A DNA stretch of 64,000 bases, taken from assembly GCA_012729315.1 (NCBI GenBank), contig JAAYDI010000013.1, forward strand, positions 62,001 through 126,000. The letters are read 5' to 3'. The notes beneath the pieces are model-generated. The model ran no database searches and had not been told where the DNA came from. It saw only the letters and a program-made list of their open reading frames with translations. Origin of the DNA: Planctomycetaceae bacterium (GTDB taxonomy: Bacteria; Planctomycetota; Planctomycetia; Pirellulales; Pirellulaceae). Both the position numbers and the translations under genes were made by a program. Shown here piece after piece: positions 1 to 64,000 of this stretch (the first letter of the stretch is position 1; each line of letters opens with the position of its first letter).

Positions 1-447
1 TACAGCTTCGGAGCGCGGATCGCCACCGGCGCGGCGCACCTGGCGGGCGGCGGTTCATTGGGCGGCCGTGCGTTGCCACCCCATGTGACCAGCGCGCACA
101 CGATGCGCGCCGTGATACTGGCCGGAGCGCTGCACGCCTCCTGGCTGCGCCCAGGCGGGTACCATGAACGGGCGCGCACCCAACTGGACCACCTGCTGAA
201 CCTCTATAACACCTGCGACCCGGTCCTCAAGCGATACCATCTGCTGGACAAACGCACGCGGGCATCGGCCCTGGGGTTCTCCGGTATGTATACGGCTGAC
301 CTGGTAGAGGCACCGCGGCTCGAACAACTCAACGTGCGGAACATCGTGCAACGTTCGCATGAGCTGGAAGACTACCTCTACAGCCCCCGCCTGTTGCAGC
401 GGATCCGCGAGGTCCTGTTCTGGCAGCCCGCCCCCACGTGGCGCTGA
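1..447 (+). CDS. C-terminal part of an alpha/beta-hydrolase-like protein (5' truncated by window)
   Basis: The reading frame is open from base 1 to the stop at 445-447, so the gene begins upstream of the window. The first visible residues, YSFGARIATGA, look like a nucleophile elbow of the G-x-S-x-G type followed by its helix. AVILAGALHASWL then resembles the next core strand, and LLNLYNTCDPVLKRYHLL the strand carrying the acidic residue. A His in the last 30 residues (QRSHELEDY) could be the catalytic base. This pattern fits a serine alpha/beta hydrolase, but the N-terminal half is missing and the substrate cannot be guessed. The family call is an inference from motif order only. Confidence 0.6.
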   Translation, partial: YSFGARIATGAAHLAGGGSLGGRALPPHVTSAHTMRAVILAGALHASWLRPGGYHERARTQLDHLLNLYNTCDPVLKRYHLLDKRTRASALGFSGMYTADLVEAPRLEQLNVRNIVQRSHELEDYLYSPRLLQRIREVLFWQPAPTWR

Positions 448-546
448 CCCCGCGTTCCCCCACCCCCCCGCCCTCGTGCAATCGCACGCTACACGCTAGG
501 ATGGTACGACTGCCGTTCGAATCGCTGGCGCACCGCGCATTGTCAC

Positions 547-1446
547 ATGACAGAACCTATCGCCTACCTCAACGGTGACTTTATCCCCGCCTCGGAGCTG
601 GTTGTCTCGACGGAGGATCTGGGGTTCTCGCAGGGGGTATCGGTCAGCGAGCGGCTGCGGACATTCCGCGGCCGGCTGTTCCGGCTGGACGAGCATCTCG
701 ACCGGCTGGCGAACTCATTGCGCATCGTGGATCTGCAGCCCGGCCTGTCGATTGCCCGGATTGGCGAACTGGCGAACGAACTGGTGTCGCGCAACGGTCA
801 CCTGCTGCTCGATGGCGACGACCTGGGAGTGTCACTGTTCGTGACGCCTGGCGTGCCCCCCCGCCTGGATCCCACGATCGGCCTGCGCGCCTATCCGCTG
901 CCGTTCGGCCAGTGGGCGTCGTACTACGAGCATGGTCAGGCGCTGACAGAGACCGGCGTGCGGCAGGTGCCGGAGTCCTGCTGGCCGGCGGCACTCAAGT
1001 GCCGCAGCCGCATGCACTACTTCCTGGCCGACCGCTTGGCTCATGCGCTCGATCCCGGTTCGCGCGCGGTGCTGCTCGACCAGGATGGCTCCGTGTCCGA
1101 AGCGTCCACTGCCAACGTGCTGTTCTATCGTCGCGGGGAGGGACTGGTATCGCCGCCCCGGGAACGGATTCTGCCCGGCGTGAGTCTGTCGGTGCTGGCC
1201 GAACTCGCGGCCGGTCTCGCAATCCCGCTGCACTTCCGCAGCTTCCAGCTGGAGGAGCTGGCCGTGGCCGATGAGATCCTGATGTGCAGCACCTCGCCGT
1301 GTGTGTGGCCGGTGACACGGTTGAACGGCCAGCCGCGGGAGCCGGGTGCCGGGGGAGCGATCTTCCAGCAGATCCTGCAGGCCTGGAACGAACTGGTGGG
1401 CGTCGACATTGTCGCCCAGGCGCGGCGGTTCAGTTTCCGGACCTGA
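547..1446 (+). CDS. Class IV PLP-dependent aminotransferase / aminodeoxychorismate lyase-like
   Basis: A 299-residue protein with the fold-type IV layout: an N-terminal strand YLNGDFIPASE, the STEDLGFSQGVSVSERLRT segment, the PLP-binding lysine in AALKCRSRMHYF (about K151), the conserved acidic residue in GSVSEASTAN (about E185) and the C-terminal phosphate-binding region LMCSTSPCVWPVTRLNG. Members act either as branched-chain aminotransferases (IlvE), D-amino acid aminotransferases or 4-amino-4-deoxychorismate lyases (PabC). Its length and divergent N-terminus do not let me choose, although PabC or an IlvE-like role is likely. It starts at the ATG at 547 without a clear ribosome-binding site and ends 5 bp from the convergent GspF-like gene. 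Confidence 0.85.
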   Translation: MTEPIAYLNGDFIPASELVVSTEDLGFSQGVSVSERLRTFRGRLFRLDEHLDRLANSLRIVDLQPGLSIARIGELANELVSRNGHLLLDGDDLGVSLFVTPGVPPRLDPTIGLRAYPLPFGQWASYYEHGQALTETGVRQVPESCWPAALKCRSRMHYFLADRLAHALDPGSRAVLLDQDGSVSEASTANVLFYRRGEGLVSPPRERILPGVSLSVLAELAAGLAIPLHFRSFQLEELAVADEILMCSTSPCVWPVTRLNGQPREPGAGGAIFQQILQAWNELVGVDIVAQARRFSFRT

Positions 1447-1451
1447 TCGCG

Positions 1452-2483
1452 TCACAGCCGTGTCACGGCCAGCGCCATCATCTGCAGCGCCTCGTTGAAG
1501 GGCTTCAGGTACAGCTGCATGAACAGGTGGAACACCAGGAAAACGATCAGCGTAGCCACCAGGATCCAGATCCCGACAGACGCCGCGACCGCCAGGGCCC
1601 CTGTGGCCGACTTGGCCTGCGTCTGATAATCGGCCGACAGTCGGTGGAGCGATTCCGTCTCCGTGCCTGACACTTCGGCCGCGCTAAGCGCCTGCAGGAA
1701 CTCGTCCGGAAAGACCCCCGTTGCGCGCAGCGCCTCGTGGAACTGCCCCCGCCGGGCAATGACCGCCTCCGCCTCCGCGATGTGCCGGGTGTAATACGGC
1801 ATCTGCGCGCTCCGGAGCGCCATGCGGAGGGCGCGCTTCGCGTCGATGCCGGCATTGAGGGCCAGCGAGAGGGTCCAGGAAACGCGGGCCAGCGCCATCG
1901 TCTGCAGGGTCCGGCCCACCACCGGCACATGCAACAACAGCTCGTGCGGCCACGCCCCGAACCAGCCGCGGAGCAGACCGCCAAGCACCACCGCGATCAG
2001 CGCCACCCCGCCGAGGACGATACCCGCATAGATCAGCGCGCCACGCGGTCCCGAAAGCCCGAACACCGCGGTATCACTCAACAGTCCCAGGAACAGGATC
2101 AGCAGGCCGACGATGATCACCGCCCCGACAAGTTCGATGGCGGGCCAGAGCATGCCCAGAACGAATGTCATGCGCAGCCGCAGCAGGTGCTGATAGTGTT
2201 CCGCCAGCCGCAGCAGCACCGACTCCAGATTCCCCGTGGTCTCCCCAACGTCGGTCAACTCGCACACCAGGTCGGGGAAATACGCGCCGCACCCGCGCAT
2301 GCCTTCGGCCAGCGTCGCGCCCCCCTGGACACGCGCGAGCACCTGCGCCATGTGCTCCCGGTACGTCGGATGGCCGCTCGCAGTCTCGCGCTGCAGCACC
2401 GCCCGTATATCCACTCCCGCACGCAGGGCGGTACCCAGCCGGTGACACATCTGGGAGGCCAGCCGGATGCTCATCTGTGCCAT
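1452..2483 (-). CDS. Type II secretion/type IV pilus GspF-PilC-like inner-membrane protein
   Basis: A 343-residue protein with two T2SSF repeats. The first (about 8-130) contains LGTALRAGVDI and GGATLAEGMRGCGAYFP; the second (about 200-320) contains the equivalent ARVSWTLSLALNAGIDAKRALRM. Each is followed by hydrophobic helices: two in the middle (about 107-175) and one at the C-terminus (about 300-330). GspF/PilC proteins form the inner-membrane platform for pseudopilus assembly. No secretin, ATPase or pseudopilin gene is adjacent, so it is a stand-alone copy here. Planctomycetes often carry such dispersed type II secretion-like genes next to their many DUF1559 pseudopilins, one of which lies at 58455-59486. 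Other starts at nearby Met codons are possible. Confidence 0.85.
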   Translation of the reverse strand: MAQMSIRLASQMCHRLGTALRAGVDIRAVLQRETASGHPTYREHMAQVLARVQGGATLAEGMRGCGAYFPDLVCELTDVGETTGNLESVLLRLAEHYQHLLRLRMTFVLGMLWPAIELVGAVIIVGLLILFLGLLSDTAVFGLSGPRGALIYAGIVLGGVALIAVVLGGLLRGWFGAWPHELLLHVPVVGRTLQTMALARVSWTLSLALNAGIDAKRALRMALRSAQMPYYTRHIAEAEAVIARRGQFHEALRATGVFPDEFLQALSAAEVSGTETESLHRLSADYQTQAKSATGALAVAASVGIWILVATLIVFLVFHLFMQLYLKPFNEALQMMALAVTRL

Positions 2484-2663
2484 GTGAGTGACCGCCGCAA
2501 AGACGACCCATGCAGACCATACACAAGACAGATGCCCCGCCTGTCATCAACACTACGTGACTGTTGCAGACAGGTGGAAAACCTGCCCCACCGGGTAGCT
2601 TAAACGGTTGTCAACCCGCTGCCTAGCACTTCCCGTCCGCCCCACTCCAATTCCCGGCCTGTC

Positions 2664-2672
2664 TGCTACAAT
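2664..2672 (+). promoter_or_regulatory. Possible extended -10 promoter upstream of tyrA
   Basis: The sequence TGCTACAAT fits an extended -10 element (TG-n-TACAAT) about 67 bp before the tyrA start. There is no convincing -35 hexamer, so this is a weak, motif-only call. Confidence 0.3.
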
Positions 2673-2707
2673 CACGGTTTCCTGTCGACCACCTTCACGG
2701 GTACGGG

Positions 2708-2731
2708 GTCAGAAACGCTGTCAGAAACGCT
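2708..2731. repeat. 2 x 12-bp perfect tandem duplication before tyrA
   Basis: The 12-bp unit GTCAGAAACGCT occurs twice in direct succession, ending 7 bp before the tyrA start codon. It lies within the presumed leader and leaves no obvious Shine-Dalgarno sequence for tyrA. It belongs to the series of boundary-located tandem duplications seen across the window. Confidence 0.8.
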
Positions 2732-2738
2732 GCCGCTT

Positions 2739-3584
2739 ATGAGACCGTGGGATACCGTTGCCATCGTCGGAGTGGGGCTCATGGGGGGCTCCATCGGCCT
2801 TGCCTTGCAGCAGCGCAAGCTGGCGCGTCGCGTTGTCGGTGTGGGGCGGCGGGTGGCGAGCCTGCGCAAGGCGCGGGAATGCGGCACGGTCACCGAGACC
2901 ACCACACGGCTGGAACGCGGCGTGGCCGAAGCGGATCTGATCATCGTCTGCACACCGGTGGCGGACATCGTCGATCGCGTGTGCGAAGCCGCCCGGCACT
3001 GTCCTCCCGAAGCGCTGATCACGGACGTGGGCAGTACGAAATCCCGCATCGTGCGGGAGCTGGAACGGCGTCTGCGGTCCGGCCCGGCGTTTATCGGCAG
3101 CCATCCGATGGCCGGCAGCGAGAAGACCGGGCCTGCCCACGCCCGGGCGGACCTGCTGGTGGAGCGGGTCACGGTCGTCACGCCGACCCCGCGTACGCGT
3201 GACGCGGATGTGGAGCGGATCGAGCGGTTCTGGGCGGCGCTCGGTGCGCGGGTCGTCCGCATGACGCCGCTGGATCACGATCAGGCCGTGGCGATGACCA
3301 GCCACGCCACGCACCTGGTCGCGGCGGCGTTGGCAGCTGCCACACCGGCCTGCGCGCTGTCGCTGGCGGCCAGCGGCTGGCAGGACACGACGCGGATCGC
3401 CGCCGGCGACCCGCAGCTGTGGGTGCAGATCCTCCTGGCCAACCGCCCGGAGGTGCTCAAATCACTTGGCCAGTTCGAGAAATCGCTCGCGACGTTTCGA
3501 GCGGCCTTAGCGCGTGGCGACGCCACGCGTCTCCTACAACTCTTGGATGCAGGAAAACAGACACGTGACTCTGTGGGAAGTTGA
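2739..3584 (+). CDS. tyrA: Prephenate/arogenate dehydrogenase
   Basis: A 281-residue TyrA-type dehydrogenase that oxidatively decarboxylates prephenate (or arogenate) in tyrosine synthesis. The NAD(P) Rossmann motif GVGLMGGS is at about 11-18. The active-site stretch [12 protein letters not shown] and the diagnostic SHPMAGSE segment (about 121-128, with the substrate-contacting His) are present. The all-alpha C-terminal domain contains the conserved [14 protein letters not shown] helix. There is no fused chorismate mutase or ACT domain, so the enzyme is the short monofunctional form. The gene is followed directly by purL, whose best start overlaps its end by 20 bp, suggesting co-transcription with de novo purine synthesis. 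Confidence 0.9.
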
Positions 3585-6519
3585 CATCTACCCGGTCGAG
3601 GGTGAACGGGACCTGGCCGCCGAATCGATCGCCACGGGCGCTGCAGACCTGGGTCTGGCCCATGCGCTGCCGGTTGCCACCGCGCGCGGGTATCTGCTGG
3701 AAGGACCGTTAGTGGAAGCGGACGTGCGCCGCCTGGCGCGCGAGCTGCTGGCGGACAAAGTCGTCGAGCGGACCGTCGTTGGCCAGCTCGGCGACGAGGT
3801 GCTCCAGGTGCCCCCGGAGGGGACCTCTCTGTGCGTGCACGTGCTGCCCAAGCCGGGGGTCATGGACCCTGTGGCGCTGAGCGCCGAAAGTGCGATTGCG
3901 GACTTCGGCATACCGGTCCACCGCGTCCGCACGCTCAAGAAAATCTGGTTGCCTGCGCTCGAGCCGCCCCGGCTCCAGGCGCTCTGCGGCAAAGTGCTGG
4001 CGAACGACTCGGTGGAGCAGGTCCTGGTCGGGCCGCTGGAATTCCGGCAGTTGGATGTGGGTGCACCCTACGAGTTCCAGCTGGTCCAGGTACCCATCCG
4101 CGGGTTGGATGACGCCGCGCTGGAGCAGTTGAGCCGCACCGGTCAGCTGTATCTGAACCTGGCCGAGATGCAGACGATCCAGCGTTATTTCCGGCAGCTG
4201 GATCGCGATCCGACCGACGTGGAGTTGGAGACGGTGGCGCAGACCTGGAGTGAACACTGCAGCCACAAGACGCTGGCCGGGCGGATTGCCTATCGCGACG
4301 AGACAGGCGTGCGGCAGTTCGACAACATGCTCAAGGAGACGATCTTCGCGGCCACGCAACAGATCCGGCGCGAGCTGGGCGCCGACGACTGGTGCGTGAG
4401 CGTGTTCGAAGACAACGCGGGAATCGTCCGGTTCGACGCGCGGATGAACGTGGTCTTCAAGGTCGAGACGCACAACCATCCATCAGCGCTCGAGCCGTAC
4501 GGCGGCGCCAACACAGGCATTGGCGGGGTGATCCGCGATTCGCTCGGCACCGGGCTGGGTGCCAAGCCGGTGTGCAACACCGACGTGTTTTGTTTTGCGC
4601 CTCCCGACACGCCGCTCGAGCAGCTTCCGCCCGGCGTGCTGCATCCCCGCCGAGTGATGCAGGGCGTGGTGGCCGGCGTGCGGGACTACGGCAACCGGAT
4701 AGGCATTCCGACCATCAACGGCGCGATCTACTTCGATCCGCGTTATCTCGGCAATCCGCTGGTGTTCTGCGGCACGGCGGGCGTGCTGCCGCGCGACAAG
4801 TCGCGGAAGAATCCGCTGGCCGGCGACTACATCGTCGCGATCGGCGGCCGCACTGGCCGCGACGGCATCCACGGTGCCACGTTCAGTTCGGCGGAACTCA
4901 CCAGCGAGAGCGAGACGATCTCCGGAGGGGCCGTGCAGATCGGCAATCCGATCACCGAGAAGATGCTGCTGGATGTCGTGCTGATGGCACGTGACCAGGG
5001 TCTGTATAACGCGATCACCGACTGCGGCGCCGGCGGGTTTTCCAGCGCGGTGGGCGAGATGGGAGAACACATCGGCGCCGAAGTCGCGTTGGAAACCGCG
5101 CCGCTGAAATACGACGGCCTGTCGTACACGGAGATCTGGATCTCCGAGGCCCAGGAGCGGATGGTGCTGTCCGTGTCACCGCACCAGTGGGAGGCCTTCA
5201 AGAGCCTGTGCGATGCGGAGGGGGTGGAGGCGGTCATCATCGGCCGGTTCGTGCCGACCGGACGCCTGCGGCTGACATACTGTGGACACGAAGTGGCCGA
5301 TCTGGACATGCAGTTCCTGCACGGCGGTCGTCCGCCTGTCGTGCGCGACGCGCACTACACGCCGCCGGCCGCGGCGCCGCCGATCACAGCGCCGGACGTG
5401 CCGGACTTCGGCCGCGACCTGTGTGGCATCCTGGGATCGCTCAATGTCGCCAGCAAGGAATGGGTGATCCGCCAGTACGACCACGAGGTGCAGGGGGGGA
5501 GCGTCATCAAACCGCTGGTGGGCGTCGCGAATGACGGTCCGAGCGATGCCGCCGTGGTGCGTCCCTTGCTGGACTCCTACCGCGGCCTGGTGCTGGCCTG
5601 CGGCATGAACCCGCGGTACGGCGATCTCGATCCGTACCACATGGCGGCCAGTGCCATCGACGAAGCGGTCCGCAACTGCGTGGCGGTCGGAGCGGATCCG
5701 CGGCGCATCGCCATTCTCGACAACTTCTGCTGGGGATACACTGACCGCCCGGAAACCCTCGGCTCGCTGGTCCGCGCCGCGCTGGCCTGCCATGATGTGG
5801 CGGTGGCCCTGGGCACGCCGTTCATCAGCGGCAAGGACAGCCTGAACAACGAATTCAGCTACTGGGACGCACAGGGCCAGAAACACACCATCGCGATCCC
5901 CGCGTCGCTGCTGATCAGCGCGCTCGGTCAGATCGCCGACGTGCGGCAGTGCGTTACGATGGATCTGAAGCAGCCGGGCAATCTGCTCTACCAGATCGGC
6001 GCCACACGCGATGAACTCGGCGGGTCCCACTACACCCTGCTTCATGGCCAGTCGGGCGGCAACGTGCCGCAGGTCGATCCGGCACTGGCCCGCCGCACAT
6101 TCCAGACGCTGCACCAGGCGATCTCTTCCGGGCTGCTCCGGAGCTGTCACGACCTGAGCGAAGGGGGCCTGGCGGTCGCGGTAGCGGAAATGGCCTTTGC
6201 CGGTGGCTGGGGGGCCCAGGTAGACGTCGGCACCGTCCCCCACACGCTCGACACGCTGCACGAACCCCTGTCGACCATCGCCCGCCTGTTTGCCGAGTCG
6301 AACACGCGGTTCGTGTGCGAGGTGTCCCCGCCACTGCAGCCGGTCTTTGAAGCGCTGTTGCGCGACAATCAGATCCCCTGGGCTGCGATCGGGTCCGTGC
6401 AGACGTCTCCCCAACTGACGATCGTCATCAGCGACGGCAACAACGCCCGGCGGACGTTGATTGACCTGCCCATCGCGACACTCAAACAAGCCTGGCAGCA
6501 ACCTCTGCAATGGCAGTAG
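3565..6519 (+). CDS. purL: Phosphoribosylformylglycinamidine synthase, PurL with fused N-terminal PurS-like domains
   Basis: About 984 residues from the GTG at 3565, which has AGGA 10 bp upstream and gives the N-terminus [10 protein letters not shown]. ATGs at 3547 and 3514 are alternatives that overlap tyrA more. PurL converts FGAR, ATP and ammonia (delivered from PurQ) to FGAM in purine synthesis. The first 90 residues and the next 90 (with [12 protein letters not shown]) both look like PurS domains. The AIR-synthase-type catalytic region follows, with [31 protein letters not shown] and the repeat half [12 protein letters not shown]. Separate bacterial small PurL proteins are about 740 residues, so the extra 200 or so explain the missing stand-alone purS gene. 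The neighbour purQ supplies the glutaminase. Confidence 0.92.
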
Positions 6520-6537
6520 AGAGGACATGACCGACCT

Positions 6538-7326
6538 ATGCCCACGCCGCGTATCCTAGTGCTGCGTGCCCCGGGAACAAACTGCGACCGCGAAACGGCG
6601 TACGCCTTCGAGCGCGCCGGCGGACAGGCAGACCTGGTGCACATCAACCGCCTGCTGGAAAACCCCAGCCTGCTGGCCGAATACCAGGTGCTGTGCCTGC
6701 CCGGCGGGTTCAGTTACGGGGATGACATCGCGGTCGGCAGAATCCTGGCGAACCAGATCCGGCACCACCTGAGCGAGACGCTGCAGGCGTTCAAGGCGGC
6801 AGAGAAACTGATCCTGGGCATCTGCAACGGATTCCAGGTCCTGCTCAAGTCCGGAGTGCTGCTGCCCGATGACCCGGTAACCGGTCCGCCGGCGACGTTG
6901 ACCTGGAACAGCTCCGGGAAATTCGAGGACCGCTGGGTGCGCCTCGTCACCGATGCCAGCCACTGTGTGTTCCTGCAGGGGATCGAACGCATGTACCTGC
7001 CGGTCGCTCATGCGGGAGGACGCTTCGTCGTGCCGGATCCCACGCGGCTGACACAGCTGAAGAACCAGCAGCAACTGGCCGTCCGCTACTGTGACGAACA
7101 GGCCGGCGTCCAGGACACCGTGCTCCCGTTTCCCGTCAATCCCAGCGGCTCGCTCGCCAACGTGGCCGGAGTCTGCGATGAGACGGGACGCGTGCTCGGG
7201 ATGATGCCACATCCGGAAAGGTATATTGATCCGACCCAACACCCGCGCTGGACGCGCGGCGAGTATCGGGATCCCGGCGATGGTCTGGCCATTTTCGCCA
7301 ACGCCGTCCGGTATTTCACCGCGTAG
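6538..7326 (+). CDS. purQ: Phosphoribosylformylglycinamidine synthase glutaminase subunit
   Basis: A 262-residue class I glutamine amidotransferase that hydrolyses glutamine and channels ammonia to PurL. The nucleophilic cysteine lies in ILGICNGFQVL (about C96), the oxyanion segment is LPGGFSYGDD, and the His-Glu pair is in GMMPHPERY near the C-terminus. The early motif LRAPGTNCDRET is typical of PurQ. The start ATG is 18 bp after the purL stop, with AGAGGA in the gap, so the two subunits are almost certainly one transcript. Confidence 0.93.
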   Translation: MPTPRILVLRAPGTNCDRETAYAFERAGGQADLVHINRLLENPSLLAEYQVLCLPGGFSYGDDIAVGRILANQIRHHLSETLQAFKAAEKLILGICNGFQVLLKSGVLLPDDPVTGPPATLTWNSSGKFEDRWVRLVTDASHCVFLQGIERMYLPVAHAGGRFVVPDPTRLTQLKNQQQLAVRYCDEQAGVQDTVLPFPVNPSGSLANVAGVCDETGRVLGMMPHPERYIDPTQHPRWTRGEYRDPGDGLAIFANAVRYFTA

Positions 7327-7349
7327 AGTCTGGCAACGCAGGTATCATG

Positions 7350-7355
7350 TATAAT
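7350..7355 (+). promoter_or_regulatory. TATAAT -10 box candidate
   Basis: A perfect TATAAT lies 24 bp after the purQ stop and about 155 bp before the next gene. No matching -35 hexamer is evident. It could start a transcript that includes the 14-bp repeats at 7410-7451 in its leader. Confidence 0.35.
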
Positions 7356-7409
7356 GTGGCCGGGAAGGACGCGTGCCAGCTGCGGGTACGCGGCATCGTC
7401 CCTCCGCAC

Positions 7410-7451
7410 AGTCCCCTGTACGTGGTCCCCTGTGCACGGTCCCCTGCACAT
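7410..7451. repeat. 3 x 14-bp tandem repeat in a leader region
   Basis: Three consecutive 14-bp units share GGTCCCCTG and differ in the last bases (GTACGT, GTGCAC, GCACAT), followed by a partial fourth (GGTCC). The variable parts are themselves near-palindromic. The array sits 60 bp before the start of the following gene. Confidence 0.8.
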
Positions 7452-7510
7452 GGTCCGACGGATCGCTTTTCCCTGTAGACCCAGTCCGTGGCGTCACTGG
7501 AGACTCAGTC

Positions 7511-9217
7511 GTGGACGAGTTGCAGCGTCAAGTTCGCCGGGCTTCGCGTCGGATGTTCTGCAGTAGTCTGCTGCGCCACACGACCTGGTCCCTGCTGGCC
7601 GCATTGCTGCTCGCCCTGGTGGCCGTCATCGCGCGGAAACTCTTCCCCCTGCCGGTCGACGGGCGCGTGTGGTGGCTGGCCTGGCTCGCGGGATCCCTGG
7701 CCGCCGGGCTCCTGGCGGGCTGCCTGTGGACGATCGCCCACCGACCTGACCAGCTGGACGCGGCCATCGAGGTGGACCTGCGGTATGGGCTCCAGGAACG
7801 CGTGTCCAGCGCGCTGACGCTCTCGCAGACCGCACAGACAACCGCCATGGGCCGAGCGCTGGTGGAAGACGCGCGTCAGCGCGTGCAGCGGATAGATCTC
7901 CGCGAACGATTCCAGCCGGCCTGGAACTGGCATCCCGTCCTGCCCGTGCTCGCCGCTCTGGCTACCTTCCTGGTCGGCATCGCACTGCCGGACGCAAAAC
8001 CGGACGCCACGGCCGCCGCCCCCGCGACCGAGAACACCAGCCAGCAGGTGCGCCGCGCGATGCAGGAACTCCGCCAGCGACTGGCCGCACGGAAACAGGC
8101 CGCCGATGCCAAACAGTACGACGAGGCAGAGGCGCTGCGGGTGAAACTCGAACAGACCGCCCGTGGCCTGGAACGGTCCGACGCCGATCGCAAAAAGGCG
8201 CTCGTGAAACTCAACAATCTCTCGAAGGAGGTCGCCGATCGGCGCGCGGAACTCCAGGGCGGTCAGCAGCTGCGCGACCAGCTCAAACAGCTGACCAAGA
8301 GCGTCCCGGACGGGCCGGCAGACCGCATCGCCCGGGCCTTGCAGTCCGGCGACCTGCAGACGGCCCTGCAGGAACTGCAACAACTGAGCGATCGGCTGCG
8401 CCGCGACGACCTGACGGCAGCCGAGAGGCAACAGTTGGCCCGACAGCTGCAACAGCTCGCCACAGAACTCAACAAGAGCCTCGGCGCCCGGCAGGAACTG
8501 ATAGAGAAACAACAGGCGCTGCAGCAGAAAATCGACACGCTCAGGCAACAGGGTGATCTGGCGGCCGCCGGCCAGCTGCAGCAGCGGCTCGACCAGTTGC
8601 AGCACCAGCTGGATAACCTGGACACACAGAACCCCGCGCTCGGCCGCCTGGAGTCGCTGGCCAGACAACTCCAAAACTGCGAGCAAGCACTGCAGAACGG
8701 CGACGGCCGGCAGTCCGCTCAACAGCTGGATCAGCTGGCCGAGAACCTCCAGCAACTCCAGAGCCAACTGGAGAACCTCGAGACGCTCGACGCCATGATG
8801 ACCGAGATCGGCGACGCCAAGAGCGCGATGAGTTGCAGCCAGTGCGGCGGCGCCGGCTGCACAGCCTGCCGCACCGCCGGCGCGCAGGATGCCCTGGCCA
8901 ACATGCCAGCTGAGGCCGCTGGAAACGGCATGGCTGCCGGGACCGGAAGCGGCACGCGACCAGAGGCCGAGACCGCCACCGGCGGCTATCGCACACGCGT
9001 CGGTGGGAACCCCCGCGCCGGCGAGGCGGTCCGTACGGGAGACGCCGGGGGACCGAATGTCGCCGGCACCTCACGGGCCGTGATCCAGCAGGAAATCGCC
9101 AGCGCGGTGAGCGACGATCCCGATCCGCTCGCTGAACAGCACTTGCCCCGGCGGGAACGGGAACAGACGCGCGAGTATTTCGAGTTGCTGCGCAAAGGGG
9201 GGGGAAATGACGAATGA
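7511..9217 (+). CDS. Membrane-anchored long coiled-coil protein with a four-cysteine knuckle
   Basis: About 568 residues from the GTG at 7511, chosen because GGAG lies 8 bp upstream and the N-terminus becomes VDELQRQVRRASRR. Hydrophobic helices at about 20-45, 53-76 and 142-161 anchor it in the membrane. From about 175 to 435 the sequence is dominated by Gln, Leu, Glu and Arg heptads (repeated QLQQL and LDQLQ), a long coiled coil. A compact cluster CSQCGGAGCTAC (C442, C445, C450, C453) resembles one DnaJ-type zinc knuckle. The C-terminal 100 residues are Gly/Ala-rich, ending in a charged segment. I do not recognise a characterised function; a scaffold or envelope-spanning role is a guess. Its stop codon lies inside a GAATGAC repeat tract. 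Confidence 0.75.
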   Translation: MDELQRQVRRASRRMFCSSLLRHTTWSLLAALLLALVAVIARKLFPLPVDGRVWWLAWLAGSLAAGLLAGCLWTIAHRPDQLDAAIEVDLRYGLQERVSSALTLSQTAQTTAMGRALVEDARQRVQRIDLRERFQPAWNWHPVLPVLAALATFLVGIALPDAKPDATAAAPATENTSQQVRRAMQELRQRLAARKQAADAKQYDEAEALRVKLEQTARGLERSDADRKKALVKLNNLSKEVADRRAELQGGQQLRDQLKQLTKSVPDGPADRIARALQSGDLQTALQELQQLSDRLRRDDLTAAERQQLARQLQQLATELNKSLGARQELIEKQQALQQKIDTLRQQGDLAAAGQLQQRLDQLQHQLDNLDTQNPALGRLESLARQLQNCEQALQNGDGRQSAQQLDQLAENLQQLQSQLENLETLDAMMTEIGDAKSAMSCSQCGGAGCTACRTAGAQDALANMPAEAAGNGMAAGTGSGTRPEAETATGGYRTRVGGNPRAGEAVRTGDAGGPNVAGTSRAVIQQEIASAVSDDPDPLAEQHLPRREREQTREYFELLRKGGGNDE

Positions 9218-9287
9218 CGAGATACCCAAGGACGAGGGAATGACGAATGACGAATGACGAATGACGAAGAGCCAGGCACGAAGGAAT
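9205..9287. repeat. GAATGAC short tandem repeat tract
   Basis: Two 7-bp units (AAATGAC, GAATGAC) at 9205-9218 and four perfect GAATGAC units at 9238-9265, followed by GCACGAAGGAATGG. The same words (AATGACG, GCACGAAGGAA) build the 48-bp inverted repeat at 29418-29575, so the two loci belong to one repeat family. The tract runs over the stop codon of the preceding gene. Confidence 0.85.
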
Positions 9288-9573
9288 GGCGGGCTGGCCG
9301 TATTGGCGTTACGGGCGAAGCCTGTGGGACATTGAGATGTTGCGCAGGCGGGTGTCAGGTCCGGCCTGGCCGACTCTGGTTCGCGACCCCCGTGTTGTGC
9401 TGATTGACCGTCCGGCCACGCGAGAAAGCGCTGGCCGGTCAAATCGCGCGTTGAGTATCGCGCGCTGAGTTATTGAGTATTTCTAGTCTGGACCCAGAGG
9501 GCCCGCTCGCTGGGATCCTGGCGGCCGTGCCGCGACCGGCGGAACATTGCCCGACACAAGGTGTTACAGTTCT
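9218..9573. other. Intergenic region with repeats and a hairpin
   Basis: No gene is seen here. Besides the GAATGAC tract, an inverted repeat pairs TTGACC (9404-9409) plus GGCCA (9414-9418) with TGGCCGGTCAA (9432-9442). It is followed by two imperfect 14-bp direct repeats (9443-9456 and 9457-9470, ATCGCGCG-T/C-TGAGT). The hairpin has no T-run directly after it, so calling it a terminator would be speculative. Confidence 0.6.
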
Positions 9574-12009
9574 ATGCGCTTCAGTATCTTTCCTGACAAC
9601 CGTGCCGGCGTTGCCCGGCGAAGCAGGCACGGCGCGGCGTGGCGTCCCCAACGGTTCCGCGCGTTCGTGGGCATAGTGGCGCTGTTGACGATCTGCGTCA
9701 CCGGCTGGTTTGTCTTTCTGTACGAACCGCCGATCCGCGTCGAGCGGATACTCAGCGCGTATCAGCCGGGCATGGAAGCCGGCGCGTTGACGATCCAATA
9801 CCCGTTCGACGGCGCGCTTTTCCCCCCCGAGATCGTCGCCCCCACGTTCCGCTGGGAGGATCCGCATCCCAAAAGCGACCTGTGGGTGATCGCGCTCGAT
9901 TTCACCGACGGTTCGCCGCGGATGAGTTTTCCCAGCCACAGTCCGCAGTGGACGCCCGCGGACGACGTCTGGCAGACCATCAAGTTGCAGAGCTGCGAGA
10001 AACCGGCCACGGCCACGATCGTAGGCGTCGATCGTCGCCGCCAGGGTAAGGTCCTGTCCGCCGCACAGATCACGCTCACCACGTCGGCCGACGAAGTCGG
10101 AGCGCCGATATTTTACCGCGAGGTGGCTCTGCCGTTCCGCGAGGCGGTGCTGGACCCGGCCCGATTTATCCGGTGGCGGTTCGGCCCCATCTCGTCCAAG
10201 GAACGACCGCCGGTGGTGCTCGATAACCTGCCGGTCTGCGGCAACTGCCATTCCTTCTCCAGTGACGGCAAGACGCTGGCGATGGAGGTGGATTCCGGCA
10301 ACGACAAGGCATCGTACACCGTGGCGCCGATTGAGCGCGAGATCATCATCGACGATAGCAAACTCATTACCTGGGCTGACTACCAGCGCGAAGACAAGCA
10401 GTTGACCTTCGGTCTGCTGTGCCAGGTCTCCCCCGACGGGCGCCATCTGGTGGGGACCGTCAAGGACCGGGCCTTGGCAGTCTACCGGGAGAACATCATG
10501 TTCTCGCAGCTCTTCTTCCTCGTCAAAGGATTCCTGGCCATCTACGATCGGGAACGGCAGGAGTTTCACGCGCTGCCGGGCGCCGATGATCCGCAGTACG
10601 TGCAGACGAACGGAGTCTGGAGCCCGGACGGGAAAGACATCGTGTTTGCCCGCAGCCGCGACCCGGCACTCGACCCGCCCGAATTGCGGGACATCAAGAC
10701 GGTCATGGTCCCCCCGTGGGCAGCCGAGGATTTCATTTCCAAAGGCAAGACCTTTCTCTACGACCTGTATCGCGTGCCCTTCAACGCAGGCAAGGGAGGC
10801 CAGGCGGTCCCCATTCCCGGTGCCTCGAACAACGGATACAGCAACTACTTCCCCAAGTTCTCACCCGACGGCAAGTGGATCGTCTTCTGCAGAGCTCGCA
10901 GTTTCATGCTCCTGCAACCCGACAGCGAGTTGTACATCATTCCGGCCGAAGGCGGAGAAGCACGCCGGCTGGCATGCAACACTCCCCGGATGAATTCCTG
11001 GCACAGCTGGTCGCCAAACGGCAAATGGCTCGTGTTCTCCTCCAAGATGAACTCCGCCTATACCCAGCTGTTCCTCACGCACATCGATGAACAGGGAAAC
11101 AGCTCCCCACCGGTGGTCCTGTCACAATTCACCGCGCCGGATCGAGCCGCCAATATTCCCGAGTTCGTCAACGCCGCACCCGACGCGATCGCCAGGATCC
11201 GCGAACGCTTCCTGAACGACGAGTCCTACGTCGACATCGGTGGTGGGTGCGCGTACTTCGGGAACTACGACCAGGCTATCTACTGGTTCCGCAAGGCTCT
11301 TTCGATCAATCCCGTGAGCGCGCCGGCTTATGAGAACTGGGGAGCCGCCCTCGCGCGCCAACGCCGACTCGTCGAAGCGCAGGAAAAACTCGTGACAGCG
11401 CTGGAACTCGACCCCAACCGAGCTACGGGCCACAGCGAACTCGCCTGGGTGCTACGCAGCCTGGGGGAGATCCCCGAAGCGCTCAGCCACTATCGCGAAG
11501 CTGTCCGCCTCGAACCGGAAAACGCCAAGTGGCACTTCCAATTAGGCAGCTTTCTCGTGGATATTGGTCAATTCCAGGAGGGGCAAGCGAATCTGACGCG
11601 AGCGGTCGAGCTCGATCCTCAGGACGCCATGACGTATGCTGTCCTGGGCTCGGCCCTGGTCCGTCTGGAAGAGACAGACCATGCGGTCGCCGTGCTGCGG
11701 CAGGCATTGGATTGCGATCCCAAGTGCGTATCGGCCCTCCTGCAACTGGCTTCTCTGTTGTCGAAGCACGGTACCCAAGACGCCGCTGACGAGGCTGCCA
11801 CGTTGATCGATCGGGCCGCAGAGCTGTCCCCTCCGAGCGATGCCGCCGCGCAACTGGCGCTCGCCACCGTCTACGAGCAGCTTGGGCGTCCTGCCGACGC
11901 GCTGGCCGCCGCTCGCCTGGCGCTACGGGTCGCACGGCAAGCGGGCAACCGCCGGCTGATCGACGCCGTCCAGGATCGGCTGGCCAGCCTCGAGGCCTCC
12001 GACCTTTAA
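9574..12009 (+). CDS. Membrane-anchored protein: single c-type heme motif, PD40 beta-propeller and TPR repeats
   Basis: About 811 residues from the ATG at 9574 (AAGGTG 10 bp upstream; a TTG 27 bp earlier is also open). A transmembrane helix (FVGIVALLTICVTGWFVFLY) near the N-terminus anchors it, leaving the rest outside the cytoplasm. A CGNCH heme-attachment motif is at 222-226. WD40-like/PD40 blades follow, with GVWSPDGKDIVFARS, KFSPDGKWIVFCRA and WSPNGKWLVFSSK. From about 550 to the end there are several TPR units (for example GNYDQAIYWFRKALSINP). This combination is familiar from planctomycete genomes but its function is unknown; sensing or scaffolding of a redox partner is a guess. One CxxCH motif alone does not prove heme binding. 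Confidence 0.8.
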   Translation: MRFSIFPDNRAGVARRSRHGAAWRPQRFRAFVGIVALLTICVTGWFVFLYEPPIRVERILSAYQPGMEAGALTIQYPFDGALFPPEIVAPTFRWEDPHPKSDLWVIALDFTDGSPRMSFPSHSPQWTPADDVWQTIKLQSCEKPATATIVGVDRRRQGKVLSAAQITLTTSADEVGAPIFYREVALPFREAVLDPARFIRWRFGPISSKERPPVVLDNLPVCGNCHSFSSDGKTLAMEVDSGNDKASYTVAPIEREIIIDDSKLITWADYQREDKQLTFGLLCQVSPDGRHLVGTVKDRALAVYRENIMFSQLFFLVKGFLAIYDRERQEFHALPGADDPQYVQTNGVWSPDGKDIVFARSRDPALDPPELRDIKTVMVPPWAAEDFISKGKTFLYDLYRVPFNAGKGGQAVPIPGASNNGYSNYFPKFSPDGKWIVFCRARSFMLLQPDSELYIIPAEGGEARRLACNTPRMNSWHSWSPNGKWLVFSSKMNSAYTQLFLTHIDEQGNSSPPVVLSQFTAPDRAANIPEFVNAAPDAIARIRERFLNDESYVDIGGGCAYFGNYDQAIYWFRKALSINPVSAPAYENWGAALARQRRLVEAQEKLVTALELDPNRATGHSELAWVLRSLGEIPEALSHYREAVRLEPENAKWHFQLGSFLVDIGQFQEGQANLTRAVELDPQDAMTYAVLGSALVRLEETDHAVAVLRQALDCDPKCVSALLQLASLLSKHGTQDAADEAATLIDRAAELSPPSDAAAQLALATVYEQLGRPADALAAARLALRVARQAGNRRLIDAVQDRLASLEASDL

Positions 12010-12011
12010 CT

Positions 12012-12044
12012 TTGGCTTAATGTTGGCTTAACGTTGGCTTAACT
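12012..12044. repeat. 3 x 11-bp tandem repeat after a stop codon
   Basis: Three near-identical 11-bp units (TTGGCTTAA followed by TG, CG or CT) begin 2 bp after the stop codon of the PD40/TPR gene. The period is close to one DNA turn. Confidence 0.85.
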
Positions 12045-12243
12045 AGGTTGCCTGTCCATCGCAGGGACAGCCGTGCGTGCATGACGGTGCCGCTAAACTC
12101 GTCTCGCACGCGGCCCGGAGCGCGCACCGGGCACCCGCGTTTGCAGGCAGCCAGTGCATAACGCCAGTTTGCGCGACCCAGATCGGCAATTACGGCTGAA
12201 CGTACACCGCAAAGCGGGTCGTATTCGCGTTGATCACCACTGC

Positions 12244-12271
12244 GTCCCGGTCATTGTGTCCCGGTCATTGT
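12244..12271. repeat. 2 x 14-bp perfect tandem duplication
   Basis: The unit GTCCCGGTCATTGT occurs twice head to tail. The second copy runs into the 3' end of the small minus-strand gene at 12265-12513. Confidence 0.8.
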
Positions 12272-12513
12272 TGGCGCTTAATGGAGTACGAGTAGAGGAT
12301 GACGACGGCACCGCACGACATCAGTGTCCACGGAGCCCACTCAGGTGGTTTGATTTCTCGGTTCGTTGGGGTTGGAGCGGTCAGAAACAAGGAGGTCGTC
12401 TGCTGCGCCGGTGGCGGATTATCGTTGGCCAGCACGGCTTTCTCCAGGATCAGGCACTCGGCCCCCAGGATGCACAGCACGATTCCCGTTGCTAGAAAAA
12501 TGGATCTCCACAT
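12265..12513 (-). CDS. Small two-helix membrane protein of unknown function
   Basis: An 82-residue protein with one hydrophobic helix at the N-terminus (IFLATGIVLCILGAECLIL) and one near the C-terminus (WTLMSCGAVVILYSYSI), joined by a short polar linker. The linker ends in the phrase REIKPPEWAPW. I recognise the general shape and the KPPEWAPW segment as typical of a small conserved planctomycete protein, from memory rather than a search. AGGGA lies 7 bp before the ATG. No function is known to me. The gene is isolated, with 255 bp downstream and about 400 bp upstream free of other genes. Confidence 0.7.
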   Translation of the reverse strand: MWRSIFLATGIVLCILGAECLILEKAVLANDNPPPAQQTTSLFLTAPTPTNREIKPPEWAPWTLMSCGAVVILYSYSIKRQQ

Positions 12514-12909
12514 GTTCGATTCCCTTGGAGCACAACCGCCTGGAGCCTGTCATCGCCGGCCGCTATCGCTAACATATCGTCGGGTTGACGTCGGCAGCCT
12601 TGCCGCGTCCCCACCGATTCCGATGCCACGGAATGCAGCGTTTGTAGCGAACGCTTACCGGCGTGATTATGATATGTGCAGCGTCATCACAGCGCGGGGC
12701 GGAGAGCGCAGCACGTGCGAGCGGTCGGCAGGCGAGATGGATGAGGCCCGGAAATCTGGAAAACCTGGTTATCGGAGACGAACAGTGGATCTGTGTCGGT
12801 CAGTCGGCCGATGATAGTGGTGACGGTGCGGCACGGTGGCGGTTGTTCAAGGAAGATGCCATCCTTATAATCTCACGGAGCGGGGCAACGTCTGGCCGGA
12901 GTTTTGGGA
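12514..12909. other. Intergenic region, promoter-bearing
   Basis: No coding sequence is convincing on either strand. Its right part carries the promoter candidate at 12843-12871 for the PAS-GAF-receiver gene. I see no hairpin or repeat of note in the rest. Confidence 0.5.
12843..12871 (+). promoter_or_regulatory. Sigma70-like promoter (TTGTTC-17-TATAAT)
   Basis: TTGTTC at 12843-12848 and a perfect TATAAT at 12866-12871 are separated by 17 bp. The expected transcript start near 12878 leaves a leader of about 30 nt before the TTG start at 12910. This is one of the best promoter matches in the window. Confidence 0.5.
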
Positions 12910-14625
12910 TTGGCTGAGAGACCCAAAATCCTATGTATCTGCAACTGCGGCGACGCCTTCTCCTGCGTGCCGGAGGCGTTGCGCAGCGATTACGACGTGG
13001 TGATGGAGTGCGATCCGCTGCAGGCCTTCGCGCGTCTGGCAGTGGAGCAGTTCGCTGGCGTCTACGTCGTCTCGCACCACATGTCGGAACTGCTGCAGGT
13101 CGGCCGGCTGCTCCAGAACGAACAGATTCTGGTCGGGATGGCAGACGGCGTGGTATTGCTGGCCCCGGACAATGTCGTGGTGTGGGGCAACCCGACCTTC
13201 CGCCGCTGGTGTGGTGACCGCGACGTGACCGGCCTGAGTTTCTTTGCCGCGTTGGGCAACGCCGAGATCCTGGGACCCGACTTCTGCCCCTTCCACACGG
13301 CCCTGGCGACGGGACGCTCGAGCAGTTCGACGTTGCGGGTGGGGGAGAACAAGTTCTACGAGGTGCATGCAGCGCCGGTGCACGACCTTGACCAGGTGCC
13401 GCTGAACCTGATTGTGACGATTCGGGACATCACAGAAGAGAAGCTGCACCAGCACAAGCTGGCCGCCATCCACAGGGCGGGCGTCGAGCTGGCGAACTTG
13501 TCGCCGGAAGAGATCGTCCAGATGGATGTGGAGGATCGTATCGAGCTGCTGAAGTCGAACATCCTGCACTACACGAAGAGCCTGCTGAACTTCAACGTGA
13601 TCGAGATCCGGCTGCTCGATCAGGACACGCTGGAACTGCGCCCGCTGGTGCAGGTAGGCATGAAGCCGGACGCGGTGCACCGCCCGTTGTTTGCGCGCAC
13701 CCGCGACAACGGCGTGACCGGCTTCGTCGCCGCGACGGGCAAGAGCTACCTGTGCGAAGACGCGCACGAGGATCGCCTGTACCTGGAAGCCTTTGAAGGT
13801 GCCCGCAGCTCGCTGACCGTGCCCCTGGTCTGGAACGAGCAGGTGATCGGCACGTTCAACGTGGAGAGTCCCGAGCCGCGCGCGTTTTCGGAAAGCGACC
13901 TGCAGTTCCTGGAGATCTTCTCGCGCAACGTCGCGGTGGCGCTCAACACCCTGGAATTGCTCGTGGCACAGAAAGCCAATGCGGCGCAGCGGAGTGTGGA
14001 GGCCATTCACAGCGCGGTGGCGCTGCCTGTGGACGAAATCCTCAACGACGCCGTGAACGTGATCGAGCGGTATATCAACCACGATCCGGAACTGGTGGAG
14101 CGCCTGCAGGACATCCTGCGACACGCCCGCAACATCAAGCAGGTGATCCAGCACATCGGCCAGACCATGGCGCCCGCCGAGGCGGTGCCGGCCACGGCGC
14201 AAGTCGAGAAACGGCCCAAGCTGGAGAACCGCCGCGTGCTGGTCGTCGACGCGGACGAGTCGGTCCGCAACGACGCCCACCTGCGTCTGGACCGGTACGG
14301 CTGCGAGGTGGAAACCGCACGCGAAGGGCGCGAAGCGCTGTTGATGGTGCGCCATCGCATGCCCTACGACGCCATCATCGCCGACATCCGGCTCCCCGAC
14401 ATGACCGGCTACGAGTTGCTGCTGAAGCTGATGGAACTGATGGACCACGTCCCGCTCATCCTGATGTCCAGCTTCGGCTGGGATCCCGGGCACTCCATTG
14501 TCAACGCACGCCGCGCCGGACTGCACCCCAAGGCGATCTTGTACAAACCGTTCCGGCTGGAGCAACTGCTGGAAACCGTCGAAACGATCGTCGACATCCG
14601 CGCTGACATATCGCAAGTATCGTAG
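12910..14625 (+). CDS. PAS-GAF-receiver signalling protein
   Basis: About 571 residues from the TTG at 12910, picked because GGAG lies 8 bp upstream; a TTG at 12904 is too close to it. A short N-terminal domain resembles a degenerate receiver. It is followed by a PAS-like region (about 75-180, ending IVTIRDITEEKLHQHKL), a GAF domain (about 200-355, with GVTGFVAATGKSYLCED and SLTVPLVWNEQVIGTFNVES) and a C-terminal receiver domain (about 440-565). The receiver keeps the phospho-acceptor Asp (IIADIRLPD, about D492), a Ser in LMSSFG and the Lys in LYKPF, but its acidic pocket reads VVDADES, with one Asp changed to Ala. No histidine kinase ATPase domain is present, so it must be phosphorylated by a partner or act by scaffolding. 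Confidence 0.85.
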   Translation: MAERPKILCICNCGDAFSCVPEALRSDYDVVMECDPLQAFARLAVEQFAGVYVVSHHMSELLQVGRLLQNEQILVGMADGVVLLAPDNVVVWGNPTFRRWCGDRDVTGLSFFAALGNAEILGPDFCPFHTALATGRSSSSTLRVGENKFYEVHAAPVHDLDQVPLNLIVTIRDITEEKLHQHKLAAIHRAGVELANLSPEEIVQMDVEDRIELLKSNILHYTKSLLNFNVIEIRLLDQDTLELRPLVQVGMKPDAVHRPLFARTRDNGVTGFVAATGKSYLCEDAHEDRLYLEAFEGARSSLTVPLVWNEQVIGTFNVESPEPRAFSESDLQFLEIFSRNVAVALNTLELLVAQKANAAQRSVEAIHSAVALPVDEILNDAVNVIERYINHDPELVERLQDILRHARNIKQVIQHIGQTMAPAEAVPATAQVEKRPKLENRRVLVVDADESVRNDAHLRLDRYGCEVETAREGREALLMVRHRMPYDAIIADIRLPDMTGYELLLKLMELMDHVPLILMSSFGWDPGHSIVNARRAGLHPKAILYKPFRLEQLLETVETIVDIRADISQVS

Positions 14626-14715
14626 CGTGGCACGGTGTGTCGAGCCTGGGGCCAACCGCCGCTCCGGGCACTCGATGCGGCCGGTCGCGGCGCTGGTCCG
14701 TGGGAGCTGTGATCT

Positions 14716-15891
14716 GTGATACCTACGCTGCTGGCCATCACCATGCTGCTGGGCCATCTGTCGGCGTGGACATGGATCTACAATCGCCTGCACGCCAGCG
14801 GGCTCTCCTCCCGTTTCGTCCGCCAGCTCGAGAAGTGGGTGATCCTCGCCTGCCTCGCCACCGGCGGCAGCGTCTTCGTCTGGCTCGTCCTGCGGGGCCC
14901 GGTGGTGGCCGCGACCTCCCCGCATTGGCCCGACCACATCATGCTCGCGTGGCAGCTGATCTGCTGGATGATGCTCACGTATGTGCTGACCGGCTGGCTC
15001 GTCCGCCGCATCGCACGGCGAGAACCCGGCCCGCTGGTGGCCAATGACACGCAGTGCCTGGACGTCGCACGGATCCTGGGACGCCGGCCGATCGGCAGGA
15101 GGCTCACGCGCATGTGGGGGGCCATCCCCGGCAATCAGATCCTGCACATACAGGCCCACCACAAGATCGTGCGGATGCCGAACCTCCCCCCCGCACTCGC
15201 CGGGCTCCGCATCGCCCACGTGTCCGACCTGCACATGACGGGCCAGTTGACGCGCGAGTTCTTCGACATCGCCTTTGCGCACCTCCAAACCTGGAAGCCG
15301 GATCTGATCGCCATCACCGGCGATCTGGTCGACGAGCCCGCCTGCTTCGCCTGGATCCCCGCCACACTCGGTCAGCTGGCGTGTCCGTTCGGCATCTATG
15401 CGGTGCTGGGCAATCACGACCAGCGTCTGGCCGACGTGGCCCGCTTGCGACAGACACTCACCGACAGCGGCATTGAAGACCTCGGCGGACGCTGCGTGCT
15501 GCGGACCATCCGCGATGTCCCCGTACGCCTGGCTGGCAACGAGCAGCCCTGGTTCCCAGCCGCACAGCTCCCGGCCGCACAGCCCGGCGCTCTGGACCGC
15601 GCCACACCGCATCCCTTCTCAATTCTGTTGTCCCATTCCCCCGACCAACTCCCGTGGGCGCGCCGCCACGGCTTCCAACTGATGCTGGCCGGCCACACGC
15701 ACGGCGGCCAGATTCGTCTGCCGGGCATCGGGCCGATCATCTGTCCCAGTCGCTACGGCGTCTGGTATGCCAGCGGCCTGTTCGATCGCCCCCCCACGCT
15801 GCTTCACGTCAGCCGCGGCCTGTCTGGCGTCCATCCGCTGCGCTTCAACTGCCCGCCCGAAGTGACGCTGCTCGAGCTGAGGAATCCGTAG
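14716..15891 (+). CDS. Membrane-anchored calcineurin-like metallophosphoesterase
   Basis: A 391-residue protein starting at GTG 14716, with GGAG 9 bp upstream. About three N-terminal hydrophobic helices (first 110 residues) precede a phosphoesterase domain. The dimetal motifs are all present: HVSDLHMTG, TGDLVDE, LGNHDQ, LLSHSPDQ and AGHTHGGQ. The layout matches YaeI/YkuE-type phosphodiesterases, some of which act on UDP-2,3-diacylglucosamine or related lipids. The substrate here is unknown. It follows the PAS-GAF-receiver gene by 90 bp on the same strand and faces the minus-strand hydrolase at 15931. Confidence 0.88.
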   Translation: MIPTLLAITMLLGHLSAWTWIYNRLHASGLSSRFVRQLEKWVILACLATGGSVFVWLVLRGPVVAATSPHWPDHIMLAWQLICWMMLTYVLTGWLVRRIARREPGPLVANDTQCLDVARILGRRPIGRRLTRMWGAIPGNQILHIQAHHKIVRMPNLPPALAGLRIAHVSDLHMTGQLTREFFDIAFAHLQTWKPDLIAITGDLVDEPACFAWIPATLGQLACPFGIYAVLGNHDQRLADVARLRQTLTDSGIEDLGGRCVLRTIRDVPVRLAGNEQPWFPAAQLPAAQPGALDRATPHPFSILLSHSPDQLPWARRHGFQLMLAGHTHGGQIRLPGIGPIICPSRYGVWYASGLFDRPPTLLHVSRGLSGVHPLRFNCPPEVTLLELRNP

Positions 15892-15930
15892 CCGCAGCTC
15901 TTTTCTTGCCGAGCCCCACGCTACTCCCCC

Positions 15931-16686
15931 TCACACCCAGTCGCCGTTGAGCTGGAAATCCACGACCAGAGGCAGATGATCGGACGCCTGGCGGGCTACT
16001 TCGGTGCACGATGCATAGCTGCGGTGCACGTCCAGGTTGCCGCGATAGTACACACGGTCGAGCGGCCGCATGGGCAGCACGGCCGGGAACGTCTTGCGGC
16101 GGAAACAGGCCGGTTTGAAACCCGCCGGTTCAAGCAGGCGTTGCCCCAGCGTCCCCCAGACGTCGTTGTAATCCCCGGCAACAATCACATCAGTGGTCAG
16201 CCGCGTGTGTTGGAGCAGTTCGCTCGACAGCAGCCGGCGCAACTGGATCGTCCGCTCAAAACCGGCCAACCCCAGGTGGACGTTGAATAGCAGCAGGCTG
16301 CGAGTGTGCTGCTCCGAATGCACCTGACAGTGCGCGATCAACGCACGACGCCGCTTCTTGAGCGGAATGGTCAGATCCAGATCCTGGATGTCCAACAGCG
16401 GAAAGCGACTGAGTATCGCGTTCCCGTAACGCCCCTCCTTCAACCCCACATTTGGCTGAAAGACGCGATGCGGCATGTTCAACGCGTCACCCAGCAGATC
16501 CACCTGCCGATGGCAGCGTGAACGGGGTGAACCCTCCGTGACCTCCTGCAGGAACACCACATCCGGCGCACAGTGGAGTATCGTTTCGATAGTGCGTTCG
16601 GGACGATAACGGCGATCCACACCGCCGATGCCCTTGTGAATGTTGTAGGTAACGAGCCTCAATCGCATAGGTGCCGGTGCTAGCAT
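15931..16686 (-). CDS. Endonuclease/exonuclease/phosphatase family hydrolase
   Basis: A 251-residue metal-dependent hydrolase. The family motifs are YNIHKGIGG (metal Asn), FLQEV (metal Glu), NAILSRFPL, NVHLG, VAGDYNDVW (catalytic Asp and Asn) and the closing SDHLPLV His motif. Such proteins cleave phosphodiesters in DNA, phospholipids or inositol phosphates; the short form without signal peptide resembles cytoplasmic members (YbhP-like). The start may be the ATG at 16686 or the internal ATG at 16668, which would give MRLRLVTYNIH; neither has a strong ribosome-binding site. Confidence 0.85.
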   Translation of the reverse strand: MLAPAPMRLRLVTYNIHKGIGGVDRRYRPERTIETILHCAPDVVFLQEVTEGSPRSRCHRQVDLLGDALNMPHRVFQPNVGLKEGRYGNAILSRFPLLDIQDLDLTIPLKKRRRALIAHCQVHSEQHTRSLLLFNVHLGLAGFERTIQLRRLLSSELLQHTRLTTDVIVAGDYNDVWGTLGQRLLEPAGFKPACFRRKTFPAVLPMRPLDRVYYRGNLDVHRSYASCTEVARQASDHLPLVVDFQLNGDWV

Positions 16687-16747
16687 GGTTCTCGCAGGGG
16701 CAGCGATGTGTGCTGCCAGATGGCGGGGAGACAGGGCAAGGGCCGAT

Positions 16748-16803
16748 GACTAATTGACTAATTGACAAATTGACTAATTGACAAATTGACTAATTGACTA
16801 ATG
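16748..16803. repeat. 7 x 8-bp AT-rich tandem repeat
   Basis: Seven 8-bp units of GACTAATT (two read GACAAATT, the last ends in G) fill the gap between lutC and the upstream-read hydrolase gene. The array is flanked by two copies of GGCCGATGAC (16741-16750 and 16803-16812). It is AT-rich in an otherwise GC-rich segment and lies 23 bp past the lutC stop. Confidence 0.9.
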
Positions 16804-16825
16804 GCCGATGACGCGTTTTTACAGT

Positions 16826-17446
16826 CTAGGGGGAAAAACGGGAAGCCGGAAAATCGGTTCCTGTCAGGACGACGGTCAGCGAGCGCGGGCCGTGGGCGCC
16901 GATTACCAGCGCCTGCTCGATGTCCGCGGTCTTGGAGGGTCCAGAGATGAACAGCCCGAACGAAGTCTGTCCGGGCGGGATCCGCGCGTAGGCCTCGTGC
17001 ATCGTGTGCACGAGGCTGCGGCCCGGGACCACCAGCACGAGGTGCTGAGCGAGAAAGAGCGCTGCGCGGTGCGGCACGGTGGGGTGCGCGATCCAGACGG
17101 CCGCGTTTTCGGCTACCCCCAGCGCCCCCGGCGCCACGCAGTAATCCAGCACTTCCAGTTCGTGGGGGTCGGTCACGGTGGTCCAGTCCCGGCCGACGGA
17201 GGCGACGGGGGGGACCAGCGACCAGACACGTTGGGCCGCGCGGAACGAGGGGAGCTGTGCGAGCGCGTGCGGCAGATCGCCCTCGTGGGCAGCCACCAGG
17301 GATTGGCCCCCCACGGCGGCCAGCACCTCGCGGAACTGATCCAACGGCTGCTCGAACGTCAACCAAGGGCCGTCGAGTGCCGGCAAACCGGTGTCGGGAA
17401 CCGGGTCTCTGCGCAGTGTATTGAGGATGTCGTGCTTACTGTCCAT
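16826..17446 (-). CDS. lutC: L-lactate utilization protein LutC (LUD domain)
   Basis: A 206-residue LUD-domain protein, part of the LutABC complex that oxidises L-lactate to pyruvate without the classic flavin dehydrogenase. Recognisable LutC segments are ALGVAENAAVWI, LFLAQHLVLVV and FISGPSKTADIEQALVIGAHGP near the C-terminus. Its start overlaps the end of lutB by 11 bp on the same strand, showing translational coupling. It is the last gene of the operon and is followed by the 8-bp repeat array. Confidence 0.88.
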   Translation of the reverse strand: MDSKHDILNTLRRDPVPDTGLPALDGPWLTFEQPLDQFREVLAAVGGQSLVAAHEGDLPHALAQLPSFRAAQRVWSLVPPVASVGRDWTTVTDPHELEVLDYCVAPGALGVAENAAVWIAHPTVPHRAALFLAQHLVLVVPGRSLVHTMHEAYARIPPGQTSFGLFISGPSKTADIEQALVIGAHGPRSLTVVLTGTDFPASRFSP

Positions 17447-18821
17447 GACGCTGTCGGTTCTGGTAAAGCTCGCGGAAACTCTTCTTGGGGAACGCCGGTA
17501 TCTCGCGCTGTTTGCCCCAGGCGTTGAGTCGGTTATAGACCAGGAAGCGGGGCAGCTTCGGGAGCCACCACCGCGCCAAGCGGCCGGCGAACGTGTACAG
17601 CCAGGTGCGCTGCATCACGAAGCTGGTCAGCTTCATCAGCAGGCGTTTGGCCAGCGGCAGGTGTTTCGCGCCGGCGATCGTGCCGCGCAGATAGAGCAGT
17701 TGCTGGTCCAGCGGTATCTTCACCGGGCAGACGTCGGCACACGAGCCGCACAGGCTGCAGGCGTAGGGGAGCGAATAGTATGTCCGGGGATCGTGGGCGG
17801 CGTTGAGCACGGAACCGATCGGACCGGGGATGGTCGCATGGTAGCTGTGGCCGCCGCTGCGCCGGTAGACGGGACAGGTATTCAGGCACGCGCCGCACCG
17901 GATGCAGCAGAGTGACTCGCGAAAGACGTCGTGAGCGCGTAGCGTGGTACGCCCGTTGTCGACCAGCACGAGATGCAGCTCGCCCCCTGGGATGGGCCCG
18001 TGAAAATGCGACGTGTAGGCGGTCACCGGCTGTCCGGTGGCGTTGCGCGCCAGGAGCCGGGTGAAGATCGCCAGATCGGCCCAGCGCGGAATGAGCTTCT
18101 CGATACCGACGCTGGCAATGTGCAGTGGCGGCAGCGCGACTCCGATGTCGGCGTTGCCTTCGTTAGTGCATACAACCACCCCTCCCGTTTCGGCTACTGC
18201 GAAGTTCACTCCCGTGATCCCGGCCGCCGCGGCCATGAATTTCTCGCGCAGGTGACCGCGGGCCGCTTCCGCCAGATAGTTCGGATCGGTGGCGTCAGCC
18301 TGCGTTCCCAGATGCGTGTGGAACGTCTGCCCCACCTCCTCCTTCTTGATATGGATCGCCGGCAGAACAATGTGGCTCGGCGGCTCCTGCCGCAGCTGCA
18401 TGATGCGTTCGCCCAGGTCGGTGTCCACCACCTCGATGCCATGGCGTTCCAGGTACGGATTCAGGTGGCACTCCTCGGTCAACATCGACTTGCTCTTGAC
18501 CACCTTGCGGACCAGATGCCGCTGCAGAATTTCCAGTACGATCTGATTGTGCTCGTCCGCGTTCCGCGCCCAGTGGACCTGCGCGCCGTGCCGCAGCGCC
18601 TGCTCCTCGAACTGCAGCAGATAATCCGCCAGATGCGCCAGCGTATGCCGCTTGATCTGCCCGGCCAGCGCCCGCAGCTGCTCCCATTCCGGCACCGCGC
18701 GGGCCGCCTTGTCACGCTTGGCACGGACGAACCACAACGCCTGATCGTGCCACCGCGTGCGCTCTTGATTCTGGATGAATGCGGCCGCATCCGCAGCGTG
18801 TTCAACAGTGGTGTGCGCCAT
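17436..18821 (-). CDS. lutB: L-lactate utilization iron-sulfur protein LutB
   Basis: A 461-residue protein combining an N-terminal LUD domain (about 60-290, with GITGVNFAVAETGGVVVCTNEGN) and a ferredoxin-like part. Two 4Fe-4S motifs are visible, CIRCGACLNTCPVYRR and CSLCGSCADVCPVKIPL, followed by a C-terminal LutB-type tail. LutB is the central electron-carrying subunit of the LutABC lactate oxidase. It lies 54 bp downstream of lutA and overlaps lutC. Confidence 0.92.
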   Translation of the reverse strand: MAHTTVEHAADAAAFIQNQERTRWHDQALWFVRAKRDKAARAVPEWEQLRALAGQIKRHTLAHLADYLLQFEEQALRHGAQVHWARNADEHNQIVLEILQRHLVRKVVKSKSMLTEECHLNPYLERHGIEVVDTDLGERIMQLRQEPPSHIVLPAIHIKKEEVGQTFHTHLGTQADATDPNYLAEAARGHLREKFMAAAAGITGVNFAVAETGGVVVCTNEGNADIGVALPPLHIASVGIEKLIPRWADLAIFTRLLARNATGQPVTAYTSHFHGPIPGGELHLVLVDNGRTTLRAHDVFRESLCCIRCGACLNTCPVYRRSGGHSYHATIPGPIGSVLNAAHDPRTYYSLPYACSLCGSCADVCPVKIPLDQQLLYLRGTIAGAKHLPLAKRLLMKLTSFVMQRTWLYTFAGRLARWWLPKLPRFLVYNRLNAWGKQREIPAFPKKSFRELYQNRQRHGQ

Positions 18822-18875
18822 GACTCCGGTCTCTTCCTTCCACTCCTGTCACCACCCCGGACGTCGCCACCCGCG

Positions 18876-19631
18876 TCAGTACGCGGCCGATACCGCGCGC
18901 CCCGCCAGGATCTGGGCAATGTGCATCACGGGCAAACGCGTGCCCCGCCGCCGCATGAGGCCCGACAAATGCATCAGACACGACATGTCGGGCGCCGTCA
19001 GAACCTGCGTGCCGACCCGCTCATGATCGGCCAGCCGATCCAAACCCATCTGGCTGGAAACCGCCTCTTCGTTGATCGAGAACGTCCCGCCAAAACCGCA
19101 ACACTCGTCCGGCCTGTCCAGCTGCGAGAACGTGATGCCCTCCAACGCCTCGAGCAGATACCGCATCTTGCTGAACGAAGGCCCCACCACCTCGCTCGAA
19201 CTGGCCAGCCGCAACCCGCGCAGGCCGTGACAACTCTGGTGGATGCCCACCTGATACGGGAAACTGCCAGCCAGTGGCTTCACCTTCAATACATCGACCA
19301 GGAACTCGCACAGCTCAAAGGTCTTGCCGACCAGCTCTTCAAAGCCAGGTTGCCCCGACAGATGCTCGCGATAGTGATACCGCACCATGGCCACGCAGCT
19401 TCCCGAGGGACACACGACGTAGGGAAAATCGCGGAAAATCTTGAGAAACTTGAATGCCAAAGGGCGCGTCTCAGGCTGGCATCCCGTGTTGGCCATCGGC
19501 TGTCCACAGCAGGTCTGCTCGACGGGAAACTCGACCTCCACTCCCAGCTTCTCCAGCAGCTCCGCCGTAGCCATCCCGACGTCCGGATACAGCTGGTCAA
19601 TGTAGCACGGAATAAACAGGCCGATCCGCAT
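18876..19631 (-). CDS. lutA: L-lactate utilization protein LutA (cysteine-rich CCG domains)
   Basis: A 251-residue protein from the ATG at 19631, which has AGAGGG 6 bp upstream and gives MRIGLFIPCYIDQLYPDVG. The longer open frame to 19841 is non-coding leader. Two cysteine-rich CCG domains are seen: EQTCCGQPMANTG and then the second-half pair HQSCHGLRGL and DECCGFGGTFS. These domains bind a noncubane 4Fe-4S centre in the family and form the heterodisulfide-reductase-like part of the lactate oxidation complex. It is the first gene of lutABC. I see no lutP permease or LutR-type regulator next to it. Confidence 0.9.
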   Translation of the reverse strand: MRIGLFIPCYIDQLYPDVGMATAELLEKLGVEVEFPVEQTCCGQPMANTGCQPETRPLAFKFLKIFRDFPYVVCPSGSCVAMVRYHYREHLSGQPGFEELVGKTFELCEFLVDVLKVKPLAGSFPYQVGIHQSCHGLRGLRLASSSEVVGPSFSKMRYLLEALEGITFSQLDRPDECCGFGGTFSINEEAVSSQMGLDRLADHERVGTQVLTAPDMSCLMHLSGLMRRRGTRLPVMHIAQILAGRAVSAAY

Positions 19632-19962
19632 GGTTGTCCCTCTGTCACGCAAGCATGGATTCCATGGCCACTTGATTATAGAGCCTTCGGACCGCTTCGC
19701 GTACTGACCTTGCCCCGGCCCCGGCGGGGAATGTGCCGCGCGCAGGACATCGGCGGCGCGGTGGGCGGCGGGCGGCACGCGGCATGGTACCTGCCCAGGA
19801 GGGGTGTCCTTGACGGTAAATTCGGGTAATCCGGCTGGCACTCCGCGATAAAATTCCGACGCTTGAGAGTGTCCCCGTATGGCACCTGCGACGTGACAGC
19901 ATTTTTGCGCCTAGAATTCACTGTTGCGCAGGAGAAGTTCTTTCAACAAGGTAGTGCATGTC
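19632..19962. other. Divergent promoter region between lutA and the DUF1571 gene
   Basis: No gene is seen. The left part carries a minus-strand TATAAT for lutA. On the plus side, a TAAAAT at 19849-19854 has no credible -35. No operator-like palindrome stands out. Confidence 0.5.
19675..19680 (-). promoter_or_regulatory. TATAAT -10 candidate for lutABC
   Basis: A perfect TATAAT on the minus strand about 44 bp before the lutA start. No good -35 hexamer is visible at 16-18 bp, so an activator or an alternative sigma factor might be needed. Confidence 0.4.
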
Positions 19963-21084
19963 ATGATCCACAGGTCACGCGGGCTGTCTGATTTTACCGG
20001 TCTCAGGAATGGTCATGTGAGTGCGTTGTGTCGGGTGGCGATGGTCGCCGGGCTGTGCCTGTCCGCTGCCACATTGTCCGGGGCCGAGCGGCGCGCCAAG
20101 ACAGGCTCGGGCGACCAGTTGGCCAGCGCCGTGCCGCGCACGGCGGGTGCCGATACGGCGTCCGCCACGAACACTCCGCGCGAGGTGCCGGTCCATGGTG
20201 ACGAGGCGGCGCAACTCGACTACGTGCTGCAGTTCGCCCGGGACGCATACACCCGCATCTGCCAGGAAGTACACGACTACGAATGCCAGCTGTACAAGCG
20301 CGAACGCGTTGACGGCGTGCTGGGCAATCCGCAGCTGATGTTTGTAAAGATCCGGCACCAGCAGCAAGATGGTGACAAGGTGGTGGTGCCGTTCGGCGTC
20401 TTCCTGCAGTTTCTCAAGCCCGAGCGGATGGAGGGGCGCGAGGTGCTGTACATCCAGGACCAGAATCAGGGCGACCTGATCGCACGCCGTGGCGGGCGCA
20501 AGTCTCCGAACGTGACAGTGCAATTGCCGCCCGACAGCGTGATGGCGATGGATGGCAACCGCTACCCGATCACCGAAATCGGTTTCCGGAATCTGACCAT
20601 GCGGCTGATCGAAGTGCTGGAGAAAGAGAAGGCGCACAACGACGGCGCGATCGAGATCTTCCCCGATGCCAAGGTCGACGGTCGCAAGTGCACCCACTTC
20701 CGCCTGACCCATCACACACAGCGCCCCGACCTGACCTATCATATGGCCGAGGTCTCGGTCGACAACGAACTGAAGATCCCGATCTACTTCCGCTCGTTCG
20801 ACTGGCCCGCCGAGGAAGGCGGCAAGCCACGTCTGCTCGAGGAATACTTCTACAAACAGGTCCGACTCAATGTGGGCTTGACCGATCTGGACTTCGACCA
20901 CCGTAATCCCGAATACCACTTCCAGTTGCACGACGGGAGCGAGACGGTGGCCGACGGTCCGGCTGCGGCGGACGAGCCGCAGGACCCCAGTGCGGACGAG
21001 CCGCAGGATGATGATGCGGCGCCAGCCCCGCTCGACGTCCAGGCGAGCGACAAAGCAAAAGCATCTGCCGGCACGGGCGCATAG
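19963..21084 (+). CDS. Secreted DUF1571 family protein
   Basis: About 373 residues from the ATG at 19963; the frame is open to a TTG at 19924, but the ATG places a signal peptide (ALCRVAMVAGLCLSAATLSGA) at about residues 25-45. The body carries the DUF1571 pattern: VHDYECQLYKRERVDG, FLQFLKPERMEGREVLYI and ITEIGFRNLTMRLIEVLEKEK. DUF1571 is a planctomycete-rich family of unknown function. The last 50 residues are Asp/Ala/Pro-rich and contain a duplicated ADEPQD segment, at the DNA level an 18-bp direct repeat. It is divergent from lutA and probably transcribed alone. Confidence 0.82.
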   Translation: MIHRSRGLSDFTGLRNGHVSALCRVAMVAGLCLSAATLSGAERRAKTGSGDQLASAVPRTAGADTASATNTPREVPVHGDEAAQLDYVLQFARDAYTRICQEVHDYECQLYKRERVDGVLGNPQLMFVKIRHQQQDGDKVVVPFGVFLQFLKPERMEGREVLYIQDQNQGDLIARRGGRKSPNVTVQLPPDSVMAMDGNRYPITEIGFRNLTMRLIEVLEKEKAHNDGAIEIFPDAKVDGRKCTHFRLTHHTQRPDLTYHMAEVSVDNELKIPIYFRSFDWPAEEGGKPRLLEEYFYKQVRLNVGLTDLDFDHRNPEYHFQLHDGSETVADGPAAADEPQDPSADEPQDDDAAPAPLDVQASDKAKASAGTGA

Positions 21085-21204
21085 CCGGCCGGTGCCCGGG
21101 AGACGTTTCCAGCCTGACGAGCGCGACGCGCGCAACCGGTCTTGCGCTGTGCCCGTGAGGTCGCGGCGGCGACGGCTTCCATCCAGCCGGGCACCCGGCG
21201 TGGT

Positions 21205-22155
21205 TCAGTCGCCCAACAGTTCCGAAACGAAGCGGGGTGTCGCTTCCGGCAGCGCCGGCCGGACGCCCAGCAACGGGAAGGTGGCGGGGCGATCAGCCAG
21301 GATCAGCATCGCCAGGCCGATCGGCGAGTCCGCCACGTCCGGTGCTGCGATGTAGGCGCGGTGGAGCCAGTCGGAGGCGTCCAGGGGACGCGCACGCCAG
21401 GCCATGTATCCGAGCAGTCCCCAGGCCAGCCTCTCCGGCTCCCGCGTGTCGGGCAGGGCATCTTCCAGAAAGTGACATGCCTGTGTCACCTGTTCCGTCT
21501 CCGCCAGCCCCGCGGCCCGCAGCGTTAACAGCAGGGTACCGGTGTACCCCACGTCCGATACCTGGTTGCTCCGCTCCCGCCGGTCCGGGCCCGCATGCCA
21601 GCCGTCGGAGTGTGACGCGCGCGCCAGAATCCACTCAACGCTCTCAATGATCCGCTGGTGCCCGGTCAGCTGGTTGCGGCACAGCGCCAGGATGGCGATG
21701 CCGGCCGGATCGAGCGCGCCGCCGGGCGGCTCGTTCCAGAACCAGGCCCCGCGCCGCGGAGGGTAGCCGGGCAACGCATGGGCCGGAGCGTGGGGCGCAG
21801 ACGGATCGCACTGCTGCAGCCAGCGCAGCGCAGCTGCCAGCGGGCGCTGATACGCTGAGAACTGGCTCCACAACAGCGCTGCACACGCCGTCGGGCAACA
21901 CATCTCGGGCAGGTCCGGGGTGCCGCCGACCGCTCCATCCGCCTGCTGCAGGTCACCGAGCCATTCAGCGCTGGCATCGATCAACTCCAGAGTGTCCAGC
22001 GATGTCGGCTGATCATCTGCGGCCAGCAGCGCCAGACACGCCAGAGCGGTCGGCTCGGGGCGCGGCAGCTCGCGTGCGACGGAGGCTCCCCATCCCCACG
22101 GATGCTGACGCAGATCGAGCAGACGGTTGCGTGCGGATGCGTACCAGGGCTGCAT
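21205..22155 (-). CDS. Alpha-toroid (prenyltransferase/squalene-oxidase repeat-like) protein
   Basis: A 316-residue protein made of helical repeats: ALACLALLAA, WLGDLQQADGAVGG, PTACAALLWSQ, AGIAILALCRN, GYTGTLLLTLRAAGL and GLAMLILAD. The recurrence of A-L-x-x-L helices with Q-x-D-G-x-x-G turns resembles the alpha-alpha toroid of terpene cyclases and prenyltransferase beta subunits. The catalytic DxDD motif of squalene-hopene cyclases is not seen. It has no signal peptide, unlike the related protein at 59609. Function unknown. It converges on the DUF1571 gene. Confidence 0.65.
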   Translation of the reverse strand: MQPWYASARNRLLDLRQHPWGWGASVARELPRPEPTALACLALLAADDQPTSLDTLELIDASAEWLGDLQQADGAVGGTPDLPEMCCPTACAALLWSQFSAYQRPLAAALRWLQQCDPSAPHAPAHALPGYPPRRGAWFWNEPPGGALDPAGIAILALCRNQLTGHQRIIESVEWILARASHSDGWHAGPDRRERSNQVSDVGYTGTLLLTLRAAGLAETEQVTQACHFLEDALPDTREPERLAWGLLGYMAWRARPLDASDWLHRAYIAAPDVADSPIGLAMLILADRPATFPLLGVRPALPEATPRFVSELLGD

Positions 22156-22494
22156 GGAAGGTTACACTGTCGGTCGCCTGAGGTGTGAATCAACACGGAA
22201 TGGAACAGGTTCCCGGCGCCCGGCGCGGAAACCTTCTCCCACAGGTAGTCTACATCGTCGTCCGCACCCGACCGATCGAACTCCAGGTCGTGCAGGCGGG
22301 ACGAGTGCCGGCGCGATCATTCACAACGGATGTAGTGGTCATACACCCCCGACCGCCGGCTCCCCCTCGCCACTCTTGCGGGCAGTATGGTTGTCAGCCG
22401 CATTATGCGGGGGCAAAATGCACGCCGTGACTGGGTCGCCAGTGACTGTTGTTACCGTAGATGGATTTTCGTAGTCAGTTACAGGAGTGAATTC
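22156..22494. other. Divergent intergenic region with a promoter/palindrome
   Basis: No gene is seen. The right part holds the promoter-operator candidate at 22391-22419. A direct repeat GTGACTG flanks GGTCGCCA at about 22427-22448. The left half shows nothing notable. Confidence 0.5.
22391..22419 (+). promoter_or_regulatory. Promoter candidate with a 13-bp palindrome in the spacer
   Basis: TTGTCA (22391-22396) and CAAAAT (22414-22419) are 17 bp apart. The spacer contains the perfect palindrome CCGCATTATGCGG (22398-22410), a plausible repressor operator. It lies about 75 bp upstream of the sialate O-acetylesterase start, so it could make that gene inducible by a sugar signal. Motif evidence only. 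Confidence 0.4.
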
Positions 22495-23985
22495 ATGTTG
22501 AGACCGCAGCTGAATTTCTGGAACGCGCTGGCCGCGGCGACCGGTGCCGCCGCGCTGGTGCTCGGGCTGCTGCCGAGCGGCGTGAGGGCGGATGTGCGCA
22601 TGCCGTCGATCTTCTCGGACCACATGGTATTGCAGCGCGATCTGGCCAATCCGGTCTGGGGCTGGGCCGACGCCGGCGAAGAGGTCGTCGTCGTGCTCGG
22701 CGGTCAGAAGCAGACGGCCCAGGCCGATGCACAGGGGAAGTGGCGCGTCGTGCTCGAACCGCTGCCAGTGGGCGGACCTCACACCATGGTGATCGAAGGA
22801 CGGAACCGCATCGCCATCCAGGACGTGCTCATCGGAGAGGTCTGGGTCTGCTCCGGTCAGTCGAACATGCAGCAGTCGGTCAGCACGACTAAAGACGCCG
22901 ACCTGACCCGGCACACGGCCCACTATCCTAACCTGCGTGTGATCACCGTGCCGGTGTTGGGGACGCAGGAGCCCCAGGAGGACTTCCAGGGGTGCTGGCA
23001 GCCGACAACACCGGACGCCGTAGGCGGCTTTACCGCCGCCGGCTACTATTTCGGCCTGACCCTGCATCAGGCGCTGGGCGTGCCCATCGGCTTGATCCAC
23101 GATTCCTGGGGCGGTTCGTCGTGCGAAGCCTGGATCCCGCGCGAGCTGCTGGAAGCGGATCCCCAGTACCAGCCGCTGATGGACCGGTGGCGCGAGATCG
23201 AAAAGAACCCGGACGCCAACAAGCAACAGCTGGCGAACCAGCACCGTCCCGGGAACCTCTACAATGGGATGCTCAAGCCGGTGATCGGGTACGGCATCCG
23301 CGGCGCGATCTGGTACCAGGGCGAAACCAACGCGGGACGCGCTTACCAGTACCGGCACATGTTCCCCCTGATGATCAAGTCGTGGCGCGATGCCTGGCAG
23401 CAGGGGGACTTCTCGTTCTACTGGGTGCAGCTGGCCGATTTCACGGCGGAGCCGACAGAGCCGGGGGACAGCGACTGGGCCGAACTGCGTGAAGCCCAGA
23501 CGATGACCCAGAGCCTGCCCAACACAGGCCAGGCCGTGATCATCGACATCGGCGAAGCCAACGACATCCACCCGCGCAACAAGGAGGATGTCGGCGAGCG
23601 CCTGGCACGCTGGGCGCTGGCCAAAGACTACGGCGTGGACATCGCCTGCCGCAGCGCGGAATACCGGTCGATGGAGAAACAGGGACAAAAAATCATCGTG
23701 TCCTTCGACCATGTCGCCGGTGAACTCAGACCGTTTGACGTCGATGAAATTCACGGCTTCACCATCGCCGGCGAGGATCGGAAGTTCGTGGTCGCCCAGG
23801 CCAAGGTCGTGGAGCAGGACAAGACCAAAGTGGAAGTCTGGAGCGACCAGGTGCCCGACCCGGTCGCGGTCCGGTACGCGTGGGCCAATAACCCGGTCTG
23901 CAACCTGCGCAGCAGCGTGAACCTGCTGCCCGTTACCCCCTTCCGCACGGATGACTGGCCGGGTGTGACCGCCAACGCCCGCTAG
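22495..23985 (+). CDS. Secreted sialate O-acetylesterase (SGNH hydrolase)
   Basis: 496 residues from the ATG at 22495 (AGGAG 7 bp upstream). A signal peptide ends near LLPSGVRA. The domain removes O-acetyl groups from sialic acids or other acetylated glycans. The nucleophile lies in VCSGQSNMQQSV, the Gly/Asn oxyanion region in AIWYQGETNAGRA and the catalytic Asp/His in IDIGEANDIHPRNKEDVGERLA. This last signature is strongly conserved in the family. The gene stands alone between a candidate regulated promoter and a strong intrinsic terminator. It could act together with the sialidase-containing protein at 41215 on host or algal glycans, but that is inference. Confidence 0.9.
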   Translation: MLRPQLNFWNALAAATGAAALVLGLLPSGVRADVRMPSIFSDHMVLQRDLANPVWGWADAGEEVVVVLGGQKQTAQADAQGKWRVVLEPLPVGGPHTMVIEGRNRIAIQDVLIGEVWVCSGQSNMQQSVSTTKDADLTRHTAHYPNLRVITVPVLGTQEPQEDFQGCWQPTTPDAVGGFTAAGYYFGLTLHQALGVPIGLIHDSWGGSSCEAWIPRELLEADPQYQPLMDRWREIEKNPDANKQQLANQHRPGNLYNGMLKPVIGYGIRGAIWYQGETNAGRAYQYRHMFPLMIKSWRDAWQQGDFSFYWVQLADFTAEPTEPGDSDWAELREAQTMTQSLPNTGQAVIIDIGEANDIHPRNKEDVGERLARWALAKDYGVDIACRSAEYRSMEKQGQKIIVSFDHVAGELRPFDVDEIHGFTIAGEDRKFVVAQAKVVEQDKTKVEVWSDQVPDPVAVRYAWANNPVCNLRSSVNLLPVTPFRTDDWPGVTANAR

Positions 23986-24048
23986 TGCGGCCGCTACATG
24001 AGGATGCCGTGCCACGGTTCTTTACCGCGAAGCGGTTACACTCCGCAG

Positions 24049-24090
24049 CCCAGGGTCGCTGCGCGGCAGCGCACCCTGGGTTCCGTTTTT
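24049..24090 (+). terminator. Strong rho-independent terminator
   Basis: CCCAGGGT (24049-24056) plus CGCTGC pair with GCAGCG and ACCCTGGG (24073-24080) around a 3-nt loop. The stem of about 14 bp is followed by a run of five T at 24086-24090. It lies 64 bp after the esterase stop codon and is the clearest terminator in the window. Confidence 0.88.
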
Positions 24091-24122
24091 CACGTGCATG
24101 TGGCGCAAACAATGCAACTGGA

Positions 24123-24171
24123 GAGTAAACTTGAGTAAACTTTGTCCAGTGTAATCAGTCCAGTGAAATCG
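24123..24171. repeat. Two adjacent tandem duplications (2 x 10 and 2 x 14 bp)
   Basis: GAGTAAACTT is repeated at 24123-24132 and 24133-24142. The next 28 bp are two imperfect 14-bp copies (24144-24157 and 24158-24171, sharing GTCCAGTG-AATC). They fill the leader just upstream of the lactonase-like gene. Confidence 0.8.
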
Positions 24172-24183
24172 GAGTCGGGGCTC

Positions 24184-25359
24184 ATGACGAACAGCTCTCG
24201 AGTGCATCTTGTCGCTACACTCGCGATGGGCAGCCTGCTGGCAATTGCCGGCTGTGGCGTGGTGCCTGGTACCGTGTCTGGCGCCGAGCCGATGTTCGTC
24301 TATGTGGGCACCTATGCGCCGGAAGACGAACCGGGGATCTACATCTACCGGTTCGATCCGGCGACCGGCGCGTTGAGCGAAGTCGGAGCCGTCGCGGGGA
24401 TCCGGGCCCCTTCATTCCAGGCGCTGCACCCCAGCGGGCGGTTCCTGTACAGCGTCAGTGAGTCGGGCGACTATGCCGGCCAGCGTGCCGGCGCGATTTG
24501 CGCGTATGCCATCGATCCGCAGACGGGTGGGCTGACACTGCTCAATTGCCAGTCCTCGCAGGGTCCCGGCCCCTGCCATGTGTGCGTCGACCGGGCCGGC
24601 CGCCACGTGCTGGCCGCCAACTACTCGGGCGGCAGCGTGGTGGTCCTGCCCCTTCGGCCGGACGGGCAACTGGAGGCGGCGAGTTCGTTTGAACAGCACC
24701 GGGGTGCGAGTGTCAATCCGGCGCGGCAGGAGGGACCGCACGCGCACTGCGTGAACGTCGATCCGGCTGGCCGCTACGTCCTGGCGGCAGACCTGGGCAC
24801 CGACCAGGTCATGATCTACCAGTATGACGCGGACCACGGCCAGCTCATCCCGAATCCCGCCCTGCCGGCCGCCACCGTGACACCTGGCGCCGGCCCGCGC
24901 CACTTTGCGTTTCATCCCCAAGGCAAGTGGGGCTATCTGATCAACGAGTTGAATTCGACGGTCACGGCGTTCACCTACGATGCCGGGAACGGCAGCTTGA
25001 CGGCCATCCATGACATCTCGACCTTGCCGGCCGGCTTCACGGGCAAGAATTCCACGGCCGAAATCGCCGTTTCGCCGGATGGCAGGTTCGTGTACGGCTC
25101 GAACCGCGGGCACCACAGCATCGCCGTGTTCGCGGTCGACCCGCAATCGGGAAGGCTCACCGCCGTCGCCCACCATTCCACGCTCGGTGAGGAACCACGC
25201 AACTTCGCGATCGATCCGACCGGCACGTTTCTGCTGGCGGCGAATCAGAACAGCGGCAGCGTGGTCGTCTTCCGGATTGATCGCCACAGCGGGAAGCTCG
25301 CGCCGACCGGCCACCAGGTCCATCTGCCCACCCCCGTCTGCGTGACGTTCCGGGAATAG
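24184..25359 (+). CDS. Secreted lactonase-type seven-bladed propeller lipoprotein (6-phosphogluconolactonase-like)
   Basis: 391 residues from the ATG at 24184, with GGAG 9 bp upstream. The N-terminus is a lipoprotein signal peptide: a hydrophobic stretch ends in the lipobox IAGC. The rest is a lactonase (Pfam Lactonase/YbhE) propeller with typical phrases: VYVGTYAPEDEPGIYIYRFD, GPHAHCVNVDPAGRYVLAADLG, GAGPRHFAFHPQGKWGYLINEL and AEIAVSPDGRFVYGSNRG. Cytoplasmic Pgl hydrolyses 6-phosphogluconolactone, but exported homologues in planctomycetes probably act on other lactones or have unknown roles. It converges on the 2-oxoacid dehydrogenase operon. Confidence 0.85.
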   Translation: MTNSSRVHLVATLAMGSLLAIAGCGVVPGTVSGAEPMFVYVGTYAPEDEPGIYIYRFDPATGALSEVGAVAGIRAPSFQALHPSGRFLYSVSESGDYAGQRAGAICAYAIDPQTGGLTLLNCQSSQGPGPCHVCVDRAGRHVLAANYSGGSVVVLPLRPDGQLEAASSFEQHRGASVNPARQEGPHAHCVNVDPAGRYVLAADLGTDQVMIYQYDADHGQLIPNPALPAATVTPGAGPRHFAFHPQGKWGYLINELNSTVTAFTYDAGNGSLTAIHDISTLPAGFTGKNSTAEIAVSPDGRFVYGSNRGHHSIAVFAVDPQSGRLTAVAHHSTLGEEPRNFAIDPTGTFLLAANQNSGSVVVFRIDRHSGKLAPTGHQVHLPTPVCVTFRE

Positions 25360-25368
25360 GGCGACTCT

Positions 25369-25390
25369 GATTCATCCGTGATTCATCCGT
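25369..25390. repeat. 2 x 11-bp perfect duplication between convergent genes
   Basis: GATTCATCCGT occurs twice head to tail. The array spans most of the 23-bp gap between two convergent genes and runs into the last codons of the minus-strand E2 gene. Confidence 0.8.
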
Positions 25391-26651
25391 CCAGGAGCGC
25401 GTGGGGCTTTTTCAACTGTTCGATCATCGTGTTGCCGAAGATCGCCCCCACCCCGCCATCCACCACACGGTGATCGAACGAGAACGACAAGTAGACGATC
25501 CGGGTCGGCACAATGTCGCCTGCGTCATTGTATGAGGGTCGCGTGAAGACCTTGCCGATGGCGACGATGCCGACCTCCGGATGGTGAATGATCGGCGTCG
25601 ACACCAGGCCGCCGATATTCCCCACGGATGAGACCGTGAACGTGCTGCCGCGCAGCTCGTCGCGCGACAGGGTGCCGGCCTGTGCGGCCCGGATGAGCCG
25701 TTCACATTCCCGCGCGAGGCCCGCCAGATCGAACCGGTTGGCATCGCGGATGACCGGCACCACCAGTCCCTTGGCGGTGGCCGTGGCGATGCCGATGTGA
25801 TAGGCATCGTGCAGGACGATCTCCCCCGCCTGCTCATCGAGCGACGCGTTGACCAGCGGTACGTGGCGCAGCGCGGCCACCGCCGCCTTGACGTAGAACG
25901 GCAGGCTTGTCAACGTGATGCCCTGCGCGTAATAGTCTCGTTTCAGCTCGTTCCGCAGCGCCACCATCGCACTCACATCACACTCGTCGATGTAGCTGTA
26001 GTGCGGGATGGTTTTCTTGGCCAGCACCATGTGTTCAGCGATCAGGCGGCGCACACCCTGGAGCTTGATGCGTTCGCCGGCCGTTCCCAGCTCCAGGGTG
26101 TTGCCACGGCCGGACTTCCCCCTCGGCATCCGGTCCTTCCAGGCGCGGACGTACTGGCCGAGGTCCTGGATCAGTACGCGTCCGTCCGGCCCGCTAGCGG
26201 GGACGTCGCGCAGTTCGACGCCGATCGCGCGGGCCAGCGAGCGCACGGCGGGCGAGGCCTGGACGGCACGCCGCGCCGGTTCATCTGGGGCGCGGCCCAC
26301 GGTGTGCAAAGGCTGGCGCCGGGCCCGGGCCGCCACGGGCTGAGTCAACGACGTGGCGGCCGCCCGCTTCGATACGACGGCCACGGGACTGGAGGGAGCC
26401 AACGCATCGGCCGCACCCGCCACCGGCGTGTAGCGCAGAATCACCTGCCCCACTTCCACCGTCTGGCCTGGTTGCACCGCTACCTGGTCAATGGTCCCCG
26501 TGAAGGGAGAGGGCAGCTCCACCGTGGCCTTGTCGGTCATCACCTCCGCCAGACTCTGGCCGTGCTCCACCTGCTGGCCGACACACACCAGCCACTCCAC
26601 GAATTCGGCTTCGTAGACCCCTTCACCTAATTCCGGCACCCGGTAGTCCAT
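25383..26651 (-). CDS. Dihydrolipoamide acyltransferase, E2 of a 2-oxoacid dehydrogenase complex
   Basis: 422 residues from the ATG at 26651 (GAGGAGG 10 bp upstream); the longer open frame to 27002 is antisense/overlap artefact. Three domains follow in order: a lipoyl domain with the modified lysine in MTDKATVE (K41), a linker and peripheral-subunit-binding domain (about 134-166, SPAVRSLARAIGVELRDV), and the acyltransferase core ending with the catalytic FDHRVVDGG. E2 transfers the acyl group from E1 to CoA. It starts 5 bp after the E1beta stop. Specificity (branched-chain 2-oxoacids versus pyruvate or acetoin) cannot be read from sequence alone. One lipoyl domain and separate E1alpha/E1beta favour the branched-chain type. 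Confidence 0.9.
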   Translation of the reverse strand: MDYRVPELGEGVYEAEFVEWLVCVGQQVEHGQSLAEVMTDKATVELPSPFTGTIDQVAVQPGQTVEVGQVILRYTPVAGAADALAPSSPVAVVSKRAAATSLTQPVAARARRQPLHTVGRAPDEPARRAVQASPAVRSLARAIGVELRDVPASGPDGRVLIQDLGQYVRAWKDRMPRGKSGRGNTLELGTAGERIKLQGVRRLIAEHMVLAKKTIPHYSYIDECDVSAMVALRNELKRDYYAQGITLTSLPFYVKAAVAALRHVPLVNASLDEQAGEIVLHDAYHIGIATATAKGLVVPVIRDANRFDLAGLARECERLIRAAQAGTLSRDELRGSTFTVSSVGNIGGLVSTPIIHHPEVGIVAIGKVFTRPSYNDAGDIVPTRIVYLSFSFDHRVVDGGVGAIFGNTMIEQLKKPHALLDG

Positions 26652-26656
26652 CAGCA

Positions 26657-27715
26657 CTACGCCTCCTCGGTCGCCACCGCGCGCAGCGTCTCGAGGATAT
26701 GCGGCAGCTGCGGCACCGTATTCTGTTCGTAGATCTGGTTCAGGCCGATTCCCGGCACGTGCTGACCCTGCAACACACGCGGGCGCGCCAGCAGGTCGTA
26801 GAAATGCTCCTCCACAACGCGGCGCAGCAGGTGCTCGCCAAAGTTGGTCACTTCGGAGTCTTCGTTCACAAACAGCACCCGCCCCGTTTTCAATACGCTC
26901 TGGGAGATCATTCTCCAGTCGTAAGGGAAGATGCTGCGCAAATCGATCACATCGCAGGTCAGACCGTCCGATTCGCGCAGCAGATCCGCCGCCTTGACGC
27001 ACAGCGGCAGCGTGCGCCCGTAGCTTACCAGCGTGGCGTGCGTCCCTTCCCGCACCTGGTCCGCAGTGCCGATCGGTACCAGGTACTCATCCAGATCCGG
27101 CCACCGCGGCCGCCAGCCGGTACGGTCCCCCAGCGGCGCGTCGATCAGCTGCTTGAGCAACTCCGGATCGGCCGGCTCGCCCGGAATCAGCTTCTCCCCG
27201 CGCACGCGCAGCAGCGCCTTGGGCAGCAGCACCAGGACGGGATTCGGATCCACGATGGCGGACAGCATCAGGCCGTACGCATCCAGCGCATTGCTGGGCA
27301 TCACCACCTTCCAGCCCGCCAGGCGGCTGGCCCAGCTCTCGAAACTGTGCGAGTGATACAGGCTGCCACGAATCCCCGAGCCGCTGGGGGTCATCAACAC
27401 GATTGGCATCTCGTAGTTCCCGCCGCCGGCCCACCGCTGATTGCCGGCCACTTTCAACAGGTCGATCGTGTTGAACCCGTAATCGCAGAACTGGATCTCC
27501 GCCACCGGGCGCCCCCCGGCATAGGCGATGCCCATCGCCGCGCCGACAATCCCGCGTTCGTCCAGCGGCGTGTTCCACGCCGTTTCGAGCCCCTGCGTGG
27601 CCGTGAACACGCCGCCCAGTGGCGGCCCGACATCCTCCCCCAGAATGTCCGTCACTCCCAGATAGGTCTCGCCATAATGCAAGGCCATGCGAACGGCTTG
27701 AACGAGCGTCGCCAT
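26657..27715 (-). CDS. 2-oxoacid dehydrogenase E1 component, beta subunit
   Basis: 352 residues from the ATG at 27715 (MATLVQAVRMALHYG). The transketolase-like pyrimidine-binding domain contains TPLDERGIVGAAMGIAYAGGRPVAEIQF and the catalytic His region YHSHSFESW. The C-terminal domain has LVSYGRTLPLCVKAADLL and VIDLRSIFPYDW. With the alpha subunit it decarboxylates a 2-oxoacid and acylates the E2 lipoyl group. Its start lies 13 bp after the E1alpha stop. Confidence 0.9.
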   Translation of the reverse strand: MATLVQAVRMALHYGETYLGVTDILGEDVGPPLGGVFTATQGLETAWNTPLDERGIVGAAMGIAYAGGRPVAEIQFCDYGFNTIDLLKVAGNQRWAGGGNYEMPIVLMTPSGSGIRGSLYHSHSFESWASRLAGWKVVMPSNALDAYGLMLSAIVDPNPVLVLLPKALLRVRGEKLIPGEPADPELLKQLIDAPLGDRTGWRPRWPDLDEYLVPIGTADQVREGTHATLVSYGRTLPLCVKAADLLRESDGLTCDVIDLRSIFPYDWRMISQSVLKTGRVLFVNEDSEVTNFGEHLLRRVVEEHFYDLLARPRVLQGQHVPGIGLNQIYEQNTVPQLPHILETLRAVATEEA

Positions 27716-27728
27716 GCAGACCAGATCC

Positions 27729-28772
27729 TCAGTGCGGCAAACCGGTGTAGTCGTCAGGATACACAACATCGACAGGGCTGGGTGCATACGTGTGCCGCCG
27801 CACATCGTCCGGCGTGGGCTCCGGTTCCTGGAGCGCCTGCTGCACAGCCGCCGCCGCCTCCCCGCGGGCCGCCTCCCACAGCTCGTCGATCGACGCCCGT
27901 GTCAACACACCGGCCGCCAGCAGTTTCGTCTCCCACAGCGCCAGACAGTCCGGTTCATTCTCCACCCGCATCGCACCGCTGGACGACGAATGGCCGTGCA
28001 GGCGCGATACCTGCGACTCAAGCATGAACGGGCGGCGCTTGCGCCGGCACCACTGCAGTGCGCGCCGCAGGGCATGCCAGCTGGCAATCGGGTCGTTGCC
28101 GTCAACCACCTCGCCCGGAATCCCGAACGGCTCCCCCCGGTCCACAATGTGCTGCTCGCTGTGCTGCGACCGCATCGGTGTCGAGATGCCCCACTGGTTG
28201 TTCGTCACAATCATCAGGACGGGCAGCTCCTGCCCGGGACGCGTGCTCCAGATCATGCACGTTGCGAAGTCCCCTTGGCTCGAGCCCGCGTCCCCGCCCA
28301 CCACTACCGTCACGCCGTCACCACCGTGGCGTTTCTGTACCAGCGCGGTTCCCGGCGCCATGGCAAACTTGGCCCCCACCACCGAACTGACCGGCACGAC
28401 ATTCCATTTCCGCAGCGCGGAATGCCCCAGGAAGTTGCGCCCCATCGAATGCGGATCGGTGATCCGGACCGCCGCTTGCCGCGTCGCGTCCAACATCGGC
28501 ATCCCCATCGCCAGCAACGTCGCTAGGCTGCGATAGTGCAGATGCAGGAAGTCGTAGTCCGGACCACACCCCTTCTTCAACTGCAGGCCCAGACACACAT
28601 TGAACGCTTCCTCGCCCGGTCCCCCAATCCAGAAATAGCCTTCCCCAGACTTGCTCATCTGGATCATGCGCTCGTCCAGCACCCGGGCCCGCACCATCAA
28701 CTGATGGATCCGCATGCACTGATCGGCACACAACGCTTCGTTTCCACTGTTGACCTCGGCAATTGTCGTCAC
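27729..28772 (-). CDS. 2-oxoacid dehydrogenase E1 component, alpha subunit (TPP-binding)
   Basis: 347 residues from a GTG at 28772, which has AGGGAGGAG about 7 bp upstream. The TPP/Mg motif is VVGGDAGSSQGDFATCMIWS ending at NNQWGIS, and the phosphorylation-loop-like segment SRLHGHSSSSGA follows. The N-terminus with IGGPGEEAFNVCLGLQL fits the branched-chain/acetoin E1alpha group. It is the first gene of the three-gene operon. No E3 (dihydrolipoamide dehydrogenase) gene lies in the window, so E3 must be shared with another complex. Confidence 0.9.
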   Translation of the reverse strand: MTTIAEVNSGNEALCADQCMRIHQLMVRARVLDERMIQMSKSGEGYFWIGGPGEEAFNVCLGLQLKKGCGPDYDFLHLHYRSLATLLAMGMPMLDATRQAAVRITDPHSMGRNFLGHSALRKWNVVPVSSVVGAKFAMAPGTALVQKRHGGDGVTVVVGGDAGSSQGDFATCMIWSTRPGQELPVLMIVTNNQWGISTPMRSQHSEQHIVDRGEPFGIPGEVVDGNDPIASWHALRRALQWCRRKRRPFMLESQVSRLHGHSSSSGAMRVENEPDCLALWETKLLAAGVLTRASIDELWEAARGEAAAAVQQALQEPEPTPDDVRRHTYAPSPVDVVYPDDYTGLPH

Positions 28773-29142
28773 CCAGTGCTCCTCCCTTGCTGCGGTGATC
28801 TCGCCCCCCTCTAGCCCTACAGAGCGTCGGGCAGCGCGCCGCGACTCATCCGCGGCCGACGGAGTTCGCGGCGCCCGGGTGATCCAGTCCAGCTTTCATT
28901 CTACGCGAATTTGCCGCCCTGCCCAGATGCGCAAGCCACATCCGGACGGTCGCGTGAAATGAGCAGCGAGCGCGGCGCGGGGCCCGTCGTCCGTACCGGT
29001 TGTCCCGAGACGCGGAATCAGGCAAGCTGCAACGCCTGGGTGGAGTGAGCCGGAAATCGGGTGCCTGCAAGCGGCCTGGGCGCGATTGCCGATAACAGAT
29101 ACAAGGTGCGTGCTTCGCCACATGACGAGACAGGAAACGCTT
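28773..29142. other. Divergent intergenic region
   Basis: No gene is seen on either strand. A minus-strand TAGAAT near 28905 could be a -10 for the E1/E2 operon, but it has no -35. Otherwise I see nothing notable. Confidence 0.4.
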
Positions 29143-29415
29143 ATGGAACCGACCATCTCGGCCGCCGGTGTCAGGAAACTCGTAGTCCACCACTTCAATC
29201 AGCATGGGGTCCGTATCCCGCGCTATCACGCCCTCGAAGAACACGTCCGAGTGGAGGGCGGTCGGCACGTTGCCCACTGCTACCGAGCGGGCGGTCTGTT
29301 CGCCATGTGGATGATGGACATCGGTCTGTTACAGTTCTACGATCAGGCGGGGAACATGCTCGATACGCTCAATCTGCTGAGCCGGCCGGCAGCAGAAGTG
29401 CGCAGAGCGGCGTGA
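29143..29415 (+). CDS. Small conserved-looking protein of unknown function
   Basis: A 90-residue protein from the ATG at 29143 (AGGAAA 5 bp upstream; two earlier in-frame starts lack a site). It is a compact globular-looking sequence without signal peptide: VRKLVVHHFNQHGVRIPRYHALEEHVRV, then HVAHCYRAGGLFAMWMMDIGLLQFYD. Codon use matches the neighbours, and the ribosome-binding site is good, so it is probably real. I cannot assign a family. The 48-bp inverted repeat begins 2 bp after its stop. Confidence 0.6.
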   Translation: MEPTISAAGVRKLVVHHFNQHGVRIPRYHALEEHVRVEGGRHVAHCYRAGGLFAMWMMDIGLLQFYDQAGNMLDTLNLLSRPAAEVRRAA

Positions 29416-29417
29416 AG

Positions 29418-29575
29418 ATAACGGATGGACAATGACGGATGACGAATGACGGAAGCACGAAGGAAGGGCGAATGACAACATGCCCGCGGTACTGATTTCA
29501 GCTCGCATTGACATTATTCCTTCGTTATTCCTTCGTGCTTCCGTCATTCGTCATCCGTCATTGTCCATCCGTTAT
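29418..29575. repeat. Perfect 48-bp inverted repeat between convergent genes
   Basis: The 48 bases at 29418-29465 are the exact reverse complement of 29528-29575. A 62-bp loop separates the arms. The element sits exactly between the stop codons of two convergent genes (29415 and 29579). The arms are built from the words ATGACGGATGACGAATGACGG and GCACGAAGGAA, also present at 9205-9287. A transcript from either side would form a very stable hairpin, so it may act as a bidirectional terminator or mRNA stabiliser. It could equally be a non-autonomous mobile repeat. Confidence 0.92.
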
Positions 29576-29578
29576 TGT

Positions 29579-31522
29579 TCACGCGACCTGCATCTGCCGT
29601 GATTCCCGCAGCCGGATGCAGCCGCGTTCGAGTTCGTACACGCGATCGGCCAGGTAGAGATTGGCCATCCGGTGTGTGATCATGATGAGGGTCCGGTGCT
29701 TGCTGTACTCGGTCAGCGCTTGATTGATGAGTTTCTCGCTTTCGACGTCAATCTGGCTGGTGGCTTCGTCGAGGATCAGGATTTCGGGATTCCGCAGAAA
29801 GGCGCGTGCCAGGGCGATGCGTTGCCGCTGACCGCCGCTGAGCCGCTGGCCGGACTGGCCGACGCGCGTGGCATACTGTTCCGGGAAGGTCATGATGAAC
29901 TCGTGGGCGTGGGCCATTTCTGCCGCCTGCCGCACCTGCTCGTCCGAGGCATGCAGTGAACCGTAGCGGATATTGTACAGAATGGTGTCGTTGAACAGTT
30001 CGGTCTGTTGAGTGACCAGTCCGATCCGGGAGCGCACGTCGTCCAGCGCCAGTTCCCGCAGATCCACTCCGTCCAGTAGCACAGCGCCCTGCTGCGGGTC
30101 ATAGAACCGGCAGATCAAGTGGATCAGCGACGACTTGCCGCTTCCGTTGGCACCCACCAGCGCGATCTTGGATCCGAAGGGGATTTCCAGATTAATGTTC
30201 TGCAACACGTAGTCCTGTTCAAGGTAGGCAAACGACAGCTCCCGCAGCTCCAGCTTGCTGTGCGGCCGGGCCGCCGCGCGCGGCGCAGGAGGGGATTGGA
30301 TCAGCGGCACGCGGTCCAGCAGCGGATAGAGCATGTCCGCCGCCGCCACGCCCGAATTGACTCCCGTGAACACGGTGGACAGCTTGCGCACAGGATCGCT
30401 GGCACCTACCAGTAGTCCGAAGAACACCATCATCGTCGAGACGCTCAGCGGCGTGTCGGTGATGCGAACCCCGAACAGGTGGGTTTCGTGATACAGCACA
30501 AGATAGGCGCCGATGATGATCGTCGTGCCCACCATGCCGATGCCCAGCAGTTCCGTCACGGGACGCGTTAAGGCATTGTAGAACGCCCCCTTCAGCTGCA
30601 GCCGCAGCAGCTCGCGCGTCGTTCGCTCAAACCGCCGCTGCTCTGTCCGCTCCATGCCATAGGCCTGCACAGTCTGAATGCTGCCAAAAGCCTCCAGCAT
30701 CACGTGCTGGAAACTCCGCGCCTGTTCCAGCGCCCGGCGCGACACGGACTTGATCCGCTTGCTGAGCCACACAATCACATAGGTGACCAGCGGCGCGATG
30801 ATCAATGACAGCACCAGCAGACGCCAGGAAATCAGGCAGGCACCAGCCAGGCAGGCCAGGATCTTCAGCGGCTCACGAATGGCGCCTCCATAGACCTCCA
30901 TAATGCCGGTGGCCAGCATATCGGTCGTCGCGGAGATCTGCATCGTGAACCCGCTCGTGCCGTATTTGGCGAAGCCCGCCCGGTCCATGTGCATCGCCCG
31001 CTCGAAGATCCGCATCCGCGTGCCGCGCGCGATGTTGATGGAGACGCGCGCAATCAACATCGTGTTGATGAGCATGAACACGTGCTTGATGAGCGTGCTC
31101 ACCATCAGCACCACGATCACGGCGACAACGGTCAGGAAGGGATCGGTCGGGCACAACCGGTAGATGAGCGGCCGCAGGCGAAGCGCGGAAGCCAACGAAG
31201 CTTCCTGATTCGACCGCTCACTGGCAAGCTGTGCGTGACGGGCCGCCAGCTGCCGCTGCTCGTCAGCGCCGGCCACCGCACTCCGGGCCTCCAACGCCGC
31301 GATCTCCCCCGCAAGCCGGGATATGCCCTCTTCCGCTGCCGCGATCTTCCCGTCCACCCACTGCTGCAGCGTTTCCTCGCCCAGTGTCACCTGGATGATC
31401 GGAAATAACGCCCCAATGTTGCCACCCCACAAGGCGGCCACGATCAGCGAACAGCCCGTGGCCAGTACAATCGACCGCCAGTAGCAGAGCGCCTCACGCA
31501 AGGCGCGGCAGAAGTTCTTCAT
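29579..31522 (-). CDS. ABC exporter with fused membrane and ATPase domains (MsbA/lipid exporter type)
   Basis: A 647-residue half-transporter that would act as a homodimer. A first hydrophobic helix (about 17-45) is followed by an unusual charged, helical insert (about 55-110, with ISRLAGEIAALEARS and LAARHAQLASERSNQEASL), likely a periplasmic coiled coil between TM1 and TM2. The remaining membrane helices follow to about 375. The ATPase domain has Walker A GANGSGKSS (about 455), Q-loop LVTQQTELF, signature LSGGQRQR, Walker B ILILDEATS and the H-loop His in MITHRM. It probably exports a lipid or peptide. The divergent neighbour is a phosphopantetheinyl transferase. Confidence 0.9.
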   Translation of the reverse strand: MKNFCRALREALCYWRSIVLATGCSLIVAALWGGNIGALFPIIQVTLGEETLQQWVDGKIAAAEEGISRLAGEIAALEARSAVAGADEQRQLAARHAQLASERSNQEASLASALRLRPLIYRLCPTDPFLTVVAVIVVLMVSTLIKHVFMLINTMLIARVSINIARGTRMRIFERAMHMDRAGFAKYGTSGFTMQISATTDMLATGIMEVYGGAIREPLKILACLAGACLISWRLLVLSLIIAPLVTYVIVWLSKRIKSVSRRALEQARSFQHVMLEAFGSIQTVQAYGMERTEQRRFERTTRELLRLQLKGAFYNALTRPVTELLGIGMVGTTIIIGAYLVLYHETHLFGVRITDTPLSVSTMMVFFGLLVGASDPVRKLSTVFTGVNSGVAAADMLYPLLDRVPLIQSPPAPRAAARPHSKLELRELSFAYLEQDYVLQNINLEIPFGSKIALVGANGSGKSSLIHLICRFYDPQQGAVLLDGVDLRELALDDVRSRIGLVTQQTELFNDTILYNIRYGSLHASDEQVRQAAEMAHAHEFIMTFPEQYATRVGQSGQRLSGGQRQRIALARAFLRNPEILILDEATSQIDVESEKLINQALTEYSKHRTLIMITHRMANLYLADRVYELERGCIRLRESRQMQVA

Positions 31523-32029
31523 CCGTAACCGTCCCTGGTTCTCGCCCCGTGTCGTACGCCGTCGCGCTGGATGCCCACTCCGGCGACATCCTCTCCTGCC
31601 CCCCGGTATGCTGGATCAATACACTGGATCAGACCGGAATGGCCGCGCAAACGTCACATCGAACGGCACCACTCTATACGAATCCATCTGCTGGGCAAAG
31701 AGAAGTTTCAGGCGATTCACCCCGGCGGGGGGGTAGCCTGGTTCGAGGGGTGGGCAGGCACGCATTGCCTGGGCGCGCGGAGCGCGGGCAGGTCGTCCGG
31801 AGCGATGGCTGAGGGACCGGCGGCCCCGGGTCGCGACGTCGTTACCGGTGGCAGGTTCCGCTACAACTGGAAAATGGAAAATGCGTGATGGAAGCTGCTG
31901 CCCGGAATGCAACTTCGCCCACGTACCGCGGCAGGGGCTGTTTTGCGGGGTAAACTCGCGAGGTGGGGGTGTCTCGTGAGCTGAGCGAAGGTGCTCGGTC
32001 CATCTGTGGTGCCTTCGGAGAGCCTGACA
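31523..32029. other. Long divergent intergenic region, no feature seen
   Basis: 507 bp between the ABC exporter and the phosphopantetheinyl transferase. Several short open frames exist, but none has a ribosome-binding site or a protein-like composition. An 8-bp word CTGGATCA recurs 13 bp apart at 31611 and 31624. I see no convincing promoter, RNA structure or gene. Confidence 0.45.
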
Positions 32030-32770
32030 ATGACGGCGGTCCTGACAGCGGACGAAGTGCACATCTGGTACTGCCTGGCCGATGACCCACCCTGGGACAC
32101 CGTGCACCCGCTGTATCTGGCGCTGCTCTCGGCCGGCGAACGCACCCGCTACGACCGCTTCCTGTTCGACCGGGCCCGCCGCCAGTTCCTACTGGCGCGA
32201 GCCCTGGTCCGCACCGTGCTGTCACAGTATGCCGTGCTCGGCGCGCACGACTGGGAGTTTGCGACCACCGAGCACGGCAAGCCGTACGTGGCACCCCGGC
32301 TGGGTCTGGCCCACCTGCAGTTCAACCATTCGCACGCGGACGCCCTGGTGGCCTGCGCCGTGACTCACTCGCAGGCGGTGGGCGTCGATGTCGAGTCGCT
32401 CGCGCGTGAGGTCGATTGCCGGATCGCCCGGCATTGTCTTTCGCCCACCGAACTCAGCGTATTCCACGACACAGATCCCTCGCACCAACAGCAGTTCCTG
32501 CTCCGCCGCTGGACCGTGAAGGAAGCCTATACCAAGGCGCGCGGGTTGGGGCTGTCCCTGCGGTTCTCCGCCCTCTCGTTCTCCTTTGAGCCAGACGGTC
32601 GGCCGATTCTCGTGCAGGACGCGACCGCATCAGACGCCCCGCAGCAATGGCAGTTCCATCAGCAGATACTTGACGATCGGCACTACCTGGCCGTTGCTGT
32701 ACAACGGCAGGCCGACCGGCCGTGCCGGTTCGTCGTCCGCCGCTCGCTGCCACTGCTCGCTGCCGAATAG
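32030..32770 (+). CDS. Sfp-type 4'-phosphopantetheinyl transferase
   Basis: 246 residues from the ATG at 32030 (GGAG 9 bp upstream). It transfers the phosphopantetheine arm of CoA to a carrier-protein serine. The Mg-binding motif VGVDVES (about 118-124) and the signature WTVKEAYTKARGLGL (about 161-175) are both intact. The length and the preceding HLQFNHSHADALVACAV segment place it in the Sfp/AcpT-like subfamily, usually serving polyketide, peptide or special fatty-acid synthases. None of those is in the window, so its partner carrier is elsewhere. Confidence 0.9.
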   Translation: MTAVLTADEVHIWYCLADDPPWDTVHPLYLALLSAGERTRYDRFLFDRARRQFLLARALVRTVLSQYAVLGAHDWEFATTEHGKPYVAPRLGLAHLQFNHSHADALVACAVTHSQAVGVDVESLAREVDCRIARHCLSPTELSVFHDTDPSHQQQFLLRRWTVKEAYTKARGLGLSLRFSALSFSFEPDGRPILVQDATASDAPQQWQFHQQILDDRHYLAVAVQRQADRPCRFVVRRSLPLLAAE

Positions 32771-32888
32771 GGGATCGTATCCGAGTTCGTTGATCACCCC
32801 ACTTCCCCAGCACCGATGCCGCCCAGCCAGACACTCGGCCGGGACGGACGCCCCCGGTTCCTGCCGGCAGACGGCTGGAAGCAGCGGA

Positions 32889-34295
32889 TTACTCGGGCAG
32901 TGGTTGTCCCTTGGTCTCCGGGGCGAACGGCAACACGGCAATACCGGCGAGGAAGATGAAGGCCACGCTGCACGCTGCCCACCGGAACGGCTCGGCAAAC
33001 TCCAGCCAATTGAACAGCAGGGTCAGAGACCCCATCGTGAACACGCCGATCGCCGTCAGATAGCGGGCGGCATTGTAGCACAGGCTGGTGCCCGTGCTGC
33101 GCAATCGGGTCGGGAAGATCTCGGGCAGATAGATCGCATAGCCGCCAAACACTGTGAGCGTCGTGAACCCTACCAGCGGGACGAACAAGTAGATCTGCCA
33201 CTCTTGGTTCATGAACCCGAAGACGCCGAAGACGACGATGAAACAGGCCAGGAACGACAGGCCAAATGCTTTGCGCCGCCCGATCCGTGCCGTGATTGCC
33301 GTGAACGCGATCATACCCAGAAACGCGCCGACATCCTGCAGGGCCAGCGCATACGAAGCCACCTCATCCTGGTGCGCCCGCAGCTGATCCGCGTCGACCA
33401 GACCGGTCGCCGGATCGGCCTTCGCGCTGTTAGCGAGCACATCCCGAATCAGTTCCGGGGTCCAGAAGCCGATCGCCCAGAGACCGACGGCACCGGCCGT
33501 GACCAGCAGCACGCCTACGATCAGGTTCTTGCGCCAGAGCGGGTCGCTGAACATCTCGCGCCAACTGCCGAGCTTGACCTGATTCCCGGCCGCCTGCCCC
33601 TGCCGCGCCGCTTCACGCGCTGCCAGCCAACTTGCCGGCTCGCGAATGTAAAGCATCATGGGCACGATCAGCAGCGCGGGCAGCATGCCCACCACAAACA
33701 GGATCCGCCAGCCGTGGAACTCACCGTCAGGCAGTATCGACCAGCCCACGGACAGGGACTTGGTGAGGAACACGGCCCCGAGCAGCGACCCCGAGATGTT
33801 ACCGATGGCCGACAGGGCCTGCATCAGCCCCAGCGCGTGGGGCCGCGCCCGTGTCGGCATCTCCTCGGCCAGCAGGGTCACGGCTGCGGAGAAGGCGCCG
33901 CCGATGCCCAGCCCCGTAAGGAACCGGTACAGGCAGAAGTCCCACCAGGCCACCGACAGGGCCGAGAGCCCTGTAAACAGCGAGTAGGCGCCGACGGTGG
34001 CCATCAACGTCTTGGTCCGCCCCAGGCGGTCACCCATCACGCCGAAGATCAACCCGCCGGTAGCCCAGCCAATCAACAGCAGCGAGGTGGCTACTGACCC
34101 GTACCACTTCACCTGTTCTGGATTACCCAGCAGTTCTTCCAGCGCGCGCCCTCGGGCCAGCACAAAGAATCGCTGATCGAGACAGTCGAACATCCAGGCC
34201 AAGGTACAGACGATGAACACGAACCAGTGGTAACCCGAAAGTTCGCGATACCAGGGCACATTCGCAGTGGTGGATGCCACAGGATCAGCACTCAT
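32889..34295 (-). CDS. MFS transporter (sugar/organic acid type)
   Basis: 468 residues with 12 predicted membrane helices. The MFS loop-2/3 signature appears as GVMGDRLGRTKTL. A large central loop (REAARQGQAAGNQVKLGSW) separates the halves, and the second-half equivalent is TARIGRRKAFGL. The motif IYLPEIFPTRLRSTGTSLCYNAARY is typical of the aromatic-acid/sugar MFS branch. AAGGAGAG stands 5 bp before the ATG. It is divergent from an oxidoreductase gene across 176 bp, suggesting shared control and a linked substrate. Confidence 0.87.
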   Translation of the reverse strand: MSADPVASTTANVPWYRELSGYHWFVFIVCTLAWMFDCLDQRFFVLARGRALEELLGNPEQVKWYGSVATSLLLIGWATGGLIFGVMGDRLGRTKTLMATVGAYSLFTGLSALSVAWWDFCLYRFLTGLGIGGAFSAAVTLLAEEMPTRARPHALGLMQALSAIGNISGSLLGAVFLTKSLSVGWSILPDGEFHGWRILFVVGMLPALLIVPMMLYIREPASWLAAREAARQGQAAGNQVKLGSWREMFSDPLWRKNLIVGVLLVTAGAVGLWAIGFWTPELIRDVLANSAKADPATGLVDADQLRAHQDEVASYALALQDVGAFLGMIAFTAITARIGRRKAFGLSFLACFIVVFGVFGFMNQEWQIYLFVPLVGFTTLTVFGGYAIYLPEIFPTRLRSTGTSLCYNAARYLTAIGVFTMGSLTLLFNWLEFAEPFRWAACSVAFIFLAGIAVLPFAPETKGQPLPE

Positions 34296-34341
34296 CAGAT
34301 CTCTCCTTGTACACGGGACGGTTCCTCAAAAACTAACCGAA

Positions 34342-34369
34342 TTGAACCCGTATCACAAGCAGGTACAAT
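34342..34369 (+). promoter_or_regulatory. Sigma70-like promoter (TTGAAC-16-TACAAT)
   Basis: TTGAAC (34342-34347) and TACAAT (34364-34369) are spaced by 16 bp, about 100 bp before the oxidoreductase start at 34472. It lies in the divergent region shared with the MFS gene. Confidence 0.5.
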
Positions 34370-34471
34370 CAGAGCGTGCAGGCCGGAGCGGAGAACGCCG
34401 CCGGCCGGCAGCGTCGTACGACCGGTCCCAGTCACCCCGGGCACGCGTGTCTCGAAATGGATGGACGTAAC

Positions 34472-35593
34472 ATGAACGACAAACAATTCAATGTGGCCAT
34501 CATCGGCCTTGGCTTCGGCGCCGAGTTCATTCCGATCTACCAGCGCCATCCGAACGCGAACATGTACGCCATCTGCCAGCGCAACGCTGAGCGGCTGGGC
34601 AAGATCGGCGACACCTTCGGTGTGCCGAAACGCTATACGCGCTATGCCGATGTCCTGGCCGATCCGCAAGTGGATTTCGTGCACATCAACTCGCCCATTC
34701 CCGACCACGCGCCCATGTCCATCGCGGCGCTCGAAGCCGGCAAGCACGTCATGTGCACGGTGCCGATGGCGACCACCGTTGACGAGTGCCGCCAGATCGT
34801 CGAGCTCGTCCGCCGCACGGGCCTGAAGTACATGATGGCCGAAACCGTCGTCTACTCGCGCGAGTTCCTGTTCCTGAAGGACCTCTACCAGAAAGGGGAA
34901 CTGGGCAAGATCCAGTACCTGCAGGCTTCCCACCCGCAGGACATGGACGGCTGGCCGGAGTACTGGGAACGCATGATCCCCATGCACTACGCCACCCACG
35001 TCGTCAGCCCCTGCCTCGGTCTGCTGGACGCGCGTGCCGAATACGTGACCTGTCTCGGCTCCGGCACGGTGCGGGAGGACATCCAGCAGAAGTCCGGCAA
35101 CCGGTTCGCGGTGGAGACGTGCCACATCAAGATCCTGGATTCCGACGTGGTGGCGCACATCTGGCGCGCACTCTACGACACGGCGCGGCAGTATCGCGAG
35201 AGCTTCGATGTCTACGGGACCAAGAAGAGTTTCGAATGGACGCTGGTCGAAGGCAAACCGCACGTGATGCACACGGCCAAGAAACCGGAGCCCGAGATCG
35301 CTGCGCCGGTGGAGGTGCCCGACTTCGCGCACCTGCTGCCCGAACCCATCCGCTGTTTCACCCGTTCGATCCAGGATGCTGAGCATCTATCGTTCGTCCA
35401 GGGTGGGGGCCACGGCGGTTCGCACCCCCACCTGGTCCACGAGTTCCTGACGGCGCTGGCCACGGACCGCGACCCCGTCCCCAACGCGGTCACGTCCGCC
35501 AACTGGACGTGCGTGGGCATCTGTGCCCATCAGTCCGCGCTCGACGGCGGTGCCATCGTCCGGCTCCCCGAGTTCACCCTTGCGGAGCGCTGA
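34472..35593 (+). CDS. Gfo/Idh/MocA family oxidoreductase lacking the EKP lysine
   Basis: 373 residues from the ATG at 34472 (an ATG at 34457 is in frame). The N-terminal Rossmann domain has VAIIGLGFGAEFIP. The place where most family members have the catalytic E-K-P motif reads VMCTVPMATT, so the usual lysine is replaced. The C-terminal domain includes HPQDMDGWPEYWERMIPMHYATHVVSP and FVQGGGHGGSHPHLVHEF. The enzyme may use another base, be an isomerase or be non-catalytic. This VPM variant seems familiar from planctomycete paralogues. Ends 17 bp from the convergent esterase gene. Confidence 0.85.
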   Translation: MNDKQFNVAIIGLGFGAEFIPIYQRHPNANMYAICQRNAERLGKIGDTFGVPKRYTRYADVLADPQVDFVHINSPIPDHAPMSIAALEAGKHVMCTVPMATTVDECRQIVELVRRTGLKYMMAETVVYSREFLFLKDLYQKGELGKIQYLQASHPQDMDGWPEYWERMIPMHYATHVVSPCLGLLDARAEYVTCLGSGTVREDIQQKSGNRFAVETCHIKILDSDVVAHIWRALYDTARQYRESFDVYGTKKSFEWTLVEGKPHVMHTAKKPEPEIAAPVEVPDFAHLLPEPIRCFTRSIQDAEHLSFVQGGGHGGSHPHLVHEFLTALATDRDPVPNAVTSANWTCVGICAHQSALDGGAIVRLPEFTLAER

Positions 35594-35610
35594 TGCGCGG
35601 CCCGCGGCGG

Positions 35611-37608
35611 CTAGAGCGGCCGCCACTGCTGCACGCTCTCGACGACGCGAATGCGGTCGGCGGTACCCAACTTCTCATACAGCTGCCGCGTCCATTCGTA
35701 GGCCGGCGGTACGCTGCCGACGAACGTGATGGGCCGCGGATAGAGCAGGGCCAGGTTCTGCGGCAGATCGCCGATGCGCAGAATGCCCAGGAACTCCGGC
35801 GTCTGCGGATCCTCGTGGCTCTCCGGCGGGCTGGCCAGGATGACCTCGCTCACCTGCGGGTCGAGCAGTGCGGCATAGATGGCCAGCGGTGCCGTATACC
35901 CCTGGCCAAACACGGCAATGGGCCCTGTGTCCGGGGCGCGGCGTACCAACGCCACACCAGCCAGCAGATCGTGCATCTGCCGCTCCGGCAACGTCTGGCC
36001 CAGGAGCGGATAGACGCGCCGCAAGGTCCACAGATAGCCGGGGCCGACCGAGGTGACACCCGTGTTGCGCACCTCCACGCCGGCGGTCGCACACGAGGCG
36101 TCCACTCGCGGCCGGGAGGATCCGCCGCCCATAAAAGTGCTCTGCGCGTCCGGCTGGATCGCGTATACGACCGTAGGCCGCGGCGGCGCCGCCGAGAGCG
36201 GACGGGCGGTCTTCATGTGCAGCGTCAGCCCGTCGGCCGTATCGAAGACGTCGCTGCCGAACCAGATCCCCGGCTCGCTCCCGTCCTGGCGGACGTCCCG
36301 TACGCGGGGCGTGCAGTCCGGCGGGATATAGCGGAACGTCAGTCCGCGCAGCCGCTTGATCGTCGCCTCCTGATACGCGGCCCACGCCGCCGCGTCGGTA
36401 ACGGCCGGCAGTTCCGCGCGTTTGACCAGCAGCGTATCGATCTGCCGCATCTGGTCGTTCTCCGGCAACCGGCCACCGAATACCAGCAGGTTCTCCTCCG
36501 GCTCGACATGCTCGGTGACGTCGTCCGCGACCGGCGTCGGATCCCCCTTCAGATGCGTGTTGAACCAGGTGAAGATCGCCTGCCTCAGCTTGGGAGTATA
36601 GCCGTGGGGTGTGAGGTCTTCGACCAGCTCGAACTTGCTGGACTCCCCCAGCGCCACGTACTGGTGCCGGATCCGGTGCGCCACATCGCGGAAGGCAGTG
36701 GGGCGCCAGAGCACATCTTCAGTGCCTGACGCGATCAGCAGCGCGCGGGGGGCGATCAGCGCGCCGACGTCGGGCCAGCACCAGCGGTAATAGTTGATCC
36801 AGAACGCGCAGTCGCAGTGGCCATCGGTCGCCCGATCGACCACGACCTGTTCCGTGCTCCCGGTCTGGCATACCGGCACGACGACCTTGACCCGTTCGTC
36901 AGCGGCGCCCAGGCACCACGACACCACGCCGCCGCCGCTCAAGCCGGTCACTCCGATCCGCTCTGCATCGACGTCGGCGCGGGTCTCCAGGTAGTCCAGC
37001 GCCCGCATGCCGTTCCAGACCTCGGTCCCCACCGGTGTATAACCGCGGCTGGGCCAATCCCAGCGTCCTTCCCGATAGGTGCCGTGGTGCAGCCCCTGGC
37101 ATTCACCGAGTTGGATCGGGTCCAGCACCAGTGCCACGTAGCCGTGCTGGCCGAACCAGCGCGGGTTGGCCTGGTACGTAGCGCTGACTTTGCCTTTGGT
37201 GTGCCCGCACATGTAGAGGACGGCGGGCAGCGGCTGCGTGATCTGCGCCGGCCGGTAGAGGTTCCCAGCCACATAGGCTCCCGGCATGCTCTGGAAGTGG
37301 ATTTTTTCCACCACATAGTCGCCGCGTTCCAGCACACCGGTCACGGTAGCCTCCAGCGGCGTGCGCGGCGGCAGCGGTGACAGGCCCAGCATCTCGCGCC
37401 ACATCTCCCGCCGCTCCGCCACGGTGGCCTGCCACTGTTCCGGCGACAGCGGCGCTGCCAGCGATCCGCGGGACACCCCCTGCGCCTCCTGGCACACGCT
37501 GTCGAAAATCGTCTCGCCCGCCACGGCCGCGGCAGCCGCCACAAGTCCGCAACCACACCACATGAAGAGCACTTTATAGAGCACTCGTAAAGAACAGATG
37601 CGTGTCAT
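35611..37608 (-). CDS. Secreted two-domain alpha/beta hydrolase (acetyl-xylan-esterase-like), second domain degenerate
   Basis: 665 residues from the ATG at 37608; GGAGG lies 8 bp upstream (5 bp from the ATG at 37611). A signal peptide is visible (VLYKVLFMWCGCGLVAAAAAVAG). The first hydrolase domain has the nucleophile elbow GVTGLSGGGVVSW, a strand with ALLIASGTEDVLW for the acid and a catalytic His in LTPHGYTP. The second half is hydrolase-like, but its elbow reads VFGQGYTAPLA, with Gln where Ser is expected. It is therefore probably a structural or carbohydrate-binding duplicate. The family is used by planctomycetes for deacetylating plant or algal polysaccharides; the exact substrate is unknown. 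Convergent with the oxidoreductase at 34472. Confidence 0.83.
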   Translation of the reverse strand: MTRICSLRVLYKVLFMWCGCGLVAAAAAVAGETIFDSVCQEAQGVSRGSLAAPLSPEQWQATVAERREMWREMLGLSPLPPRTPLEATVTGVLERGDYVVEKIHFQSMPGAYVAGNLYRPAQITQPLPAVLYMCGHTKGKVSATYQANPRWFGQHGYVALVLDPIQLGECQGLHHGTYREGRWDWPSRGYTPVGTEVWNGMRALDYLETRADVDAERIGVTGLSGGGVVSWCLGAADERVKVVVPVCQTGSTEQVVVDRATDGHCDCAFWINYYRWCWPDVGALIAPRALLIASGTEDVLWRPTAFRDVAHRIRHQYVALGESSKFELVEDLTPHGYTPKLRQAIFTWFNTHLKGDPTPVADDVTEHVEPEENLLVFGGRLPENDQMRQIDTLLVKRAELPAVTDAAAWAAYQEATIKRLRGLTFRYIPPDCTPRVRDVRQDGSEPGIWFGSDVFDTADGLTLHMKTARPLSAAPPRPTVVYAIQPDAQSTFMGGGSSRPRVDASCATAGVEVRNTGVTSVGPGYLWTLRRVYPLLGQTLPERQMHDLLAGVALVRRAPDTGPIAVFGQGYTAPLAIYAALLDPQVSEVILASPPESHEDPQTPEFLGILRIGDLPQNLALLYPRPITFVGSVPPAYEWTRQLYEKLGTADRIRVVESVQQWRPL

Positions 37609-37972
37609 CATCACTTCCTCCGAGCAACTAACGGACTCCATATTATCCACTGTATTATCCACTGTTTTAGCAGAGGTCCGCTACCACCTCGAGCCAGCCA
37701 CTCATGCCTGCGGCACCGGCTGACGGCTTCGGAGCCCGTACCTGCTCGCCGGCTCCTGCTCCCCCGATCAGTCAGGATCCCGTGCTGGCATGCCTGAACG
37801 GGTGTGCGCCATGTCGTGACGAAGCAAGAGCAGTGGTTCAGAAACCTGCACCGGCCGATGAGTGTTAATAATATGAGTAGGGGAACTGCGCCAGGCGCCG
37901 CGGCCGGAAACGGGCCGATCCAGGTACCACGCCCGGCGGCCGATTCCCATTCGACCCACAGGATACTACACG
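37609..37972. other. Divergent intergenic region
   Basis: No gene is seen. It contains the 2 x 12-bp duplication close to the esterase start and an AT-rich patch at 37864-37875. No clear promoter pair was found. Confidence 0.45.
37641..37664. repeat. 2 x 12-bp perfect tandem duplication upstream of the esterase gene
   Basis: TATTATCCACTG occurs twice in succession, 33-56 bp upstream of the esterase start codon on the minus strand. Confidence 0.8.
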
Positions 37973-39631
37973 ATGTCCACATCTGCTCCACATGCCGACA
38001 GCGCGTCCCAGCCCCAGGAATCCGATTTACAGGGTCTGGTACGTCCGCAGACTGTGGTACGGCGGCGACGCGTCTGGCCACGCGGGCTGGTCTTCGTGCT
38101 GGTGGCCGCGACGGTCCTGGTCGTCTCCGGTTGGGCCGCGGTGCGGTATGCGCTGAGTCGCAGCCCGCGGGTGAATCGCGACTTGCAGACCAGGCCGGTG
38201 GGGCGTGGCGAGCTGGCGGTGATCCTGGTGGCGGAAGGGAACGTCGAGAGCGCAGTGAACATCGATCTCAAGTGCGAAGTGGCGGGGGGCAGCGCCATCC
38301 TGTGGATTGTCGAGGATGGGGAGGAGGTGATGCAGGGGGACAAGCTGGTCGAGCTGGATTCCTCCGCGTTAGAGGAGCAGGTCAACACGCAGAAGATCGC
38401 CTACGAGAAGGCCCGGGCGTCGATGATCCAGGCCGAAAAGGACTTTGCGGCAGCCACGATTGCCGTGCAGGAGTACCTGGAAGGTACTTTCGTGACGGAG
38501 TTGTTGACCGTGGAGAGCAGCATTACCATCGCCTCGGAGAACCTGCGTTCCGCACAGAATACGCTCGAGCATTCGGAGCGGATGTTCCGCAAGGGCTACA
38601 TCAGCGCGCTGGATCTGGCCAGCCAGACGTTCTCCGTGCAGCGGGCGCAGTTGGAACTGGATTCCGCCCACACGGCCAAGGATGTGCTGGTCAAGTACAC
38701 GAAGGTCAAAATGGTCCAGGAACTGGAGAGCAAACGCGACTCGGCAGAGGCGGCGGTCAACTCGGAAAAGGCCTCGTTCGCGCTGGAAGAATCACGGCTC
38801 AAGCGACTCGAGTCGCAATTGGAGAAATGCGTCATCACGGCACCCGCGGATGGGATGGCCGTCTATGCCAACGCGACTGACCACCACGGCCGATCGGAGC
38901 AATCCCAGATTGAACTGGGGGCGGCCGTGCGGGAACGACAGAACATCTTGCGACTGCCCGACCTGTCCCAGATGCAGGTGAAGTTCAATGTCCACGAATC
39001 GAGCGTGGATGCGTTGGGGCACGCATTGCAGCGCGCCGCCAGCACCGGGCAGCCCCTGCCGGCGCGGGTCACCATTCAGGGCAGAACTTTCCAGGGCCGG
39101 CTGGAGAGCATCGCGAATCAGCCGGCCCCTCCTGACTTCCGCACGGGCAACATCCGGCAGTACCCGGCCGTTGTCCGGATCGACGGGAGCGGCGAGAATC
39201 TGCGTCCGGGGATGAGCGCCAAGTGCGAAATCGTGCTGGAGACGTTGCCCGACGTCCTGATGGTTCCCATCGCGGCAATTGTCGAACAGCAGGCTGAAGA
39301 ATATGTGTGCTGGGTCGCAACCGAGAGTGGATTTGAGCGCCGGCCGTTGCTCGTCGGCATCACCGGCGTGGACCCGACCAGCGCAGTCCTCGATGTGGGT
39401 GCCAGCGGCAACATGGTGGAAGCCAAGGACGGCGTGAGTGAGGGCGAACTGATCGTTCTCAATCCGCGGGCGGTCGTCCCGGAAGCGCGCGTTGTGCCGC
39501 ACCAGGTACAGCCAGCCCGGGCGGTGTCCGCGTTTGCGGCGCCCTCGGCGCAATCGCCCGACGGCACCGCACCCGACGGCGCCGCGGCCGGGAGCGGTCA
39601 GTCCCACACAACCCGGCAGGCGGAACTGTGA
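37973..39631 (+). CDS. Periplasmic adaptor / membrane fusion protein (HlyD-like)
   Basis: 552 residues, AGGA 9 bp before the ATG at 37973. A single N-terminal membrane anchor (GLVFVLVAATVLVVSGWAAVRYAL, about 40-62) is followed by the lipoyl/barrel-sandwich half-motif (VNIDLKCEVAGGSAILWIVEDGEEVMQGDKLVEL). A long alpha-hairpin coiled coil (about 115-290) and the second lipoyl half (CVITAPADGMAVYA) come next, then a beta-barrel region and a 50-residue low-complexity tail. Such adaptors bridge an inner-membrane transporter to an outer-membrane channel. No permease or TolC gene is adjacent. The nearest candidate partner, the FtsX-type ABC system at 54753-58393, is 15 kb away. Confidence 0.85.
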   Translation: MSTSAPHADSASQPQESDLQGLVRPQTVVRRRRVWPRGLVFVLVAATVLVVSGWAAVRYALSRSPRVNRDLQTRPVGRGELAVILVAEGNVESAVNIDLKCEVAGGSAILWIVEDGEEVMQGDKLVELDSSALEEQVNTQKIAYEKARASMIQAEKDFAAATIAVQEYLEGTFVTELLTVESSITIASENLRSAQNTLEHSERMFRKGYISALDLASQTFSVQRAQLELDSAHTAKDVLVKYTKVKMVQELESKRDSAEAAVNSEKASFALEESRLKRLESQLEKCVITAPADGMAVYANATDHHGRSEQSQIELGAAVRERQNILRLPDLSQMQVKFNVHESSVDALGHALQRAASTGQPLPARVTIQGRTFQGRLESIANQPAPPDFRTGNIRQYPAVVRIDGSGENLRPGMSAKCEIVLETLPDVLMVPIAAIVEQQAEEYVCWVATESGFERRPLLVGITGVDPTSAVLDVGASGNMVEAKDGVSEGELIVLNPRAVVPEARVVPHQVQPARAVSAFAAPSAQSPDGTAPDGAAAGSGQSHTTRQAEL

Positions 39632-39650
39632 GCAGGCGATTGGCCGACGG

Positions 39651-39932
39651 TCAGCTCTCGAAGCCGAAATTGTCGACGAAGAGTTTCTCCAGCGTGTCGA
39701 TCGCTTCCAGCGCATCCGGCCCCTTGGCGTGCAGTGTGACCTCGGTGCCCTGCGGGACGCCCAGCGACATGATCTCGAGAATCTCGGCGGCATTGGCCAC
39801 CTTGTCGCCGTTGCAGATCGTCACTTCCGACTGGAAGCGGCGTACCGTGTTGACGATCGCCAGGCAAGGGCGCGCATGCAATCCAGGTGCGTGCGCCACC
39901 GTGACCTTCCTCGTTTCCGACCGTCTGGCCAT
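39651..39932 (-). CDS. ptsH: HPr-like phosphocarrier protein with Glu at the regulatory-serine position
   Basis: 93 residues from the ATG at 39932 (AAAGGTGG just upstream); the open frame to 40007 overlaps corA and is not needed. The phosphorylatable His is in APGLHARPCL (H19). The helix-2 region reads NAAEILEIMSLGV, where regulated HPr proteins have the kinase target Ser46; here the aligned residue is Glu (E50). The protein can therefore carry phosphate from enzyme I but cannot be phosphorylated by HPr kinase, and may behave as permanently modified. It follows corA by 53 bp on the same strand. No ptsI is in the window. Confidence 0.88.
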   Translation of the reverse strand: MARRSETRKVTVAHAPGLHARPCLAIVNTVRRFQSEVTICNGDKVANAAEILEIMSLGVPQGTEVTLHAKGPDALEAIDTLEKLFVDNFGFES

Positions 39933-39985
39933 GTCGCCACCTTTCACTTGCCCGGGCACTTCGTCCTCCTGGTATGCGTCACCAC

Positions 39986-40897
39986 TCACCATTGCTTCCA
40001 CCACCATACCAGCCGCACGGCCAGCACCGACAGGCTGGCCAGCACGATGATGATCCAGAACATCAGAGGATTGTTTTCCCCTGGAATGGCCACGTTCATC
40101 GAGAACAGACTAACCACGAAAGTGGGCAGCATGATCGCGATCGTGATGGTTGTCAGAGTCTTCATGAGCCAGTTCAGATTGTTGTTCACAATGGAGACCC
40201 GCGCGTCCATCATGCTGGTCAGAATGTTCGAGTAGATCTCCGCCTGTTCGTAACACTGGCTGTTCTCAATCAGCATGTCCTCAATGAACTCAAGATTCTC
40301 CGCACTGAATCCGATCTTGAGCGCCGAGTGTTTGAGTCGCTCGATCAGTTTGGCGTTGGTGTTGATCGCATTGAGATAGTACACCAGGCTCTTTTCCAGA
40401 CCGAACAGATTCAGCAGGTACTTGTTCTGCATCGAGGCGGCGATCTGATCCTCCAGCGACTCCGACACCGCATTGATCACCTTCAGGTGCTCGACGAAGT
40501 GGAAGATGGAACTGTAGATGTTCCGCAGGACGAGTTCCTGGAGGGAGGTTATCTTCGCAAAAGCCTTGCCCTGGAACAACGGCATGTCATCGGCGACGAT
40601 CACGAGCTTGTCGGCGAACAGGAACAGTCCGGTGGAGGCCACGCGAAAGACGAACTCCTCCTCGCTCGAATAGTTGCGCGGCCGCTTGTAAATTATCGCC
40701 ACATGCTCCGGCTCCGACTCCAGACGGGCCAGTTCGTCCGGGTCCAGGGCGGACGTCAGCGTATGCTCGTCGATCTTGAGCGTGTCGATCAGGTATCTGC
40801 GCTCCTGCTCGTCCGGATTCACGTACACATGCACATTGCCGATCGACTGATCGTTGCGCGTTACCTTGCCATTGACCAGTTCCATCTGATGCAACAT
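39986..40897 (-). CDS. CorA-family divalent cation channel with SMN in place of GMN
   Basis: 303 residues from the ATG at 40897 (MLHQMELVNG); the open frame further upstream is low-quality leader. The N-terminal cytoplasmic alpha/beta domain is followed by the long pore helix and two C-terminal membrane helices (TITIAIMLPTFVVSLF and MFWIIIVLASLSVLAVRLV). The signature loop that is normally G-M-N reads S-M-N (about 266-268). CorA channels take up Mg, Co or Ni; the substituted Gly may change selectivity or gating. A 24-bp near-perfect palindrome lies about 90 bp upstream of the start. Confidence 0.87.
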   Translation of the reverse strand: MLHQMELVNGKVTRNDQSIGNVHVYVNPDEQERRYLIDTLKIDEHTLTSALDPDELARLESEPEHVAIIYKRPRNYSSEEEFVFRVASTGLFLFADKLVIVADDMPLFQGKAFAKITSLQELVLRNIYSSIFHFVEHLKVINAVSESLEDQIAASMQNKYLLNLFGLEKSLVYYLNAINTNAKLIERLKHSALKIGFSAENLEFIEDMLIENSQCYEQAEIYSNILTSMMDARVSIVNNNLNWLMKTLTTITIAIMLPTFVVSLFSMNVAIPGENNPLMFWIIIVLASLSVLAVRLVWWWKQW

Positions 40898-40986
40898 ACG
40901 ACTACCCGCGGGGTGACTGTGTGTCCGAATCCAAAAGGATACCACGCTTTTGGCGATCAACAAGCCGCGGGCCAGGACGCCCGCGC

Positions 40987-41010
40987 GGGCCGGTCGCCTG
41001 CGACCGGCCC
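40987..41010. repeat. 11-bp perfect inverted repeat with 2-bp loop upstream of corA
   Basis: GGGCCGGTCGC (40987-40997) and GCGACCGGCCC (41000-41010) form a 24-bp near-perfect palindrome in the 317-bp gene-free gap between corA and the sialidase gene. There is no T-run, so it is not a standard terminator. It could be an operator or an RNA hairpin in the corA leader. The rest of the gap holds only the 14-bp repeats at 41171-41212. Confidence 0.75.
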
Positions 41011-41170
41011 AACCTGCCAGTGCGGCGCGGCCGTTCACACAACCCCACATACCACCACGGCACGCGATTCAGTACTCGTCGGTACCCGTCGCGACCCGGC
41101 CACGAAAACCCCAGTAGAACGTGATGATCAGCGCGTACTGTATTCGCGACAGCAGGACGACATCCATGGA

Positions 41171-41212
41171 CATGCCTGTTTCGACATGCCTGTTTCGACA
41201 TGCCTGTTTCGA
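41171..41212. repeat. 3 x 14-bp perfect tandem repeat
   Basis: The unit CATGCCTGTTTCGA occurs three times without mismatch and ends 2 bp from the stop codon of the minus-strand sialidase-like gene. It is the cleanest of the 14-bp arrays. Confidence 0.92.
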
Positions 41213-41214
41213 GT

Positions 41215-43686
41215 TCAATTGAGGGGCCGGACGCGGATGTGGCGATAGGCGACCGGGCCGTGGTCACCCTGGAACATGAGCGGCCCGCGCGGCGCTTCGC
41301 GGTTCCGCAGGCTGCCGCCCGTGGGCCCCTGGACTTCGACGTCCTTCTGGATCACCACGCCGTTCAACACCACCTCTTCAAGGCAGGCCGGAGCCGTCTT
41401 GTTGCCTGCCGCGTCGAAGCGCGGCGCGCGGTAGCGGATCCGGAAGCTCTGCCACTCGCCCGGCGCCCGGCAGGCCTGAACGCTCGGCGCGGCCGCACTG
41501 TAGATGGCCCCCATGTCACCCTGCGTCAGCGTCTCGCGGCCGAAGCTGTCGTAGATCTGGATCTCATACTCACCCATGATGTAGATCCCCGAATTCGATC
41601 CGCGCGGGACCATCACCTCCACCTCGACCACCGCGTCGCCGAACTCCAGTTCGCTGTACAGATCGTGCCCGCCCCGCTGGGCGTTGATAAGCTCGTTGCC
41701 CGCCGGATCGACCACCAGTTCCCGCGGATCATCGGGGGCGAGCGACGCCGTCCCGACCTGCCAATACCCCCCCGCGTCCCCTTTGACGCGCCAGCCGTCC
41801 AGGTTCCGGCCATTAAACAGGTCGAGCACCGCGCCGAGCGACGCGCCGTGGCCGCCGTAAAACCAGTCCGCCGGCAGGATTTTGAGTTGCAGCGAGTGCC
41901 CGCCCTGGTAGTTGAAGTACGTGAGGAACGCCTGCTGGCCCACCCAGGTCACGGCCGGATACGCCCAGGCGTCCCCCGGCGCCTCTTCGATGTTGCGGAA
42001 GTTCTCCCAAGTCGTCCCGGCATCCCGCGAGATCGCCGCCGTCAGCGGCGTACGGTTCCGGTTCTGCGCGTCGGCCGTGTCCGGGTTGTGGTTCCAGATC
42101 GCCAGCAGATCGCCCGTGATCGGCACGTGGGAGATCGACACCGGCGCTGCGGTTCCGACAAGCTGTGACAATACGGGGTCACTCCACGTTTCACCGCCGT
42201 CGGCTGAATAGCTCTGGAACTGCCCCCCGTCCCCGGTCCGCATCAGCATCAGGACCCGGCCGTCCCCCAGCTCGATGCAGGCCGGCTCCCACGAGCCGTG
42301 GCCCGGGTTGACGCGCTGCGACTCGCGCCACGTCTGGCCGTCGTCGTCCGAGAGGTAGCAGTAGCTGTCGCCGTTCTCCCAGGCCTCGAGCAGAATCCGT
42401 CCCGACGCCAGGCGGGTGGAGCGGCCGTTGGTCAGCCCCGTGTACTTGCCGTCCGCGCTGAGTTGTTGGGGCGCGCCGAACGTCCGCCCCTCGTCGCTCG
42501 ACACCCGCATCATCACGCGGCAGTCGCTGCTCTCCGTATTCTTCTGGCAATAGAACAGTGCGATCCGGCCATCGGTGAGCCGCAGGAAGTTCACCTCCAT
42601 CACGTTGCAGCCGCCGTCATTCTCGACCAGCGTGTACTTGTCGCCCCACGTCCATCCGCCGTCGCGCGACACCTTGCCGGAGATCCGTGCGGGACCGTGG
42701 TCGGCTCCGTCGCCCGCATAGAACTCGGTCCAGCCCAGCAGCAGCGTGCCGTCCTGGAGCGGGATGATCGCCGCTTCGCTGTTGCGCGGATTGTCCGGTC
42801 CGACCGGCACGACCACCGTTTTGAAAGGCTCGTACGCCGGCGCCTGGCCGATCGGCCACAGCTCCCAGCGACGCACCACAACCTCGGCAAACTCACTCTG
42901 CAGCAGAATCTGGCCGGCACAGTGCGAGGCGTCGAAGCCTGCATTCACGACGACACCGTTGACCAGGATGACGATGCGCCCCTGGTCGCAGATGACGTCC
43001 ATGCGGGTCCATTCGCCGAACGGGCTCTCAACATCCTCCCGGCCGCGGAATCCTCGCGTATCGGCCCAGTCGACATCGCGCCCGTACCAGTTGACGCGGC
43101 CGCTCGTGAAAGTCCGCGTCGCGCCCCCCTTCTGCCAGACCGCTTCGCCGTCCCGGTCGGTGGTGACTTCCGCCGACAGCGAGATGGGGATCGGCGTCCC
43201 GTCCGACTGGTTGCCGGGCACGATAATGAAATCGCCCGTGCCCCCCTCGATCATCTGCGCTTCAAAGCCGGCCATGAAGACATTGCCGTACCCTCCATCG
43301 GGCCCGACACAGTGCACGATGATGCCGCTGTCACGAGCACAGTTCTCGCGGCCGCCCCAGGTGCGTTCGCCCCATCGGAATTCGATGACCAGATGGTAAT
43401 CGCGATACGCTTCCTTCGTGCGAATGTAGCCCCCTCCGTCACCCGAGATGTGCAGCATGCCGTCCTGCACGGAGAACACGTTCCGAGGATCCTCATACTT
43501 GGTATCGCTCAGCCAGGTCACCAGATTCGACAGATCGCTGCCGTTGAACAGGCGGATCACTTCGTGGCCCGGGCTGCGGGGCTCGGACACATCCCCTTCC
43601 TGTGCCGCGGCCGGCGCGGTGAGGGCGACAAACATAAGCGTGGCGGCCGGGAACAGCATCTTCAGCGTCATTCGTGTGATGGGCAC
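41215..43686 (-). CDS. Secreted DUF1080-sialidase-DUF1080 protein
   Basis: 823 residues from the GTG at 43686, chosen for AGGAG 8 bp upstream; ATGs at 43671 and 43659 are alternatives. A signal peptide (LKMLFPAATLMFVALTAPAAA) precedes a first 3-keto-disaccharide hydrolase (DUF1080) domain (about 35-270, FNGSDLSNLVTWL and GEWTRMDVICD). A BNR sialidase propeller (about 285-605) contains Asp-box turns such as SRDGGWTW, SSDEGRTF, SDDDGQTW, SADGGETW and SRDAGTTW. A second DUF1080 domain (about 620-823, FNGRNLDGW and IYDSFGRETL) closes the protein. The three-part layout suggests an extracellular glycan-degrading enzyme with jelly-roll modules on both sides. It lies downstream of the sugar operon on the same strand but has its own -10 candidate. 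Confidence 0.85.
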   Translation of the reverse strand: MPITRMTLKMLFPAATLMFVALTAPAAAQEGDVSEPRSPGHEVIRLFNGSDLSNLVTWLSDTKYEDPRNVFSVQDGMLHISGDGGGYIRTKEAYRDYHLVIEFRWGERTWGGRENCARDSGIIVHCVGPDGGYGNVFMAGFEAQMIEGGTGDFIIVPGNQSDGTPIPISLSAEVTTDRDGEAVWQKGGATRTFTSGRVNWYGRDVDWADTRGFRGREDVESPFGEWTRMDVICDQGRIVILVNGVVVNAGFDASHCAGQILLQSEFAEVVVRRWELWPIGQAPAYEPFKTVVVPVGPDNPRNSEAAIIPLQDGTLLLGWTEFYAGDGADHGPARISGKVSRDGGWTWGDKYTLVENDGGCNVMEVNFLRLTDGRIALFYCQKNTESSDCRVMMRVSSDEGRTFGAPQQLSADGKYTGLTNGRSTRLASGRILLEAWENGDSYCYLSDDDGQTWRESQRVNPGHGSWEPACIELGDGRVLMLMRTGDGGQFQSYSADGGETWSDPVLSQLVGTAAPVSISHVPITGDLLAIWNHNPDTADAQNRNRTPLTAAISRDAGTTWENFRNIEEAPGDAWAYPAVTWVGQQAFLTYFNYQGGHSLQLKILPADWFYGGHGASLGAVLDLFNGRNLDGWRVKGDAGGYWQVGTASLAPDDPRELVVDPAGNELINAQRGGHDLYSELEFGDAVVEVEVMVPRGSNSGIYIMGEYEIQIYDSFGRETLTQGDMGAIYSAAAPSVQACRAPGEWQSFRIRYRAPRFDAAGNKTAPACLEEVVLNGVVIQKDVEVQGPTGGSLRNREAPRGPLMFQGDHGPVAYRHIRVRPLN

Positions 43687-43737
43687 GACTCGTTCTCCTG
43701 TGTGATAAGTCCTGGGCAGCGAGGCACCGGCAGAACC

Positions 43738-43743
43738 ATTATA
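43738..43743 (-). promoter_or_regulatory. TATAAT -10 candidate for the sialidase-like gene
   Basis: Perfect TATAAT on the minus strand, about 52 bp before the GTG start. No obvious -35. If used, the sialidase gene has a promoter separate from the sugar operon. Confidence 0.4.
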
Positions 43744-43906
43744 GTGCATCGCAGGTGGCTCTGGTGTAGGGAGGGGTGCCGCAACCTGCCAGAATAGAGG
43801 CACGTGCACGACGGGAGGCGACAGGGCCCATGGGCACGATCTGGGTTGCGGACGAACGTCGACCGCGTCCTGGCGGCCACCGAGTCGGCGCTGGCCGGCA
43901 CGCCGG

Positions 43907-45064
43907 TCAAGCCCGATCTTGGCAGACCGGCTCGACACTCTGGTTGGCGTGCGACGCCAGGGCCGCCGTGAACAGGTGGTGACTGCGCGTCACCTCGTCG
44001 AGTGTGACGCAGCCGGCAAAGCGTGCCGGAGGCTGACCGGTGACCAGTTCGTGCAGAAACGCGGCCCACATCTGCAGGATGGCGTCCGAGAAGCCAAACT
44101 CGAAAATCGCCCCGGAAACGGTCTGGAACGCAGTCTCGTAGCCGGTCTGCACCTGCCCCCACACCGGCTCACCGCCCGCGTACTCCAGCAGTTCCAGCCG
44201 CTTCGGGTCGCGCGTCGAGAAGCGGACGGAGGTGCGGGTACCCAGGATCTCGAGGTACCACGTGTTCTTCTCTCCAGGCGCGATGCGCTGCATCTTGAAC
44301 GTCATGGGAAACGACTCGCCGGTGGCCGGATCACATCCCTCGCACAGCAACGTCGCATTGTCCCACGTATCGCATGGAACCTGCGCGCCGTGGCCATCCG
44401 GACGCTGCGGCACGATGTTCGACAGCACGGCCCGCACGTTGCGGGGCTCCCAGCCCGCGCGAAACGGGACGGCGCACACGTGCATGCCCAGGTCACCCAG
44501 CACGCCGTACTGGCCGTTGAATTCGACGATACGTTTCCAGTTGATCGGTTTGTTCGGGTCCAGGTCGCTGGTGTGCAGGAACCCCGCATTGACCTCCAGG
44601 ACGCGACCGAAGGCGCGCCGCTCCAGCAAGGCAGCGATGCGTTGGACGGCCGGAAAGAACATGAACTGCGACGCGCAACGGACGAAGATGCCGGGATGCT
44701 GCGCGGCGCACTCGGCGATCGCCAGGTGGGCTGCCAGGTCGATCCCCACCGGCTTCTCGGCCATCACATGCTTGCCGGCCTGGATCGCCGCGCAGCACAC
44801 CTCCTGATGGAAATGATGCGGCACGGCCACATAGACGGCTTCCACCGCGGCGTTGGCCAGCAGGTCGCGGTAGTCCTGCGCATACTGGCCGATCGCCGGG
44901 AAATGCTGGCGAAACCAGTCGAACGCCGGACTGCGCCGGTTCGACACGGCGACAATCTCCGGGCGGGCTTCGGTGTGCAGCAGGTGGCACCAGCGTGCCG
45001 CAGCGCTGGCAAACTCGCGTCCCATCAGGCCGCATCCGATGACTCCAAAGCGAACGGTTCTCAT
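43907..45064 (-). CDS. Gfo/Idh/MocA family dehydrogenase (last gene of the sugar operon)
   Basis: 385 residues. The Rossmann motif is FGVIGCGLMGREFASA near the N-terminus, and the catalytic E-K-P motif is intact in HVMAEKPVGIDL. The C-terminal domain contains QYGVLGDLGMHVCAVPF and the substrate-side His. Members oxidise sugar or cyclitol hydroxyls with NAD(P), for example inositol 2-dehydrogenase. Its ATG overlaps the amidohydrolase stop by 4 bp, so the two are translationally coupled. Unlike the homologue at 34472 it keeps the usual catalytic lysine. Confidence 0.88.
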   Translation of the reverse strand: MRTVRFGVIGCGLMGREFASAAARWCHLLHTEARPEIVAVSNRRSPAFDWFRQHFPAIGQYAQDYRDLLANAAVEAVYVAVPHHFHQEVCCAAIQAGKHVMAEKPVGIDLAAHLAIAECAAQHPGIFVRCASQFMFFPAVQRIAALLERRAFGRVLEVNAGFLHTSDLDPNKPINWKRIVEFNGQYGVLGDLGMHVCAVPFRAGWEPRNVRAVLSNIVPQRPDGHGAQVPCDTWDNATLLCEGCDPATGESFPMTFKMQRIAPGEKNTWYLEILGTRTSVRFSTRDPKRLELLEYAGGEPVWGQVQTGYETAFQTVSGAIFEFGFSDAILQMWAAFLHELVTGQPPARFAGCVTLDEVTRSHHLFTAALASHANQSVEPVCQDRA

Positions 45065-46155
45065 GACATCTGCTCCCCCAGACGCTGTCGTTTATGGGAC
45101 ATGACACCGGCCATCAGACGCGCCGCGTTGTCGTGGAAGATGGCGGCGACTGCCGAGCGGTCGCGGATCCCCAGTTCCTCGCACGCCTGCCGGATGGCAC
45201 GGATGTCTTCGTACATCATGAGTGTGTAGCGTGCTTCCGTCTCCGGCGACTCGCGGTCGGTGTTGAAGTGGAACGGGTAGCTGGTCCGGTTGATGTACGT
45301 CCGGCCACGATACTGGCGGCGGCCACGCATGTAGAAGACCGGGTTGTCCGACCCGTACAGCAGCCGCTGCGTGCCAAGGTGCTCAAGCGCGATGCGATGC
45401 GATGCCGGATTCAACACCGCTGAGGTGTCGAAGTACAAGCCGTCGTCGTCGGCAAACTGGGGCAGCGCCTCCAGCGCGTGCGGCTCCGTGTAACAGCGGC
45501 CGAGGTGGGCAAGCACGATCACGATGTGCGGGTACCGGCGGCGGATCTCGCGCACTTCCCGGACATTGTCCGCGTGCCCCAGACGATCGGCCTTGGGCAC
45601 ATGCAGCGTGACCCACGCGTGCCGATCGTCCAAGACCTCCAGGATCTGGTGCGGCAGGAACTCGAAAATGCTGGCCTCCAGGTGGGCATCGCGTGTGGTT
45701 TCATCGGGACTGATCAGGTTGTAGTAGGGTTTCACACCAATCACACTCGGCGCATCCAGCAAGGCCGCCACGTCGTCTGGCGTCCATTGCGGCCGCACCG
45801 CCGGCAGGCTGTACCAGCCCCGGCCCGGGCATTCCGCCTGCAGGTACCGGTTGCAGCCTGCGATGTCGTAAGCCAGATCGGGCGTGCCCAGCACCAGGCA
45901 GCTGACCTCCCGGCCCGGAAAGACCGTCCGGTGGCAGTGTTCGGCCGTCGGCGCATCGATCGGCTCGAACACCTCGTTGACCCAATACTGCCGCCGCATC
46001 GCCTCCGTCATCGGCCGCAGGCGCAGCCGCGGATCCGTGACATGCGTGTGGGCATCGATGATCCGCGGCGGCAGCCAATCGGCCAGCTGCTCCGTCCAGA
46101 ACGCCTGGTCCACGGCGGTGTATGTCCAGTGAAAGTGGAGCGGAATGTCCGTCAT
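45061..46155 (-). CDS. Amidohydrolase-superfamily TIM-barrel hydrolase
   Basis: 364 residues from the ATG at 46155, which overlaps the kinase stop by 3 bp. The metal-binding start RIIDAHTHVTD is seen at about residues 30-40. Later strands carry VTLHVPK and VLAHLGRC (metal His residues) and the Asp in LLYGSDNPVFY. The overall pattern fits the metal-dependent TIM-barrel group (amidohydrolase family 2, including lactonases, decarboxylases and uronate-isomerase-like enzymes). In this operon a lactonase or an isomerase role would make sense, but the sequence does not decide. Coupled by 4-bp overlap to the dehydrogenase that follows. Confidence 0.82.
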   Translation of the reverse strand: MTDIPLHFHWTYTAVDQAFWTEQLADWLPPRIIDAHTHVTDPRLRLRPMTEAMRRQYWVNEVFEPIDAPTAEHCHRTVFPGREVSCLVLGTPDLAYDIAGCNRYLQAECPGRGWYSLPAVRPQWTPDDVAALLDAPSVIGVKPYYNLISPDETTRDAHLEASIFEFLPHQILEVLDDRHAWVTLHVPKADRLGHADNVREVREIRRRYPHIVIVLAHLGRCYTEPHALEALPQFADDDGLYFDTSAVLNPASHRIALEHLGTQRLLYGSDNPVFYMRGRRQYRGRTYINRTSYPFHFNTDRESPETEARYTLMMYEDIRAIRQACEELGIRDRSAVAAIFHDNAARLMAGVMSHKRQRLGEQMS

Positions 46156-47618
46156 GATGATGGTCTCGCATCCTGCCGCGGCAGCGCGCACAGGTATTCC
46201 TGGTATTGATCTCGATAGAACGCCGCGTGCTCGCCCGGCTCCAGTTGCCGCGCGGGGGGCACCATCGCCTCCGACAGTTCGGCCAGCGACGTGTGCGGTT
46301 CCACCAGACCGCGCGCCAGAATCGCAGCGCCCAGCAGACTCGCTTCACCGGAACTCAGGCAGGCCAGCGGCAGGCCGGTCACGTCAGCCAGAATCCGGGT
46401 GGTCACCTGGCTCAACGCCGCCCCGCCCCCCATCACCAGACGCGCGACGGGCCAGCCGGAGGCGGGCAGGAACTCCAGGTAACGCGTCAGTTCGAAGGCC
46501 AACCCTTCCACGACGGCGCGCAGCACGTCGGCAGGACGATGCGCGAGTTGCAGCCCGGCCAGGCGCCCGTGCGTGCCGGACGCGAGCCCGGAGACGCCGG
46601 CCGAAACCAGGAACGGCCAACAGCGGACGCCTGCGCTCCCCGGTTGCGTGGACTCCAGCAGCGTTTCCACCGCCGCGCCGTCCAGGTTCCCCAGCCCCAT
46701 CAGGTTCAAGGCCCAGGTGAATGCCGACCCGCCATTGACCAGCGAGAGAATCTGGCCGCACAGCCCGTCCACAACATGATGGCAGACGAACGCTTCATCG
46801 ATCACCGGCGCAGCCAGGCGGTCGTGGACCGCCAGTAGCACCCAGGCGGTCCCGGTGCCGACCATGACGGTCCCGGAGCGCACCGCGCCGGTGCCGAGCG
46901 CCGACGCGTACTGGTCGTGAATCGCCGCCGACACCGGCGTGCCGGCACGCAGGCCAGTCTGCCGCGCGATGTCCGCCCGCAGCCCCCCCGCCGCTTCGCG
47001 TGCCGAGATCAGCTCGGGCAACTGACCTGCGTCCAACCGCAGCCTTCGCAGCAGTTCCGGATCGTAGTCGCGCAGCCAGGGATTGAGCAGTACCGTCAGG
47101 CTGCACGAGGTCATGTCGTGCGCGCCGCGTCCGCACAGCCGCCCCACGATGATGTCGCCGACGAAGCCCACGCGGTTCGGCGGCGCCAGCAGCCCCGGTT
47201 GCTCCTGGTGCAGACGCAGCAACTGGCCCACGCTCACGCCGGAAACCCCCCGGCCCAGCCGCTCCAGCAGCCACGACCGCCCCAGTGCGGCCAGCAGCGC
47301 GTGGTCGAACGGCCGCCCGCGCTGGTCGAGCCAACTGATCACATGCCCTACCGGGTGGCCGTCCGGCGCGAGCACCTGCATCGCGCCCCCCTGGCTGGAG
47401 ACGCCAATCGCGTCAATGCCGGACGGATCGACTGCGCCGGCCACCTGCTGCAGCACCGCCAGCGTCGCCTGCTCGATCGCATCGAGATCCTGTTCCACAC
47501 CGCCACCGGCGGAGTGCAGCAACGGGACAGGTGCCGCCGCCTGTGCCAGCGGCTGGCCAGCGCTGCCGGTCACCAGCGCCTTGATGTTGGTCGTGCCCAG
47601 ATCGAGGCCCAGAAACAT
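46152..47618 (-). CDS. FGGY-family carbohydrate kinase
   Basis: 488 residues with the FGGY/actin-ATPase fold. The phosphate-1 loop is FLGLDLGTTNIKALV at the N-terminus, the phosphate-2 region is GTVMVGTGTAWVLLA, and the adenosine motif is LVMGGGAALSQVTTRI. Substrate-side segments SSQGGAMQVLAPDG and SWLDQRG resemble xylulokinase and gluconokinase. The active-site Asp is likely in HDQYASALG. It would phosphorylate the keto-sugar made by the neighbouring isomerase. It begins 3 bp after the isomerase stop and overlaps the amidohydrolase start. Confidence 0.9.
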   Translation of the reverse strand: MFLGLDLGTTNIKALVTGSAGQPLAQAAAPVPLLHSAGGGVEQDLDAIEQATLAVLQQVAGAVDPSGIDAIGVSSQGGAMQVLAPDGHPVGHVISWLDQRGRPFDHALLAALGRSWLLERLGRGVSGVSVGQLLRLHQEQPGLLAPPNRVGFVGDIIVGRLCGRGAHDMTSCSLTVLLNPWLRDYDPELLRRLRLDAGQLPELISAREAAGGLRADIARQTGLRAGTPVSAAIHDQYASALGTGAVRSGTVMVGTGTAWVLLAVHDRLAAPVIDEAFVCHHVVDGLCGQILSLVNGGSAFTWALNLMGLGNLDGAAVETLLESTQPGSAGVRCWPFLVSAGVSGLASGTHGRLAGLQLAHRPADVLRAVVEGLAFELTRYLEFLPASGWPVARLVMGGGAALSQVTTRILADVTGLPLACLSSGEASLLGAAILARGLVEPHTSLAELSEAMVPPARQLEPGEHAAFYRDQYQEYLCALPRQDARPSS

Positions 47619-47621
47619 CGC

Positions 47622-49028
47622 TCAGATCTCGCAATAATCCGCGTCGATCAATTCCGCAGCCAGACGCAGCCGGCGGCGGGCGTCACCGAAACACACGGCG
47701 TTGTGATGCGGGCCACCAGACTGTGCGTACCGGGTCAGGAACTCCCGCACCGGCATGTGCGGCCGGATCTTGAAATGCGGGACGCAGAACCCGGAAAGCG
47801 GACCGTAGTCTTCAATCGCCACCGGCGCGGCAATGATACGCCACCTGCCGCCCGGCCCGAGCGCCAACACAGTGAACGTCGCCGGGCCCGGCTCGAGGCA
47901 GGTGACCAGCGCCAGCTGGCGGTCGCGCGTGCGCGTGATCGGCGCGGGCCGCGCGACCAGCGGGATCTTCCGGTCGCGCCGCGCCATCCCGGCGTTGGCT
48001 TCACCCATGTGACTCATGAACAGGCTTTCCCCGGCAAAGTCGATCGTGAAGATCTCGGAAAACGTCGCCGGCGGGTTGAGCCAGTTGAAGAACGCCGTGG
48101 CGGCGGCAGCGATCAGATCCCCTTCACCGCCGAAACCGATCCCCTCGGCCATCAGGCGGCTCGCCGCCACAAACGGCAGCGACGACGTACGCTCGTCATC
48201 GCCGAACGCCGTGAACTGGTAGGTCAAGGCGTTCAGCGCGTGGTCGTGAACCATGCCGCGTACCGCCAGTTCGGCCCGCGCGGTCGCCTCCAGATCGGCC
48301 GCGGTCACATCCGCGGCGACGTCGTACTCGTGCCGGTATGCGTCGACCAACCGGGCCACCTCCGCGCCCCCGGCCGCGGCGGCGCGGCAGATGTAATCCT
48401 CCACCGTCAGGTTCGTCCAGGAACAGCCGAGCGTCGCGGCCAGATGGGTCGTGTCGAGCGCAAAGTCGCCCATGCCCGGGAACGGATAGCCCAGCATGCC
48501 GATGCGCGCTGAACGCAGCCGGCGGACCGCAGCGGCAGCGGCGCAAAAGTCGCCCAGCTCCGCCAGGCCCGCGGCATCGTTGGTCAGACTCGTCACGTAC
48601 TGGAAAGGAACGCCGCTGCGCACCAGTACGCTGGCCAGATCCTGCGTGCCGTGCACGCCGTGGTTGTCGACCATCTGCTCCTGCGAAAACGACTGGTCCA
48701 CCGCAGGCAGTTCCTGCGTGTTCCAGATCATGCACGGCAACCGCGTGCGTGTGAGGGCCGGCAGCGCCAGCTGGCTGGGTGAGTACGTGAGCATCACCAC
48801 CACCAGCGCATCGGCGCCGGCCTGCTCGAACCCCGCCACCGTCGACTCGATGTCAGACCGCCGGAACACCGCCGCATCGAACAGCACATCGGCGTGCGGT
48901 TCGACTGCGGGGATCAGCACCTGCCGGAGCCACGCTTCGCGCGCTGCGCGCAGCCCCGGCGTCAGCGTCTCGTAAAGCTCCAGTGTCAGCGCGAGCAGAC
49001 CAACCTTCGGACGCGCACTCGTGTTCAT
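47622..49028 (-). CDS. L-arabinose/L-fucose isomerase-like protein
   Basis: 468 residues. The N-terminal part has the Rossmann-like substrate domain (LRAAREAWLRQVLIPAVEP, ALVVVMLTYSPSQLALPAL and MIWNTQELPAVD). The central domain contains candidates for the metal ligands of the AraA/FucI fold: a Glu in GFGGEGDLIAAA, the Asp/Glu stretch TIDFAGESLFMSHMGEAN and a His in SGGPHHNAVCFGD near the C-terminus. AraA and FucI interconvert aldoses and ketoses with Mn. It is divergent enough that the substrate is open. It is overlapped 4 bp by the aminotransferase gene upstream and lies 3 bp before the FGGY kinase, so isomerisation followed by phosphorylation is the expected logic. Confidence 0.82.
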   Translation of the reverse strand: MNTSARPKVGLLALTLELYETLTPGLRAAREAWLRQVLIPAVEPHADVLFDAAVFRRSDIESTVAGFEQAGADALVVVMLTYSPSQLALPALTRTRLPCMIWNTQELPAVDQSFSQEQMVDNHGVHGTQDLASVLVRSGVPFQYVTSLTNDAAGLAELGDFCAAAAAVRRLRSARIGMLGYPFPGMGDFALDTTHLAATLGCSWTNLTVEDYICRAAAAGGAEVARLVDAYRHEYDVAADVTAADLEATARAELAVRGMVHDHALNALTYQFTAFGDDERTSSLPFVAASRLMAEGIGFGGEGDLIAAAATAFFNWLNPPATFSEIFTIDFAGESLFMSHMGEANAGMARRDRKIPLVARPAPITRTRDRQLALVTCLEPGPATFTVLALGPGGRWRIIAAPVAIEDYGPLSGFCVPHFKIRPHMPVREFLTRYAQSGGPHHNAVCFGDARRRLRLAAELIDADYCEI

Positions 49029-50410
49029 CGCGTGCCTTTCTTGAGCAGTTTTCGGAACCGGCGGAGCAGGAAATCGACGATCTGTTCGTCAGCCAACAGC
49101 CCCAGCTTGGTAAGCACCGTGCGGTGCCCTTCGTGGTAGGCGTGGACGCGCGTCCAGAGCCCCTCGTCCAGCAACCGGCGCTGGAACCCCAGGGCGTCCT
49201 CCACCTGATGGAACTTCAGACCGGCCAGGTAGCCGCGCCCGTGCGCCGCCTGCAGCACCTGCGGGAAGTCGGCAACCAGCGACGCGAACCCGTCCTCAAT
49301 GTACTGCCCCAGTGCCCGGATCCTGGCCGCGTGCCGCTGGATGAGATCCAGCGAACAGAGCGCCACGAAGGCCGGCATCGCTGCCGATCCGTTGGTACTG
49401 ATCGCATCGTACTGCTCCAGCACGTCGTCCCGCTGATGCATCAGTACCCCCGACAGCGGATGGAAGCCCGCCGTCAACCCTTTGCCGAGCACCACCAGGT
49501 CCGGTTCCAGCCCCAGTGTGCGGTATTCCAGCACGTCGGGCTGCCAGAACCCCGTCTGGATCTCATCCAGACACATCAGCGCGCCGCTTGCGCGGCAGCA
49601 CTGCTGGGCCAGCTGCAGATAGTCGCGCTCCACCGCGATCGCCTCGCGGTTCATCATCACAGGCTCAGCCCAGAAGCCGGCGATGCGCCCCCCATACGTA
49701 CGGAATGTCTTCTCGAGTGAACGCGCGTCGTTCGGCTGCAGCGTGATGACCTTGAAACGCGGCGTCAGTCCGGGCCACATGCCGCGCATGAACTGGGGCA
49801 ACATGTCGCTGCCGTGGTAGTTGCCCTCCAGCACGACGATGATCGGGGTCGTCTTCTTGTCCCGTGTCCGTGCAAACACGCACAACTGGATCTTCAACGC
49901 GGCGGCACAGGCGACCGAGCCGGTACAGACGCCCAGGTGCACGGTGTCCAGCGGGTCGGTTGTGCCGGGAGCGTTTCCGAACTCGACCAGCCGGTGTGCC
50001 AGCCATTTGAGCGGCGATTGCGGGATATTGGAGTGGTTATCCCAGACGACGCCCGCCCGCGACGCGGCAGTGACTGCCGCACACAGCGCGGGATGGTTGT
50101 AACCCCACAGCATCTGGTAATGGCCGGCGGTACAGTCGAGAAACAGCTTGCGCTGCTCGGTCAGATAGAAGAGTCCCCGTCCCACCAGGAAATCATCGCT
50201 CGGCCCCTGCTGGCTGCCGCCAAACGAGTCCTGGAGTGCCGATTTGTCGATCGGGCGGAATGCCGGCACGCTGCGGACCGTCCGGCCGACCTGTCGCAAC
50301 AGGCCGGGCGCGGTTTCCGCATCCAGAAACTTCAGGCCGGCCTGCATTGCCGCCGCAATGCGAGGTCCGTCAGGACCCAGGATTCGCTCGAGCGAAAAAC
50401 GACTCGTCAT
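49025..50410 (-). CDS. Class III PLP-dependent aminotransferase
   Basis: 461 residues of the fold-type I, class III group (ornithine/acetylornithine/GSA-aminomutase-like). Visible signatures: YQMLWGYNHPAL for the N-terminal domain, LEGNYHGSD, FWAEPVMM, LDEIQTGFWQPD (Asp contacting the PLP ring nitrogen) and LVVLGKGLTAGFHPLSG with the Schiff-base lysine. It swaps an amino group between an amino acid and a keto or amino substrate. Its presence in a sugar operon, tightly coupled (4-bp overlap) to an isomerase, points to an amino-sugar, amino-cyclitol or amino-sugar-acid substrate. This is inference from context. Confidence 0.88.
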   Translation of the reverse strand: MTSRFSLERILGPDGPRIAAAMQAGLKFLDAETAPGLLRQVGRTVRSVPAFRPIDKSALQDSFGGSQQGPSDDFLVGRGLFYLTEQRKLFLDCTAGHYQMLWGYNHPALCAAVTAASRAGVVWDNHSNIPQSPLKWLAHRLVEFGNAPGTTDPLDTVHLGVCTGSVACAAALKIQLCVFARTRDKKTTPIIVVLEGNYHGSDMLPQFMRGMWPGLTPRFKVITLQPNDARSLEKTFRTYGGRIAGFWAEPVMMNREAIAVERDYLQLAQQCCRASGALMCLDEIQTGFWQPDVLEYRTLGLEPDLVVLGKGLTAGFHPLSGVLMHQRDDVLEQYDAISTNGSAAMPAFVALCSLDLIQRHAARIRALGQYIEDGFASLVADFPQVLQAAHGRGYLAGLKFHQVEDALGFQRRLLDEGLWTRVHAYHEGHRTVLTKLGLLADEQIVDFLLRRFRKLLKKGTR

Positions 50411-50473
50411 GGTACAAAGCTGCCCATTCTATTGCGTGGTTGAACGGTTGTTCCCGGCGCGGCAGATCCTGCA

Positions 50474-52093
50474 TCACGGCGCCGCTGCACCGGGCCCCCA
50501 AAACTGGAACCAGATCACATAAGCGTACAGTACGACCATGATGCCGATGAAGATGCACCACCACAGAAACAGGTTCCGCAATCCTCGATTCCGGGCGCGT
50601 TCCGACTCCGGCAACCGCGCCGCACGCCAGGACCAGATGATCCCCTTGATCTTCTCCGGATCGGGCGGCCTGGTCACCAGCGACAGCAGCACCAACAGGA
50701 GCATCGAGACGATCCACACCAGGAACGTCCGGTTCAGGAAATTCCGGAACGGCATGAGCCAGTGGACGTACACCGACAGGTAGTACTGCATCAGCGCGGT
50801 GTAGGGGAAGGCGAACAGCAGCACGAACGTGGCCGCCCACGCGGTGGTGCGTTTCCACAGCACTCCCAGCAGGAAGACCGCCGAGATAGGGGCGGCGACC
50901 CACGCGCCAATGTCCTGAATCAGAATGAAAACCCCAAGGTTCCGGCGACTGAACCAGATGGCCAGCAGGGTGGCGATGACCAGAATCACAAACGCACTGA
51001 GCCGGCCCACCAGCACCAGGTGCCGTTCCGACCGGTGCCGGCCCAGCACCGGCTTGTACAGGTCCATCGTGAAGACCGTGCTGCACGAGTTGAGCACCGA
51101 ACTGATGTGCGAGAGCATCCCGCTGGCCAGCCCTGCCATCACAATGCCGCTCAAGCCCAACGGCACCAGGTTGCGCACCAGCGTGGGAAACGCCTGATCC
51201 GGATCCTCCAGCCCCGGGTAGAGCCGAAAGGCCACGATCCCCGGGACCACTACCAGCAGCGGCAGGACGATCTTCATGAACCCGGCAAAGACCACCCCCA
51301 TCCGCGCATCCCACTCGCTGCGCGCACCCAGACACCGCTGCACAATGAACTGGTTCGTGCAGTTGTACCAGATGCCCACCGAGATCGACAAAGTCCAGAC
51401 CCCGAACCACGGGAAATCCGGATCCGTGGCGGGATAGATGAACTTGAATTTTTCTGGCGCAGCGAGCATCAGGTTATGCAGGCCGCCCACTTCGTGCAGC
51501 CCCATGACCGTCACAATCAGTCCCCCCAGCATCATCACAATGAACTGGAGGAAGTCTGTCCAGGCCACCGACACCAGACCGCCATAGATGGTGTAGCTGC
51601 CCGCCAGCACCGCCAGCCCCACAATCGTCACCGTCTCGTTCCAGCCGAACATGCCGTGCATCGCCTTGCCCCCGGCCAGCATCACTACGGCCATCTGGGC
51701 CACAATCCACAGCACCAGCGAGCAGACGGCGAACAGGTAACGGCAGGTGGCGTTGTAGCGCCGCTCCAGGAACTCGGGCATCGTGAAGAGCCCCCCCCGG
51801 ATGTAGAACGGGAGGAAGATCCAGATCAGCGCGGAGAACGTCAACCAGTTCCCCCATTCCCACTGGGCCACGACGAACCCCACGGCATACGCGATGCCGA
51901 TCATCCCGATGAAGTGCTCCGTACTGATATTGGCAGCGATGATCGAGCCGCCGATGGCGTACCACGGCAGTCCTTCCCCGGCCAGGAAGTAGCCCCGCGT
52001 GTCTGCCGCCCGGCGCCGCGCCACCCAGATTCCCAAAGTGATGTTCAGGATCAGATAGAGCGTGAACAGGATGAAATCGATGTGGTGCGTCAT
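50474..52093 (-). CDS. Sodium:solute symporter (SSS family)
   Basis: 539 residues with about 14 hydrophobic helices. The start DFILFTLYLILNITLGIWVARR, the helix-3 region GGSIIAANISTEHFIGMIG and the Na-binding helix LASGMLSHISSVLNSCSTVFTMDLYKP are characteristic of the SGLT/PutP family. The glycan-type members take up glucose, galactose, myo-inositol or sialic acid with Na. It is the first intact gene of the operon, 63 bp before the aminotransferase. The ATG overlaps the stop of a 48-residue PfkB fragment by 3 bp (ATGA), so its translation is probably coupled to that leader; no own ribosome-binding site is evident. Confidence 0.9.
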   Translation of the reverse strand: MTHHIDFILFTLYLILNITLGIWVARRRAADTRGYFLAGEGLPWYAIGGSIIAANISTEHFIGMIGIAYAVGFVVAQWEWGNWLTFSALIWIFLPFYIRGGLFTMPEFLERRYNATCRYLFAVCSLVLWIVAQMAVVMLAGGKAMHGMFGWNETVTIVGLAVLAGSYTIYGGLVSVAWTDFLQFIVMMLGGLIVTVMGLHEVGGLHNLMLAAPEKFKFIYPATDPDFPWFGVWTLSISVGIWYNCTNQFIVQRCLGARSEWDARMGVVFAGFMKIVLPLLVVVPGIVAFRLYPGLEDPDQAFPTLVRNLVPLGLSGIVMAGLASGMLSHISSVLNSCSTVFTMDLYKPVLGRHRSERHLVLVGRLSAFVILVIATLLAIWFSRRNLGVFILIQDIGAWVAAPISAVFLLGVLWKRTTAWAATFVLLFAFPYTALMQYYLSVYVHWLMPFRNFLNRTFLVWIVSMLLLVLLSLVTRPPDPEKIKGIIWSWRAARLPESERARNRGLRNLFLWWCIFIGIMVVLYAYVIWFQFWGPGAAAP

Positions 52094-52236
52094 GATGGAA
52101 CTCGAGCCCTCTGCTTAACCAGCGCGGCTGACCAGTGCGGCACATTCTCCACCGGAAGCCGCGGCACGTAGCTGATCAGGTCGATGTTACAGGCCCCGAC
52201 GACAGTGATCTTCGGTACCTCAGGCGCGCGCTCCAT
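52090..52236 (-). pseudogene. N-terminal remnant of a PfkB/ribokinase-family sugar kinase
   Basis: A 48-codon frame starting at the ATG at 52236 with a perfect AGGAG 8 bp upstream. Residues 9-28, KITVVGACNIDLISYVPRLP, match the beginning of ribokinase-type kinases (strand 1, then the N-I-D substrate-binding triad). After that the sequence no longer follows the family, which would continue with a G-E-T and G-G-K-G-N-A region. The frame ends in TGA overlapping the symporter ATG. The gene body seems to have been deleted, leaving the translation start. It may now serve only as a coupled leader for the symporter. It is too short to be a kinase. Confidence 0.7.
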
Positions 52237-52241
52237 GGGAT

Positions 52242-53926
52242 CTACTCCTGAATTACCCCAAGTCGTGCTGAGTCACGTGCTGATGCGGCGGGCTCAGCCG
52301 CCGCGCCGTTCTGCTGCCGCCACCACTCGGCCGCCTGCTCGGCAGTCCACAGCCGGGCACAGTCACAGGCCGACAGCGCGCTGCCCAGACTCGCCGCGTC
52401 CGGAAACCGGTTCGCGGGGAGCTTCTCCAGGCACCGCACGATGACGCGTTCCAGATCGGGCGGAACGGCTGGATTGACCTGCGCCGGCGCCGGCACGGGA
52501 TCCCGGGCATGCGCCGTCAGGATGTCCCACACCGTCTCGCCGTCGAACGGCGGTCTGCCTGTGACGAGGAAGTACGCCACGGCGCCCAGCGAGTAGATGT
52601 CGCTTCGCGCGTCCAGCGTGTGGTAGGAGTTGACTTGCTCAGGAGACATGTACAGCGGTGAGCCGGCAAACGTCCCGGGTTGCGTCAACAGCGGGTCCGC
52701 GTGCGCCGTCGTCACCTGCGTGCGGACAAGTCCGAAATCCAGGATCTTGGCTACGTCGTACATTCCGCCCCGTTCACTGGCAAAGATTTGGCCGGCTTGA
52801 CGTCCCGGTGGATCAGCCCCTTGGCATGCGCCTCGCGCAACGCCCAGCATGTCTGACGCAGCAGGTAAACCGCCCGCTCCGGCGGCAATGGGCCGTACCG
52901 CTGCACCAGCTCCTCCAGACTCATCCCGGGCAGCAGTTCCATGACGTAGTAGAACGTGCCGTCATCCGTATGTCCGTAGTCGTAGATCTCGACCGTATTC
53001 CAGTGGGTCAGCCCGGCAGTCGCCTGTACCTCCCGTTCGAAGCGGGCGAGGGCCTCCGCATCGGTCGACTTGTCCCGCTTGATAATCTTGATGGCACAGG
53101 CGCGTTTGAGCAGCTGATGCTCGGCCTGGTAGACCTCTCCCATGCCACCGGCGCCGAGCTTCGTCTTCAGCACATACTGGCCCCACTGCTTGGCTCGGAA
53201 CGCTTCCTGCCGGATCGCATTGATCGTGTATGTGCCGAATACCGCCACCAGGACGGCAACCAGCGAACCCGGAATGTAGCTGTTCATTTGGTCCATGGCG
53301 AACGCCGCCGCGACGCCAGGCACCTGCGACCGCAGCCACAACAGCAGCACCTGCGGCACGCAGGCGGTCGGCAGCAGAACGGCCAGCGCCCGCTGCCAGG
53401 TGTTGGGCATCAGAGTGCCATACGTGAGAATCAGAATCGACCACGCGGCCATGTACGTGTGCTCGGCCGCGACCAGCGACACCGTGTCCCCCGCTCGGGC
53501 AAAGCCGACGATCCGCGTCCCCATCATCAACAGCAACTGGACAACAAGCGCGCCGAAGAGCGTGGCTTCGAACCACCGCAGCTGGCGCAGCGACAGGGAA
53601 CGACGGCTCCGCAGGATCAGGAAGCCCACAACAAAGATACACAGAATGACCGCCCGGACACCGACCAGCGGCGCATAGTCCGCAAACAGATTGTCGACAA
53701 AGGCCAGCGTCAGGGCGACCATCAGGATCAAGGCTACAGCGGTCAGGCGAGCGCGCAGCAATCCGGCAGTCTCGCCGGAGAAATGCGGACGCGTCCCCGT
53801 CACAAAGCCGACGCGCGGCCCCGTGAGGTCTACCGGCGACTCCGGACGGCACCGGGCAGCAACCGCCGACGCACTGTCAATCGTCGGTTCAATGCCGTGT
53901 GGCCGCATACGGACGCTCGCAATCAC
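52242..53926 (-). pseudogene. Membrane Ser/Thr protein kinase interrupted by a 1-nt frameshift
   Basis: Two frames together make one kinase of about 560 residues. The first frame (53926 to 52751) starts at a GTG and has about six or seven hydrophobic helices in its first 240 residues. It then encodes the kinase N-lobe (LGAGGMGEVYQAEH, CAIKII with the catalytic Lys) and reaches the catalytic loop IHRDVKPA. There the codon for the expected Asn lacks one base (around 52788), and reading drifts to a stop. In the next frame the match resumes with IFASERGGMYDVAKILDFGLVRT, MSPEQV and the rest of the C-lobe to 52242. Every catalytic residue is present across the two frames. It is either a recent pseudogene or a sequencing error. 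N-terminal membrane helices with C-terminal kinase is the reverse of the common bacterial order. Confidence 0.85.
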
Positions 53927-54059
53927 TCGCTGAAGAAACCTGAATCCGCTCGTTCACGACGCGTTCCTTGGCAGGACCCCGCCGGAGTGTTCACACCCGG
54001 CCGCCTGCAGGCGGCCGACCGCTGCCGATAAGCCCGCAAACGCCACACGCCGCGCACGG

Positions 54060-54593
54060 CTACGGGAGTTCCGCGATGCGCCAGCCCAGCAGAGCACCGA
54101 TCGCGACGCCCACCCCCAGCGGAATGCTTATCAGGACGATGTAGTCTCCGACAAGCGCCTCGGAGCAGGCGTGCAGACCGTACCCCTCGGCAATCAACAG
54201 GAGTAGCCCCACGAACATGGCACACACAGATATCATCACCGTCGAGAAACCGCAATACAAGACGTGCCGTCCCCCGAGCGCCCGCAGGATGCGAAACACC
54301 AGCGTGCCAAGCACCAGGCTCCCCACGACCACCGGCAGCAGCAGGACGTATGCCAATGGCAGGTCGGATATCTGCTCCAGATGGGCCAGGTCGCGGAGAT
54401 TCTCGGCGCCCCTGGAGAAGGCGTCCGGTGCATAGCGCCACGTCAACCAGAGCGCCAGCGGAATCGCGACGATCGCGAACACCAGGAACACCAGGACGCT
54501 CAGGAAAAACCACCACCAGCGACTGCGTCGTTGCCGGCGGATACTCATCAGACGCTGCGTGATGCCAGTGATCACAGGACCGTCATCGGACAC
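54060..54593 (-). CDS. Four-helix membrane protein of unknown function
   Basis: 177 residues from a GTG at 54593 (VSDDGPVITGITQRLM) that has GGGAG 6 bp upstream; the open frame to 54626 would add 11 residues without a site. A basic, Trp-rich segment (RRQRRSRWWWFF) leads into the first helix. Three more follow (LPLAYVLLLPVVVGSLVLGTLVF, VMISVCAMFVGLLLLIA and YIVLISIPLGVGVAIGALLG). I do not recognise a family. It lies 133 bp upstream of the kinase on the same strand and may be co-transcribed with it. Confidence 0.6.
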   Translation of the reverse strand: MSDDGPVITGITQRLMSIRRQRRSRWWWFFLSVLVFLVFAIVAIPLALWLTWRYAPDAFSRGAENLRDLAHLEQISDLPLAYVLLLPVVVGSLVLGTLVFRILRALGGRHVLYCGFSTVMISVCAMFVGLLLLIAEGYGLHACSEALVGDYIVLISIPLGVGVAIGALLGWRIAELP

Positions 54594-54752
54594 GATTCGC
54601 TCCCAGTTTCCACGCGAGACAAACAACTGCGGCGGGGGTCAGACAGGGCACGTGGCGACGCCGTCCGAGCCATCTGCCAGCCCTCATGATAATCCGCCCC
54701 CGGCCAGAAGCGACCGTCCGCGGACCATTTTCCGACCGCGGCACCCGGCACG

Positions 54753-57614
54753 TCACATGGCAGCGCGCCCCTCCTGCAACAGGGCCAGCGGCTCCGCACG
54801 CCCCGCGAAGTACGCCGGGCAGAGGGCGGCGGCCAGACACAGGGCCAACGTGATGGAGAAGCCGAGCAGAAGCTTCGACCACGGTACGATCAGGGGTGTG
54901 GCCAGACCGCCGAAGAAGCTCACATACTGGGAAATGCCCGTGCCGCACCAGCCGGCCATGACGCCGAACGACAGGCTCAGCACACAGGCAACCAGGCCGA
55001 TCAACAGTCCTTCGGCCAGCACCATGCGTGCCACCGCCCAGCGGGTGACGCCGATAGCGCGCAGCACCCCCAGTTCCCAGCGCCGCGCACGCACCGAGGC
55101 CAGGATCGTGTTGACGACGGCCAGGGACGTGACGAGCAGTGTAATGAGTGGCAGCTGGCACATGGCCCAGATCATGTCGTCGGCACGCGCCAGAATCCGC
55201 GTCTCGATCTCCTCGGGCGTCGTGATCCGCAACGACCGACCGAACATCTTCGCACCGAATCCCCAGGTCCCCTGAACGTTGACCGGCTGGGCCTGACCGG
55301 TGTTGCGGTCGGCGATCTCCCGCATGGCGGTCCCGATGCGGTCCACGCCGACATGCGGGTCGATGTTCATCCACAGGAAGTTGACCTGCCGGATGTCGAA
55401 ATCGCGCCGCACGTCCTCGTAGCGGGCGAAGATTATCGCGGCCGACCGGCCGCTGCGCCGGCGCAGGCCGGAGAATTTCGTCATCCAGTGCCAGCCCGGC
55501 AGCGACACCGCGCCGGCAATCGTGTACTCCACCGGCTGGTCCGGATTCTGGGGGGGCAACACGGCGAACCGGTCTCCCACGCGCAGGCCGGTCGCGGCCA
55601 GGAAGTGGTCGGGCACGATGCAGTGCCGGCCCTGCCGCAACCGGGCCACGGCCTCCTCACGCGAGCCGTCGACGAATGTCGCGTTCACTAATGGGTGCGG
55701 ACCGCCGAAGGCGACCTGCGGATCGAGTCCGATCAGGATCACGTTATCCTGGCGTGTGACCGAGTTGCCCATCTCGCTGCCGGTGATGTCGCCGGCCAGA
55801 CGCGGCTGTTCGACGGCCAGCGGGAGGCACTGTGCGGAAACCACTCCGGGAACGTTCCGGACCGCCTCGACCTCTGCATCGGGCAGGCCCCCCAGTTGAA
55901 AGGCCGCCAGCATGTCGGGCACCCACCTGCCCGGCCGGAAAGGCTCGAGCATCGAGTATCCCCACACCATCATCGAGACGTACAGGCCGAGCCCCACCGC
56001 CAGCGCGACGGTGGCCCCCACCGAACGCCACATGTTGCTGCTCAGTTGCGAGCGGAGCAATCGCGGATCAAGCCACAGCAGCCAGGCCAGACACGGTCCG
56101 CATACCGCTTCGGCAGCAAGCACGGCCAGCGGCGCAAGGAGCAGGAAGCCGATCGCCATGCTGGTGCAGCCGATGGCCACGTAGATGCCGTAGCGGACCG
56201 CGTCATCAATCGGCAGCGCGTAGACCAGCAGCGGATTGACCACCACCAGCGCGCAGCCGATCACACCGGCCACGACAGCTCCGGAGATATGCGGTCGCAC
56301 TGGGCGACGGGGGGCCAGAGCATCCAGCGGCAGGACACGCGTGGCTTGCCAGGCCGGCAACAGAGCGGCCAGCAGCGCTCCCCCCAAGGCGCTGGCGCCG
56401 GTGAGCAGCACGCACCAGCCGCCCAGCGTGGCGCCGGCATCAAACAGCTCGGGGCGGGCGCGGCGCGCGATCGCCAGCAGTCCCCAGCCGGCCGCCAGAC
56501 CACCACCCCAGCCGATCAATGCCAGCACGACACTCTCGGCGGCGATCACCTGCGCTACCTGGCGGCGGGTCAGGCCGACGGCGCGCATCAGCGCGAACTG
56601 GCGCACCCGTTCGTGCACCCCCATGCTCAAGGTGGTGAAGATGATGAACAGCGCAGCCAGGAGTGACATGCCTGTGGCAGCCCAGGCCTGCCGCCTGGTG
56701 TTGGACGCCAGCATCCCCTCCTCCATCGCATGCTTGATGTCGTCGACCCCGACCAGCAGCATCGCGGGCTGCACCTGCGCCACGCGCGGGAGCCAGCGTG
56801 CGGAAAACTCCGCCACGCCGCCGCTGTCCCGCAGCCGGATGCTCACCAGGTTCACCTGGCCAGTCTGCCGCGTGATCTTCTCAGCCAGCGGCATCGGCAC
56901 GTAGAGCGCCGAGGCGGCGGGGCCGAGCGTGTTGCCCGGCCCGGCCATCTGCGGCCGGCCGGTCGGCGATTGCTTCTGGATCGTCGGCGGCGCGCTCGTC
57001 TGCGCAACGATGCCGATGATCTTCAGTCGGTACTCCTTCGTGCCCAGGATCACCAGCAGTTCGTCACCGAGCGCCACCTGCAGCTGCGCGGCAGTCTGAT
57101 TGCTGATGACGGTCTCACGCCGCGCCGGATCACTGTGGTCGAGCCAGGTCCCTTCCAGAAGTTCGTATGGCGGGGTCGTACTGTGCGTGCCAACCAGCTT
57201 GGGGCCGCCCAGCATCAACATGCCCGGTGGACCGCCACGCAGGAATCGGCCCGGACCGCCCCGCGAGCCGCCGCCAGGTGGCCCCGTCAGAGCCGGTTCC
57301 AGCGGCTTGTCGGGCTGCACACGGACGGTCCACTGCAGCACCGACTCGCACTCGGCAACTGCCGGATCCTCCCGCAGCGCTGCGATCAGGTCGGCCGGTA
57401 TCAACGACTGATCCGGCACATCGGGAACGACAAACAGATCGAAGCGTCCCAGGTACTCGGACGCCCGGTTGTCGAACTGCGACGTGAGCGCGTCGTAGCC
57501 GCTGACAACCCACACCACGACGCAGGCCGACGCCACTATCGCCAGGGACGTCAGGAGCATGCGTGCGGGATGGTGGCGTGCGTACGCCAGCGCCAGCTTC
57601 CAGGCAACTCTCAT
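54753..57614 (-). CDS. ABC transporter permease with two FtsX/MacB domains
   Basis: 953 residues from the ATG at 57614 (GGAGGTG 5 bp upstream). It has the FtsX-duplicated layout. An N-terminal helix (MLLTSLAIVASACVVVWVVSGYD) precedes a large periplasmic MacB-like domain, then three helices (about 370-510, with GVHERVRQFALMRAVGLTRRQVAQV). A second anchor, a second periplasmic domain and a final helix triplet (LRAIGVTRWAVARMVLAEGLLIGLV) follow. The L-R-A-x-G-x-T-R phrase is the coupling motif that touches the ATPase. Such LolCDE/MacB-type machines move lipoproteins or act on envelope substrates without carrying them through the membrane. A Gly/Pro-rich loop occurs at about 120-140. Its start overlaps the ATPase stop by 4 bp. 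Confidence 0.88.
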   Translation of the reverse strand: MRVAWKLALAYARHHPARMLLTSLAIVASACVVVWVVSGYDALTSQFDNRASEYLGRFDLFVVPDVPDQSLIPADLIAALREDPAVAECESVLQWTVRVQPDKPLEPALTGPPGGGSRGGPGRFLRGGPPGMLMLGGPKLVGTHSTTPPYELLEGTWLDHSDPARRETVISNQTAAQLQVALGDELLVILGTKEYRLKIIGIVAQTSAPPTIQKQSPTGRPQMAGPGNTLGPAASALYVPMPLAEKITRQTGQVNLVSIRLRDSGGVAEFSARWLPRVAQVQPAMLLVGVDDIKHAMEEGMLASNTRRQAWAATGMSLLAALFIIFTTLSMGVHERVRQFALMRAVGLTRRQVAQVIAAESVVLALIGWGGGLAAGWGLLAIARRARPELFDAGATLGGWCVLLTGASALGGALLAALLPAWQATRVLPLDALAPRRPVRPHISGAVVAGVIGCALVVVNPLLVYALPIDDAVRYGIYVAIGCTSMAIGFLLLAPLAVLAAEAVCGPCLAWLLWLDPRLLRSQLSSNMWRSVGATVALAVGLGLYVSMMVWGYSMLEPFRPGRWVPDMLAAFQLGGLPDAEVEAVRNVPGVVSAQCLPLAVEQPRLAGDITGSEMGNSVTRQDNVILIGLDPQVAFGGPHPLVNATFVDGSREEAVARLRQGRHCIVPDHFLAATGLRVGDRFAVLPPQNPDQPVEYTIAGAVSLPGWHWMTKFSGLRRRSGRSAAIIFARYEDVRRDFDIRQVNFLWMNIDPHVGVDRIGTAMREIADRNTGQAQPVNVQGTWGFGAKMFGRSLRITTPEEIETRILARADDMIWAMCQLPLITLLVTSLAVVNTILASVRARRWELGVLRAIGVTRWAVARMVLAEGLLIGLVACVLSLSFGVMAGWCGTGISQYVSFFGGLATPLIVPWSKLLLGFSITLALCLAAALCPAYFAGRAEPLALLQEGRAAM

Positions 57615-58393
57615 CCGCGCACCTCCATGGCAGCGGCGCCAACGATGTCCTGATAGTGGTTCGCCAGGGATTGGGAGTCGTGGAAGTCGCCCGCCGGAAA
57701 CTCGGTCAGCGCCTGTCCATCCTTGAGTACCACGATGCGCGTGGCCCACACCGCCACCGCCGGCTCGTGCGTCACCACGACGATCGTACGCCCCTGCTCG
57801 GCGCACAGCTCCTGCAGCAGCCGGCAGATGCTCTGGCCGGTGACCGAGTCGAGACTGCCAGTCGGCTCGTCGGCCAGGATGATCGCCGGATCACAGATCA
57901 TTGCGCGTGCGATCGCCACACGCTGCTGTTCCCCGCCACTCATCGTGTCGGGCAGATGACGCCGCCGCTCGGCCAGGCCCAGACGCGTGAGCAGTTCATC
58001 CAGCTGGCTGCGAGCCAGCCGCTCGCGTCCTTCAGCCATGGCCGGCAGCAGGATGTTGTCCTGCGCCGAAAGCGTCGGAATGAGATTGAAGGTCTGGAAC
58101 ACCAGCCCGATGCGCCGGCGGCGCAGCAGTGTGAGCTGAAAGTCCGACAGGGCCGACAGGTCCTGACCGTCCACCAGCACACGTCCTTCGTCCGGCCGCG
58201 TCAGGCCGGCCATCACGTGCAGCAGGGTGCTCTTCCCCGACCCGCTCGCCCCCATCACCGCCACGAACTCCCCCCGCGCGACCGTCAGGGAGATGTCCCG
58301 CAGCGCCTGGATCGTCGTCGTCCCCTGCCGGAATCGTTTCGTCACATGCTCCACGCGCAGCGGAGACGCTGGCTGTCCGGAACTGTCTCGCAT
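57611..58393 (-). CDS. ABC transporter ATPase (LolD/MacB type)
   Basis: 260 residues from the ATG at 58393 (GAGG 5 bp upstream; a GTG at 58399 is also in frame). Walker A MGASGSGKSTLL, Q-loop LVFQTFNLIPTLSAQDN, signature MSGGEQQRVAIARA, Walker B AIILADEPTGSLD and H-loop VVTHEP are complete. The Q-T-F-N-L-I-P-x-L-S and E-P-T-G-x-L-D phrases are the hallmark of the LolD/MacB subgroup that partners FtsX-type permeases. It is cotranslated with the permease that follows. Confidence 0.92.
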   Translation of the reverse strand: MRDSSGQPASPLRVEHVTKRFRQGTTTIQALRDISLTVARGEFVAVMGASGSGKSTLLHVMAGLTRPDEGRVLVDGQDLSALSDFQLTLLRRRRIGLVFQTFNLIPTLSAQDNILLPAMAEGRERLARSQLDELLTRLGLAERRRHLPDTMSGGEQQRVAIARAMICDPAIILADEPTGSLDSVTGQSICRLLQELCAEQGRTIVVVTHEPAVAVWATRIVVLKDGQALTEFPAGDFHDSQSLANHYQDIVGAAAMEVRG

Positions 58394-58405
58394 GACCACC
58401 TCACT

Positions 58406-58451
58406 CGTTCCTTTGTGCGTTCTTCGTGCGTTCCTTCGTGCGTTCTTCGTG
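58406..58451. repeat. 4-unit 11/12-bp tandem repeat
   Basis: Four units of CGTTC-(C)-TTCGTG, alternately 12 and 11 bp long (the first has CTTTGTG), plus a trailing CGTTC. They fill the whole gap between the ABC ATPase start and the stop of the DUF1559 gene. Confidence 0.88.
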
Positions 58452-58454
58452 CGT

Positions 58455-59486
58455 TCAGAACTCCAGGCTCACCTCGCCGCCCGCGCGTGTCCACAACGCG
58501 TGCCAGATCGAACGCTCAACGGTCTCCGGGACAAACCGTACACTGCCGTCACAGAAGCAGGCGTACACGCCTCCCGGGTGATGCGAGCGCGCAGTGCTGA
58601 TGCGTGCCGAGCCGCCGATCAAGTCGGGCAGCGGGCTGTTGGGGGTAAAACGCCCGTTCAGCAGCGGGCCAGCCGGAGAACAGCCGCGCAGCCAGTAGGA
58701 CAGCCGCGTCCCGTCCCAACCGGTCACACTCGGCAACAGAGCCCCCAGCCCGCCCGCTTCCGACGCCGTGGCCAGCTCCAGTGTGACCGTGGTCCTGGCC
58801 CGATACAGCTGCACGTCAGGCGGGGGCGACAGCGGCGGCTCGTCACACGGGCCACGCAGCGATTCGGTGAAGACCAGCGTGTGGGACGTGCCGTCTCGGA
58901 TCGAGGCCAGACGCACCCGCGCACCAACCCAGCATAGACCATCAGTGGCGCCAAAGCCTGGGTTGAGCACGCCGTCCAGGCCACTCCCCTGGTTCATCGC
59001 ATAGTTGGCGCCCGCCACCGGAATCGTGGCCCCCGACGGCAGCTGCGCGCTGTGGACCGGCAACTCCGGATCGCTCGGGCAGAGGAAGATCGGGACCACC
59101 GTGGCCGCCGCCGGCCGCAGCGCCACCGGCAGGTCGTCCCGGCCGACATGCCCCATGTCGATGCTGAAGTCGATCAGGTTCTCCAGGTTCGCCTGCTCGC
59201 AGTAGGGTAGCAGCTTGGCCAGCGGCGAATAGTCGATGGGGTAGACCGTCCCCGGCCAGCCGGCGTTGGGGAACATGTTGGCCGCGCCGTTGTAATTGTG
59301 CAGCGCCAGTCCGAGTTGCCGCAGGCGATTGGCGCACTGCACGCGCCGGGCTGCCTCGCGCGCCGCTTGCACCGCCGGCAGGAGCAGCCCCACCAGAATA
59401 CCGATAATCGCAATCACGACCAGCAGCTCCACCAGCGTGAAGCCCTGGCGGCGCGCGCGGCCGCGGCCAGAATGTCCGTCACTCAC
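58455..59486 (-). CDS. DUF1559 pre-pilin-like protein
   Basis: 343 residues from the GTG at 59486 with GGGGAG 3 bp upstream; the frame is open to an ATG at 59612 that overlaps the previous stop by 4 bp, an alternative start. The N-terminus is a class III signal/prepilin sequence: basic residues, then [22 protein letters not shown] with the Gly/Phe cleavage site and the +5 Glu. The helix ends in [11 protein letters not shown], a hallmark of planctomycete DUF1559 proteins. The C-terminal part contains [14 protein letters not shown], typical of the family H-x-G-G-x-N/CDGSV end. These proteins are probably processed pseudopilins exported by a type II-like system, with unknown roles. Downstream lies the ABC transporter. 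Confidence 0.9.
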
Positions 59487-59608
59487 GCACTCCCCGCACC
59501 TTGACTGCCACACGCAGGCCGCCGACGTGACGTACTCCTCAAGAATCCGGGACGGAGGCGTTCGATCGCCCCACCGAGCACGCCAGCCGCGGAAACTCCG
59601 GTCCCCCT

Positions 59609-60766
59609 TCATGGTCTGGCCTCAATCGTCTCCTCCTGGGCGACCGGCACCGGCCGGCAGTAAGAGAGCGCCAACAGCGCGAAGGCGGTGGCCAGATTCG
59701 GGTCCCCTTCCATCCACCGCGGGTTCGCGTTGATCCAGGAGCCGTCCGCCTGCTGCCGCCGCGCAAGCTCCTCGGTCAGCTCCTTGCGCCAATCGTGCTT
59801 CACGCCGCGGGCGTCCTCGATCTCGTGGACCCCCATGACATTCAGCGCTTTGGCGAACGTGTGGTAGTAATAGAACAGCCCCGAGTCTCCCATGCCCGGG
59901 TTGCTCTGCAGGTCATAGAATCGGCTGATCCAGTCGGCTGCCGCTTTCACCCGCTGGTCGTCCTTGGTCAACCCGGCGTAGAGCATGCTCATGAGTCCCG
60001 AGTAGGTCATGGACCCGTAACTGCGCAGGCCCCCGTCCGGCGTCTGCCGATCCTCGTCCTGGCTGCCCACCAGCGAGTAGTAAAACCCGCCATCATTCAC
60101 TTTGGCCGCAAACGGCGTCAGATTGTGGGGACTCTCCAGGTTCTGGCACCGCGAGACGAAGACCAGCGCCCTTTGAATGGCCGGATCGTCCGCCTCTGCC
60201 CCACAGGCCTTCAGGGCATCCAACATGTAGGCCGTGTTGGACAGGTCGGGACGCGACTTGCCGCTGTACCCGACACCGCCGTACTCCAAATCGGCTGGCG
60301 TCTTCTCCTTGCTCTCGTCCCATTGGCCACCACGCACGAACTTCTCCGCGTCCTGAATGATCTGGTCATACTGGCCACGGCGGTTGGCCTCCTTGAAGCA
60401 GACCAACGCGACACACGTCTCATAGATGGCGATGTGCGTGCCCGGCGTGTGGATCCCGCCGCTCTCCTGGGTATACTCCTCCAGGTACTTCAGAGCCCGC
60501 ACCACCTGCGGATCGTCCACGCTGCGTCCGCTGCGCAGCAGACCGAGCGTCGCAAGTGCCGTCGGGCCCACGCCAATATGCGAACTGACCGAACCGTCCT
60601 GAGCCTGGTTCATCCCCAGATATTGAATCGCGCGGTCGACCGTCGCCCGATAGAACTCAGGATCAGGCCCAAACGCGGTCGGCTCGTCCGCCCGCGCTGC
60701 CGCGACCAACGCCACCAGGACGATCCAGCTCACCACCCCCACGCTCATCATCATCCGTTCGCGCAT
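59609..60766 (-). CDS. Secreted alpha-toroid (prenyltransferase/squalene-oxidase repeat) protein
   Basis: 385 residues with an N-terminal signal peptide ([16 protein letters not shown]). Helical repeats follow: [96 protein letters not shown] and [17 protein letters not shown]. The Q-x-x-D-G-S-W turns define the alpha-alpha barrel of terpene cyclases, prenyltransferases and alpha-macroglobulin TED domains. The polyprenyl-cyclase DxDD motif is absent, so I expect a binding or structural role. The family is abundant in planctomycetes. Confidence 0.82.
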
Positions 60767-60931
60767 CGCTCCATCTCCTCATCAGTAGTGGATCCAGTTG
60801 GCGTGTCCCGCGCAGCCCTCCCGCGATTCGCGTGCCAACGCGGCAGAACGCCGCCAAATGCTGCAAGCCATTTCTGCAACGTCACTTACTGCACCGGCTG
60901 GCGTGCCGCGCGAGCGTCGGCAATCTGGTGG

Positions 60932-60971
60932 GTGTCGAGTTGACCGACATGCGTGTCGGCCTCGTCGACAC
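60932..60971. repeat. 40-bp imperfect palindrome
   Basis: Outer arms GTGTCGA (60932-60938) and TCGACAC (60965-60971) match perfectly. Inner arms CCGACA (60944-60949) and TGTCGG (60954-60959) also match, around a 4-bp centre. The element lies 43 bp beyond the broken 3' end of the GH2 remnant and could be a recombination or repressor site. Confidence 0.7.
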
Positions 60972-61014
60972 GCCGGCTGCTGTTCACTGACGACAAGCAG
61001 TGCCCGGACACAGA

Positions 61015-61472
61015 TTACATCACACACCAATAGTAGAACCGCGGTTCCGCGACAATCTGGTGTTTGCGCACGCCGTTGAGTCCATAGCGTTTCGCCCATT
61101 CCACATCGCCGCGCAGGTCTGCATCGGTGGGGGGCGTGTAGAGTCCTGTCGGATAGTAGCCCTGGTCCAGGGCCGAAGCGAAGAAGAGCGGCGCGCCGTT
61201 CAGGTGATACTGACCGTCCCGCGTCTCGATGCGGCGGAATCCGACATAGGTCTGCACGCGATCCACCGGCGCTCCGTCGTTCGTCTCCAGTGCGAGTTCC
61301 ACGTCATAGTGCACCAGCTGCTGACAGGAATCTGGATCGGCGACCCGGCATCGGGAATCTGGGCCACAGTGCACCGCGCCGCGCAGAGCATCAGCAGCGC
61401 GGTCCACAGCAGCCCGCCCTGCGCCAGCCAGGATCGTCGATCACGTCGCAGATAGTTGTCCATATCTGTCAC
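61015..61472 (-). pseudogene. Remnant of a secreted glycoside hydrolase family 2 enzyme
   Basis: The 5' end keeps a good AGGTG near 61472 and a signal peptide (MDNYLRRDRRSWLAQGG then LLWTALLMLCAARCTVAQ). After about 45 codons the frame changes and the sequence jumps to the middle of a GH2 protein: LVHYDVELALETNDGAPV, VQTYVGFRRIETRDG, YHLNGAPLFF, GLYTPPTDADLRGDVEWAKRYGLNGVRKHQ. It stops at FYYWCVM, where family members continue with D-R-L-G and the catalytic barrel. The N-terminal sandwich domain and the whole catalytic half, with its nucleophile and acid/base Glu, are gone. The gene is therefore dead. Intact relatives cleave beta-galactosides or beta-glucuronides. Confidence 0.8.
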
Positions 61473-61656
61473 CTCGTCACCTCCCCCCGCCGCAGCTCGC
61501 TCAATCGTATGGCCTTCCTGCAGATGCTGTGTTCAGCGTACCACATTCCGCGCCCTGCGCGCCAGGCCCGTCGGACCATCTGCACACACCGGACGCGGGC
61601 TGCGCCAGCGCACGGCCGGTGGCGCGCCATGGTATCCGGCCGCGTGCGGAGTCGAT

Positions 61657-61683
61657 ATCATCGAATCGTCAAATCATCGAATC
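61657..61683. repeat. Pair of 11-bp direct repeats upstream of the phosphoesterase
   Basis: ATCATCGAATC at 61657-61667 and again at 61673-61683, a 16-bp period, 36-62 bp before the start codon. It could be a direct-repeat activator site or another boundary duplication. Confidence 0.6.
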
Positions 61684-61718
61684 ACCGTGCCGCGCCCCCG
61701 TTACCGAGAGGACCAGCC

Positions 61719-62645
61719 ATGAGCACGCGTCTGCCGTTTCCCCCCTCCCGCTTCTCGCCCCGGCTGCACCCGGTTTACTGCCTGATCGTGGCCTGCTTGC
61801 TGGCGCTCGTTCCGGCGCAGGTGGAAGCAGACGAGCCGCTGTTCTTCATCCAGCTGACCGATCCGCAGTTCGGTATGTTCACGAACGACCGCGACTTCCG
61901 CCAAGAGACGGCGAACTTCGAATTCGCCATCGCGACTGCCAACCGGCTCAAGCCGTCATTCGTCGTCGTCACGGGTGACCTCACCAACAAGATGGGCGAT
62001 GCGGCACAGATTGACGAATACCTGCGGATCATCGCCTTGCTGGACCGCTCCATTCCGCTCTACCACGTGCCCGGCAACCACGACATTGGCAACGAGCCGA
62101 CGCCGGAGACCATTGCCGCCTACACGGCTCGCTACGGTCGCGACCATTTTGCCTTTCGCTGTGGCCCTGTCCTGGGGCTGGCGCTCAACTCCTGCCTGCT
62201 CAAATCGCCGCACAGCGCGCCGCAGCAGGCGGCTCAGCAGGAGGTGTGGCTGCGCGCCGAACTGGAGCAGGCCAGGCGGGACAAGGTGCCGCATGTGATC
62301 GTCTTCCAGCACCACCCCTGGTTTGCCACCGACATCGATGAGGCTGATACCTACAACAGCCTGCCGCTGCAGGATCGCCGCCGCTTCCTCGACCTGTTAG
62401 CTGAGCACGCAGTGACGCACGTCTTCGCGGGCCATTACCACGCCAACGCCACGGCCAGGTACGGTGCGCTCGAACTGGTCACGACCGGCGCGATCGGCAG
62501 ACCGCTGGGTGACGATGTGTCCGGAATGCGGATCGTGATCGTGCGCGACACGGGCATCGAGCACCGTTACTACCACCTGGGCGAGATCCCCAACCAGATC
62601 GACCTCGCGCCTCCGCAGCCAGCGGCGGGAGCCAGCTCAGGTTGA
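61719..62645 (+). CDS. Secreted calcineurin-like metallophosphoesterase
   Basis: 308 residues from the ATG at 61719, with GAGAGG 8 bp upstream. A signal peptide (YCLIVACLLALVPAQVEA) is followed by the full set of dimetal motifs: IQLTDPQFGMF, VVTGDLTNK, HVPGNHDIGN, IVFQHHPWF and VFAGHYHANA. The D-P-Q-F variant of the first motif is common in exported CPPED1-like phosphoesterases, which remove phosphate from proteins or nucleotides. The adjacent GH2 remnant is divergent. It is the last ordinary gene before the mobile, AT-richer right end. Confidence 0.9.
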   Translation: MSTRLPFPPSRFSPRLHPVYCLIVACLLALVPAQVEADEPLFFIQLTDPQFGMFTNDRDFRQETANFEFAIATANRLKPSFVVVTGDLTNKMGDAAQIDEYLRIIALLDRSIPLYHVPGNHDIGNEPTPETIAAYTARYGRDHFAFRCGPVLGLALNSCLLKSPHSAPQQAAQQEVWLRAELEQARRDKVPHVIVFQHHPWFATDIDEADTYNSLPLQDRRRFLDLLAEHAVTHVFAGHYHANATARYGALELVTTGAIGRPLGDDVSGMRIVIVRDTGIEHRYYHLGEIPNQIDLAPPQPAAGASSG

Positions 62646-62828
62646 CTCCAACGTTGCATACGATTTCAAGCGGCGCTGTCTGAGCCCGCCGCGAGCGATT
62701 GGGCAACCTGCTTGGCTACTACCGCCGTCGCGCCGCGTGATCGTTCCACGGTAGCGGCACATTTTCTCGTCGCCGCCTGTCGCAGGAGCACTTCGCGAGT
62801 TGGCTTCTAGATGCCACATGACATATTC

Positions 62829-63272
62829 CTATTCAGATTCGATTTCCCACCCGAAAGCGCATGGCCCGTAGCGCCAAAAGGATGTCCCCCCCTCCCAGAA
62901 ATCAATAGTAAAGACGTCCCCCGTAGCCTTGCATTTGATTTCGCCCCAGTCATGGGCCGTACCGGGAATCGGAAGCTCTATGTCAGCTCCTGGAATAATG
63001 GGACCGACATTTGCACGTCCGTTGTACTCGAGAAAGCTACCAGGACAGCCACTGGGGACAAATCGGCACACTGCGTTCTCGCAATCAGTACATACCGGAC
63101 CATTGCAGCGGAACAAACATGGCCCGCCCCTGTCGTATATCCAGCTATATGCTCTTGTTAGACCCAACAGGATGTTGGCGATTTCCTTTTCGCACTCGTA
63201 ACGACGAACGCCCCCAACTGGGCATGCAGAAAGCGGGCCCAAGTGTAGTTGCAGTGGCTCGCCAGCGGACAC
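62829..63272 (-). CDS. Cysteine-rich ORFan or gene fragment
   Basis: 147 codons from a GTG at 63272 without a ribosome-binding site. The protein has ten Cys, including a cluster GPCLFRCNGPVCTDCENAVC, and ends in WGEIKCKATGDVFTIDFWEGG then FGWEIESE. The segment is clearly less GC-rich than its surroundings, and codon use differs from neighbours. It overlaps the tail of the recombinase frame on the same strand by 115 bp. I recognise no family. The missing start signal and the overlap suggest that it is the 3' end of a larger, horizontally acquired gene, perhaps a polymorphic-toxin-like C-terminus; that idea is only a guess. Confidence 0.5.
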   Translation of the reverse strand: MSAGEPLQLHLGPLSACPVGGVRRYECEKEIANILLGLTRAYSWIYDRGGPCLFRCNGPVCTDCENAVCRFVPSGCPGSFLEYNGRANVGPIIPGADIELPIPGTAHDWGEIKCKATGDVFTIDFWEGGTSFWRYGPCAFGWEIESE

Positions 63273-64000
63273 AGGGGCGCGCGGAGCGGGATTGTCTGGG
63301 GTTTCGACGCTGCGGCGCTCAGGTGGCAGCCGTCCTCTGCGTCTCGCGCGCCCGCGCGAAAGCGTGTTTTACATGTCAAAGAACTGCCTGTGATTGTAGT
63401 GACGACGGGGACCCGATGTAAAGCGATTTCTTGTGAGGACCCGGCGGGCGGCCCGCCCGCGGCGGTGCAGGCAATCGGCACCCAGAGGAGGTCTTCGTCG
63501 TCGTCATCGTCAGCGGGATGCTCGGAGGCGGGCGCCCGCGGCGCGTCGGGCAGGCGGAACAGGCGGGCCGGATGCGTGCGCTCGTGCACCTCGCGCAGCT
63601 TGCTGATCGCAACGTGGGCGTGGATCGCCGTGGTACTGAGCCTGGAGTGATCGAGAAGAGCCTGAATGTAGCGGACGTCCGACCCGGCCTCTGACATTAA
63701 AGTCACTGTCGTGTGGCGAAAGAGATGCGCTGCACCGGGTTTGTTGACGCCTGCGCCGCGCAGGTAGTCGCGGACGATTTTCGATAACTGGTTGGCGTGC
63801 AGGCGGTGCCCGTTCATGGAGACGAACAGGAGCGGCGTTTCGGCGCGACCTGCCAACTGCGGCCGGGCTACGGCCAGATACTGGCCGAGCCAGGCCAGGG
63901 CGCGCCGGCCGAGGGGGACCACACGGTCCTTCTTCCCCTTGCCGCGGCGCACCAGCACGGTCATCCGCTCCCGATCCAGATCGGTCTGTTCCAACCGCAG
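63158..64000 (-). CDS. Tyrosine recombinase/integrase (5' truncated by window), catalytic Tyr codon reads His
   Basis: The frame continues beyond base 64000, so the N-terminal DNA-binding domain and first catalytic Arg are outside. The visible catalytic domain has the beta-hairpin Lys region VRRGKGKKDRVVPLG, the H-x-x-R box AAHLFRHTTVTLM and the second His in LLDHSRLSTT. The nucleophile position, normally I-Y-T-H-V, reads AIHAHVAI, so Tyr is replaced by His (codon at 63620-63622, CAC). After the usual end of such proteins (VHERTHPA) the frame runs on for about 130 residues of low-complexity and shadow-like sequence to 63158. That tail suggests a lost stop codon or frameshift. The protein may be inactive. 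Confidence 0.8.
   Translation of the reverse strand: MRLEQTDLDRERMTVLVRRGKGKKDRVVPLGRRALAWLGQYLAVARPQLAGRAETPLLFVSMNGHRLHANQLSKIVRDYLRGAGVNKPGAAHLFRHTTVTLMSEAGSDVRYIQALLDHSRLSTTAIHAHVAISKLREVHERTHPARLFRLPDAPRAPASEHPADDDDDEDLLWVPIACTAAGGPPAGSSQEIALHRVPVVTTITGSSLTCKTRFRAGARDAEDGCHLSAAASKPQTIPLRAPLCPLASHCNYTWARFLHAQLGAFVVTSAKRKSPTSCWV

Follow-up and report, generated by a model that had tools for sequence, protein, structure and literature searches.

Which kind of compound is broken down by a gene set that combines a symporter, an isomerase and a sugar kinase with an aminotransferase, an amidohydrolase and a dehydrogenase is the question raised by this locus. Herein, we analysed the locus within a window of 64,000 nucleotides, the whole stretch of DNA under study, from a Planctomycetota genome of 5.47 Mb.

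Architecture of the six-gene operon

Gene calling and Pfam searches found six intact genes on the minus strand, in the order symporter, aminotransferase, isomerase, kinase, amidohydrolase and dehydrogenase that the first-pass annotation had given. SSF (50474..52093, 539 aa; Pfam SSF, 5.8e-69) is a sodium/solute symporter and predicted importer. It is followed by AMT, a divergent class III PLP aminotransferase (49025..50410, 461 aa; Pfam Aminotran_3, 5.2e-28), ISO, an AraA-like aldose-ketose isomerase (47622..49028, 468 aa), KIN, an FGGY sugar kinase (46152..47618, 488 aa; Pfam FGGY_N/FGGY_C), AMID, a metal-dependent TIM-barrel enzyme of the Amidohydro_2 family (45061..46155, 364 aa; Pfam Amidohydro_2, 1e-11), and MOCA, an NAD(P)-dependent dehydrogenase of the Gfo/Idh/MocA family (43907..45064, 385 aa; Pfam GFO_IDH_MocA, 3.6e-19). 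A gap of 63 bp separates SSF from AMT, and the remaining junctions measure -4 bp (AMT-ISO), +3 bp (ISO-KIN), -4 bp (KIN-AMID) and -4 bp (AMID-MOCA); the earlier count of four tight junctions in five was exact. The symporter gene had been drawn up to 52236 and has to be shortened, as it starts at 52093 and 52099..52236 on the minus strand is a separate short reading frame (MERAPEVPKITVVGACNIDLISYVPRLP...). Read by eye, this frame resembles the N-terminus of PfkB/ribokinase proteins; Pfam found no match in it, and it is a possible PfkB/ribokinase remnant just upstream of the operon. Next to it, at 52242-53926 on the minus strand, a break inside the HRDVKPxN loop divides a gene for a Ser/Thr protein kinase into two frames, caused by either a mutational frameshift or an assembly error.

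On the other side, SIAL (41215..43671, minus strand; Pfam 3keto-disac_hyd, BNR_2) is co-directional and lies 235 bp downstream of MOCA. It has a signal-like N-terminus and a BNR sialidase-like domain between two DUF1080 (3-keto-disaccharide hydrolase) domains. The gene is not conserved in most related loci, its membership of the operon is uncertain, and it was left out of the core parts. BNR-like proteins seem to be encoded near loci L078 and L110 too. Promoter and terminator scans gave no signal above shuffled sequences. The absence of a regulator, remarked on earlier, is true within the window, and DeoR regulators are present in relatives.

Conservation of the gene cluster

Searching genome contigs with ISO yielded 44 loci, 42 of which showed 52-75% identity to the window protein. 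The loci came mostly from Planctomycetota and Verrucomicrobiota, and also from Kiritimatiellota, Armatimonadota and one Bacillota bin. Relatives of the cluster ranged from Planctomycetota and Verrucomicrobia of lakes and the sea to a bacterium of the human gut. At distances of up to 10 kb from ISO, KIN was present at 36 of the 42 loci, AMID at 30, a class III aminotransferase at 21, a DhnA/LacD-type aldolase likewise at 21, an SSF-type symporter at 14, a MOCA orthologue at 11 and a DeoR regulator at 9, and these counts are lower bounds because many contigs are short. The closest loci in order and content were those of Verrucomicrobia L049, L043, L077 and L036, with SSF copies in the same cluster that were 80% identical in L049 and 76% identical in L036. 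The neighbourhood check across Planctomycetota and Verrucomicrobiota proposed in the first-pass annotation thus found the set conserved far beyond close relatives, so that the refuting condition named there did not apply.

For a stricter count, loci with 4 kb on each side of ISO were regarded as well-flanked (n = 23). A class III aminotransferase was encoded at 15 of them, and none was nearby at the other eight. At the host's density of five such genes in a genome of 5.47 Mb, a random 20-kb stretch would contain one in about 2% of cases; compared with this expectation, 15/23 corresponds to a binomial P of about 1e-20, the loci being taken as independent and the gene density as that of the host. 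Where well-flanked loci carried MOCA, the aminotransferase was present in every case (8/8).

Reverse searches with AMID and AMT covered 392 genomes of Planctomycetota. Four AMID copies of at least 55% identity were found, one of them in the host, and each lay beside ISO; weaker AMID relatives (G145, G336, G324, G219, G235 and G098) shared a contig with an ISO relative of 32-37% identity. AMT relatives (E below 1e-35) were found in four genomes besides the host, on the ISO contig in G284, G145 and G235, and in G114, the assembly of which consists of small contigs. The same partners are kept in the wider family. As AMT and AMID relatives are nearly always found with ISO, the three genes look like an old functional unit. 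The linkage is conserved in both search directions, which supports a single catabolic operon and the earlier claim that its products work together. Plasmid records yielded no AMID relatives. A rhizobial "arabinose isomerase" (25% identity) was rejected as a member of the cluster, since it lies beside ABC transporter genes and the other partners are absent.

Enzyme identities and catalytic residues

Catalytic residues are intact in ISO, AMT, AMID and MOCA. In the alignment, E302, E325, H340 and H442 of ISO correspond to E306, E333, H350 and H450 of Escherichia coli AraA, and all four are invariant. Identity to E. coli AraA is only 21%, and ISO scores 98.9 bits against the NCBIfam AraA equivalog, whose cut-off is 622, so it is called AraA-like and not filed as AraA. 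From the original label "AraA/FucI-like", the AraA part is retained (Pfam AraA_central and Arabinose_Iso_C) and the FucI part is dropped. KIN is closest to xylulokinases, its best score being that for XylB (214.4 bits; NCBIfam cut-off 380.25). Xylulokinases phosphorylate C5, and an aldolase is then not needed.

AMT reaches 98.3 bits with Aminotran_3 (cut-off 30.5), keeps the PLP lysine K310 and the ring-nitrogen aspartate D282, and has the class III fold in a fold search. By domain, residues and fold it is a class III aminotransferase with predicted transaminase activity; class III enzymes also include mutases, lyases and decarboxylases. Its nearest named class III relatives are mostly terminal-amine enzymes.

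The metal site of AMID is complete, comprising the HxH histidines H36 and H38 together with H185, H217 and D270, all invariant. Its AlphaFold2 model (pLDDT 94.5) matched the group of IDCase, ACMSD, LigW and LigI with Z scores of about 19-21, all tied, and the top structures, which differ in activity, lay within Z 1-2 of each other at 12-18% identity. Because the matches are tied, no single reaction can be named, and fold comparison favoured none of the lactonase, decarboxylase and C-C hydrolase activities over the others. R264, R277, R279 and R280 are nearly invariant and could point to an anionic substrate.

MOCA keeps the motifs EKP and GDLGMH. By sequence its nearest solved structures are 6a3f, 4h3v and 5ya8, the last of which is named scyllo-inositol/L-glucose dehydrogenase. 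It fits none of the named NCBIfam equivalogs tested, with 54.2 bits against 355 for inositol 2-dehydrogenase (IolG) and 88.2 against 650 for levoglucosan dehydrogenase. The operon enzymes fall below the curated cut-offs for the arabinose, xylose and inositol families tested.

Exchange of enzymes within the cluster

The same slots of the cluster are filled by three aminotransferase subfamilies (the window type, AT5 and AT19), two AMID types and two kinase types. The presence of three aminotransferase subfamilies in one slot suggests that this chemistry is required. Two unrelated aldolase families also share a slot, the DhnA type (21/42 loci), as in planctomycetes, and class II in Subdoligranulum variabile (L110). 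Such swapping between unrelated enzymes that catalyse one kind of reaction indicates the chemistry, namely deamination, carbonyl handling, isomerisation, phosphorylation and aldol cleavage.

In S. variabile (OY725846.1), the order is MocA, class II ketose-bisphosphate aldolase, FGGY kinase, ISO (32% identity), AT19-type aminotransferase (51% to AT19) and MOCA (49%), and the last two genes overlap by 4 bp; AMID was not found in this record. Locus L124 contains an FGGY kinase, DeoR, a NagA-like deacetylase (207 bits, just below the cut-off of 226), an AT5 aminotransferase, glutamate dehydrogenase, MOCA and a ceramidase-like gene. Here the aminotransferase, glutamate dehydrogenase and MOCA genes are nearly contiguous, with a gap of 684 bp before the aminotransferase. 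Planctomycete MOCA relatives that lack an ISO-type isomerase usually adjoin a DhnA-like aldolase, and at L128 (7735-12148, plus strand) a GntR regulator, a DhnA-like aldolase, MOCA, a D-lyxose isomerase and a PfkB kinase form an operon that belongs to a parallel pathway, having in common only MOCA and the logic.

Further genes were seen around the relatives. At L038 (17390-20175, plus strand), in a genome of the host's phylum, an MttB-family methyltransferase lies beside the aldolase and a second, sulfoquinovose-isomerase-like protein and kinase. Next to the cluster, genes for URO-D-like proteins and for GNAT acetyltransferases were seen repeatedly (L040, L045, L054, L066, L101 and L106). At L049 (4164-6908, plus strand), MBOAT and AlgX-like O-acetylation genes run with a 4-bp overlap into the symporter gene, and an MBOAT gene occurs near L046 too.

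Proposed pathway and alternatives

The reading we favour, at about even confidence, is that these genes would form an operon for breaking down a small amino sugar, or an amine that becomes an aldose. We infer all reactions, their order and the substrate from gene content and homology. After Na+-coupled uptake by SSF, AMT would use a 2-oxo acid as acceptor of the amino group, leaving a carbonyl, and a plain sugar would result when MOCA reduces, or first oxidises, the same position; the order may also be reversed, with oxidation by MOCA coming first. ISO would then convert the aldose into a ketose, KIN would phosphorylate it, and an aldolase, encoded in the cluster in relatives, would cleave the ketose phosphate to yield DHAP and an aldehyde. 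The least certain step is that of AMID, which probably cleaves an N-acyl or a lactone bond by hydrolysis. The glutamate dehydrogenase of L124 fits the recycling of glutamate after transamination; judged from this one locus, it could regenerate 2-oxoglutarate and yield NAD(P)H usable by MOCA. The general logic of this amino-sugar model is moderately supported. In the pathway sketched by the first-pass annotation, uptake, deamination, isomerisation and phosphorylation hold in outline, whereas an oxidative direction of MOCA and ring opening are candidate steps. A wider proposal is a modular route, operating in Planctomycetota, Verrucomicrobiota and some gut Bacillota, in which a transaminase and a MocA reductase would turn an amino sugar into a plain sugar, glutamate dehydrogenase would complete the redox cycle, and isomerase-kinase-aldolase cleavage would follow; it is offered tentatively and seems rather doubtful at present. 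If it were true, a hydroxyl would take the place of an amine without any net redox cost.

The first-pass annotation had left the choice between an (amino-)sugar and a cyclitol. For an amino-cyclitol, AMT would convert an inosamine into an inosose, MOCA would oxidise it, AMID would open the ring, and ISO, KIN and the aldolase would finish the acyclic product. This series of dehydrogenase, hydrolase, isomerase, kinase and aldolase parallels inositol catabolism, MOCA is distantly related to inositol dehydrogenases, including the solved scyllo-inositol/L-glucose enzyme, and C-C hydrolases and decarboxylases belong to the fold group of AMID. A creatininase-family match occurs at L072, and a creatininase-family gene beside the cluster in L045 matches IolN at 78.8 bits, although this is far under the cut-off of 245. 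However, AraA-type isomerases act on aldoses, most of the nearest named class III relatives of AMT act on terminal amines, and neither an IolE-type dehydratase nor IolD was noticed in the clusters on non-systematic inspection. We consider the cyclitol little supported and quite improbable; the amino sugar fits better, because of the aldose-ketose isomerase fold, the DHAP-type aldolases, and the NagA-like deacetylase and glutamate dehydrogenase in relatives. The sugar might also carry no amino group, with the aminotransferase treating a side product or a late amino aldehyde, or recycling nitrogen. The eight well-flanked loci without an aminotransferase agree with this, as does the existence at L128 of a MOCA-aldolase-isomerase-kinase set that lacks one, but loci that have an aminotransferase gene often show it joined closely to ISO or MOCA (-4 bp in the window and L110), and the subfamily of AMT is specific to the cluster, which makes a neutral sugar unlikely in our view.

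How the amino-sugar route would end in the host depends on the aldolase. The DhnA-type linked aldolase is absent from the window operon and has no relative in the host genome or in the genomes of the window-like loci L037, L039, L043, L049 and L077. That the search does work is seen from its matches in 30 other genomes. In the host and several window-like Verrucomicrobia, the last step must consequently fall to another enzyme. Elsewhere in the host genome there are three class II aldolase and two DeoC-family genes, and judging from these annotations a class II aldolase encoded outside the operon could serve the final cleavage. Alternatively, at least in the window-like group, the product of KIN would be a 5-phosphate and would pass straight into the pentose phosphate pathway without an aldolase step. 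The top score of KIN with XylB and the missing DhnA matches in these six genomes speak for such an end, but many other carriers have clustered aldolases of two families, and KIN is orthologous across the aldolase-bearing and aldolase-free groups (45-59% identity); we hold this ending to be improbable and retain cleavage by an aldolase.

Origin and significance

In the tree, the window ISO groups with those of Verrucomicrobia L036 and L037 (support 98/92), and no close ISO was found in the sampled genomes of the host's family and order. Transfer between phyla is plausible from the tree and the patchy distribution, and gains no support from G+C content, by which the operon is not set apart (65.7% against 64.6%). 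If the amino-sugar reading is right, it would provide a way to degrade those amino sugars that are beyond deamination by NagB of the standard GlcNAc pathway, and would explain a recurrent unannotated gene set in little-studied aquatic bacteria. The five enzyme families can be tested together for substrates, and the related cluster in S. variabile opens growth and expression tests beyond planctomycetes.

Comparison with known systems

That this is not a textbook gene set, as suggested at the outset, agrees with our literature search, which found no described pathway with these six genes; no description of the set was found in open-licence PMC full texts, so the absence is weak evidence. A paper on FGGY kinases (PMC3245297) contained no matching gene context. 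The six genes apparently represent a conserved and undescribed breakdown route.

As in the L-arabinose operon (AraA, AraB), an AraA-fold isomerase with its catalytic residues is followed by an FGGY kinase, but the window operon lacks the AraD epimerase and has the aminotransferase, AMID and MOCA in addition. The L-fucose and L-rhamnose pathways likewise use an isomerase, an FGGY kinase and then, as in the operon's relatives, a DHAP aldolase; they differ in their isomerase and aldolase families, and the window has a nitrogen-removing step and no aldolase.

The inositol pathway comprises IolG, IolD/IolN, IolB, IolC and IolJ, with a Thermotoga variant of IolG/IolM/IolN. The order of functions, from a MocA dehydrogenase through a hydrolase, an isomerase and a kinase to an aldolase, is shared with it, whereas IolB and IolC are replaced by AraA-type and FGGY proteins, the aminotransferase is extra, and Pfam found no IolD/IolE or IolN in the window operon. 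Rhizopine (scyllo-inosamine) moc catabolism also combines an amino compound with a Gfo/Idh/MocA dehydrogenase, but in the window operon MocB, MocC and MocDE-like genes are absent, and their place is taken by a symporter and the pair of isomerase and kinase. The NagA/NagB pathway resembles the proposed one in that a sugar is deacetylated and loses its nitrogen, with the NagA-like protein in L124 as a counterpart, but nitrogen would leave here by transamination and not through the isomerase-deaminase NagB. By analogy with these systems, the operon may be regarded as a variant of isomerase-kinase-aldolase sugar catabolism with an added nitrogen-removing step.
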